Part shown: one piece after another, positions 1 through 37,669 of the stretch | Numbering within the stretch: the first letter of the stretch is position 1 | How the letters are laid out: each line of letters opens with the position of its first letter | Assembly (NCBI GenBank): GCA_029245125.1 | Contig: JAQWPZ010000183.1 | Span: 1-37,669 of the forward strand | Length of the DNA: 37,669 bases | Source of the DNA: Rubripirellula sp. | Lineage (GTDB): Bacteria; Planctomycetota; Planctomycetia; Pirellulales; Pirellulaceae | Direction of reading: 5' to 3' | Program-made: the position numbers and the translations under genes | The notes under the pieces: model-generated | Database searches by the model: none | Told to the model about the DNA's origin: nothing | Seen by the model: the letters and a program-made list of their open reading frames with translations, nothing else

Positions 1-855
1 ACTACAAAAATCCTACCCGCTGGCGACGTTGCAGTCGGTGTTGTGGGAGCAGTTTGCGCTGCCTGCGACCGCGTCGTTCCAGGATACGATTGACGTTCTG
101 CTGGGACGGGAGGCGGTCGACATCGCGGTGTTCATTCTCTGGTCACGGTTGGGTTCGCCGTTCGGATCAGCAATCACCAAAACCGACGGTGGTTCGTACC
201 TCAGTGGCACCGAACGCCATTGCTTCAGCCAGCGAGCCGGTGCGTCTGCTGCTGATCCTCGATCAGATGGAGGAACCGTGGACCGATCGCAACACCACGG
301 CGGAGGATCGCGAAAGTTTCCGGCGGCGTTAAAGGCACTGGCCGAAAGTGGTCATGTGGCCGTGCTGGCAATGTTGCGTAGTGACTTTTACCATTACGCC
401 AGGCATCACCGAGTTTTCTCCGCTTGAAAGGTGAGCGTGGGCACGTCAAATTGCTCGCGCCCAACGCTGCCTCGGTCCAGCGGCTGATCACCGAATCGCC
501 GCGGCTGGCCGGTTTGAAATTCGAGCAGCCTGAGCAAACAGGGCGATCACTCGATGAAGTGATCCTGCAAGACGCCGCCCACGATGCCGAGACCTTGCCG
601 CTGTTGGAATACTCGCTGTCGGAATTTTAGCGTCAACGCAACCAGAAAGAGTGTCTGCTGACCTATGCGGCGTACGTTGAATTGGGCGGCGTACGTTGAA
701 TTGGGCGGCGTGGAAGGCGCGATCGGCAAGCGGACGGAGGAGACGTTTGTCGCTCTACCACTCGGTGCCCAGGCCGCATTCGATGAAATCCTACCGCTAC
801 TAGTCAGTGTTGATGTGGCGGGGGAACAGGCCGCTGTGCGGCGGAGGGCCACGGT
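1..855 (+). pseudogene. Degraded nSTAND-type NTPase (conflict/signalling ATPase) remnant
   Basis: Protein pieces of one family are spread over all three forward frames. Frame 2 from the left edge carries an N-terminal effector-like part (FQDTIDVLLGREAVDIAVFI, then SRLGSPFGS and GTER). It jumps to a Walker-B-like stretch in frame 3 (LLLILDQMEE, about 240-275), then AVLAMLRSDFYHYA in frame 2 (about 355-400), then LLAPNAASVQRLI and LPLLEYSLSEF in frame 1. The segment between GTER and the Walker B that should hold the P-loop is missing. A TAG at 628-630 stands where the family usually has Trp. A 19-bp tandem duplication at 667-704 shifts the frame inside AAYVELGGVEGA. From family knowledge, such proteins normally continue into WD40 or TPR repeats; none is seen here, and similarity fades near 855. 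The gene enters from the left edge. It is clearly non-functional as read; the family assignment is from motifs only. Confidence 0.75.
667..711 (+). repeat. 19-bp tandem duplication that breaks the NTPase frame
   Basis: The unit gcggcgtacgttgaattgg occurs at 667-685 and again at 686-704, followed by its first seven bases. Removing one copy restores a continuous frame reading AAYVELGGVEGAIGKR, which matches a conserved nSTAND stretch. With two copies the frame meets TGA. The unit length is not a multiple of three, so this event alone inactivates the gene. Confidence 0.9.
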
Positions 856-954
856 GGTAAGCCTTAGAACTACCCCTCAATGTTAGCAGCCCAGTGAAAT
901 GACCGTCCCGCAGCCCAGGATTGGCTTGATTTAGAGTGGTCGAACTTCGCAGCT

Positions 955-1218
955 TTGCCGGCAGCATCAACGAGTGACTCTGGTGTTTATCGACTCCGGG
1001 TGGATGCTCGGATTGTCTATGTCGGCGAATCCAAGAATCTACAGGCAAGGCTTCGAATTCATTCCAGTGATCTACGCTTCGTCGGCTGCGACGCATCCTT
1101 CTCGATCATGCCAAATGTTGAATCTCATCAGCTGTAAGGATGCGAAACGGATTTGAATGGGGCGTTTTACCTGACCCAAAAACAACCGCCACGCTTTCAG
1201 CACCTGCCCCGCGGGTGA
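955..1218 (+). pseudogene. GIY-YIG nuclease-like small gene interrupted by one stop codon
   Basis: From TTG at 955 the frame reads SGVYRLRVDARIVYVGESKN then LQARLRIHSS. This has the GVY...YVG arrangement of the GIY-YIG fold followed by the N-L-x-x-R-L helix seen in UvrC-type and homing-type nucleases. A TAA at 1135-1137 stops the frame after VESHQL. The same frame continues with ETDLNGAFYLTQ and PPRFQH up to TGA at 1218, and the acidic D-L-x-G-x-F-Y part is typical of the family's C-terminal half. The simplest reading is one nonsense mutation in an otherwise continuous gene of about 87 codons. It lies just after another dead gene. A truncated 60-residue product is possible but would lack the C-terminal part of the fold. 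No clear ribosome binding site was seen. Confidence 0.6.
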
Positions 1219-1235
1219 GAGTTTCACCGAGCCGC

Positions 1236-1254
1236 CTTTCATTTGTCATGAAAG
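1236..1254. other. Short inverted repeat (possible hairpin)
   Basis: CTTTCAT, then a 5-nt loop, then ATGAAAG: a perfect 7-bp stem just downstream of the interrupted nuclease gene. There is no T-tract, so it is a weak terminator candidate. The rest of 1219-1425 shows no gene I can support. Confidence 0.3.
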
Positions 1255-1425
1255 ACTGACTTCTGCTCTCAATGCCACGCTAATTCGAATGGAATCAACG
1301 AGGCGATCTTCGCAGGATTCAACAATCGCGAGGCCCTGCGATAACGGGAATTGGACTGCTCCCGCTGTCATCTGCTAATCGCTAAAATGGAGGTCGACGA
1401 TTTCTCCTCAGTCCATAGCAGGCCC

Positions 1426-1818
1426 ATGAGTATTTTTAATTACATCTTTGATAGCGATTGGTCACAACGATCGGATATCGATGCGTTGAAACGGCAAAAT
1501 GCGACGCTTGTTGGACACTCTAGAGTGCGGCGTTCGAAGGAAGCCGCTAACGAGGCACGGGTTGAAGAGCTCGAGCAAGAAGTTGGCGAGCTTGCCCTGC
1601 TGTGCAAGACGATGATGCAGATTTTGCTTGAAAAGCGAGTCTGCACTGGGCAGGAATTCGTGGCACTGATCGCCAAGGTCGATTCATCCGACGGCGTATC
1701 GGATGGCAAGGTGACTAAGCCAATGCCGGTCGAACTCAAGGAATGCCCTGAATGCAAACGACCTGCCCAGCATCATCACACCCACCGCGTGTACTGCGGA
1801 AAGAAGTACGCTGTCTAG
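1426..1818 (+). CDS. Hypothetical coiled-coil protein with C-terminal zinc ribbon
   Basis: The frame is open from TTG at 1351. I prefer ATG at 1426 because the product then starts MSIFNYIFDSDW, which looks like a natural soluble N-terminus; ATG at 1387 is the alternative. The product has 130 residues. A charged helical stretch in the middle (EELEQEVGELALLCKTMMQI) looks like a coiled coil. It is followed by EFVALIAKVDSSDGVSDGK and a C-terminal CPECKRP...HHHTHRVYCG cluster that could bind one zinc. I have seen similar 'D-x-x-D-G-x-x-D-G-K' endings in planctomycete proteins of unknown role, but I do not know a named family. It converges with the next small gene, leaving 23 bp between them. Function unknown. 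Confidence 0.6.
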   Translation: MSIFNYIFDSDWSQRSDIDALKRQNATLVGHSRVRRSKEAANEARVEELEQEVGELALLCKTMMQILLEKRVCTGQEFVALIAKVDSSDGVSDGKVTKPMPVELKECPECKRPAQHHHTHRVYCGKKYAV

Positions 1819-1841
1819 GAGGTTGGTGGTCCAATGCCTGC

Positions 1842-2060
1842 TTAACCGACCCGTCCGCCATCACAACAGGTTTCGCAGATGGTCCGACATCGGGTGCAGA
1901 CCAGCTTTGTGCGAATTTCCTCGAGTGCTGCACCACACACAGGGCAAGCAGGGTCACTCTTGGGATACGGGCAGTTCGCGCATCCGCTGTCGCAGCAGTT
2001 GCCTCGGGCTAACAAGAATTCACGTGAGAGTGGCTGAAAACCGTTGTCTTGACGACTCAT
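1842..2060 (-). CDS. Small cysteine-rich zinc-ribbon protein
   Basis: The 72-residue product starts at ATG 2060 with a strong Shine-Dalgarno (AAGGAG about 4 nt upstream), which supports it as a real gene rather than a chance frame. It holds two cysteine clusters. The first, NCCDSGCANCPYP, resembles the CC-x-x-x-C-x-x-CPY motif of short bacterial DUF5522-type proteins. The second is a ribbon-like set, CPVCGAAL then CTRCRTICETCC. Both suggest metal binding. No catalytic residues are recognisable. It shares its orientation with the PhoD-like gene ending at 2220, but 159 bp separate them, so co-transcription is uncertain. Function unknown; a role in metal sensing or nucleic-acid binding would be a guess. 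Confidence 0.75.
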   Translation of the reverse strand: MSRQDNGFQPLSREFLLARGNCCDSGCANCPYPKSDPACPVCGAALEEIRTKLVCTRCRTICETCCDGGRVG

Positions 2061-2134
2061 TCGTCTCCTTCATAAACCGATGAGGCATTTTTGCTCGTCG
2101 GGTAAACAGCAGAGAGCGGTTCATTGAATACCCG

Positions 2135-2159
2135 AAGAGCATGCTGCGGATTTGCTCTT
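2135..2159. terminator. Weak hairpin downstream of the phosphatase gene
   Basis: AAGAGCA and TGCTCTT form a 7-bp inverted repeat with an 11-nt loop, 60-85 bp past the stop of the PhoD-like gene on the minus strand. No U-tract follows in either direction, so this is at best a weak or Rho-assisted end. Confidence 0.25.
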
Positions 2160-2219
2160 TGCTCGCTTCATTTTCAATGCCTGTCAAGCGTCCTCGACGA
2201 TGCTCGCGAGTTAATTCAC

Positions 2220-3638
2220 TCACTCGGAGCGGGCGGTGAATTCGTGAACTACTTTGCCTTGGACATCGTGATGTCGAAAAGCAATCACAGGGGCGCCATT
2301 CTGGCGACGCACGGCGACGGTTAAGAAACCACCCTTCACGCGCAGAAAAGGTTGCCAATCTGGCTGTTCTGGATTTCCGCCAGCATGCAGATCACTGGCC
2401 GGTCCACAGGAAAATTCTCGCAACCCACTAGCTGGATCGATCGACATGTATTGCCAGTGACGATCACCGCAACAGGTGAAAAAGTTTTTCAGCTTTTGTT
2501 GTTTTGTCCACAACCGAAACAGATTGCCTTCCTGAGCGAATGCTTCGTTGGCATGGTTATCATTCTTGCCTCGATCGCGATCCGGCCCCACGATCGGTGT
2601 GGGGCTGATCAGCACTCGAAATTCAGCATCACTTGCTAGGATCGTTCGCTTCAGCCACTCAAGTTGCTCGCTACCCCAGATTGTTTTGTCGGGGCCATCC
2701 CGCATCGTATTTGGCGATCGAAATAAGCGTCCCTCCACCAACCAAATTTGCAGGCCCTTGCCCCACCGGATGGTACGGAAAGTTTGATCCCCCATCGGTA
2801 CCTGTTCGCGATAGACGCCAAATCCCTCTTCAAACGTCAATGGATTCATCCAAGGAGCACTCTTGGTGGGCCAGCCGTCATTTACCCAGGAATCGTGATC
2901 ATCGACTTCCCAGTATCCAGGAACACCTCGATGGAATTCCACGTGACGCGGGAGGGAATACATGCGTTGCCAGTGGTATCGGGCAAGCGGAATGGTGCGA
3001 GCCCGCGGTGCCTCACTATCCAAATAGACCGTATCACCAGTCGGCACTAAAAAGTCGAGGTTCTGCTTTTTCATCGCGGGATAAATGTTGTATCCATCGC
3101 GGTGGTCCAAGTCCCAATACGATTGGCCGGTCACAACCCCGAGCGTGACGTCTTGCCACTGATTGTCTGGTTGGGGAGTCCCGAAGCTACCGCTGACGGT
3201 GGCGGAAATAGGCAGACTCGATGAGTCCCGAGCTTCCACCAAAACCTTGTATTGGGTGCCGGGTTGCAAGTTCTTAAAATTGAATTGATGGCTGTAATCC
3301 GTCTCGCTGGTCACGGGCACCCAGTTGATTGTTTGCTGGGCATCGGGTTTTGACCCAGGCCACAGGCGGACGCGAATCTGGCCGGTCGCGCCTGGAACAG
3401 CACCCTGACGATCATCCACTTTTACCGTTGATGGTTGATAAGCATCGACTTTTTTCTGTCGCTTGTCTGGTTCCCGGAAACCGTCCCAATTCCGTTGTGA
3501 TTCTTTCGTGATGCGAGTCCAAATAATGGCAGAGGTTTGGGTCACTTCGCCAACGCGTAATCCCATCGCCATTTCTGCAGCGAACCCGCTTGTCGTGCTC
3601 GTCAGCATTCCGACCATCGCAAGGTAAAATAATCTCAC
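2220..3638 (-). CDS. Alkaline phosphatase D-family (PhoD-like) secreted phosphatase
   Basis: The 472-residue product starts at GTG 3638, chosen because it yields a signal peptide (MRLFYLAMVGMLTSTTSGFA); longer starts reach into the upstream gene. Next comes the PhoD N-terminal beta domain (GLRVGEVTQTSAIIWTRIT). The metallophosphoesterase domain follows with GDTVYLD, a YWEVDDHDSWVND block equivalent to the family's W-x-x-D-D-H-D metal site, EGRLFRSP and GDRHWQYMS near the C-terminus. These are the expected metal and substrate residues, so an active phosphodiesterase/phosphatase is likely, acting in the periplasm or outside. It is the last gene of the sulfatase operon, 67 bp after the PQQ-type gene. 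Substrate unknown; with sulfatases upstream it may help strip ester groups from algal polymers (inference). Confidence 0.85.
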   Translation of the reverse strand: MRLFYLAMVGMLTSTTSGFAAEMAMGLRVGEVTQTSAIIWTRITKESQRNWDGFREPDKRQKKVDAYQPSTVKVDDRQGAVPGATGQIRVRLWPGSKPDAQQTINWVPVTSETDYSHQFNFKNLQPGTQYKVLVEARDSSSLPISATVSGSFGTPQPDNQWQDVTLGVVTGQSYWDLDHRDGYNIYPAMKKQNLDFLVPTGDTVYLDSEAPRARTIPLARYHWQRMYSLPRHVEFHRGVPGYWEVDDHDSWVNDGWPTKSAPWMNPLTFEEGFGVYREQVPMGDQTFRTIRWGKGLQIWLVEGRLFRSPNTMRDGPDKTIWGSEQLEWLKRTILASDAEFRVLISPTPIVGPDRDRGKNDNHANEAFAQEGNLFRLWTKQQKLKNFFTCCGDRHWQYMSIDPASGLREFSCGPASDLHAGGNPEQPDWQPFLRVKGGFLTVAVRRQNGAPVIAFRHHDVQGKVVHEFTARSE

Positions 3639-3705
3639 GTCGATCCCGCTTTCTAAATGAGTCCGATGAAGCGTTTGACGCGAATGCGTCGAACCGCAGT
3701 GATGT

Positions 3706-4992
3706 TCAATCCGCTTGAATGCAGAACAAGTGGTTTCTACCGCGCACGAAAAGCTGCCCATCCGCGAATGCGGGACTGGCGTAAACTTTTTCGCCGAGCA
3801 CATTTTCGGCGATCACTTTTGGTTTTGGGCCGGGCCGAATGATTTTGGTGACGCCATCATCATCGATAAAGTAGACCAATCCCGCGGCAGCGGTTAGCGA
3901 TGCACTGTAATGCCGACCCAAGCGGGTTTGCCACAGTCGCGTGCCAGTTGTTGTGTCAAAGCAGTTAGCAGTCCCCCGATCGTCGGCCACCAGCAGGTGC
4001 TTGTTCACCAGAACCGGTGAGGGAACGTAACAGCGAACGTTGGTTTCATGCCAGCTGACATGTGTTTCGCTGACATTGCCGTGGCCACCTGGACGAATTG
4101 CCATGACGTGGTGGGTCGGAAAACCGCCAGCAGCGAAGAAATTTACCCCGTCGTACACCACGGAGGCAACGAATTGTTCGGTGGGGCCGTCGACGCTCCA
4201 GATTGGGGTTCCCGATCGTGGGTCAAAGCTCGCTACACAAAGGCTGCCACAGAGAACGAGCTGATCCTTGCCATCGACAGAGCGAATCAAAGGGGTGCTG
4301 TAGCTGCGTGTTCGATGCTTGCGCTGTTGCTTCCATACCTGCTTGCCGGTCCGTTTATCCAACGCAACCAGATAGGAATCACCATCATGGTCACCATTGA
4401 TGATCAGGAGGTCACCATACAGCACGGGGTTGCTGCAAAATCCGTGCGCGCTGATGAATGGCCCGGGACGCACAAGCCACCTCTGGTTACCGGCGAAATC
4501 ATAGGCTGCGATCACCATCTCGCCGGGATAAATCAGCCGTTCATTTCCAACATTTGGAGCAACTATCTGATCGTCGCCCGCCTGAAAGAAGCTGACGTAA
4601 ACGAATTCACCGTCGGTCGCCGGCGTACTGGACGCATAGCTGTTCAGCGAATGCTTCGATTCAAGTCTTGACCTCAAAACCGTCCGCTGCCAAAGAATCT
4701 GACCGTCTTCGCGATTCACGCTGATTAACAAACGCTGTTGCGAATCGGGCAGACAAGAGGTAACAAAAACGCGATCTTGCCACACGATTGGGCACGAGTG
4801 GCCTTCGCCTGGTAGGGCGGTTTTCCAGGCGACATTCTTGCCCGAATCACCATCCCAATTTGTCGGCCCAGGTGTGCTGGTTGTTCCATCCCCTGCTGGT
4901 CCGCGCCAGCCGGGCCAATTCTCCGCTTGGGCTGTCAAAACGAACAATAAGGATACTGCCCCGAGACCGATAATTCGCAAACAACCAATCAA
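3706..4992 (-). CDS. Secreted PQQ-type beta-propeller repeat protein (BamB-like fold)
   Basis: The product has 428 residues. Start TTG at 4992 is forced by an in-frame TGA two codons upstream, and GAGG lies about 7 nt before it. The N-terminus is a signal peptide (LGAVSLLFVLTAQA) followed by ENWPGWRGP, the W-P-x-W-R-G-P opening common in planctomycete outer-membrane/PQQ-like proteins. Repeated blades are visible: ISVNREDGQILWQRTV, VALDKRTGKQVWKQQ, ASFDPRSGTPIWSVDG, CFDTTTGTRLWQTRLG, each with a D-x-x-T/S-G-x-x-x-W core. No PQQ dehydrogenase catalytic motif is seen, so a binding or scaffold role is likelier than an enzyme. It sits between the sulfatase (72 bp upstream) and PhoD-like genes. Confidence 0.85.
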   Translation of the reverse strand: MIGCLRIIGLGAVSLLFVLTAQAENWPGWRGPAGDGTTSTPGPTNWDGDSGKNVAWKTALPGEGHSCPIVWQDRVFVTSCLPDSQQRLLISVNREDGQILWQRTVLRSRLESKHSLNSYASSTPATDGEFVYVSFFQAGDDQIVAPNVGNERLIYPGEMVIAAYDFAGNQRWLVRPGPFISAHGFCSNPVLYGDLLIINGDHDGDSYLVALDKRTGKQVWKQQRKHRTRSYSTPLIRSVDGKDQLVLCGSLCVASFDPRSGTPIWSVDGPTEQFVASVVYDGVNFFAAGGFPTHHVMAIRPGGHGNVSETHVSWHETNVRCYVPSPVLVNKHLLVADDRGTANCFDTTTGTRLWQTRLGRHYSASLTAAAGLVYFIDDDGVTKIIRPGPKPKVIAENVLGEKVYASPAFADGQLFVRGRNHLFCIQAD

Positions 4993-5064
4993 TGTTCAAC
5001 CTCGCCGCAAGCAATGGGACAATGGCAGTAGCATAACGGTTCGTGGCAGGCCGATGGGCAGCGA

Positions 5065-6636
5065 TCAGTTTTGCGTTGAGTGTGCGGGGAATTCGGCACG
5101 CTGACTTCCGGAGGCGTTTCGGTCGCTGGCGCCGTGATTTCGTTTGAATCCCATTCGGATTGATAACCCGCCAGTTTGCTTTAGGCGTTGATGCAGTTCC
5201 CGTCGCATCGCCGAGACTCGGGTTTGGTGCTCGTCAAGCCGGATCAGATTATTGGTTTCGCTGGGGTCCTGGCGGATGTCGAACAATTCATCGGTATCCC
5301 AGATTCCGTGATATTGTATCAATTTGAATTGTTGGTTGCGGATCGCGAAGGTCGTCGGCGTCTGTGGGAAACTGGGTTCCCAGTAATACTCGTACAGTAG
5401 CGATTGTCGCGGTTTGCCCGTCGATCCTGTGGGACCCGTCGATGTCGTGGGACCTGTCAAGCGGCCCGCAAAGCTGCTGCCATCCATTGACTCGGGTGGC
5501 GAAATGCCCGCCATTTCCAATAGCGTCGGTGCCACATCAATGTTCGCGACCACCGCATCGCAGATTGTTGCGGTGGAAATCAGATGTGGAGCGTAAATCA
5601 ACATCGGAATCCGGATTGATTCTTCATAGGCGCACCGTTTGTCAATTAAACCATGCTCACCCCACAAGTGTCCGCCATCACTTGTAAACATTACCAGCGT
5701 GTTTTGATCCATGTTTTGGTCGCGTAATGTTTTCATCACCCGTCCCAGGCTGTCATCGATGGATAGAATCATCTCGCAATAGTGCTTGTACATTTGTTCG
5801 ATCGACTGTTGGGCCCGTCCGTGATACGGATGCTCGACTCCGTGCCAACTATTGCGTTGATCTTGAACCCACATCGGCACGCCTGCGAGTTGGTCCGGTG
5901 CGGTCTGACTTGTTTCTGGCGGGACAATTTCTTGCTGCCGATACCGGTCTCGATGCCGGGGCGCGGGATCGTACAATCCATGCACCCCTTTGTGCGATAA
6001 GTACAGCATGAACGGCTTGCCAGAAGCTTGGCTGGAAATCCAATCCGTGGCGTAGTCGGTGAGTTCGTCCGTCATGTATCGCGTCCGCGCCACTCGTTTG
6101 CCGTTGACGTTCAACGATTGCTTATTGGCTGCGTAAGTACCCTGGCCACGAAAACTGACCCAGTGATCGAATCCTGGTCGGGGTGCATCACTGGAGCCAC
6201 CCATGTGCCATTTGCCGATGAAGGCGGTTTGGTAGTCAGCGGATTGCAAGATTTGGGGGAACGTCACCGTTGCCGCCGGCATTAAATCAGCATTGTCCAC
6301 TACGCCGTGATGGTGCATGTATTGCCCCGTCAAAAAAGAAGCCCGTGACGGTGAGCAGAGCGAGGTGGTGACGAATGCGTTGCGAAACTGCAGTCCCTTG
6401 TTGGCCATTGCGTCCAGGTGGGGCGTTTCGATAAAAGGATGCCCCATGAAACCGAAGGTGTCGTAACGCAGGTCATCGATCAGGATGAACACGATATTTG
6501 GCCGCGGTTGATTCTGCGTTTCTGCTTCAGGAGATTGCGTCTGCAGTGATTGCGTCTGCAGTGATTGCGTCTCAGGGATTTGGGCGTGAGTCGTTCCAGC
6601 AAGCAACCAGATTAGCAGTGGTAGATAGCGTGTCAT
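5065..6636 (-). CDS. Secreted sulfatase (formylglycine-dependent, S1 family)
   Basis: The product has 523 residues with a short signal peptide (MTRYLPLLIWLLAGTTHA). A low-complexity linker follows, made of LQTQS repeats from a 15-bp tandem repeat at 6533-6577. The sulfatase domain starts at PRPNIVFILIDDL; the paired Asp at 54-55 bind calcium. The active-site motif CSPSR at 94-98 supplies the Cys that a sulfatase-maturing enzyme converts to formylglycine. Further sites are GKWHMGG, HKGVHG and FTSDGGHLWGEHGLIDKR. The C-terminal region FKLIQYHGIWDTDELFDIRQ is the usual sulfatase end domain. The ATG overlaps the stop of the preceding sulfatase (ATGA), which implies translational coupling. It probably removes sulfate from a marine polysaccharide; the exact substrate cannot be read. 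Confidence 0.92.
   Translation of the reverse strand: MTRYLPLLIWLLAGTTHAQIPETQSLQTQSLQTQSPEAETQNQPRPNIVFILIDDLRYDTFGFMGHPFIETPHLDAMANKGLQFRNAFVTTSLCSPSRASFLTGQYMHHHGVVDNADLMPAATVTFPQILQSADYQTAFIGKWHMGGSSDAPRPGFDHWVSFRGQGTYAANKQSLNVNGKRVARTRYMTDELTDYATDWISSQASGKPFMLYLSHKGVHGLYDPAPRHRDRYRQQEIVPPETSQTAPDQLAGVPMWVQDQRNSWHGVEHPYHGRAQQSIEQMYKHYCEMILSIDDSLGRVMKTLRDQNMDQNTLVMFTSDGGHLWGEHGLIDKRCAYEESIRIPMLIYAPHLISTATICDAVVANIDVAPTLLEMAGISPPESMDGSSFAGRLTGPTTSTGPTGSTGKPRQSLLYEYYWEPSFPQTPTTFAIRNQQFKLIQYHGIWDTDELFDIRQDPSETNNLIRLDEHQTRVSAMRRELHQRLKQTGGLSIRMGFKRNHGASDRNASGSQRAEFPAHSTQN
6533..6577. repeat. 15-bp in-frame tandem repeat inside the sulfatase linker
   Basis: The unit gattgcgtctgcagt (plus-strand sense) appears at 6533-6547 and 6548-6562, with a diverged third copy at 6563-6577. 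It encodes repeated LQTQS between signal peptide and catalytic domain, where length change is tolerable. Confidence 0.85.
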
Positions 6637-8060
6637 CGTTTACGTTGCGCCTCTGCCTGTCGCCAGGCGTCGAGTTCCCATTTCTGCCACTCGCCGATAA
6701 TTGGTTTTGCTTCGGCCGACGGTAACCGCTTGCGCATTTCTGCGATCAAGTCACGATGCGTGTCTTCAGACGCCAGATTGCGCCACTCGTGCTGATCCGT
6801 TTGATGATCGTACAATTCTTCACTTCCGTCGCCGTATCGAATGTAATGCCATCGGGTAGATCGCAACGAGTGATTCCGGGGAGCAAAGGTTGTCAGGATT
6901 GGACGGTCCCAGGGCATTTCGGGATCGCTCATTAGAGGAACTACTGAGCGTCCTTCCAAATCGGGACGTACTTTCAGTTTGGCAAGGTCCAGCAGTGTTG
7001 GGAAAATATCAATCAGGCCGACGGGGCGATCGCATTGTTGATCCTGCGGAAAACCCGGCGCGGAAATGATCAATGGAACACGTGTCGCATCATTCCACAA
7101 TGACCGCTTTGCCCAGCGCTGTTTTTCACCGAGATGCCAACCGTGATCCGAAAGCAGTATCACGACGGTGTTGTCCCGATATGCGCTTTGCTGCAACGAA
7201 TTCATGACGCGGCCAACGCAGTCGTCCACAAAGGCAACACTGGCCAAATAGGATCGTACTGCCTGAGGCCACGCGTTATTTTCAACAAACCACTGGTGGC
7301 GGGGTGCCGGCAATCCAATCGTCAAAGTTTTGGCGTAGTCAGATAGATCATCGCGATCATTGGGGGCGACCAGCGGGAGTGAGACGTCTTGTTCGGGAAA
7401 CAAATCAAACCATCGCGACGGTGCGTACATTGGGACGTGAGGGCGCCAAAAACCGGCGACTAAAAAGAATGGCTGGTCATGATCTTTTTGCAGACGCTGG
7501 CCGACCCAGTCAGCTATTTTTCGGTCGGGCATCTCCGCATCATCAACGTCCAGTGGGCCCCAGTCCCATAATTTCACGCTATCTGCCTGGCTCAGCTTCT
7601 GTTCGGGAAATGGTCCGAATCCACCCAGAGTCCCGCCGTAGTCTTGGAAGTATTGATTTTCGTTTGGCCCCTGCACGAACTTGCCAGCACCCATCGTTAA
7701 GTAACCGGCATCGGAGAACTGCCGCAATAAATTTGGTTTTGCGGTCGCCACCGGGGAAGCATCTAGCCTTGGTTGCAAAAAATACAGGCCTGTGGTGGTT
7801 GGATAGAGACCGGTTACCAGTGACGCTCTCGAGGGAGTGCAGACGGGGGCTTGGCAATGGGCATTGCGAAACAAGGTTCCGCGGGTCGCCAATCGGTCGA
7901 TGTTGGGAGTCGATGCCTGGGGGTGCCCTCCCAGGCAGCCGGTCCAGTCGTTCAAGTCATCGATTGAGATGATGAGGATGTTCGGACGTTCGGCCTGAGC
8001 GAACAAGGTACTGCAAAACGGCCAAAGTAGGACCAGTGAAATCACTTGGATTCGGCACAT
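6633..8060 (-). CDS. Secreted sulfatase, iduronate-2-sulfatase-like
   Basis: I use ATG at 8060 rather than the adjacent TTG at 8063. The product has about 475 residues and begins with a signal peptide (MCRIQVISLVLLWPFCSTLF, then AQA). The catalytic domain opens with RPNILIISIDDLNDWTGCLG, an opening typical of the iduronate-2-sulfatase-like branch. The formylglycine motif is CTPSR (Cys about 74). Other active-site blocks are GKFVQGPNEN, GFWRPHVPMYAP, LLSDHGWHLGEKQRWAKRSL (with the Asp-His metal ligands) and the C-terminal WHYIRYGDGSEELYD. This is the first gene of a four-gene minus-strand operon and overlaps the next sulfatase by 4 bp. Two different sulfatases in one transcript suggest stepwise desulfation of one polymer (inference). 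Confident on family, not on substrate. Confidence 0.92.
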   Translation of the reverse strand: MCRIQVISLVLLWPFCSTLFAQAERPNILIISIDDLNDWTGCLGGHPQASTPNIDRLATRGTLFRNAHCQAPVCTPSRASLVTGLYPTTTGLYFLQPRLDASPVATAKPNLLRQFSDAGYLTMGAGKFVQGPNENQYFQDYGGTLGGFGPFPEQKLSQADSVKLWDWGPLDVDDAEMPDRKIADWVGQRLQKDHDQPFFLVAGFWRPHVPMYAPSRWFDLFPEQDVSLPLVAPNDRDDLSDYAKTLTIGLPAPRHQWFVENNAWPQAVRSYLASVAFVDDCVGRVMNSLQQSAYRDNTVVILLSDHGWHLGEKQRWAKRSLWNDATRVPLIISAPGFPQDQQCDRPVGLIDIFPTLLDLAKLKVRPDLEGRSVVPLMSDPEMPWDRPILTTFAPRNHSLRSTRWHYIRYGDGSEELYDHQTDQHEWRNLASEDTHRDLIAEMRKRLPSAEAKPIIGEWQKWELDAWRQAEAQRKR

Positions 8061-8179
8061 CAATTTAATTCGCGTTGGGTTTTAAAGTGAAGCTTTGGAA
8101 AGACGTTATCGTTCGGACAATTGCTCCCCCATCCCGTTTTCCAGTGGCAGCGAATTGAACGACTGAGCGGGACGGCGCT

Positions 8180-8307
8180 AGCCGCCGGTACATCCAGCCG
8201 CCGGTACAACGAGCCGCCGGTACAACGAGCCGCCGGTACATCCAGCCGTCGCTACATCCAGCCGTCGCTACAACCAGCCGCCGGTACATCCAGCCGCCGG
8301 TACAACG
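8180..8307. repeat. 16-bp tandem repeat array, eight units
   Basis: Exactly eight 16-bp units start with agccg. Four sequence types occur: A agccgccggtacatcc, B agccgccggtacaacg, C agccgtcgctacatcc, D agccgtcgctacaacc. The order is A B B A C D A B. It lies upstream of the sulfatase operon and downstream of the peroxidase gene. It is not a CRISPR because there are no spacers. Chance open frames across it have no RBS and only mirror the repeat. Confidence 0.9.
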
Positions 8308-8600
8308 AGCAAACGTCACGCTTGGTTAGCCTCGCGGCTAGCAGGTCGCCCGACTTGTGATTCAGGGGTAGTGACGGGAACTCGAAATTCGTTTTGATGT
8401 CGATACCATTTTTGCTGAGGACGCTAGGTGGGGACGTTGCCGGTGCCCTCCGCTCTTTCTTGTCGGCCCGTGCTCTCCGCTCTTACCAATTAGGTTGACA
8501 GGCAACGAGCCGTGGAAATGCAAAACTTCGGTTTGGAGATCCTCGGCGTCGCCACCTGATTGCAAGCTGTTCGCTGTCATCTATGCGGTGAACGAGTCGT
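8308..8600. other. Intergenic region without supported gene
   Basis: Between the repeat array and the peroxidase stop I see no supportable gene. A phrase of about 17 bp is repeated imperfectly (gtgccctccgctctttc near 8445 and gtgctctccgctcttac near 8470). A 72-codon minus-strand frame (8362-8580) has no ribosome binding site and no recognisable domain. Confidence 0.5.
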
Positions 8601-9707
8601 TCATTGGGGAAACGCGGTGGGGGCTACATCTTTATACCCTTCGCCGTCGAGCGATTCCATAAATGCGACTAACTGTTTGATTTGCCGTTCGTTCAAGTCC
8701 AGGATTTCCGCATAGCGTTGATCAACTTTGCGATCGAGATTTGGATTTGGGATTCCACCTTTCACGTAGAGCTTGACGACCTCCGTCAGGTTGGTCACCG
8801 AGCCGTCATGCATGAACGGCGCTCGTTTGCTGACGTCCCGAAGCGGCGGCGTTCGGAATTTGCCTCTGTCGTCTTCTTTTTTGGTCACCGCGTAGCGACC
8901 TTCATCGGCGTGTGTCTTGGATTCGGCGTCCCAGCCAACACCGAGGTTGTGGAAGTCGTAGTCGCTAAAGTTTGGTCCTTTATGACAGTTATTGCAGAAC
9001 GCATTGCCAAAGAAGAGGCGATGTCCTTTTTTAACATCATCCGAAACAGCGTCGTCGTCACCCGCACGCCAGCGGTCCCACGGTGAGTTACCACTCATGC
9101 GAGTACGCTCGTAGTCAGCGATTGCTTTTGTGATTCGATCAATGTTGATTTCTTCGCTGCCGAACGCTTCGTCGAAATACTTCGCGTAGCCGGTGATATT
9201 GCGGATTTTTGCGACGACAGCGTCGTGATCTTTCATTCCCATTTCGATGGGATTGATGATTGGTCCACCCGCTTGCTCTTCCAATGAAGCGGCCCGGCCA
9301 TCCCAGAAGAAATTTGGTTTAGCTGCCCAAGCCGCATTCAGAAAGGAAGGAGCTTTACGGCCACCTTTTTGGCCATCGATTCCAGTTGATACCGGCGTTG
9401 GTTCAGAGAACCCATTCTCTGGCCGATGGCAGGATGCGCAGGAAACGGTGTTGTCGGCTGACAGTCGCTCATCAAAGAACAGCCATCGACCGAGACGAAC
9501 GGTCTCCGGGGTCGGAGGATTTTTGAGATCAGTCAGCTTGCTGGGAAGTTCTTTATCGCCAGGGATTCCGAGTGGTGGGTCGGGGATTGGTTGAATCGGA
9601 TTGGCGGATTCCCAAGCTGGGGCGTCGGCGGCCGACGTGGCAGAAGGGTTGCAGCAGGGCAAACAGATTATGATCGCGGCAACCGTGAATCGGTAGCAAG
9701 ATTTCAT
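8601..9707 (-). CDS. Di-heme cytochrome c peroxidase (CcpA/MauG family), exported
   Basis: The product has 368 residues from ATG 9707, chosen over the upstream frame start because it gives a signal peptide (MKSCYRFTVAAIIICLPC) with GGAG about 9 nt upstream. Two c-type heme sites are present: CASCH at 90-94 and CNNCH in the second half. Between them are the family blocks RLGRWLFFDERLS, GRKAPSFLNAAW, FFWDGRAASLEEQA and NPIEMG; after the second heme come KFRTPPLRDVSKRAPFMHDG. These match bacterial di-heme peroxidases, which reduce hydrogen peroxide using electrons from periplasmic cytochromes. Spacing and length are usual for the family. The gene stands alone, divergent from the J-like protein, so regulation cannot be inferred. 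A MauG-like oxidase role is the main alternative. Confidence 0.92.
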   Translation of the reverse strand: MKSCYRFTVAAIIICLPCCNPSATSAADAPAWESANPIQPIPDPPLGIPGDKELPSKLTDLKNPPTPETVRLGRWLFFDERLSADNTVSCASCHRPENGFSEPTPVSTGIDGQKGGRKAPSFLNAAWAAKPNFFWDGRAASLEEQAGGPIINPIEMGMKDHDAVVAKIRNITGYAKYFDEAFGSEEINIDRITKAIADYERTRMSGNSPWDRWRAGDDDAVSDDVKKGHRLFFGNAFCNNCHKGPNFSDYDFHNLGVGWDAESKTHADEGRYAVTKKEDDRGKFRTPPLRDVSKRAPFMHDGSVTNLTEVVKLYVKGGIPNPNLDRKVDQRYAEILDLNERQIKQLVAFMESLDGEGYKDVAPTAFPQ

Positions 9708-10067
9708 GAAGGCGGACTCCGAGGCGGAAACTGAAAAATGGAATATCCGAAAGTTTAGCAAATCGCTGCTGCTCTCTGTGGGGGCGAATTTGAGGCTTCT
9801 CGGAAGATGCTTCTGCTTGGCCGCTTGATCCCTTGGCGAAATGACATGGAATGCGGATTCTGCGGGATAAAGACAGCAAGGTTACTTGATGCGGCACGAT
9901 CCTGAGAGCGTGACCAAGAACTGGGCGTGACTGCCGGGTTCGGGTACAAATAGGTGCGACTGCCGGACTTGAAGGGCTGGCATGCTGGCTTCCAAAAAGG
10001 ACGTCTTGGATTGGTTCTTGAACTGGTCTTTTGACAATCACACACCTCTGCAGACCATCGTCAACTC
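9708..10067. promoter_or_regulatory. Divergent intergenic region between peroxidase and J-like gene
   Basis: 360 bp that must hold two outward promoters. An imperfectly repeated phrase (gtgactgccggg near 9926, gcgactgccgga near 9956) may be an operator-like pair. TTGACA occurs at 10031-10036, but no good -10 hexamer lies 16-18 bp further on. Nothing stronger is visible. Confidence 0.3.
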
Positions 10068-12818
10068 ATGGCCAACTTAACGGTTTTGCGCCACCGTCGA
10101 CTCGGCATTGCGATTCATCATCAACCGCCTGACCATTATCGTCTGCTCGGCTTGCCACGTTTGGAGTTGAACTCGGATGTGATTGATCACGCGGCGGAGC
10201 GTCAGCTAGACCATCTGCATCGTGAACCGAATGCGTTGCAGAATCCACAATTGGTTGAACTGTGCGGTCAGATTGATGGTGCGCGTCGTTGCTTGCTGAG
10301 TCATGACGAACATCTCGACTACGCGGCCAGGCTTCAGGGCTATCCGTCGGATTCGGATGATTTGGAACTTCAAGCTGCCTGGCGAACCTTCGCGGAAGAG
10401 TTTGAGGAAGCGTGGTTGACGGCGCAACGCGACCGACCAGATACTCAACATCTTTGGCTAGGCATTGCCCGGCATCAGCGGCCTGCTTCCAATGATTGCC
10501 TGCTTGGACTGGATGTGGGTGAGCGGGATGCCGAGGTGATCCGTTCTGCGGCCGATCGGCAAATTAGTTTCGTTCGCAAATTCGCAGCCGGCGAGAAAGC
10601 GGATGATGCACAGCGGCTTCTCGGGCAGCTATCGCGGGCGAGGTCCACCTTGTTGAAAATGGCTGAGGTGACTGCTGCAGAAGTAGCGCAACACGTTTCT
10701 AGTCCGGTTGCTCGTGGAAATGAACAAGCCGATTCACAAGACGGCATCGAAGATGGGGTAACCGATGAATCGAAATCGGCCCTGCTCGATCTGACACCGA
10801 GCACGCCAGAGCTGAGGATTGGGAAGCTAGAACTGGAGCCCCCGGTGGAATCGCCACTCCTCGGGCCACCATCCTCGTATCTGTCCCCGCCACCGCCCGC
10901 TGTCTTGCCTGAGGTTCGAGACGACCGCAAGCGGTTAGTTGTGACAGCGATGGTTGGCAGTGCAGCGTTTCTCGTGTTGATGTTGCTTGGTTTGTTTGCG
11001 TTGCCCATGATCTGGCCCCCCGATGACGTCACTCGTCCCGATGCTGGCCTGAGCCGTGTTCCGTCGGGGAACGCATTGCCCGGTCACGCCAGCACATCGC
11101 GAAAACACTCCACTGAGACGGGACCGGGCATGCGATCGAGTCAACGCGTGCCGCCATCGTCGCAGCGTGATGCCGATTTAGAGTTCAGTCGCTTCATTGC
11201 TCGATCGATTTCGTCGGCACCGACGGAGCTTGATCTGGAAGAGATCGAGTATTACGCATCGTTGGCGAGGACTCCACCACAGCAGCGTTCGATCGGGACA
11301 ATTCGTCAGCGGTTCATCTCTTGGCAATCGCATCGCGGCCGAATTGATGATGCGAAATTTATTGGGAAGCTAATTCAGTTAGAGTCAATATTGCAGCAGG
11401 TGGAACGCCGCATCGCACGTAGTGAGGGTGGTGAAAACGATTCGGTGCTGCTGGCTGACGCGACAGCGAAGCTCGACAAGATGCCCGCAGAATTTCCAAA
11501 TCATACTGAGATGGCGATCGAACGTTACAGACAAGTGGATGCTTGGGCTGAGCAGTTGCTCGGCCAACTGGATCATTCTGAATTGGACGAGACGCCCAGC
11601 GAGACGCCGAATAATGGGATACCGGGCGAAAACCCGTTCGTGGTGGTTACTCCACCGATTTCCAACCTGGGGGAGCCTCTGGATGAATCGGTAGATTCCG
11701 TAACTGAAGCAGCGGAGGTCGAAGCAGCGGAGGTCGAAGCAGCGGCTGAATCTTCGCTGATGAGAACGGAACGCACGTGGACGACAATCAGCGGTGTCAC
11801 CTTCAAGGCAGTGGTCGTCGACGTCGACCCAGAGGTTGTGATGTTTCGTCGGTCCATTGATGACCGGAAAGCCTCGATGAAGATGGACAAGTTGTCTGAT
11901 GCGGATCAATCTAAGCTACTTTCATTTCTTTATGATCGAGCCGATGCAGAGCAGTTTCAGTCAGCGGTGAAATTGATTCCGGCGGTTCAGTCCGATCCTG
12001 CGCCGGCGATTGTGCCGCTTCGTAAAAGCCACGTGCGATATGTCGACAGCCCCTATGCTGGATTGTGGGCCGCAGTCTGCATGGGCGAGGGCCTCAATCA
12101 AACAGACGAAGCTGCGCGTTTGTTGCTGCAGGTAATCCGAAGGATTAGAGAGCAACAGGCTCGCGATGATCAACGTCATCGCGTTACGTTGGCGGCAGCA
12201 CGCAACAATTTGGCAATCTGTAAGATCAAAGCAGGTGAATGGGATTCTGCTGCCATTCAGCTAACGCAGGCGCTGGAAGACGCACCTCAGGCGTTTCCGG
12301 TGGCGATTCACAATGGGCGGCAGCTGCTCTCGTCTACTAGTGAAGGCCGCTTGCTGGATGCTGACGCACGGGTGAAGCTCGAACAGGCACTTTTTAAAAC
12401 GGAGAAAGTGACGAGCGTGTTGTCGAGTGGTTGGTACTATTCGCTTGACGCAGACAGGCCGCGGTTCCGCCACGAAAACATTGGTGTCGTTGAATTGCCT
12501 TTTCCCCAATCAAGATCCGCGGTGGCTGGCGAGCCGGTCGTGCAAGATCGCTGGTGTCTAAGCTGCAAGGGAAGCGGGGTCATTCCGTGCGGTTATGGTA
12601 ACTGCCGGCGTGGTTCAATCGTTGTGAAGCAGCGTGTGCAACTCGCTATCAACCAAGTGACTGGCGAAGCGATTTATGGTGACAAGAACTTCAAGCAGAT
12701 CTGCCACCAGTGTCGAGGTGAAAGTAATTTCGATTGCCTGCAGTGCTCTGGTGGTCGCGTGACTGATGCCGATCGCGAACGCCTCGAAGTTGACAGCGAA
12801 CTGCTGGATGCAAACTGA
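10068..12818 (+). CDS. Membrane protein with two J-like domains, SHD1 domain and DnaJ-type zinc finger
   Basis: 916 residues, apparently multi-domain. Residues about 20-85 (HYRLLGLPRLE then DVIDHAAERQLDHL...ARRCLL) match the J-like domain that planctomycetes use in signalling proteins. Residues about 137-195 (CLLGLDVGERDAEVIRSAAD...LSRARSTLL) are a second copy. Neither has the HPD tripeptide of true J-domains. One transmembrane helix follows at about 291-316 (MVGSAAFLVLMLLGLFALPM). A glutamate-rich linker precedes an SHD1-like domain at about 567-627 (RTWTTISGVTFKAVVVDV, MDKLSDADQ). The C-terminus, about 831-897, has four cysteine pairs in the DnaJ zinc-finger style (CLSCKGSGVIPCGYGNC, CHQCRGE, CLQCSGG). 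The neighbouring Hsp70 gene converges on it. I infer a membrane-anchored co-chaperone-like or scaffold protein. Start ATG 10068 lacks a clear RBS. Confidence 0.85.
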   Translation: MANLTVLRHRRLGIAIHHQPPDHYRLLGLPRLELNSDVIDHAAERQLDHLHREPNALQNPQLVELCGQIDGARRCLLSHDEHLDYAARLQGYPSDSDDLELQAAWRTFAEEFEEAWLTAQRDRPDTQHLWLGIARHQRPASNDCLLGLDVGERDAEVIRSAADRQISFVRKFAAGEKADDAQRLLGQLSRARSTLLKMAEVTAAEVAQHVSSPVARGNEQADSQDGIEDGVTDESKSALLDLTPSTPELRIGKLELEPPVESPLLGPPSSYLSPPPPAVLPEVRDDRKRLVVTAMVGSAAFLVLMLLGLFALPMIWPPDDVTRPDAGLSRVPSGNALPGHASTSRKHSTETGPGMRSSQRVPPSSQRDADLEFSRFIARSISSAPTELDLEEIEYYASLARTPPQQRSIGTIRQRFISWQSHRGRIDDAKFIGKLIQLESILQQVERRIARSEGGENDSVLLADATAKLDKMPAEFPNHTEMAIERYRQVDAWAEQLLGQLDHSELDETPSETPNNGIPGENPFVVVTPPISNLGEPLDESVDSVTEAAEVEAAEVEAAAESSLMRTERTWTTISGVTFKAVVVDVDPEVVMFRRSIDDRKASMKMDKLSDADQSKLLSFLYDRADAEQFQSAVKLIPAVQSDPAPAIVPLRKSHVRYVDSPYAGLWAAVCMGEGLNQTDEAARLLLQVIRRIREQQARDDQRHRVTLAAARNNLAICKIKAGEWDSAAIQLTQALEDAPQAFPVAIHNGRQLLSSTSEGRLLDADARVKLEQALFKTEKVTSVLSSGWYYSLDADRPRFRHENIGVVELPFPQSRSAVAGEPVVQDRWCLSCKGSGVIPCGYGNCRRGSIVVKQRVQLAINQVTGEAIYGDKNFKQICHQCRGESNFDCLQCSGGRVTDADRERLEVDSELLDAN
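11706..11750. repeat. 15-bp in-frame tandem repeat in the J-like protein gene
   Basis: gaagcagcggaggtc occurs at 11706-11720 and 11721-11735, with a partial third copy. It encodes EAAEV repeats in the acidic linker before the SHD1 domain. Confidence 0.85.
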
Positions 12819-12851
12819 ATGACTTTCCGGCCGCGGCAATGAAGGCGTCAC

Positions 12852-12883
12852 GGCGCATTGAATGTCCGGCGCATTGAATGTCC
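12852..12883. repeat. 16-bp direct tandem duplication between convergent genes
   Basis: ggcgcattgaatgtcc is present at 12852-12867 and again at 12868-12883, in the 164-bp gap between the stop codons of the J-like gene and the Hsp70 gene. No clear terminator hairpin was found in this gap. Confidence 0.9.
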
Positions 12884-12982
12884 GCCGCTGAAATTTAGTT
12901 TGCTTGGGGCTATGCAGGGTCGTCTTTGACGCGAATTCACCCGCACCCTAAATGCCTCGCTCGGCCTCAGCAGAGTTCCCGT

Positions 12983-14983
12983 TCAAGATGATTCCAAGCG
13001 AGCTCGCAACGTTTTGATTTCTGCCGCAAGTTCCTTGACGGCTTTGGGAATGGTGCCGTTTTGGATGCATTCTCTGCCGAGCAACAAGCAGCTGAAATTT
13101 GCTCGTGATTCGGTTTGTTCAAACTTGGTTTTCGCCTTCGCCCGGACGGCGCCGAACCTCACCGCATCGGCACGGGTCGGGGGGTTTTGATTGTCTTGTT
13201 CGGCTTTATCGAGAGCCGCCGATGCCGCGCGAAAAGCTGCTTGAGTTTCCTGGGCTGATTGTTGCGTCTTTTGCAGATTGTTGGGTACCGTGGTCCGCAC
13301 CGCGGCGAGACCAACTTTCATGTAGAGTTGATCGAGTCGTCGGAGCACACTGCCCAGGTCGTTCTTGTTTGGCGTGCTGGTAGCTTCAGCTTGTGGGGTG
13401 TTGCCGGTTGCAGGCTCAATGGTCTCGGAGGATGTGAGGCGTTGCCGCCACGAATCTAAATCTTCCAATTCCGCTTCATCGGAACGTTGGATCTTGATTT
13501 GTGCCGATTGTCTTGTGTTGGGCATTCGAGCCGAAACCGCCACTCGGCCATCGGGTAGGTAGCGATAGGTGACTTCGATCTTTGAGCCTTTCGGAAGCCC
13601 CTCCGGTAAATCGCGAATGACACAATCGCCAAGTTGGATGCAATCTTCCGGGCGGTGGCTTTCACCCTCCAGAACGACCACTTTGACACTCCGTTGATTT
13701 TGTTCGGCCGTGGTGAAGACCTTTACCTTTTTGCATGGCAGTGGCGTATTTTTTGGGATCATGACAGCGTTGATCCGTCGCTTCGTTTGCATGTCGACGC
13801 CGCGAATTCCGAGGCTGTGCGAGTTGACGTTGATCAATTCAATTTGCGGTACTTTTGTCTTGCCTTGTTGAGTCAGCATTGCTGCATGGAGGGCAGCTCC
13901 TTTGGCAATGGCTTCGTCAGGCGACAAGGAGCAGTCGACCTCATGGCCGGTTGCTTTCTGTAGCATATCCGTGACGCCTGGCATCCGGCTGGAACCGCCT
14001 ACCAGCAGCACGCGATCGAGATCCTCCCAAGTCAAACCTGCTTCTCGCGTGACTTGGGACGTTGTCGTTTCGGTCCTTTCCAACAAGTCACGGGTGAGTT
14101 GCTCGAATTTCTCTCGCGTGATTTCGACGTTCAATCGAACTCCGGCGTGAAAGACGACCGCTGAGGTGCGAGATCGCTGCGACAGGGTGTGTTTGATGCG
14201 TTGGGCGTCGATCCAAAGTTGAGCTGCATCGCGAGGATCGCTGCGTGGGTCGATCCCGTGCTGTTCGATAAACTGCTCGGCAAGATATTGGGCGATGCGT
14301 TCGTCGAAGTCTTTCCCGCCTAGCTGGACGTCTCCGTCGGTGGCGATGGCGCGAAATTTGTTGCCGTCGATTTCCAGAATGGTAACATCGAACGTACCTC
14401 CACCGAGGTCATATACCAAGATGCGAGTTGGGCCGTCTGAGGTAGCGCCGTTGGCATCGAGCATTCCTTGTTGGCAGCCGTACGCTAAGGCGGCAGCGGT
14501 CGGCTCGTTGATGATATCCAGGACCTCGAGTCCCGCCATGCGGCCCGCGTCTTGCGTTGCTTTGCGACGGGCTTCATCAAAAAATGCGGGAACCGTTATC
14601 ACCGCCCGTTGGATGCTACCGAGTCGACGCTCGGCATCTTCTTTGAGTTGCTCGAGGACGAAGGCACTCAGAATCTGTGGTGGAACGTGGACCCCGCGGA
14701 TGCCACGTCGATAAACCGGTGATCCGACGTCACGTTTGAAGCACTCTGCAAAGTCATCAGGTTCCATGGCTGCTGCCATTGCCGCCTCGCGACCGATCAC
14801 GATCGCATGATCGTCAACTAGCACGGCTGTCGGTGTTAGCATGTCACCTTCTAAGTTCGGCAAACAGTAAGGTTTGCCGGTGTCATCCACGCATGCGACG
14901 GCCGAGTAAGTCGTGCCCAGATCGATTCCAATAGCCGGCCCCTCAGCTGAATCGTTGCTTGAATTGGCTGGTTGGCGATTCAC
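12983..14983 (-). CDS. Hsp70-family chaperone (DnaK homologue, divergent C-terminus)
   Basis: 666 residues from GTG 14983. The ATPase domain is complete: phosphate-1 loop [13 protein letters not shown] (18-30), the [12 protein letters not shown] region carrying the catalytic Lys, [29 protein letters not shown], phosphate-2 [14 protein letters not shown], and the adenosine motif [13 protein letters not shown]. The substrate-binding beta domain is recognisable ([12 protein letters not shown], then [17 protein letters not shown]), but the usual hydrophobic linker is altered ([10 protein letters not shown]). The helical lid is replaced by a poorly conserved coiled-coil-like tail. No GrpE or true DnaJ gene is nearby, so this is unlikely to be the housekeeping DnaK. 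It overlaps the FHA-like gene by 4 bp (GTGA), indicating translational coupling. It probably serves a dedicated role with its operon partners (inference). Confidence 0.92.
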
Positions 14984-16950
14984 GGATTCTCATCTCTTGG
15001 TTTGATTGGTTCTGTTTTGATCCACAAGTCCAGCCCGCGCTGACTGAGGTAAGCCTGTGCGTGCACACTTTCAACCGCATAATGCACCGGCTCTGAATCG
15101 ATGTCTTTGGGGATCTCGCCTTCAAATGCATAGATCCCCAGCAGCTCGCCTTGCTGATTGACGACCACGCTACCAAATGGCTGGAAAGGCAGGTCTCCAA
15201 GTAGTTGCAGCAAAAACGGTGGGCGGCCCTGAATCCCTGATTCATTCGGTGGTGGGACCACGTCAAGCAATTTGATCTTTGTGAACTGTGGATCGAGTGA
15301 ATCAAATTGGGACAACGATTCACCTTCGATTGCAAAACCAAAGCAAGCGACCGTTTGGTCTTTCTTGACTGTCTTCTCAAGTTCGGCCAGGGTGCACTGG
15401 TTTGGCAAGGATTGCTTCGTACTCAGAATAGCGAGATCAAAGAAAGCTTGTTGCAGTCCACGCTGCTGTGGGTTCTGGATCGATTCGGCTTTGAGATAGG
15501 CCGCGTGGGTTTGGACTTCCTCAATCTCAATGCCTTGGGGATCGATTAGATCCAGGTTGCGCGTGTCTGCCGCGAATACTTTCCAACCTCTGCCTCGAGC
15601 GTCGTTGATGCCGTGGGCAACCGAAGCGGTGGTAAGCAAGCGGTTGTCGTCGATCGCGCAGGCAGTCCCGAGAGGGACCAGTAACTTACCGGGAATCGTT
15701 TCGGTGACGACCAAGTAGATGCAGTCCCGCAGTTGTGTCTCGGCTACTTGCCAGGGATCAGGTTTGATTACACGAATGCGGACAAGGCCCTGCGTCCCTT
15801 GCTCGCCGGAACCATCATCGACTTGATACGGAATCGTGATCTCACGATTCGCAGATTGATCATCAATTCGCCACGTAAGCACCCCGGTGTTCGGATCGAG
15901 CTGAGCACCTTCTGGCGCACCTGCCCCAAGGCGGAAGGCCAATGCCTGAGCTGGCAGGTCAGCATCCTTCGCGGTCAGCGTGATACTGAAATCTTGTTGC
16001 TCTAACAGATTGACGGTTTGAACCGGCACCGTCTCTGGCTCTGGCGGTCGGTTGATCTCATCTACTTTGATCTCTAGCCACTGAGAGTCCTGTTGTTCGG
16101 ATGCATCACCTCGGCGAACAGTTAGTTGGCAACGGTATTCGCCCGGTCCATCCGATTCGGTGGTTTGCCAACGAATCGTGCCGGTCGCTTCATCGATCGT
16201 CATTGTCGGTGGTGCGTCCTCGTCTAACGAAAACCGATCTCGCGAATCAGCCTGGGTCAGGGTGGGACGCCAAAATAGTTGTTTGCCTTCTTTGACGACA
16301 AGGACGCCAAAGGGAACCAAACTTGGACGGGTTGCCTGCGGTTTGGACGTTCGAGAAGCCGCCCACTGGGTCCCCAGCATCACGACGATCAAAAATCCTA
16401 GCGTCCCTACCGCTGCAAAGATTTGGTTTGTTGAAAACCTGGGTGAGCCAGAAGGTTCAGGGTCAGCAGCCGATGCCGGTTCCGACGCTGCGGGAAAGGG
16501 ATCCCTGGTCGCAGCCGCACTCGCAGATGAGGTTGTTGTCGTTGGAGAAACCGGGGCGGGTGTTGGCGAGACTGATGCTGGATTAGCCGGGGCTGATGCC
16601 GTATCACGACTTGCGGGTTTGACCGTGGCGATGGGTGACAGCTTGCTGATGAATTCGCAAGATAAATCGGGACCCTCGTGTGACATCCGCAAGAAATCGC
16701 CCGACTTCAAGTCGGCAGAATCTTCGACTAGATCTTGGTTCAAGAAGATCGGCATCACACTGCCACAAACGACAGACCAGCCGCCGTTTTGCCATTTCAA
16801 TGTGACGCGACGATCACGGATGCCGGGGTTCGCTGTTACGTCAAAACTGATGTCATCGGACGGTTGATCGCCGATTTCAATCGCTTCTCGGTCGAACTCT
16901 AGCTGCTGACCTTGCCGGTCACCCGACAAAATAGTGATTCGGATTGGCAT
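14980..16950 (-). CDS. FHA-like / transmembrane / trypsin-fold protein without clear catalytic triad
   Basis: 656 residues. Residues 1-110 look like a diverged FHA domain ([32 protein letters not shown], then [13 protein letters not shown]), which in other proteins binds phosphothreonine. An Ala/Pro/Ser/Thr-rich linker leads to one TM helix near 180-205 ([17 protein letters not shown]). The outer part has Ig/cadherin-like repeats ([15 protein letters not shown], and the similar [16 protein letters not shown]). A trypsin-like domain follows at about 405-645 ([47 protein letters not shown]). The Asp block is present, but the His is not in the normal T-A-A-H position and no G-x-S-G-G is seen, so it is probably a pseudoprotease. 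It lies upstream of and overlaps the Hsp70 gene; 126 bp separate it from the gene before it. Topology suggests FHA inside, protease fold outside. Confidence 0.75.
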
Positions 16951-17076
16951 CGGCGGAAAAGTTGGGTTCGAACAGGGAAGGCAGTAGCAGAAAAGAGTTC
17001 AATCAATCGATTCCGATCGACACCGCTTAATCTGGTCAACACCAGTGGTTACGGGGCGACGACTCCGTGGCATGGA

Positions 17077-18147
17077 CTAGAAGTCAGGCTCGTTCGGTAC
17101 AAATTCAAGGTACAGCTGACGCATCTGCTGATAGACAGACGCGTAGGTCGATTCGTCGCCTGGCTCAGGATCGGCGAATTCCAGCTGGTGTTGAGAGCAG
17201 TGTCTCAGCAAATCGGTCAAGGTGTCACCGTCGAATCGCAGCTGATCCGAATAACTATCCGGGCTGTTCATCGCAAAGGCGCGGAGTGTTCCCGCTGCTT
17301 GAGCGCGGAAGAAATTTTCGCCAGCTTGTCGCGAGTGGGAAAAGGTGGCGATATCGATCGTACCTTTCATTCTTGCCCAGACGTAGATTTCATCGAACTT
17401 TGTCTGCAACTCGCCGAGTGACCGTTGCACTGCTTCAAGGGTAACGATGGACAACTGGTCATTATCGCGAATTTCCTTTAACGCCTTCTGTCGCACTTGA
17501 TCGTAATTAATTCGCTGCATTTCCAGCTCAGGTCGCATGAACACGCCGGGCCAAGTTTCGCCTACCAGCTCGGGGTCGGTGGGACGCATCGTTCGCGCAC
17601 CTTCGGACCCACCGGTTTGCTGCAGAAGGACATGGGAAAGGTCATCGGATGAAAGCGAAAAATCGGCGCCGTCGATGTCGGGAACCTGGCCCAAAAAGAT
17701 GCCGCGGTAGGCATTCGGGTCAGCGATTAAGCGGCCCATCATGAAGTTGATTCCGCCAGCAAGGTCGCCGCCGGGATCGGATTGTTCGATCCGCTTGTGG
17801 TTATAGCGACCAACCACGAGTTTGCGTTCCTGATAGTCCAACCGCTCTTCGTCGCGATACTCGCGATTCAACCGCCGCCGCTCAAAATAGGTTTCTACCC
17901 ACAGAATCGAGTTTTCCATGGCGATTCGGTCCGACTTCAGGTTGATCCGTCTGGCGATTGCCGCGGACTCCAAAAAGTCGCCCATCGCCACCGCACGCAC
18001 ACCCTGGGCGTGCAAATGTGTCGATAAGACGGTCGCGCCCGACGCTGGAGGCAGATAGACATGCCCTCGAACTCTCCGCTGGGCTTGGACAGGACCAGTC
18101 AGAAAGAGCAACGTTGCGCCCCAAAAAACGTAAACCAAACGTGCCAT
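17077..18147 (-). CDS. Secreted hypothetical protein, first gene of the Hsp70 operon
   Basis: 356 residues from ATG 18147 with GGAG about 8 nt upstream. A signal peptide (YVFWGATLLFLTGPVQAQ) is followed by a Gly/Val-rich stretch (HVYLPPASGATVLSTH). The body is charged and helical (RRLNREYRDEERLDYQERKL), with a domain containing INFMMGRLIADPNAYRG and a C-terminal helical bundle-like part. I recognise no family or catalytic motif. It begins the minus-strand cluster that continues into the FHA-like and Hsp70 genes, so it is probably a periplasmic partner of that module (inference from position only). What else it could be is open; the sequence gives no enzyme signature. Confidence 0.75.
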   Translation of the reverse strand: MARLVYVFWGATLLFLTGPVQAQRRVRGHVYLPPASGATVLSTHLHAQGVRAVAMGDFLESAAIARRINLKSDRIAMENSILWVETYFERRRLNREYRDEERLDYQERKLVVGRYNHKRIEQSDPGGDLAGGINFMMGRLIADPNAYRGIFLGQVPDIDGADFSLSSDDLSHVLLQQTGGSEGARTMRPTDPELVGETWPGVFMRPELEMQRINYDQVRQKALKEIRDNDQLSIVTLEAVQRSLGELQTKFDEIYVWARMKGTIDIATFSHSRQAGENFFRAQAAGTLRAFAMNSPDSYSDQLRFDGDTLTDLLRHCSQHQLEFADPEPGDESTYASVYQQMRQLYLEFVPNEPDF

Positions 18148-18716
18148 CTGCCGCTCCCAATTTCTTCCACACGAGATCTCCGCCTGTCATAGTCTAGAAA
18201 GCAGTTGGTTTGGATGGAAGAGATTTGCGAACGACCCCACCTATCAGCTCTCGTCCCATAGGTTAACGAATCTTAGCCAGACCCGTGGTTATCGAGCTGA
18301 TCCGCTTGAAAGTATGCGACTCAGCGGACTTCACCGTCTGGCGTGCCGTGGGGGGATGGGGATCGTGATTGGTTTCAAACGCTCGTGGTTTGGGCAGGAA
18401 TTGGGGGGGAAATCAAGAGCCAGTCAGGTTGCGTGAAAATGACGTGGGGTGAAATGACCTGTGGGGGCATGCCTGGTGCTACCAGCGTTCTTTTCAGTGA
18501 TTTCCGGCTTCAAAAGATCGCAGTTCATTGGGGAAGCACGTACCGAATGTGGTCGTTTACTCTGCCCGTCGTAATTCCGCAAAAAATAACTTTGGCGATC
18601 TAAAGTTGGAGGAAATGCGAGCAGCTTGCCGATGCCAGCTTGATGTACGTGAATAAATCTCCCGTCGCGAGTGGGAGAAAATAAGTCGAATATCGGTTGT
18701 TTTGGGGGGGTAACGA
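18148..18716. promoter_or_regulatory. 569-bp divergent intergenic region
   Basis: This region lies between the secreted-protein gene (-) and the FadL-like gene (+). It is G-rich around 18345-18410 (gtggggggatgggg and a similar run). An inverted repeat TCTCCC...GGGAGA sits at 18658-18678, 39-59 bp before the fadL-like start, and could fold in the leader. No gene with an RBS was found, and no convincing sigma-70 promoter could be picked by eye. Confidence 0.4.
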
Positions 18717-20021
18717 ATGCCTATTTATCGCAGATTGATCAAAGTCGCTGTACTTTGGACGCTCGGAATTGTCGTTTCCAACCATGCGGCCGTTTGCAAC
18801 CCTGCGATTGGGCAGGGGGTTCTGCTTCCGGCCGGTGGAGCAGTGAACCGTGGGATGGCCGGAGCGACGACGGGAACTGCGATCGAGTCGATCGGGTCGA
18901 TGATCTGGAATCCAGCGACCATCAGCCAGCTACCCTGCGATGAGTTAGCGTTCGGATTCGAAGTGCTGTACTCAAATTATGAGTTGTCTTCCACCTTCCC
19001 TGCTGTCGGATCTGGATCGAGCGATGCGGAGAATGGTGCCTCGCCGGTACCGACCATTGCTTGGGTGCACCAGACCCGCAATCCCAACGTGAAGTTCGGA
19101 ATTGGAATTGCGGGAGTGGCAGGGTTTTCATCCAATTTCCGAGCTGATTTAAGCAATCCGATTCTCGGACAACCGCTATCGGCCGGTGGTACAGGAGTCG
19201 GTGGGGTCAAATCGGAAGCCTGTTTCTACCAATTGAATCCGAACTTTGCTCTCCAATTGACTGATCGCCTTTCGATTGCAGCAGGGCCTGTTGTCGGACT
19301 CGGCAAGGTCACGCTAGATGAGAATTCACTCGTGGCTGCCAACGGTGACGGAAGTTATCCGCGGGGAGACGGGACTCGTTACCACTGGGGACTCGGGGCA
19401 CAGATTGGATTCCATTACCTGCACAACGCGTGCTGGGAATTTGGTGCGAATATTAAGTCACCGACGTGGTATGAAGATTTCAGATACTTCGGCGAAGACG
19501 AAAATGGAGCACCGAGGACGGATAAAGTGGACGTCGATCTGCCCATGATTGTCAGTGGTGGACTTGGCTACAAAGGTTTCGAGTACGTGTTACTGACGCT
19601 TGACGTTCGCTACGTCGGTTACAACTGGACTGAAGGATTCGGTGATCCGGCAACCTACCAAGCAAACGGTGCCGCCAATGGATTGGGTTGGAAAGATGTT
19701 TGTTCCGTTTCAACAGGAGCTCAATTCCAATTGACTCCTAACTTGATCTCGCGGGTCGGCTATTACTATTCAACCGATCTTTTTGATGACGACGCGACGT
19801 TCTTCAACGTCAGCAGTCCGTTGAATTTTCAACACATGGTGGCGGTTGGCGGTTCCTACGCGTTGAACGCGAACGCAAGCCTGAGCGCGGCGTATAACTA
19901 TATGTTCGATTTTGGTTCGACCGGACCCTACATTGTTCCCGGCGCCACAATCCCGGGGTCATCGGTCACCACCGAACTCGACGTACACTTTGCTGTCGTC
20001 GGTTTGAACGTGCGTTACTAA
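18717..20021 (+). CDS. FadL/OMPP1-family outer-membrane transporter
   Basis: 434 residues. ATG 18717 is preceded by a G7 run about 6 nt upstream that can serve as Shine-Dalgarno. After a signal sequence the mature part opens GVLLPAGGAVNRGMAGATTG...SIGSMIWNPATIS, the N-A-G-M-A/N-P-A pattern typical of the FadL hatch. The body alternates strands with aromatic ends (FGIGIAGVAGFSSNF, WGLGAQIGFHYL, LISRVGYYYSTD) and ends in VGLNVRY, with the C-terminal aromatic residue expected for Bam-dependent barrels. Such proteins carry hydrophobic compounds such as fatty acids across the outer membrane. It stands alone. Strand pattern, length and ends all agree; the substrate is unknown. Confidence 0.85.
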   Translation: MPIYRRLIKVAVLWTLGIVVSNHAAVCNPAIGQGVLLPAGGAVNRGMAGATTGTAIESIGSMIWNPATISQLPCDELAFGFEVLYSNYELSSTFPAVGSGSSDAENGASPVPTIAWVHQTRNPNVKFGIGIAGVAGFSSNFRADLSNPILGQPLSAGGTGVGGVKSEACFYQLNPNFALQLTDRLSIAAGPVVGLGKVTLDENSLVAANGDGSYPRGDGTRYHWGLGAQIGFHYLHNACWEFGANIKSPTWYEDFRYFGEDENGAPRTDKVDVDLPMIVSGGLGYKGFEYVLLTLDVRYVGYNWTEGFGDPATYQANGAANGLGWKDVCSVSTGAQFQLTPNLISRVGYYYSTDLFDDDATFFNVSSPLNFQHMVAVGGSYALNANASLSAAYNYMFDFGSTGPYIVPGATIPGSSVTTELDVHFAVVGLNVRY

Positions 20022-20169
20022 CCCGCAAGCGGTTTGACGCTGGTAGGATCAAGCAGTGTCAAAGAAACAGTTGCGACGCATGCAAGCACAAAAGGCAGTT
20101 CATCAAGCTAACCGCCTTTCGACAGCCCGCCTGTTCCTCAGCGCCGCTTCGTCAATTTACTGAGCGTCC

Positions 20170-20187
20170 GTCAGCACGCTAGCTGAC
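20170..20187. terminator. Inverted repeat between convergent genes
   Basis: GTCAGC, a 6-nt loop and GCTGAC form a perfect 6-bp stem between the FadL-like stop and the CrtI-like stop. It could end transcription from either side, but no T-tract follows. Confidence 0.3.
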
Positions 20188-20211
20188 TCGGGACTTCGCT
20201 GGCAGAGTTTT

Positions 20212-20298
20212 CGAGTCTGCCAAAGCGGTCTGTAGCGTTTGCCAAAGCGGGCTCTCGAGTCTGTCAAAGCCGGCTCTCGCGTTTGCTAAAGCGGGGCT
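20212..20298. repeat. Degenerate ~22-bp repeat, about four copies
   Basis: Four imperfect copies of cgagtctgccaaagcggtct (variants cgtttgccaaagcgggctct, cgagtctgtcaaagccggct, cgcgtttgctaaagcggggc) run up to the stop codon of the CrtI-like gene. Cytosine/thymine changes and 1-3 bp length differences separate the copies. Confidence 0.7.
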
Positions 20299-21844
20299 AT
20301 TTTCGGTCGCTATCGAGCGAATCAGCGGCAATCCACCCGCTCATCATGACCATCGGCATGCCGGGGCCTGGATGTGCCGCGCCACCTGTGAGGTACAAGC
20401 CTTGCACGTCTTTGCGACGGTTCGCAGGCTTGAACGCTCCCAAGAATTTGCCGTGGCTTGCGAGTCCGTAGATAGCGCCATTGAGGACCCGATATCGGTT
20501 ATGGATCCCTTCCGGGGTCAACGAAGACTCGTATCGAATCGAATCGCGCAGACCCTCAAGTCCGGCGGTTCGCTCAAGCTTATCCAGGATTACCTCGCGA
20601 TACTCCGGCAGCATTTTTTTCCAATCATGCCGCTCTCGGAGATAAGGGGTGTGCACCAGAATGTAGAGCGCTTCGCCACCCTCTGGCGCGACTGCAGATT
20701 CACTGATCGAGGGAGCACAGACGTAGGCACTAGGATCGGGCGCTGGTTCTCCACGATCGTAGATCCAATCAAATTCTTCTTCCGGATCTTTTGAGAAGAC
20801 GAAGTTATGGTGCAGCAGTTGTTCGTAGCGGCGGTCGAGTCCGAGGTACAGCACCACACCACTGCAAGCGGGAATATGTCGATTGCGTTTCTCAAACTTC
20901 TCGGAAACGTCAGTTCCTTCTAGAAGTTCGCGGTAGGTTCGGACCGAATCGCAATTACTGACAACGGCGTCTGCTTCAATCGTTTCGCCTCCGGCAGTGA
21001 CCACGCCACTGACGGCTCCGCCTTCGAGTTGGATTCGCATCACATCGACCCCTGTTCGGATCTCGACGCCAAGCTCCTCCGCCAGCCGGCCCAAGGCTTC
21101 GGGAACCGCGCGGGTCCCACCGATCGGATACCAGATCCCTTCTTCGGTTTGCATGTGAGCGATGCCACACAACACTGCTGGTGACGCATAGGGTGATGAG
21201 CCGACGTATTGGGTGAAGTGATCCATCATCTGAGCGACGCGTTTTTCCGGGACGTGCGATCGGACGACCGAGGCGACGCTTCGACCCATTCGCAGCGACA
21301 GGACATCTTTCAGCACGGCGGGCGAAAAGGCACCACCAACTTCCATCGTGTCTGCCAAGCCACCGACGCTACGCCAAAAGAAGAAGCGATCGGAAACATT
21401 GTGGAGTTGTTCGCTCATCTCGATGAATTGAGCGTAGCCTTCGCTGTTGCGAGCAGAATTGGTGAATTTCTCGATGTGCTGCTTCATCTGATCGACGTCG
21501 GCTACCAAGTCGAGCACGCTTCGATCACTCCCATCGGCTTGGTCGCCGTCGAAGAAGCAACGCCATTGCGGGTCGAGCGGAACCATTTTGATGTAATCAT
21601 CGACATCGCGGTCAGCCTCCGCGAAGATCCGCCGCAGTACGCTCGGCAGCGTCAGGATCGTGGGGCCCATGTCGAAGCGGTAACCTTCCGCTTGGTGGAC
21701 AGCTGCTTTGCCGCCGACCCATTCGTTTTTCTCCAGTAGGGTCACTCGGTGACCTCGCGCTGCGAGTACGCACGCGGAGGAGAGGCCGGCCAGACCGCTG
21801 CCGATGACCACGGTGTGTGTTGAACCTGGTTTTGGAGCAATCAT
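20297..21844 (-). CDS. CrtI/CrtN/CrtP-family carotenoid desaturase or oxidase
   Basis: 515 residues from ATG 21844, chosen because the FAD-binding motif then follows at once and GGGA lies about 9 nt upstream. The N-terminus has VVIGSGLAGLSSACVLAARG with the acidic end of the Rossmann fold (LLEKNEWVGGKA), then YRFDMGPTILTLPSVL, typical of phytoene desaturase-type amine oxidases. The C-terminus has GLYLTGGAAHPGPGMPM, the second FAD site. The protein is a membrane-associated FAD enzyme that desaturates or oxidises a carotenoid backbone. The aldehyde dehydrogenase gene lies 124 bp upstream on the same strand, so the pair probably makes a carboxylated carotenoid end group. Planctomycete carotenoids are reported to be C30 and squalene-derived; whether this is the desaturase (CrtN) or terminal oxidase (CrtP) cannot be settled by eye. 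Confidence 0.88.
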   Translation of the reverse strand: MIAPKPGSTHTVVIGSGLAGLSSACVLAARGHRVTLLEKNEWVGGKAAVHQAEGYRFDMGPTILTLPSVLRRIFAEADRDVDDYIKMVPLDPQWRCFFDGDQADGSDRSVLDLVADVDQMKQHIEKFTNSARNSEGYAQFIEMSEQLHNVSDRFFFWRSVGGLADTMEVGGAFSPAVLKDVLSLRMGRSVASVVRSHVPEKRVAQMMDHFTQYVGSSPYASPAVLCGIAHMQTEEGIWYPIGGTRAVPEALGRLAEELGVEIRTGVDVMRIQLEGGAVSGVVTAGGETIEADAVVSNCDSVRTYRELLEGTDVSEKFEKRNRHIPACSGVVLYLGLDRRYEQLLHHNFVFSKDPEEEFDWIYDRGEPAPDPSAYVCAPSISESAVAPEGGEALYILVHTPYLRERHDWKKMLPEYREVILDKLERTAGLEGLRDSIRYESSLTPEGIHNRYRVLNGAIYGLASHGKFLGAFKPANRRKDVQGLYLTGGAAHPGPGMPMVMMSGWIAADSLDSDRK

Positions 21845-21968
21845 GTTTCGCGTTCCCTTGTAGTTTCCAATTCCATGGAAGTTTCGATCATTGAACGTTG
21901 TGGCTTGAGTCTTTTGCGGGCATGTTCCGCCGGCTGGGACTTCCACCAGACGTTCCGCTAACGCCTGT

Positions 21969-23474
21969 CTATTTTTTCCGGGACCTGATCATCCGCCTCA
22001 TGCCAGCGAGTTTTTGCGGCAACGAGCCAGCATGAAGTATTTGTAGTAGTGCGAACAAGGCCTCGGTGTCTTCCTCGCGTCTCGGCGCTAAGTGTAGAGC
22101 ATGTCGGCCCCGCCGCCGACTGACCACTTTTGGGGTCGTCATCGCCAGCAAGCCCTCTTCGCCCCTCGTCACGCCGAACCCACTTCGCCCGCGGCCGCCG
22201 AAGGGCAATCGCGGATCTGCGGTCGGCATGATCAAGTCGTTGATGGTCACCCCGCCTGTTTGTAACCGAGCAGCGACCGTCTGAGCCAACTTCGGCGGTC
22301 CAAAAACGGATGCTGCCAGACGATAAGGGCATTCGTTGACGATTTTGACGGCTTGGTCAACCTGATCGACGCGGATGATGGAGGCAATTGGGGCAAATAG
22401 GTCAGCCGAGGCCACTTCGTGCTCGGGATGAACGTGATCCAGCACCACAGGAAGCATTTGACCAGAATCGCGGATCCGGTCGGTATCGACCACTTTGAAT
22501 CGATCGGTCGCACCCTGTCGAAGGGCTGTTTGCAGGGTATCGGCAACGGCGGTTCGGGCTGAAGGATGCACAATCATCGGCTCGGCGTTGGCGAGTCGCG
22601 AATGGAGTGCCTCCGCGAAAGAATCGGCCATGGCATTCGATACTAATAGTCTCCGTGGGCCAATACACGTTGCCCCGCTGTTGACGTTGATTCCGAAGCG
22701 AATTGCTTCCGCCGCACGGTCTAAATCGGCATCGGGCAGCAAAATCACAGCGTCACAGCCCGAGAGTTCCATGATGGTCGGCGTTAATGATGCAGCCGCT
22801 TGCGCCATGACTTTGCGTCCGGTTGCCGCGGCACCGGTCAGCACAATTAAATCGACACCTTGGTCAATCGCTGCGATGGCTGATTCGGTCGACGAATCGA
22901 TCTGCCGGAGTGCTGCCTCGGGAACGCCGGCATCGTGGAACGCTTGCACCATTCTGGTAGTGACTTGTTCAGATCCGATGGCCGGCTTGATGATTACCTG
23001 ATTGCCGGCCGCGAGTGCTTGTGCGGCTTGCGTGCCAACCAGTAGGAGCGGGTAATTCCAGGTTCCGAGTATCAAGACCGTCCCCAGGGGAGCCCGCTGG
23101 ACGGTGCTTTGGACGCCCCACATCCAGAGCGGCCGCCCAGAAACTCCGTGATGTTTATCACGAAGAATCTTGGGGCCGCGTTGGCCGATGAATTTTAATG
23201 CCGCGCAAAATGGCACTAATTCAGCTCCCAGCGTATCCGCCGGATCTACGCGCTGCTCGCTTTCGCAAAGCGATACCAATTCTTCCGCAGCCTCGGTGAT
23301 TGTGGTTGCCGCCTTGGCGACCCGCCTGCATCGCTGCTCAGTCGTCAACGTTGCCCATTTGGACAAGGTGCTACAATCTGTCACTATTTTATTCCTGGAT
23401 GCGTCCGCTATTCGCTGTTTGAATTTGCTGTCTGCTGTTGGGCATTGGTGTGCGTCGTGACTCGACCCGCTCAT
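21969..23474 (-). CDS. Aldehyde dehydrogenase, probably carotenoid-aldehyde type
   Basis: 501 residues from ATG 23474 (MSGSSHDAHQ); a longer frame would overlap the divergent nitroreductase start. The ALDH fold is complete: GTVLILGTWNYPLLL with the oxyanion Asn, QVIIKPAIGSE for the cofactor, IVLTGAAATGRKVMAQAA as the nucleotide loop, catalytic Glu in TIMELSGCDA, catalytic Cys in NVNSGATCIGPRRLL, and PFGGRGRSGFG near the end. The N-terminal 30 residues are atypical, and the C-terminal tail is basic (GMRRMIRSRKK), which may help membrane contact. It precedes the CrtI-family gene on the same strand. I infer that it oxidises the carotenoid aldehyde made by that enzyme to the acid, as in staphyloxanthin-type pathways. 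Confidence 0.88.
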   Translation of the reverse strand: MSGSSHDAHQCPTADSKFKQRIADASRNKIVTDCSTLSKWATLTTEQRCRRVAKAATTITEAAEELVSLCESEQRVDPADTLGAELVPFCAALKFIGQRGPKILRDKHHGVSGRPLWMWGVQSTVQRAPLGTVLILGTWNYPLLLVGTQAAQALAAGNQVIIKPAIGSEQVTTRMVQAFHDAGVPEAALRQIDSSTESAIAAIDQGVDLIVLTGAAATGRKVMAQAAASLTPTIMELSGCDAVILLPDADLDRAAEAIRFGINVNSGATCIGPRRLLVSNAMADSFAEALHSRLANAEPMIVHPSARTAVADTLQTALRQGATDRFKVVDTDRIRDSGQMLPVVLDHVHPEHEVASADLFAPIASIIRVDQVDQAVKIVNECPYRLAASVFGPPKLAQTVAARLQTGGVTINDLIMPTADPRLPFGGRGRSGFGVTRGEEGLLAMTTPKVVSRRRGRHALHLAPRREEDTEALFALLQILHAGSLPQKLAGMRRMIRSRKK

Positions 23475-23535
23475 CCTGCGGTAAAAATGAACATCGCGGG
23501 TCCGCAGCCAGCCAACCATTGGAGCTCTCACGTTT

Positions 23536-24159
23536 ATGTCGCTCAACCCGGTCGAACACCCAGTATTGAACGCAATCGCTGATCGTTGGAGTCCCTATCG
23601 TTTTGAGCCACGCGTTGTTGAATCGGAAAAGTTGGGGCAATGTTTCGAAGCTGCTCGGTGGGCGGCTAGCAGTTATAACGAGCAGCCTTGGTCTTTCCTG
23701 CTGTCACGACGCGAAAATAGCGATTCCTTTCAACGGATGCTGATGTGCCTAATGGAGGCGAACCAAACCTGGGCCGAGCAGGCTGGTGCGTTGGTGCTGA
23801 CGGTAATTAACACGCGATTCAAGCGAGGTGGCAAGCCAAATCGTGTCGCACTGCACGATTTGGGCCAAGCCTCTGCCCACTTTGCGTTGCAGGCGACGGC
23901 TCTGGGATTGCAGGTTCATCAAATGGGCGGGGTAAATCTCAGTAAGATCCGGCACGAGTACGAGATCCCGGAAGGATACGAGCCACAAACCGCTCTGGCG
24001 GTCGGATATCCAGATTTGAGTGAGCCGGTAGGGAAGTCGGCCGAGGAACTGAAGGAGCGAGAGAGTGGTCCTCGAGTTCGCTTGCCGGTTCACGAAATAG
24101 TGTTCGGCGACAAATGGGGCAGTTCCGCCAAATTTGGCGACTCCGAAGAGGCTTCGTAG
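23536..24159 (+). CDS. Nitroreductase-family flavoprotein
   Basis: 207 residues from ATG 23536, with GGAG about 12 nt upstream. RWSPYRFEPR followed by ARWAASSYNEQPWSFLL is the standard FMN-binding opening of the family (S-x-N-x-Q-P-W). A helix, ALHDLGQASAHFALQATALG, and the C-terminal IPEGYEPQTALAVGYPD are the usual second FMN region. The length is normal. The family uses NAD(P)H to reduce nitro groups, quinones or flavins, and usually acts as a dimer in the cytoplasm. It is transcribed away from the carotenoid genes; the two coding starts lie 61 bp apart, so promoters may overlap. The substrate cannot be read. Confidence 0.88.
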   Translation: MSLNPVEHPVLNAIADRWSPYRFEPRVVESEKLGQCFEAARWAASSYNEQPWSFLLSRRENSDSFQRMLMCLMEANQTWAEQAGALVLTVINTRFKRGGKPNRVALHDLGQASAHFALQATALGLQVHQMGGVNLSKIRHEYEIPEGYEPQTALAVGYPDLSEPVGKSAEELKERESGPRVRLPVHEIVFGDKWGSSAKFGDSEEAS

Positions 24160-24270
24160 GGCTCGACTACCGAAACAAACGAATAGTGGTGCCATTTGGC
24201 CCCTCGCTTTTGTATCATACGGAAAAGCGATCAACGTTTGAGCTCGTTTGTGTGGGCTCGATGAAGCGTT

Positions 24271-24299
24271 TTGACGAATTTCGCACAACTCTCAATTAA
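24271..24299 (+). promoter_or_regulatory. Possible promoter of the PP2C gene
   Basis: TTGACG at 24271-24276 and AATTAA at 24294-24299 with a 17-bp spacer. The -10 match is weak. If used, the start codon at 24308/24311 would leave a very short or no leader, in line with the absence of a Shine-Dalgarno sequence there. Confidence 0.25.
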
Positions 24300-24307
24300 A
24301 GTCTGTA

Positions 24308-25588
24308 TTGGTGTCGGACGCCTGGAATTCCGGAATCGTATTTTCCGAATTGACCGATGTCGGTATGCGCCGCGCCAACAACCAGGATTCCTCTGCTTGT
24401 TTGCCTTCCACAAGTGCTGAACGCTTCGCGTCGCGGGGACATTTGTTCGTCGTCGCCGACGGGATGGGGGCACATGCTGCTGGTGAGTTGGCCAGCGAGA
24501 TGGCGACCGAGAAAATCGCCATGCACTATTTTCGTGGCACTGGTGACGATGCGATCGAGGCGTTGCGTTCCGCTGTCTCGGAAGCGAATGCAGCCATCCA
24601 CCAACGCGGGCAAAGCAATGCGGAATTCCATAATATGGGGACGACCGCCAGCGCGTTGGCGATCTTGCCCGCTGGAGCAGTGGTTGCACACGTCGGTGAT
24701 TCGCGTGTTTACCGACTTCGGGGTGGCTTGATCGAGCAGTTGACCTTCGATCACTCGCTGGTTTGGGAGATGGAGGCCAGCGGGCACTCCAGCAACAGTG
24801 TGTGGGGCGCTGCGATCCCGAAGAATGTGATCACCAGATCGCTCGGTCCAAATGCTTCTGTTGAAATCGACGTAGAAGGCCCGTTCGAAGTCAAGCCGAA
24901 TGACTGCTTCCTGCTCTGCAGCGACGGGCTGACTGGGCTTGTTGAAGATGATGAAATCGGCACTCTGATGGACTGCCTGCCGGAAGAGATGGCGACTCGG
25001 GTGCTCGTCGATTTGACGAATCTACGTGGTGGTCCTGACAACACAACCGTGGTCGTGGTGCGTGTGAAGAACCCGCCCACAATCGAGTCCCGACGTGCTA
25101 GGCCGAAGACCAGAAGAGGCAACTCCTCTGTTTCCCCATTCATGATTGCAGGCGCCGTGATTTGCCTCATCGTCGCTGGTCTGTTTGCCGTCATGCAGTC
25201 TTGGGGGCTGGTCGTCGTGGCTGTAATTTTGGCGGTTATCTCGGCCGTTACTTGTTTGGTGCAGGCGAGCACCGGAGGCAGCGGGAGCGTATCCGCACCT
25301 GCATCTGGCGGCAAAGGTCCATACCGAAGCGGCGATGCAACCGCGACACGGGCATTGTACGAATCGCTGGGAGAGAAGGTGAAAGAGCTTCGGGAAGCGG
25401 CCAGTCAAAACAACTGGATGATGGATTGGCGAAAGGTCAACGAACTGCAGGAGAAAGGCCTCGCAGCACTCAAAGCCAAGTCCGAAAAAGAAGCGATCAA
25501 GTTTCAATCGCGTGCAATCATCGAAACGATGAACCAACTACGCGAGCAGCATAACCGGGCAGCCAACGAGACTTCTCTCGATCATTAA
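24308..25588 (+). CDS. PP2C-type serine/threonine phosphatase with two TM helices
   Basis: 426 residues; TTG 24308 and GTG 24311 are adjacent candidate starts, and no ATG fits. The catalytic domain (residues 1-255) has all PP2C motifs: RRANNQDS, LFVVADGMGAHAAGELAS with metal-binding Asp, MGTTASALAI, AHVGDSRVYRLR, CSDGLTGLVEDDEI and GGPDNTTVVVVRV. Two hydrophobic helices follow (FMIAGAVICLIVAGLFAVMQ and WGLVVVAVILAVISAVTCLV), then a charged helical tail (about 345-426) that may be a coiled coil. From family knowledge it dephosphorylates Ser/Thr-phosphorylated partners of Hanks-type kinases. No kinase gene is in the window; the closest phospho-signalling gene is the FHA-like one about 7 kb away. 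Metal-dependent activity is likely. Confidence 0.92.
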   Translation: MVSDAWNSGIVFSELTDVGMRRANNQDSSACLPSTSAERFASRGHLFVVADGMGAHAAGELASEMATEKIAMHYFRGTGDDAIEALRSAVSEANAAIHQRGQSNAEFHNMGTTASALAILPAGAVVAHVGDSRVYRLRGGLIEQLTFDHSLVWEMEASGHSSNSVWGAAIPKNVITRSLGPNASVEIDVEGPFEVKPNDCFLLCSDGLTGLVEDDEIGTLMDCLPEEMATRVLVDLTNLRGGPDNTTVVVVRVKNPPTIESRRARPKTRRGNSSVSPFMIAGAVICLIVAGLFAVMQSWGLVVVAVILAVISAVTCLVQASTGGSGSVSAPASGGKGPYRSGDATATRALYESLGEKVKELREAASQNNWMMDWRKVNELQEKGLAALKAKSEKEAIKFQSRAIIETMNQLREQHNRAANETSLDH

Positions 25589-25723
25589 GCATCATGCTCG
25601 CGGGTGTCGGAGTCGAAGTGCTGCGGTGTTTCGCGAAGCGGCGACGTTCCTCATTTTCGCGGTTTTGCGCTGTACGACGAAGTTCTGATTGGATGTAGTG
25701 TTCCGCGTGAGCCGCGAAGATTC

Positions 25724-27316
25724 ATGCGGCGAACGTACTTTGGTGACGAAATCGACTTCGGGCGACGGATCTGCCGGTTCTTGTCGTTCAGCGGCTTGTC
25801 GATCATCCTGATTTGCTGTGCCCGAAACAGAAAATCGACATCTCGAGTACGGCACTCATCAAGCGACGCGACTGTTTTTTCTGTAACCCGAACGACGATC
25901 GGCACTGAACCACTGACTACAACGCCCCCCAACATCCTTTGGTACTGCACCGACCAGCAGCGATTCGACACGATCGCTGCACTTGGCAATCCACACGTTT
26001 CCACCCCAGTGGTTGATCGTTTGCTGGAGGGTGGGGTCGCTTTTACGCATGCCTTTTGCCAAAGTCCGATCTGCACCCCGAGTCGTTCCAGTTTTATGAC
26101 GGGATTGTATCCGTCCCGTTTGCACAACACTCGCAATGGTAACGAGTCCTTTCCCGGGTATCCTCCGCTGATCACGCGTTTGATCGCCGATGCTGGATAC
26201 CACTGTGGGTTGATCGGGAAGTTTCATCTGCAGAGCGCTGGCCATCGTACGGAACCGCGCCTTGATGACGGTTTCGACTATTGGAAATTCAGCCATGCTC
26301 CGCGTGATGATTGGCAGAGCGGTCATCACTATGCCGATTGGGTCCGAGATCGGGGTGGGGATCTCGATGCGTTGCGAGAAAGTGAAGATCGGGTTCCCTC
26401 CGATTTGCATCAGACCACTTGGGCCAGTGATTGCGCGATCGATTTTGTGACGGCTGCCGCTCAGCAGCAGCAACCGTGGCTGCTGAACGTCAATATCTAC
26501 GATCCGCATCCCCCCTTTATTCCGCCCAAGGTTTACGCCGACCGCTTCGATCCCGAGCAGATGCCGGGACCTCATTTTCGCCCCAGCGATTTGCAGCAGC
26601 AAAACCACAAGTTGAAATCACTCGATTTCCAGGATGAGATACGCACGCCCGAAGAACATGATGCATTCCGGGTTCAAGCTTTGTATTACGCCATGATCGC
26701 GCAGATCGACGATCAGTTCGCGCGAATCCTTTCCGTGCTCGAGGAAACGGGCCAACGCGATCGCACCGCAATCATCTTCACCAGCGATCACGGTGAATCC
26801 CTGGGTGATCACGGATTGATGTTCAAGGGCTGTCGCTTTTACGAGGGCTTGGTGCGTGTGCCACTTATTTTTTCCTGGCCTGGGAAAATCGAATCAGGGC
26901 TTGTCAATGACGAACTGGTGGAACTGCTTGACCTGACGTCGACCTTGATGGAACTGGCGGGACTAGAACGCCCAGACTACATGCAGGGAAACAGCTTGCT
27001 CCCTGCGATGCGCGGACAGCCGCATCCGACGCGGGACTTCGTTCGCTGTGAATACTTCGACGCCCTTGATCCTCACTTCACCGGAGGAAGCGGTACCTTT
27101 GGCACTATGTATCGGACTAAGACGCACAAGTTGTGTCTGTATCATGACAAGCAAATAGGCGAACTCTACGATCTGCAGAGCGATCCATGGGAGTTTGAGG
27201 ACCTCTGGGACGTGGAGAGTTGCCAGCCGATCAAGCATCAACTGATTCGTAAGGCGTTTGACGCCCACGTCGTGCTCACCACTGATATGGGGTCACGTCG
27301 AATCGCCCCGATGTGA
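25724..27316 (+). CDS. Sulfatase (arylsulfatase-type), start uncertain
   Basis: The sulfatase domain opens PPNILWYCTDQQRFDTIAAL at about 25925 and has the formylglycine motif CTPSR (ICTPSRSSFMTGLYPSR). GKFHLQSAGH, NVNIYDPHPPF, FTSDHGESLGDHGLMFKG and the C-terminal YRTKTHKLCLYHD, then GELYDLQSDPWE, complete the family pattern. ATG 25724 is the last ATG before the domain and gives 530 residues. Its extension includes RRICRFLSFSGLSIILICCA, which could act as a signal peptide. From 25799 to the domain there is no ATG, GTG or TTG, so a shorter cytoplasmic form would need a non-standard start; TTG at 25781 or 25796 are alternatives. It follows the PP2C gene on the same strand. Catalytic residues look intact; substrate unknown. 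Confidence 0.88.
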   Translation: MRRTYFGDEIDFGRRICRFLSFSGLSIILICCARNRKSTSRVRHSSSDATVFSVTRTTIGTEPLTTTPPNILWYCTDQQRFDTIAALGNPHVSTPVVDRLLEGGVAFTHAFCQSPICTPSRSSFMTGLYPSRLHNTRNGNESFPGYPPLITRLIADAGYHCGLIGKFHLQSAGHRTEPRLDDGFDYWKFSHAPRDDWQSGHHYADWVRDRGGDLDALRESEDRVPSDLHQTTWASDCAIDFVTAAAQQQQPWLLNVNIYDPHPPFIPPKVYADRFDPEQMPGPHFRPSDLQQQNHKLKSLDFQDEIRTPEEHDAFRVQALYYAMIAQIDDQFARILSVLEETGQRDRTAIIFTSDHGESLGDHGLMFKGCRFYEGLVRVPLIFSWPGKIESGLVNDELVELLDLTSTLMELAGLERPDYMQGNSLLPAMRGQPHPTRDFVRCEYFDALDPHFTGGSGTFGTMYRTKTHKLCLYHDKQIGELYDLQSDPWEFEDLWDVESCQPIKHQLIRKAFDAHVVLTTDMGSRRIAPM

Positions 27317-27354
27317 TCGTGTTGAGGTGATCGCGTTGAGGTGATCGCGTTGCC
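27313..27354. repeat. 14-bp tandem repeat, three copies, starting at the sulfatase stop
   Basis: gtgatcgtgttgag, gtgatcgcgttgag and gtgatcgcgttgcc lie back to back at 27313-27354. The first copy includes the TGA stop codon. The unit repeats the stop codon in other frames. Confidence 0.9.
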
Positions 27355-27787
27355 TGCCAGTTGCCCGTAATTAGTGATTAGTTACGGGGGCATCGGGGCC
27401 TACAACGGCCGTGGCAGTCGGTTGTTTCGCACGTTTCGTGACACGGCCCACATGACATCCCTCCTGATGGTGAAGATCCTTCGGTTTTGACCGGCCTTGT
27501 GGTTGTTCCTCGTCGGTTTGCCGGCTGGGCTGCGAATGGAGCTCATTGGTCGTGGCAGGCATTAAAAAACGATACACTGTCTAGAATCTCGTGGTGCTTC
27601 GTCGTTCGAAGCCGGGTTTTTCGAATCACGACAGTAGCGGTTCGAAGCTTGGCTTTTTCCTCCGTTAAAGAATTGCATCTTTGCAGGTGCTGGAGCGGCA
27701 GCCTCATGAGACATGAACTGTTTTGCAAATGGTCGGTTGCCCGTTTCAGGTGACCCGTTAAAACCCTTTCCGAAAAGGAATCCGCGA
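27355..27787. other. Intergenic region without supported gene
   Basis: No coding sequence with RBS or domain is visible between the sulfatase and the secreted propeller-like gene. The ORFs present are short and lack family features. The promoter of the downstream gene presumably lies here, but no hexamer pair stands out. Confidence 0.5.
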
Positions 27788-28885
27788 ATGCGTTGTTCAC
27801 TTGCATTATCTTTTCTCGTTGGCTGCGTTGCGTTGTCGTTGGTGAATCCAGCATCTTCGGATGCGGCGGAGTTGTACGGTTTGACACCAGGCCAAGTGAA
27901 TCTTGAATCCGCCGGGCCCTTATCGTTTGGTCCTTCCAGTGTGCTGTTCGTTGGTGATGCAAAAGCTGCCAAGGTTTACGCCATCAATACGGACGATCAA
28001 CAAAACAACGCAGGGTCGGATTTTGAGGTGGATGACTTGACTGGCAAGGTGGCAGCCGCTTTTGGGACTGACGATGCCACAATCGTGGACTTGGCTGTCA
28101 ATCCCGAAACCGGGAACGCTTTTTTGTCGGTCGCTGCTGGTGGCACATTTGGGATCGCGAAAGTTACAGCGGATGGAACGGTCTCGGTTTTGAATCTTGA
28201 CAAGATCCCCCACGCCTCGGTCGCTCTTTCCAATGCACCGGAAGACAAGGTCACCGAAGGTCGTCGCCGACGAAATCCGCGAGACAGTTCGATTACCGAT
28301 GTTGCCTATACCGCTGGGCGGGTGCTGGTTGCAGGTTTAGCCGCCGGGGATTCTCCTAGCGCTGTTCGCGAATTTGATTTTCCGTTTAATGAATCAGCCG
28401 CTGGGATTCGTGTCGAAATCTTTCACGCGGCCCATGGGCGTTCCGAAGATTACGCTCCGATTCAGACGTTCGTTCCATTTAACATTGGCGGCGAAGCCAG
28501 TCTGTTAGCCGGTTACACCTGCACTCCTCTTGTCAAAATCCCGATCGCCAAATTGGAGAGTGAAACGAAGGTAACAGGAACCACCGTGGCCGAGCTGGGT
28601 AACCGAAATCGACCACTCGATATGATTGTCTATAACAAGGACGGGAAGGATTACGTCTTGATGGCCAACAGTGCTCGCGGCGTGATGAAAATTAGCACTG
28701 ATCGCTTGGCTGAGAACACTGGTTTGACCGAACGCGTCAGTGGTGGCGGTGCGGCAGGACAAAGTTACGAGACGGTCGATGCCTGGGAAGGAATTGTTCA
28801 GCTAGACAAGTTGGATGACACCCACGCTTTGGTCGTCGCTCAAAGTGATGCCGGCAGCACTTTGAAATCGGTCGAACTGCCGTAG
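27788..28885 (+). CDS. Secreted beta-propeller-like protein of unknown function
   Basis: 365 residues from ATG 27788, with AAGGA about 9 nt upstream and a signal peptide directly after it (CSLALSFLVGCVALSLVNPA, SSDAA). The mature part is a series of strand-rich segments: GPSSVLFVGDAKAAKVYAI, TIVDLAVNPETGNAFLSVA, SSITDVAYTAGRVLVAGLA, RPLDMIVYNKDGKDYVLMA, KLDDTHALVVAQSDAGST. The spacing and the D-G/N-G turns resemble a six- or seven-bladed propeller, but no named repeat (WD40, NHL, YVTN) fits well. A basic RRRRNPRD loop stands out. No catalytic residues are visible. It is a single gene, followed by an intergenic stretch before the giant protein. Function unknown. Confidence 0.75.
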   Translation: MRCSLALSFLVGCVALSLVNPASSDAAELYGLTPGQVNLESAGPLSFGPSSVLFVGDAKAAKVYAINTDDQQNNAGSDFEVDDLTGKVAAAFGTDDATIVDLAVNPETGNAFLSVAAGGTFGIAKVTADGTVSVLNLDKIPHASVALSNAPEDKVTEGRRRRNPRDSSITDVAYTAGRVLVAGLAAGDSPSAVREFDFPFNESAAGIRVEIFHAAHGRSEDYAPIQTFVPFNIGGEASLLAGYTCTPLVKIPIAKLESETKVTGTTVAELGNRNRPLDMIVYNKDGKDYVLMANSARGVMKISTDRLAENTGLTERVSGGGAAGQSYETVDAWEGIVQLDKLDDTHALVVAQSDAGSTLKSVELP

Positions 28886-29250
28886 CGCGTTTAGCAGCTT
28901 AGCGTCTTAGCGATCTGCGGCACCGTCGCCGCCAGTCTTGTTGAGATTGAATCGATGCTCGGAGACCGTCGGTCAAGCCTTCGCCGGTTTCCGGGCCAGG
29001 ACTCGCGGCGCAGCCAAGCGAACGAAAGCTTTGACGGGTAAGCACAAAATTACAAAGTTCCAGCGGGAACCGTTTTTTGACCGGGGACGTCCAAGTTCCC
29101 CTGCCGGTAGGCAATTTCGAGGATGGTACAATTCGGTCCGCTGGTGTTGCTGAAAGCAAGCGGGGTCTTGCGTTAACGAGTGGGCGTAGCACTTTAGAAG
29201 CGGGTTTCGCAGCCAAGATGCGGAGCTAAATCGGGGTACACTTTGTTGCA
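28886..29250. other. Intergenic region upstream of the giant gene
   Basis: 365 bp without a supportable gene. The motif cttagcg occurs twice in close order (about 28899-28912), and no clear terminator hairpin was found. The promoter of the giant gene should lie here. The segment tcggggtacactttgttgca directly precedes its ATG and has no good Shine-Dalgarno. Confidence 0.4.
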
Positions 29251-32200
29251 ATGAGACGGAATCGTCGCAATCAATGCTCTCGCCAAAACGTTAAGTCGCG
29301 TCGCCCCCTGCGCCTGGAGGCATTGGAATCGCGACGAGTTCTCGCTGCTATTGTCGTGACGACCCACTTGGATGTCGTCGATGCCGGGGATGGCCAACTC
29401 AGCCTTCGAGAAGCGCTCGAGCGCGCAAACGCCGATCTAGGACCGGATACGATCTCATTCGACTCCGTGCGGTTTGCTGAACCGGCTCGAATCGACCTCG
29501 TCTTGGGGCAACTGCAGGCGACCGATTCAGTTTCGATTGAAGGTCCCGGGCAAGATCGATTGACGATTGATGCTGGTGGAGCCTCTCGGATTATCGGTTT
29601 TTCAAGCGACGATGGTGATCTGACTCTCCGCGGGATGACTTTGACAGGTGGTCGCACGGTAGAGCAGAGCGCTGATACCAATCACAGCGGAGGCGGGATT
29701 CGGTTCGCCTCGGCGGGAACCCTGAGCCTCGATCATGTCGATCTGCTAAACAATCAAACGCAAGGCAGCGGGACAGCAGGAGGTGGGGTGTTTGCCGCCC
29801 CTGGCGATGTGGTGATTCGGCGAAGTTCTGTTGCGGGCAATCTGACCGAGGGAAGTGACAGTCCAGGTGGCGGTCTGTTTGTTGCTGATGGATCCTTAAC
29901 GATCATTGACAGCTTGGTTACGGGGAATCGGACTGCAGGAGTGGGATCGCGAGGAGGCGCGATCTATTCGTCCGGATCCGAACTGTCGATCGTCGGCTCA
30001 ACCATTTCGGCAAACCAGACAGATCAGGGGCAAGCAGACGGTGGCGGGGTTTGGACCTCCGCAAGCTTGACGATCGATCGTAGTCGAGTGCTTCGTAATC
30101 AAACCACTGGAACTGATTCGGATGGTGGAGCACTTTTTTCGACCGGTTCGGTGACAGTGTTTGAGAGTGATTTGTCCTTCAATTCAACGTCTGGCATTGG
30201 CGCCTCCGGTGGGGCGATGGCAGTCGACACCGCGGACATCTCCATCGTCAACAGTTCGATCACTGGCAATACAACCGCAGCAAGGTTCAGCTACGGCGGT
30301 GGCATCTTTGCAATTCGAAGTGAAGTAGCGGTTCACGTTTCAACAATTTCGACCAATCAGACGCAAGGCACTGAATCCGATGGCGGTGGTCTAGCGATTT
30401 TTTTTGGATCGATTGAGCTCCATAGCAGTACCGTCACGGAAAATGAATCAACCGGTCAGGGCGGTGGGCTTTTTCTTTTTGACAGTGTTGGGCGTGGTCC
30501 ACAGTTGTCAAATTCGATTGTCGCCGGCAATCAAGATGATGGCGTAGCGCCTGACCTGTTTGTGTCGGCAGGGTCTGTCCCCTTCCTGTTGTTCGCGAGC
30601 TTGATTGGTGACAACACTGGGACATCACTGGATGAGTCCCAAATCCCGAACGCGGAAGGCAGCTTGGTTGGTGACCAGGCCGGGCTTGGTGTCATTGACC
30701 CTGGGTTGGGAGCCTTGCGTTTGACCGGACTGACGCGGGTCCACCCGCTATTGCCGAGCAGTCCGGCGATCAATGCGGGTGACATTGGACTGAATCTTGG
30801 TCGCTTGGCCGACCAACGGGGCAAGCCGTTTGCTCGTGTTGTTGCTTCGAGTATCGACATTGGCGCCTTTGAAAGTCAGGGCATTGATGCATCGCTGTTG
30901 GTGGTGAATACGCTCGCTGACGAAGTCGACTTTGATGACTCAACGATCAGCTTGCGGGAGGCCGTCATTGTCGCGAATGGCAATCCGGGGTTCGACCTGG
31001 TGACATTCGACCCAGCTACCTTCGAGTCAGTTGCTCGGATCGACCTCGATGATTCACTGCTTGTAACAGATGCGCTCTCTATCGAATCATCTGTCGAGCG
31101 ATCCGTAACACTCGCGGCCGGAGGGCAGACCCGAGTCATTGATGTCGCTTTGGAAGCGGGGGATGTAACGATCGCTGGGTTAGTGATTCGTGATGGCCGG
31201 ACCTCTGGTGCGGATGCAAGCGGTGGCGGAATCCGGTTTGCGTCACCGGGTATCCTGACGCTGACTGATAGCGAGATTCTCGATAACACAACCAGCGGTA
31301 AACTGGCTGGCGGGGGTGGAATTGATGCGAGCCTCGGAACGGTAAGTTTGAATCGTTCCGTTATCGCTGGTAATTCGACACGCGGTGATTTTTCTGGGGG
31401 AGGTGGGATTCACGCTCGGCAACTGGAAGCGCGTGAGAGTACCGTCGCGAATAACCAAACATTGGGCTTTCGATCGCATGGCGGTGGCTTCGAAGTTTCG
31501 AATCGCAGCGGAATCGCACTGCAGATGCATCGCGTTACCGCGTCAGGAAATTTAGCCTTGGGTTCGCAATCCGATGGCGGTGCTATCGCTGTGCTGGCGG
31601 GGCGGTCGGCGATCGTTTCCAGTACGCTTTCTGGGAACGTTGCGACGGGCCGCGGTGGGGGACTGGCGTGGTCGCATCAACCAGAGGGAACGGATTCGCA
31701 CCAATTGCTTGCCTCAACGATTACCAACAATCAAAGCGATGGGGCCGGAGGTGGACTTTCGGCGATTATTAGCGACGGCGGGAACGCGGAGATTAGTAGC
31801 AATTTGATTGCGGCGAATACCAGCACTGCGTCGAATCCTGATCTTCATTTGATTCCGGGCAGTGGGCAATTGTTGTTCCTTGGCAATCTTGTTGGGGACA
31901 ATGCTGGAACGAGTTTGTCGGAAGCACCAAGTGGCGACGTCAATGGTAATTTGGTCGGTTCATCCTCGGGTGACGGTGTGATCGATCCACGACTGACCCC
32001 TTTAGCTGATCGAGGTGGTCGCACTGCTTCTCACTCGCTGTTAAACGACAGCCCTGCGATCGATGCCGGTCGCGTTGACGTGCTGACAGAATTGGCGACT
32101 GATCAAAGAGGTGATCCATTCGTTCGTGACTTTGGGAGTGGACCGGATATCGGATCCTTTGAAACGCAAATATTGGATTCGCGCTTTTTTACCGTGACTA

Positions 32201-35200
32201 CAGTGGCTGACGAATTCGACCACGATTCAGACCAAATCAGTTTACGAGAAGCGCTTCGCTTTTCTGCGGCAAGTGATGGTGAAGATATAATTCGCTTTGA
32301 TCCCACTGTTTTTGGAACACCTCAGACAATTCAGTTATCGCGTGGGGCATTGCAGGTCCATGATTCGGTTCAAATCGCTGGCCCTGGTGATGATTGGCTG
32401 GCTCTCGATGGACAATCCCATGATCGTGTGTTGGACATCGGCGGCCCTGATCTTCGTGTGACGTTACATGGGCTAACAATCACTGGCGGTCAGGCAGAGG
32501 ATGGTCCCGGCGGTGGGATTCGATTTGTTTCGGATGGAAGTCTGGCACTCGTGGATGTCACGCTGACGGCCAACGGGACAGCAGGTTTGAATGCCGGCGG
32601 TGGCGGTCTGTTTGTCGATGGTGGGAATTTGTCAGTCGAGCAAAGCCACATCGCTCAGAATGAAACGGTGGGCGATGGTGCTGGCGGAGGAGGGCTTTTG
32701 ATCAAATTCGCGAACGCGGTAATTGTCGATAGCCAGATTCGTGACAACCAGACTGCCGGTGACAATTCTGCGGGAGGTGGGATCAATGCGATTCAGTCAG
32801 AGTTGCAGTTGCAGGGGGCGGAGGTGCAATCCAACCGGACCGCGGGTATTCAATCCAATGGAGCGGGCATTGCCGCATTGGATGGCAGGCTCGTGCTATT
32901 CAACAGCCATTTAGACCAGAATCACACCGATGGCGATGCATCAGGGGGTGGTTTGTTTGTCGATCAGGGGACGGTCGAGATTTACAGTAGTGCGATCACC
33001 GGCAATCGGACACAGCAGTCGAGCACAGGTGGCGGCGGGCTGATGATTGACCGGGGAAATTTGGATTTGACGAACAGCACAGTGTCGGGCAACGTCGCGC
33101 TGGGCAACGTTGCTTTCGGGGGTGGCATCTTGGCCAGCAATGGGCAAATGCGAATCACGAATTCCACGATCACCGCCAATGCGGCAAGTGGTGGTGGGGG
33201 CATTGCCGCGTCGCAGGTAGACGGTTCGATGCCGGACGCCGACGGGTCGGTGTTGGATGTTGGTTTGACATTGGCGAACTCGATCGTGGCGGCCAACCAA
33301 GGACCGGCCCAGTCGCCTGATTTGTTCATTGATTTTTCCGATCCAGCCGACTTGTCATTGCGGTTCAGTTTGATCGGTGACCAAGCGGGATCGAATCTCG
33401 TTGAATCGCAGCAACCGGACAACAACGGCAACCGAATCGGTTCATCCGTTGGTGATGGAATGATCAATCCAGTGCTGCACCCGCTGGCCGATAACGGCGG
33501 AGCGGTTCCGACGCATATGCCGATGCCGGGCAGTCCAGCGATCGATTCTGGTGACGATAGTTTAGCGGTTGCGTCCAATGGAACGGACTTGGCTTTTGAT
33601 GGTCGCGGAGAACCACTTGCGCGTCGGTTCGGAAGGGTTGATCAAGGATCAATTGAGATTCAACCACCTCGTGAACCGTTGATTCAGTGGGATCGGCCAG
33701 CCAACCTTTTTGTCGGGACACCACTCAGTTCCCGTCAGCTGAATGCCGTTACGAACACGGCCGGCACCTTTGTCTATACACCTGCCTTGGGAACAGTTTT
33801 ACCCATTGGGGACGATCAGGAATTGAGTGTTCAATTCGTGCCCGAGAATACAACGGTTTTCTCATCAACTACCGCGGCGGTCTTTATCAGCATTGTTGAT
33901 CAATCGGATCGCGGTGATGCTCCTGATCAGTACGCAACGCAACATGCCGACGATGGTCCTCGGCACGTAATTGGTACTCTGTATCTCGGTGACACAGTTG
34001 ACGCCGAAACTGACGGCGCAGCGAGTCCAGATGCAAGCGGCGATGGGGAGGACGAAGATGGCGTAACTTTTATCACGAGTCTCGTTGTAGATTCTGCCCA
34101 GGTTACCGTCGCAACTGTGTTGGTAGAGGCTTCCACTCGTGGAGGGAAGCTGGACGCCTGGATTGATTTTGACGGGAACGGACAGTTCGATCACGGCACA
34201 GAGCATCTCTCGGGCGGTCAGAGTCTGCCCTTGGCCAGCGGTGAGAACCGCATCAGCTTCGCGATCCCGGCCGGCGCTTCGGCCGGCGACACCTTTGCCA
34301 GGTTCCGAATCAGTTCGGAAGGCGGGTTGCTGCCAACCGGACTGGCAAGCGATGGCGAAGTCGAAGATTATGTCGTGACCTTGATCGACGGGCAGGCACG
34401 GCCGCATGTGAGGGTCGGTTTACCGCTTGGCCCGACCACCCTTCGTCGACAGGGAAACGAAGTAATCATTGGCCGCTCCAACCGCGATTTTTTTCGGGCG
34501 CCCTTTGCCTCGGTTTCCCATCTTGAGTTTGTGGGCAACCAGGGCAGTAACGTGCTGATCATTGACTCCGTAGGTGGAGTTCCGTTGCCAAATAATGGGT
34601 TTTCGTTTGATGGCGGACAAGGTGTGAATACGATTCGTTTGGTTGGTCAGGGGTTGTCGTTAAACGTGACTGCGGGGAGCGACATTGATCTGGCCAACCT
34701 TGATGTGATCGACATGACGGACCTCGCTGAATCGACGCTACGAGTTGATGCAACCGCTGCTCGTGCGATCGATCCGACTGGGAATGGCTTGGTGGTGGTT
34801 GGCAGCCTCGACGATCAACTTGAAATCGCGGACGGAGAGCAATGGCGAATGGCACCGCCGACCGGAATCGCCGGCATGTTTTTTAACGTGGTCCGCCTAT
34901 CTGATACTTTCATTCAAACCGATTTTAGTAATTTCTGGCAGAACGTTGCGCAGGCCAGCGATGTCAATAACGACGGTGATTTGACAGCTGCTGATGCACT
35001 TCGCGTGGTTAACGAGTTATCCAGACACGCGTTTTCTGATCCGATCTCCGGAATCCTGCTCGATCCCGCAGCCGTTTCGATGTGGCCCAACGCTTATTAC
35101 GATCAAAATGGCGACGGCAGAGTGACCGCTCTCGACGCATTGCGGGTGATCAATGATTTGGCTCGATCTGATGTCGCATCCGGTGAACAGGCCGTGACTG

Positions 35201-35295
35201 CCGACGCTCGCGGAAATGCCTTGATCCTTGACGCGATCCATGCTCTGGAATCAGCCGACGATGAGAACGAGTGGCTGATCGGATCACTCGATTGA
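29251..35295 (+). CDS. Giant secreted beta-helix protein with CSLREA modules, GEVED and dockerin domains
   Basis: 2014 residues. The basic N-terminus carries LRLEALESRRVLA (20-32), which matches the LEPR-XLL motif typical of very large exported planctomycete proteins. Three modules follow, each opening with a CSLREA-like segment (QLSLREALERAN near 49, ISLREAVIVANG near 565, ISLREALRFSAA near 993). Each continues with right-handed beta-helix repeats of the S-x-I-x-x-N-x-T/A-x-G-G-G-I/L type and closes with D-x-R-G-x-P-F/L-A/V-R and D-I-G-S/A-F-E. Next come an Ig-like segment (about 1475-1550), a GEVED domain (RGDAPDQYATQHADDGPRHV, about 1554-1711, ending GEVEDYVVTL), a planctomycete-type spacer and a C-terminal dockerin-like pair (DVNNDGDLTAADALRVVNEL and DQNGDGRVTALDALRVINDL, about 1905-1970). 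Probably a surface adhesin or matrix protein. No enzyme motif was seen. Confidence 0.9.
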   Translation: MRRNRRNQCSRQNVKSRRPLRLEALESRRVLAAIVVTTHLDVVDAGDGQLSLREALERANADLGPDTISFDSVRFAEPARIDLVLGQLQATDSVSIEGPGQDRLTIDAGGASRIIGFSSDDGDLTLRGMTLTGGRTVEQSADTNHSGGGIRFASAGTLSLDHVDLLNNQTQGSGTAGGGVFAAPGDVVIRRSSVAGNLTEGSDSPGGGLFVADGSLTIIDSLVTGNRTAGVGSRGGAIYSSGSELSIVGSTISANQTDQGQADGGGVWTSASLTIDRSRVLRNQTTGTDSDGGALFSTGSVTVFESDLSFNSTSGIGASGGAMAVDTADISIVNSSITGNTTAARFSYGGGIFAIRSEVAVHVSTISTNQTQGTESDGGGLAIFFGSIELHSSTVTENESTGQGGGLFLFDSVGRGPQLSNSIVAGNQDDGVAPDLFVSAGSVPFLLFASLIGDNTGTSLDESQIPNAEGSLVGDQAGLGVIDPGLGALRLTGLTRVHPLLPSSPAINAGDIGLNLGRLADQRGKPFARVVASSIDIGAFESQGIDASLLVVNTLADEVDFDDSTISLREAVIVANGNPGFDLVTFDPATFESVARIDLDDSLLVTDALSIESSVERSVTLAAGGQTRVIDVALEAGDVTIAGLVIRDGRTSGADASGGGIRFASPGILTLTDSEILDNTTSGKLAGGGGIDASLGTVSLNRSVIAGNSTRGDFSGGGGIHARQLEARESTVANNQTLGFRSHGGGFEVSNRSGIALQMHRVTASGNLALGSQSDGGAIAVLAGRSAIVSSTLSGNVATGRGGGLAWSHQPEGTDSHQLLASTITNNQSDGAGGGLSAIISDGGNAEISSNLIAANTSTASNPDLHLIPGSGQLLFLGNLVGDNAGTSLSEAPSGDVNGNLVGSSSGDGVIDPRLTPLADRGGRTASHSLLNDSPAIDAGRVDVLTELATDQRGDPFVRDFGSGPDIGSFETQILDSRFFTVTTVADEFDHDSDQISLREALRFSAASDGEDIIRFDPTVFGTPQTIQLSRGALQVHDSVQIAGPGDDWLALDGQSHDRVLDIGGPDLRVTLHGLTITGGQAEDGPGGGIRFVSDGSLALVDVTLTANGTAGLNAGGGGLFVDGGNLSVEQSHIAQNETVGDGAGGGGLLIKFANAVIVDSQIRDNQTAGDNSAGGGINAIQSELQLQGAEVQSNRTAGIQSNGAGIAALDGRLVLFNSHLDQNHTDGDASGGGLFVDQGTVEIYSSAITGNRTQQSSTGGGGLMIDRGNLDLTNSTVSGNVALGNVAFGGGILASNGQMRITNSTITANAASGGGGIAASQVDGSMPDADGSVLDVGLTLANSIVAANQGPAQSPDLFIDFSDPADLSLRFSLIGDQAGSNLVESQQPDNNGNRIGSSVGDGMINPVLHPLADNGGAVPTHMPMPGSPAIDSGDDSLAVASNGTDLAFDGRGEPLARRFGRVDQGSIEIQPPREPLIQWDRPANLFVGTPLSSRQLNAVTNTAGTFVYTPALGTVLPIGDDQELSVQFVPENTTVFSSTTAAVFISIVDQSDRGDAPDQYATQHADDGPRHVIGTLYLGDTVDAETDGAASPDASGDGEDEDGVTFITSLVVDSAQVTVATVLVEASTRGGKLDAWIDFDGNGQFDHGTEHLSGGQSLPLASGENRISFAIPAGASAGDTFARFRISSEGGLLPTGLASDGEVEDYVVTLIDGQARPHVRVGLPLGPTTLRRQGNEVIIGRSNRDFFRAPFASVSHLEFVGNQGSNVLIIDSVGGVPLPNNGFSFDGGQGVNTIRLVGQGLSLNVTAGSDIDLANLDVIDMTDLAESTLRVDATAARAIDPTGNGLVVVGSLDDQLEIADGEQWRMAPPTGIAGMFFNVVRLSDTFIQTDFSNFWQNVAQASDVNNDGDLTAADALRVVNELSRHAFSDPISGILLDPAAVSMWPNAYYDQNGDGRVTALDALRVINDLARSDVASGEQAVTADARGNALILDAIHALESADDENEWLIGSLD

Positions 35296-35333
35296 TCGCG
35301 GAAGAGGGGACGGTGCCATTTGGTATGATCGTC

Positions 35334-35391
35334 CTGCTCTGGGTTCCTGCTTTGGGTTCCCGCTCTGGGTTCCTGCTCTGGGTTCCTGCTC
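35334..35391. repeat. 13-bp tandem repeat, four copies plus remnant
   Basis: ctgctctgggttc, ctgctttgggttc, ccgctctgggttc and ctgctctgggttc follow without gaps (35334-35385), then a decayed fifth start. It lies just downstream of the giant gene. Confidence 0.9.
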
Positions 35392-35516
35392 AGAGGACAG
35401 AAGAATCGCGTGCAGACACCGTGGCAGGCGAATACAGCATGCATTGCAAGCGAAAATACAGCATGAAGGTTGTTTCTTGTTTGGTCAGACAATGCTGCAA
35501 TCGACATGCAGTTTCA

Positions 35517-35555
35517 CGAACGAGGCCTGTGCTGCGAACGAGGCCTGTGCTGCGA
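35517..35555. repeat. 18-bp tandem duplication
   Basis: Two adjacent copies of gaacgaggcctgtgctgc lie between the giant gene and the coiled-coil gene; the exact boundaries may be off by a base or two. Together with the 13-bp array it fills much of this 347-bp gap, which has no supportable gene. Confidence 0.75.
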
Positions 35556-35567
35556 CTGACAACGCGA

Positions 35568-35591
35568 AACGCACGGCAGGAGCCGTGCGTT
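35568..35591. terminator. Perfect 10-bp hairpin between convergent genes (terminator or REP-like)
   Basis: AACGCACGGC, loop AGGA, then GCCGTGCGTT: a perfect 10-bp GC-rich stem with a tetraloop. It lies between the stops of the giant gene (+) and the coiled-coil gene (-), where a bidirectional terminator would be expected. It lacks a clean T-tract, so a dispersed REP-type palindrome is the alternative. Confidence 0.6.
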
Positions 35592-35642
35592 GATAAACCG
35601 CGTCATTCAGGTCAGGCGATTTTTAAGAGAGAGCGGAGCTGC

Positions 35643-36092
35643 TTATGCGCTCGGGTCGCTGCTACCAAGTTGAGCGAGAACTTGCAGAACACCGTTGAGA
35701 TGAGCCAAGCGTGGACCGAATCGGTCAACGAATTCGTTGAGCATGTATTCACCTTCGAGAAGGTGGTCTTCGCTATCGCAAATCTCTTCGGTCAGCGAAG
35801 TCAGAAACTCGGTCTGAACCTTACTAAGAGTCTCGGCTGCGTGACGACAAGATTTTGCCAGGGCGGGGTTTGCGTTTTTCCACTGTTGCAGTTCGCTAAC
35901 TCGCTGCTTGTTTGCCGCCGCACTCTGTTGCACCAATTCATCAAGGATTCGGTTTTGTTGCTGCTGGCTGGCGACCATTTGTTGCAAAAGTTCAATCACG
36001 ACGCGATCGCCCGAAGCTTGTTGATTCGAGTCAGATTCCGCAGAAACGTCAATTCGGAACATGGGTGAAATCGGCTCGTGTTCGTAGGACAT
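35643..36092 (-). CDS. Hypothetical coiled-coil protein
   Basis: 149 residues from ATG 36092 with AGGAAG about 8 nt upstream. Residues 30-85 are Gln/Glu/Leu-rich with heptad-like spacing (VIELLQQMVASQQQQNRILD) and should form a coiled coil. Residues 90-140 hold a conserved-looking helical region (SLTEEICDSEDHLLEGEYML, then NEFVDRFGPRLAHLNGV). No membrane segment, signal peptide or catalytic motif was found. It is divergent from the helicase operon across about 354 bp that contain an inverted repeat, so the two may share control. No family recognised. Confidence 0.75.
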   Translation of the reverse strand: MSYEHEPISPMFRIDVSAESDSNQQASGDRVVIELLQQMVASQQQQNRILDELVQQSAAANKQRVSELQQWKNANPALAKSCRHAAETLSKVQTEFLTSLTEEICDSEDHLLEGEYMLNEFVDRFGPRLAHLNGVLQVLAQLGSSDPSA

Positions 36093-36446
36093 AAATAAAC
36101 TTCCTGCTAACCTTGCGGTTCAAATCATAGATGAGTTAGGGATGAGTATAACCAAGGACTTGCATCATTGTTGAGCAATCATTCCCGCTCCAGCATTTTT
36201 GTTCTGAAGCGAAAAAAACTTCCCGATAATCAGAGTTTTTTCGCTTGCTTTCCTATCACCGTTAAATTGCAGCGCAACCGTTAAAGTCAGCACAACCATT
36301 AGGACGAAATTGATTGTACTGCGTTCATGCCGAACGGATTCGGCCATGATAATAAGTGTTTCACAAACGCAACCACGATTTTGACGCATCGGAAGATGCA
36401 GTTCACATCGTGAAACCCCTTCCCTTACCAATTGACCAATCCACGG
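36093..36446. promoter_or_regulatory. Divergent control region with inverted repeat and direct repeats
   Basis: AAGCGAAAAAAACT (36207-36220) and AGTTTTTTCGCTT (36234-36246) form a 13-bp inverted repeat with one bulged base. Just after it, three imperfect 18-bp direct copies start caccgttaaattg, caaccgttaaagt and caaccattaggac (36257-36310). Such an arrangement fits binding sites of a regulator for both flanking genes, or a terminator. No function is proven. Confidence 0.45.
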
Positions 36447-37013
36447 ATGGCCTCAGCGAATCTTGCTAGCGTTGCGTATTTCACGGTTGTCGAAGATGAG
36501 CGAACCGGATGGACCGGAGGTTTGCTGCATCTGGGAACCAACGGTCGTCCGCTTGAATTTCAATGTACTTTGCCGGTACGGACGACCCGCACGCACGAAA
36601 TCTTGTATGGAACGACCTTGCGACAGCACCTGATCGGAGAGGTAATAGGCCCGTTACTTGTCCGCAAGGCACGGACCCCGGTCACGCTGTTGTGTTGCGA
36701 TCAACCAGAAGCTCTCGGATTGCAGTCATCATTCGATTTTCCTGTCGCTTTAGTTCAGGAAGCAGCGGAAGAGGAAGAAGGCCCAATCCGCGATGAGAGT
36801 TGGCAAGGGTCTGCCATCACCGAGCTTGGCAGCATACATCTGCGCGTTGCGATTGAGCAACTACCCGCCGCCAGAGCCGCTTGCGAAGCGATGCAGGATT
36901 TACCCGATGCATTAGAACCTCTCGAACGCATTCGAGAGGCGATCAAAGAAGCACATTCGCAGATCTCTCGCAAAGTTCGTCAAGTTGAATCGAACGAATC
37001 CGAGGCAGCGTAA
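36447..37013 (+). CDS. Hypothetical protein preceding SNF2 helicase
   Basis: 188 residues from ATG 36447 (a TTG at 36432 is possible). There is no strong RBS. The N-terminal half is strand-rich (VAYFTVVEDERTGWTGGLLH, LEFQCTLPVRTTR, GEVIGPLLVRKARTPVTLLC), like a small alpha/beta or beta-barrel domain. An acidic loop (QEAAEEEEGPIRDES) leads to a helical tail (ALEPLERIREAIKEAHSQI) ending at TAA 37013. The helicase gene starts 4 bp later, so both are almost surely co-transcribed and translationally linked. The pair suggests that this protein works with the helicase, perhaps in DNA repair or defence (inference). I do not recognise the family. Confidence 0.75.
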   Translation: MASANLASVAYFTVVEDERTGWTGGLLHLGTNGRPLEFQCTLPVRTTRTHEILYGTTLRQHLIGEVIGPLLVRKARTPVTLLCCDQPEALGLQSSFDFPVALVQEAAEEEEGPIRDESWQGSAITELGSIHLRVAIEQLPAARAACEAMQDLPDALEPLERIREAIKEAHSQISRKVRQVESNESEAA

Positions 37014-37017
37014 GCAG

Positions 37018-37669
37018 ATGATGAAAAAGCATGGATCGCTAGAAGTTCAAATTGATCAAGCAAACAGCTGGTGTGAAGATGTGTTGGTTCCCGCGGGGAC
37101 GCATGAGCTTGTGCTCGAGGATTTGACCCCACGAGCCTTTCCTATCCGTGTTCCGGTGTTGAAAACGAAGTGTGTCGGGTTTCAGTTTCCGCAGTCTGGT
37201 TCTTGGACGTCGTTGAAGGAGACGAAGAAAGAGCCGACCTCGCTGGCTGCAGAATCCAAGAAGATTTCGACGCTTCGCGATCAACCAAGTGGAGAGAGTG
37301 GTAAGGCTGCAAAGTTGAGACGCCATCGCATCAAACCTCCGAATGAGGTCGTCAAGCTGCAGGATCGTTTGTTCTATTTGCTGCAACCGCCACTCGATTC
37401 GTTGGTTGGCAGCGGCCAAATGAAGTTTCCATTTGAGCCTTTTCCTTACCAGCTTGATGGCATTGCGTTTCTATTTCCTCGCTATGCTGCGATTCTAGCG
37501 GACGAAATGGGGCTTGGAAAAACCATGCAGGCTATCAGTACGATTCGAATGCTGATCTGCAGTGGTGAAGCACAGAGCGTGCTATTGGTTTGTCCGAAAC
37601 CGTTGGTTTCCAACTGGATTCGCGAGTTTCAAGTTTGGGCACCTGAAATCCCAATTACGACAATCGGCG
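37018..37669 (+). CDS. SNF2-family DEAD/DEAH-type helicase/translocase (N-terminal part)
   Basis: Starts at ATG 37018 (a second ATG follows at 37021) and stays open to the window end, so only the first 217 residues are visible. After a variable N-terminal part (residues 1-140), FEPFPYQLDGIAFLF is the Q-motif-like entry of the SNF2 fold. ADEMGLGKTMQAIS is the Walker A motif with the SNF2-type D-E-M-G-L-G-K-T core, and VLLVCPKPLVSNWIREF is motif Ia. These proteins use ATP to translocate along double-stranded DNA and remodel bound protein. The frame has no stop in the 652 bp seen. The rest of the gene (motifs II-VI) lies outside. With only the upstream partner visible, the specific system (repair, restriction, defence) cannot be named. 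Confidence 0.9.
   Translation, partial: MMKKHGSLEVQIDQANSWCEDVLVPAGTHELVLEDLTPRAFPIRVPVLKTKCVGFQFPQSGSWTSLKETKKEPTSLAAESKKISTLRDQPSGESGKAAKLRRHRIKPPNEVVKLQDRLFYLLQPPLDSLVGSGQMKFPFEPFPYQLDGIAFLFPRYAAILADEMGLGKTMQAISTIRMLICSGEAQSVLLVCPKPLVSNWIREFQVWAPEIPITTIG

Follow-up and report, generated by a model that had tools for sequence, protein, structure and literature searches.

A planctomycete Hsp70 class encoded beside HPD-less J-like proteins suggests a rewired chaperone pair

How might an Hsp70 be served by a J-like protein that has lost the HPD motif, and what could such a pair do at a membrane? The contact between HPD and an arginine of the Hsp70 is regarded as the common switch of Hsp70/J pairs. 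The question is raised by a contig of Rubripirellula sp. (JAQWPZ010000183.1), the whole 37,669-nucleotide stretch of which was analysed and is referred to here as the window. According to the open reading frame (ORF) calls, a plus-strand gene, P0001, faces a minus-strand operon, P0004-P0003-P0002 (18147-12983). An earlier note on this DNA had described these genes as a possible membrane-tethered Hsp70 module unique to planctomycetes, and the gene content, convergent arrangement and 4-bp overlap that it described are borne out in ORFs, coordinates and strands. The features are the following.

10068..12818, plus strand: P0001, J-like membrane protein of 916 aa, with two HPD-less J-like domains, a single transmembrane (TM) segment, a TPR-like region and a cysteine-rich, zinc-finger-like tail
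10089..10337, plus strand: J-like domain 1 of P0001 (65.3 bits, model built without window rows; AlphaFold/Foldseek)
10440..10676, plus strand: J-like domain 2 of P0001 (69.2 bits, model built without window rows)
10932..11015, plus strand: predicted TM segment of P0001, just after RDDRKR (approximate limits, read from the translation)
12550..12765, plus strand: four cysteine pairs of P0001 (three CxxC and one CX4C) similar to a DnaJ zinc finger (limits approximate, read from the translation)
12983..14983, minus strand: P0002, Hsp70 of a non-housekeeping class, 666 aa, GTG start (Pfam PF00012, tree)
14516..14518, minus strand: Asp156 codon of P0002, the residue aligned with DnaK R167 (alignment; residue count by hand)
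14980..14983, minus strand: 4-bp overlap of the FHA-like gene (P0003) and the Hsp70 gene (P0002)
14980..16950, minus strand: P0003, 656 aa, with an FHA-like domain, a TM segment, Ig-like repeats and a trypsin fold lacking the catalytic His and Ser
15133..15669, minus strand: trypsin-like fold of P0003 (Trypsin_2, below cut-off; catalytic His and Ser positions replaced)
15769..16029, minus strand: Ig-like (He_PIG) repeat of P0003 (Pfam)
16366..16422, minus strand: predicted TM segment of P0003 (approximate, read from the translation; TM segment found in relatives)
16636..16950, minus strand: FHA-like N-terminal domain of P0003 (approximate; Pfam Yop-YscD_cpl, below cut-off)
17077..18147, minus strand: P0004, 356 aa, helix-rich, with a signal-peptide-like N-terminus

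The genes for P0001 and the Hsp70 end 164 bp apart, in convergent orientation. Because P0001 lies on the opposite strand, it is not co-transcribed with the Hsp70 gene, which counts against a membrane-recruited module. The window holds 28 ORFs of at least 180 aa, and 14 of its proteins (the four of the module and ten others) were run through Pfam; as had been claimed, none matched GrpE or an HPD-type DnaJ, nor was a secretion-system gene found among them. Two true DnaJ domains are encoded in the window genome, both on other contigs. The four module proteins gave no match to a GTPase, to GrpE or, by Pfam, to a protein kinase, and none of the PADLOC anti-phage defence models hit them (0 families at E ≤ 0.01).

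The AlphaFold model of J-like domain 1 (pLDDT 90) found nearly exclusively J-domain proteins among its best 30 PDB matches in Foldseek, with a probability of 1.00 and TM scores of 0.57-0.70 at ranks 1-12 and no E-value under 0.001. Judged by this model, the domains have a J fold, in agreement with the two J-like domains first reported, but the DnaJ model of Pfam does not match P0001 itself and HPD is missing from both domains. Across the J-like family, the DnaJ model of Pfam picks up 22 of 39 members at E ≤ 0.1, the best having 3.9e-5, and not one of the 39 distinct rows has HPD at the J-loop position; the motif is equally missing from all 76 J-like domains of the named scan. One of the 39 rows has the letters HPD elsewhere, near the C-terminal end. 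Of the 80 loci kept in the named scan, 76 carry planctomycete titles, so that the description "unique to planctomycetes" fits within the scope of that one scan. A TM segment is predicted in 74 of its 76 J-like proteins, and in P0001 the RDDRKR preceding the segment predicts, by the positive-inside rule used for membrane topology, that the N-terminus is inside. Outside the host family, 5 of 16 linked J-like proteins (L365-L368 and L370) read without a TM segment on a simple scale, one or two of them possibly cut by contig ends; a membrane tether is thus not general. The proposed DnaJ-type zinc finger stands as far as the four cysteine pairs are concerned, but this tail of P0001 has no Pfam match and no zinc finger is present in the three other module J-like proteins read.

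P0002 matches Pfam PF00012 with 404.7 bits and, at the level of sequence, has both the ATPase residues of the nucleotide-binding domain (NBD) and the substrate-binding beta domain that define the Hsp70 superfamily. In a FastTree phylogeny, it splits from the housekeeping DnaK clade by branches of 100 support (local support only); on this evidence, P0002 lies outside housekeeping DnaK and belongs to a separate class. According to PMC8215388 and PMC7289447, D35 of DnaJ contacts R167 and Q378 of DnaK, and R167H suppresses DnaJ D35N. The R167 equivalent is Arg in 22/22 housekeeping versus 0/91 class Hsp70s, the Q378 equivalent is Gln in 22/22 versus 0/91, and the D393 equivalent is mostly replaced in the class too. 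By alignment, P0002 has D at the R167 position and N at the D393 position, and the six module Hsp70s have H or Y at that of Q378. The ATPase residues are kept, K70 in 90, E171 in 91 and T199 in 89 of the 91 class members, and all three in 6/6 module Hsp70s. Four rows were left out of the 91: L267, L274 and L275 are without Arg167, whereas L268, the fourth Hsp70 of the window genome itself, carries it and joins the class in the tree by a very long branch. Six more class Hsp70s, read later, are also without Arg at 167. Since the class forms one clade, the loss of R167 and Q378 may represent one event and its match with the loss of HPD one coincidence. A link between residue 167 and the J-loop letters, seen by eye (Ala167 in three related loci), was dropped because the cases were too few.

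The class also differs at its C-terminal end. P0002 extends about 165 aa, of unassigned fold, past the substrate-binding beta domain and such a tail is found in five of the six module Hsp70s, but outside the module the tail is shorter than 60 aa in 62 of 85 class members (50/72 in the host family, 12/13 in the phylum), compared with at least 100 aa in 22/22 housekeeping Hsp70s. These class members would therefore have no lid, a poor fit to a client-holding chaperone. The Hsp70 nearest to P0002 in the tree (L220, 57% identity) was considered as part of the same module and rejected, as relatives of P0003 and P0004 are missing from its locus. A kinase/J-like gene lies 2 kb upstream of the Hsp70 there.

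Genes of the two families lie together far beyond the window. In the host family, with the window omitted, at least 11 J-like/class-Hsp70 pairs are found within 6 kb and at least 8 within 2 kb, all on the same strand, where 0.52 and 0.22 are expected; L277 is a twelfth pair. These pairs were tallied by hand, two lying beyond 6 kb were omitted from the 6-kb count, and four Hsp70 loci had been read over a wider stretch since a nearby J-like gene was already known. Outside the host family, 17 of 27 J-like genes are at most 2 kb from a same-strand Hsp70 hit, 16 of them downstream, and 14 of 17 genomes, six of which belong to a single family, f2, have such a linked gene. None of 20 control loci picked as housekeeping dnaK contains a J-like gene, and the tree groups 19 of these with housekeeping DnaK. 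It should be noted that gene calling by longest ORFs missed a J-like gene in 8 of the 80 named loci; outside the host family it overlooked Hsp70 or J-like genes at several loci, seven of which were re-read. In a phylum sample of 148 genomes, uncorrected for relatedness, 19 have both families, 2 the Hsp70 class only, 4 J-like proteins only and 123 neither; the host family splits 39/39 versus 0/20 at a J-like E ≤ 1.5e-21 and 39/39 versus 5/20 at 1e-10. The thresholds for counting co-occurrence were chosen with the data already in view: Hsp70 hits had to reach 340 bits in the host family and 300 bits in the phylum sample, where J-like hits had to have E ≤ 1e-6. An altered Hsp70 class beside HPD-less J-like genes suggests, from sequence comparison, a rewired chaperone pair.

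This phylum-wide pairing, with its matching loss of docking residues, is a stronger phenomenon than the four-gene set. The set is rare: the C-terminal part of P0003 is present in 7 of 296 genomes, the window genome included. That part was taken as query instead of the full-length protein, which in 60 host-family genomes had returned mostly Ig-like repeat matches and no full-length relative. The trio of secreted, FHA-like and Hsp70 genes occurs in three families of the host order, and is contiguous in four genomes besides the window (G434, G211, G267 and G343). A J-like gene accompanies it in three: in G211 (L308) all four genes form one co-directional run, in G343 (L310) they have the window's layout, and in G300 they are split over two contigs, the J-like gene being on that of P0004. 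It is missing at the module locus of the same-genus sister genome G434 and was not found in 18 kb of G267. Conserved adjacency, the test proposed with the original reading, is therefore seen in some relatives, but in a rare set of which the J-like gene is the labile part.

For P0003, the order of folds and the TM segment agree with the initial description as an FHA/TM/trypsin-fold protein, but both Pfam matches are below cut-off (FHA-type, 21.5 bits versus 33.2; trypsin, 17.4 versus 27.6), and the His and Ser positions of the trypsin triad are replaced in 7/7 aligned P0003-type proteins, Asp being kept. The residues by which FHA domains bind phosphothreonine, GR and SxxH, are missing in six of the seven, P0003 included, whereas L314 keeps them (by eye). 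P0004 is probably secreted, judging by eye from its signal-peptide-like N-terminus; its structure model (pLDDT 72, pTM 0.45) gave no useful Foldseek match.

Our preferred reading, held tentatively and at slightly less than an even chance, is a membrane-recruited, dedicated Hsp70 module with an HPD-independent J contact. The cytoplasmic class Hsp70, with its ATPase residues kept, would have lost the pocket for the HPD aspartate, and its partners would be single-pass inner-membrane proteins with a cytosolic HPD-less J-like domain and variable parts outside. This domain would dock on the NBD/linker face by a rewired contact and concentrate the ATPase at the membrane. P0003, with its FHA-like domain, TM segment and pseudo-trypsin fold, and the secreted helical P0004 might complete a trans-envelope complex, in which the four genes would act jointly as a chaperone system, linking events outside to the work of the Hsp70 inside on clients undergoing export or insertion. 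Extended to the phylum, a proposal that we consider possible but somewhat short of probable, Planctomycetota would have a second, orthogonal Hsp70/J system with both halves of the HPD-R167 lock replaced, in which an R167-less, mostly lidless Hsp70 is driven or positioned by mostly membrane-anchored HPD-less J proteins, insulated from DnaK/DnaJ, and serves the cell envelope or its signalling.

The class Hsp70 could instead be an ATP-driven signalling switch and not a chaperone, with the J-like and FHA-like proteins as adaptors in phospho- or c-di-GMP signalling. We consider this unlikely, although it has several observations in its favour: 14 of 57 class Hsp70 rows start more than 250 residues into their ORF, both N-terminal extensions tested are protein kinases by Pfam (Pkinase E 1.1e-52 and 2.3e-51), and L360 and L362, from two f2 genomes, have an FHA-type gene on either side of the Hsp70 and J-like genes, the order by Pfam in L360 being FHA-GAF-SpoIIE, Hsp70, J-like with MshEN, FHA-GAF-histidine kinase. 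The short tails of most class members outside the module point the same way. However, the class retains the substrate-binding beta domain, the two proteins tested matching the Pfam Hsp70 model up to positions 509 and 512 of its 599, and the window module combines the lack of a kinase match with a weak FHA-like domain devoid of the usual phospho-binding residues. An inhibitory role, in which the J-like domain is a parking site holding the Hsp70 unstimulated and idle until release, would agree with the missing HPD in the 39 J-like rows; according to PMC8215388, no system tested retained stimulation once the H or the D of HPD had been replaced, which counts for such a site. Yet the docking site of the Hsp70 is altered too, so the loss of HPD does not predict lost stimulation here, and we regard this role as improbable.

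A shade less probable again is that the J-like domain is a general planctomycete adaptor without direct Hsp70 contact, the linkage reflecting shared regulation only. Host-family genomes have up to 12 J-like matches among the matches listed, and only 6 of the 80 J-like loci of the named scan hold an Hsp70, the other 74 having none in the DNA covered, which is short in some; this scarcity, like the four phylum-sample genomes with J-like proteins but without the Hsp70 class, also counts against the membrane-recruited module. The adaptor is hard to reconcile with phylum-wide adjacency and co-occurrence and with a changed HPD-docking site in the very same Hsp70 class. The lack of the J-like gene in the sister genome G434 would suit ordinary chance neighbours, but the genes recur together in other families of the order, in one case arranged as in the window, and this and the linkage and co-occurrence statistics make chance highly improbable.

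The interpretation of the earlier note is thus partly supported, neither of the two outcomes that it named as refuting having clearly come about. If the membrane-recruited module is correct, a phylum-wide class with both sides replaced and the genes still kept together would provide a natural orthogonal pair with which to ask what in J action depends on HPD, and a way into the question of how planctomycetes, whose envelopes are unusual, position chaperones at the membrane. It also puts forward a function for J-like domains that the Pfam DnaJ model matches only weakly.

Among known systems, the GTPase-centred conflict systems, which according to PMC7159879 comprise an Hsp70, GrpE and a DnaJ-FNIII protein, likewise encode an Hsp70 with a J-domain protein, but the present module has no GTPase or GrpE match, has lost HPD and shows a planctomycete distribution. 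Like DnaK-DnaJ-GrpE, it combines an Hsp70 NBD with kept ATPase residues and a substrate-binding beta domain with a J-fold partner; it differs in that the class Hsp70s form a separate clade with R167, Q378 and usually D393 replaced, most members outside the module have a tail too short for a lid, the partner is HPD-less and mostly membrane-anchored, and GrpE is missing among the window proteins tested. P0003 recalls YscD-type FHA-like proteins and HtrA-type trypsin folds in its order of FHA-like domain, TM segment and far-side Ig-like and trypsin folds, but is without catalytic His and Ser, and the 14 window proteins run through Pfam include none of a secretion system. The mitochondrial Pam16/Tim16 is an HPD-less J-like subunit of the import motor, which acts by pairing with the HPD-bearing Pam18. 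What it shares with the P0001 type is an HPD-less J fold, an inner-membrane location and an association with an Hsp70; in the planctomycete module, unlike the import motor, none of the module proteins tested is an HPD-bearing partner, and the Hsp70 has changed as well.

The ORF coordinates in the Rubripirellula window bear out the gene positions of the four-gene set (the module) described in the earlier note:
10068-12818, +, P0001, gene for the J-like transmembrane (TM) protein (J fold without HPD)
12983-14983, -, P0002, Hsp70 gene
14980-16950, -, P0003, gene for the FHA-like/TM/trypsin-fold protein
17077-18147, -, P0004, gene for the probably secreted protein
The P0002 and P0003 genes have 4 bp in common, 126 bp separate P0003 from P0004, and P0001 is convergent with the Hsp70 gene, with 164 bp between them. 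Flanking genes tested by Pfam are ordinary (CCP_MauG, sulfatase, FadL-type porin, amine oxidase-type, aldehyde dehydrogenase). The window also carries a PP2C-type phosphatase gene (24308-25588), approximately 6 kb off the module, and encodes a 2014-aa protein (29251-35295) that combines beta-helix, GEVED and dockerin domains with a weak match to a planctomycete extracellular motif.

Relatives of P0004 were found in 22 of the 296 Pirellulales genomes and the C-terminal part of P0003 in 7 of 296, the window genome being counted in both. The proposal that the four genes are conserved neighbours holds in part. In G211 (L308) they form a single co-directional run, G343 (L310) has the layout of the window, with the J-like gene convergent on P0004-P0003-Hsp70, and in G300 the set is divided between two contigs, the J-like gene adjoining P0004 on the first (L311) and P0003 adjoining Hsp70 on the second (L312). 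However, the J-like gene is missing from two loci that retain the P0004-P0003-Hsp70 trio: G267 (L309) has none within 18 kb, and G434, of the same genus, with the trio at 83-85% DNA identity to the window, has ~360 bp in place of ~3.3 kb. In G228 (L314), the P0003 relative runs to the contig end and neither P0004 nor Hsp70 was seen. No full-length P0001 relative was detected in the 12 genomes searched; module J-like proteins diverge outside the J-like domain, the zinc finger being confined to P0001 among the four read. In several Pirellulaceae genera, weak relatives of P0004 lie next to or near an FHA-type protein (L317-L319, L321-L326), which in the one tested (L318) matches FHA and, weakly, Trypsin_2 in Pfam. 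Since no Hsp70 or J-like gene occurs near them in the 18 kb read, the P0003/P0004-type pair also stands on its own, and these loci suggest that it is older.

All seven aligned P0003 relatives keep the trypsin-fold Asp, with His and Ser replaced, and the weak FHA-like domain lacks the usual binding residues in six of the seven. Basic residues ahead of the TM segment, judged by eye, point to an N-inside orientation in most relatives, the signal in the window protein being ambiguous. The start of P0004 resembles a signal peptide; its structure model is helical and of low confidence, and Foldseek returned no recognisable fold match for it.

The five Hsp70 matches in the window genome correspond to four genes, one of which is hit in two pieces, and matches of at least 340 bits occur in 40 of the 60 genomes of the Pirellulaceae sample, including the window genome. 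A tree built from 110 Hsp70 rows gathers the housekeeping proteins into a single clade with a local support of 100; L246, initially counted among them, falls outside it. The possibility that P0002 clusters with housekeeping DnaK was thereby checked: it falls in a second large class, apart from that clade. The tail past the substrate-binding beta domain is shorter than 60 aa in 50 of 72 Pirellulaceae and 12 of 13 other planctomycete class members, versus at least 100 aa in 22 of 22 housekeeping Hsp70s; most class members thus probably lack the lid. Module tails measure 155-195 aa in P0002 and four of the five others, and 21 aa in G300. Long N-terminal extensions occur in 14 of 57 class rows, and the two tested by Pfam (L100:4801-7527, L143:5989-9378) are Ser/Thr kinases. 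The fourth Hsp70 of the window genome (L268, contig C141) has diverged strongly, scoring 96.5 bits against PF00012; it bears a long extension at its N-terminus and has Arg at the position of DnaK R167. A second conserved operon (L132, L139, L154; Pfam on L139 only) comprises Hsp70, a vWA/TM protein and a CxxC/TPR/TM protein; a J-like TM protein comes next in two of three loci, and the window genome's copy (L154), on contig C324, has no J-like gene. Genes judged from sequence to be moeA- and mobA-like lie near some class Hsp70 genes (L106, L109, L113 and others; two clusters of 10 and 6 loci).

Sequences recovered with P0001 make up a coherent family of 39 distinct rows, 85 residues long, in which HPD is never at the J-loop position (0/39), its letters appearing elsewhere in one row. 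At a cut-off of E<=0.1, Pfam DnaJ matches 22 of the 39, with 3.9e-5 as the best E-value; searched against the PDB, the family profile reaches DnaJ with an E-value of 4.6e-4. With the AlphaFold model of the first P0001 domain (pLDDT 90), Foldseek gave J-domain proteins as nearly all of the first 30 matches, none with an E-value below 0.001. Profile and model together indicate a remote J-domain family; a model built without the window rows still scores the two domains of P0001 at 65.3 and 69.2 bits. Scanning 84,980 species genomes gave 313 relatives. Among the best 80 retained, 76 have planctomycetes named in their titles, and the remaining four are contigs, perhaps mis-binned, of two MAGs that bear the labels Nealsonbacteria and Peribacteraceae. 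Gene calling at 72 of these 80 loci yielded 76 J-like proteins, none with HPD within the domain and 74 with a predicted TM segment, usually shortly past the domain; in Pirellulaceae, the family thus comprises many membrane proteins whose N-terminal J-like domain is probably cytosolic. At L356, two J-like proteins of G203 have the letters HPD, displaced by a few residues from the canonical site.

In the Pirellulaceae sample, a manual tally leaving out the window gave at least 11 J-like/class-Hsp70 pairs within 6 kb and at least 8 within 2 kb, all on the same strand, against expectations of 0.52 and 0.22 (Poisson P ~1e-11 and ~1e-10); L277 is a twelfth pair beyond the 11. J-like genes occur in 12 of 60 scanned class-Hsp70 loci (two lying more than 6 kb away), in none of 20 control loci chosen as housekeeping and in one of 20 other Hsp70 loci, where the Hsp70 is a class member. 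In the reverse direction, any Hsp70 is present at just 6 of 80 named J-like loci (the best 80 of 313), so most J-like genes within Pirellulaceae are unlinked. Linkage is close outside Pirellulaceae, where J-like genes at E<=1e-10 number 27 in 17 genomes: 17 of these genes, in 14 genomes of which six come from one family, lie within 2 kb of an Hsp70 match on the same strand, 16 downstream of it. A TM segment is predicted in 11 of the 16 linked proteins read and absent from five; the membrane anchor is therefore common, not universal. In the sample of 148 Planctomycetota genomes, the window genome left out, 19 have both genes, 2 only the Hsp70, 4 only the J-like gene and 123 neither (Fisher P 4e-18, with cut-offs set after seeing the tables and kinship ignored), and both occur in ten families. 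At L360 and L362, two FHA-type genes flank the Hsp70 and J-like TM gene, the Pfam order at L360 being FHA-GAF-SpoIIE, Hsp70, J-like with MshEN and FHA-GAF-histidine kinase.

In excerpts of published work, D35 of the DnaJ HPD bonds DnaK R167 and Q378, and H33 bonds the linker (PMC8215388), and D35N is suppressed by DnaK R167H (PMC7289447). In our alignment, the R167 position is Arg in 22 of 22 housekeeping Hsp70s versus none of 91 class rows (72 Pirellulaceae, 6 module, 13 other planctomycete), being D in 65, A in 3, E in 3 and N in 1 of the 72, D in all six module proteins, and D in 6, G in 5, A in 1 and S in 1 of the 13. Likewise, Q378 is Gln in 22/22 versus 0/91, and D393 is Asp in 22/22 housekeeping versus 4/72, 0/6 and 5/13. 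P419, which contacts P34, is kept in 91/91, K70 in 90/91, E171 in 91/91 and T199 in 89/91. Six further planctomycete Hsp70s have D, S or G at 167, a seventh (L370) being unreadable; four proteins left out of the 91, placed by the tree at the class base, have Gly (L267, L274, L275) or, on a very long branch, Arg (L268), and 11 other Hsp70s outside the class have R, Q and D at 167, 378 and 393. The class that adjoins HPD-less J-like proteins has thus lost the arginine by which the HPD aspartate is read. Because the class is one clade, the two losses may represent one change per side. The match is striking, not proof of contact.

We favour the reading that the J-like protein would bring a dedicated ATPase, the Hsp70, to the membrane through a rewired J contact, P0003 and P0004 forming the putative outer part of the complex. 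Close behind is the view that the class Hsp70 is a signalling switch, to which the fused kinases point, together with the FHA-GAF-SpoIIE gene and the histidine-kinase gene beside the L360 Hsp70. Among the open-access titles and abstract openings listed, no paper dealt with the class Hsp70, with the planctomycete family of HPD-less J-like proteins or with a pairing of the two. In the portions available, PMC8195603 mentions Hsp70 in passing, PMC2754498 reports the Rhodopirellula heat-shock genes dnaK, dnaJ and grpE, and PMC7159879 describes an association of Hsp70, GrpE and a DnaJ fusion that differs from the class Hsp70/J-like pairing.
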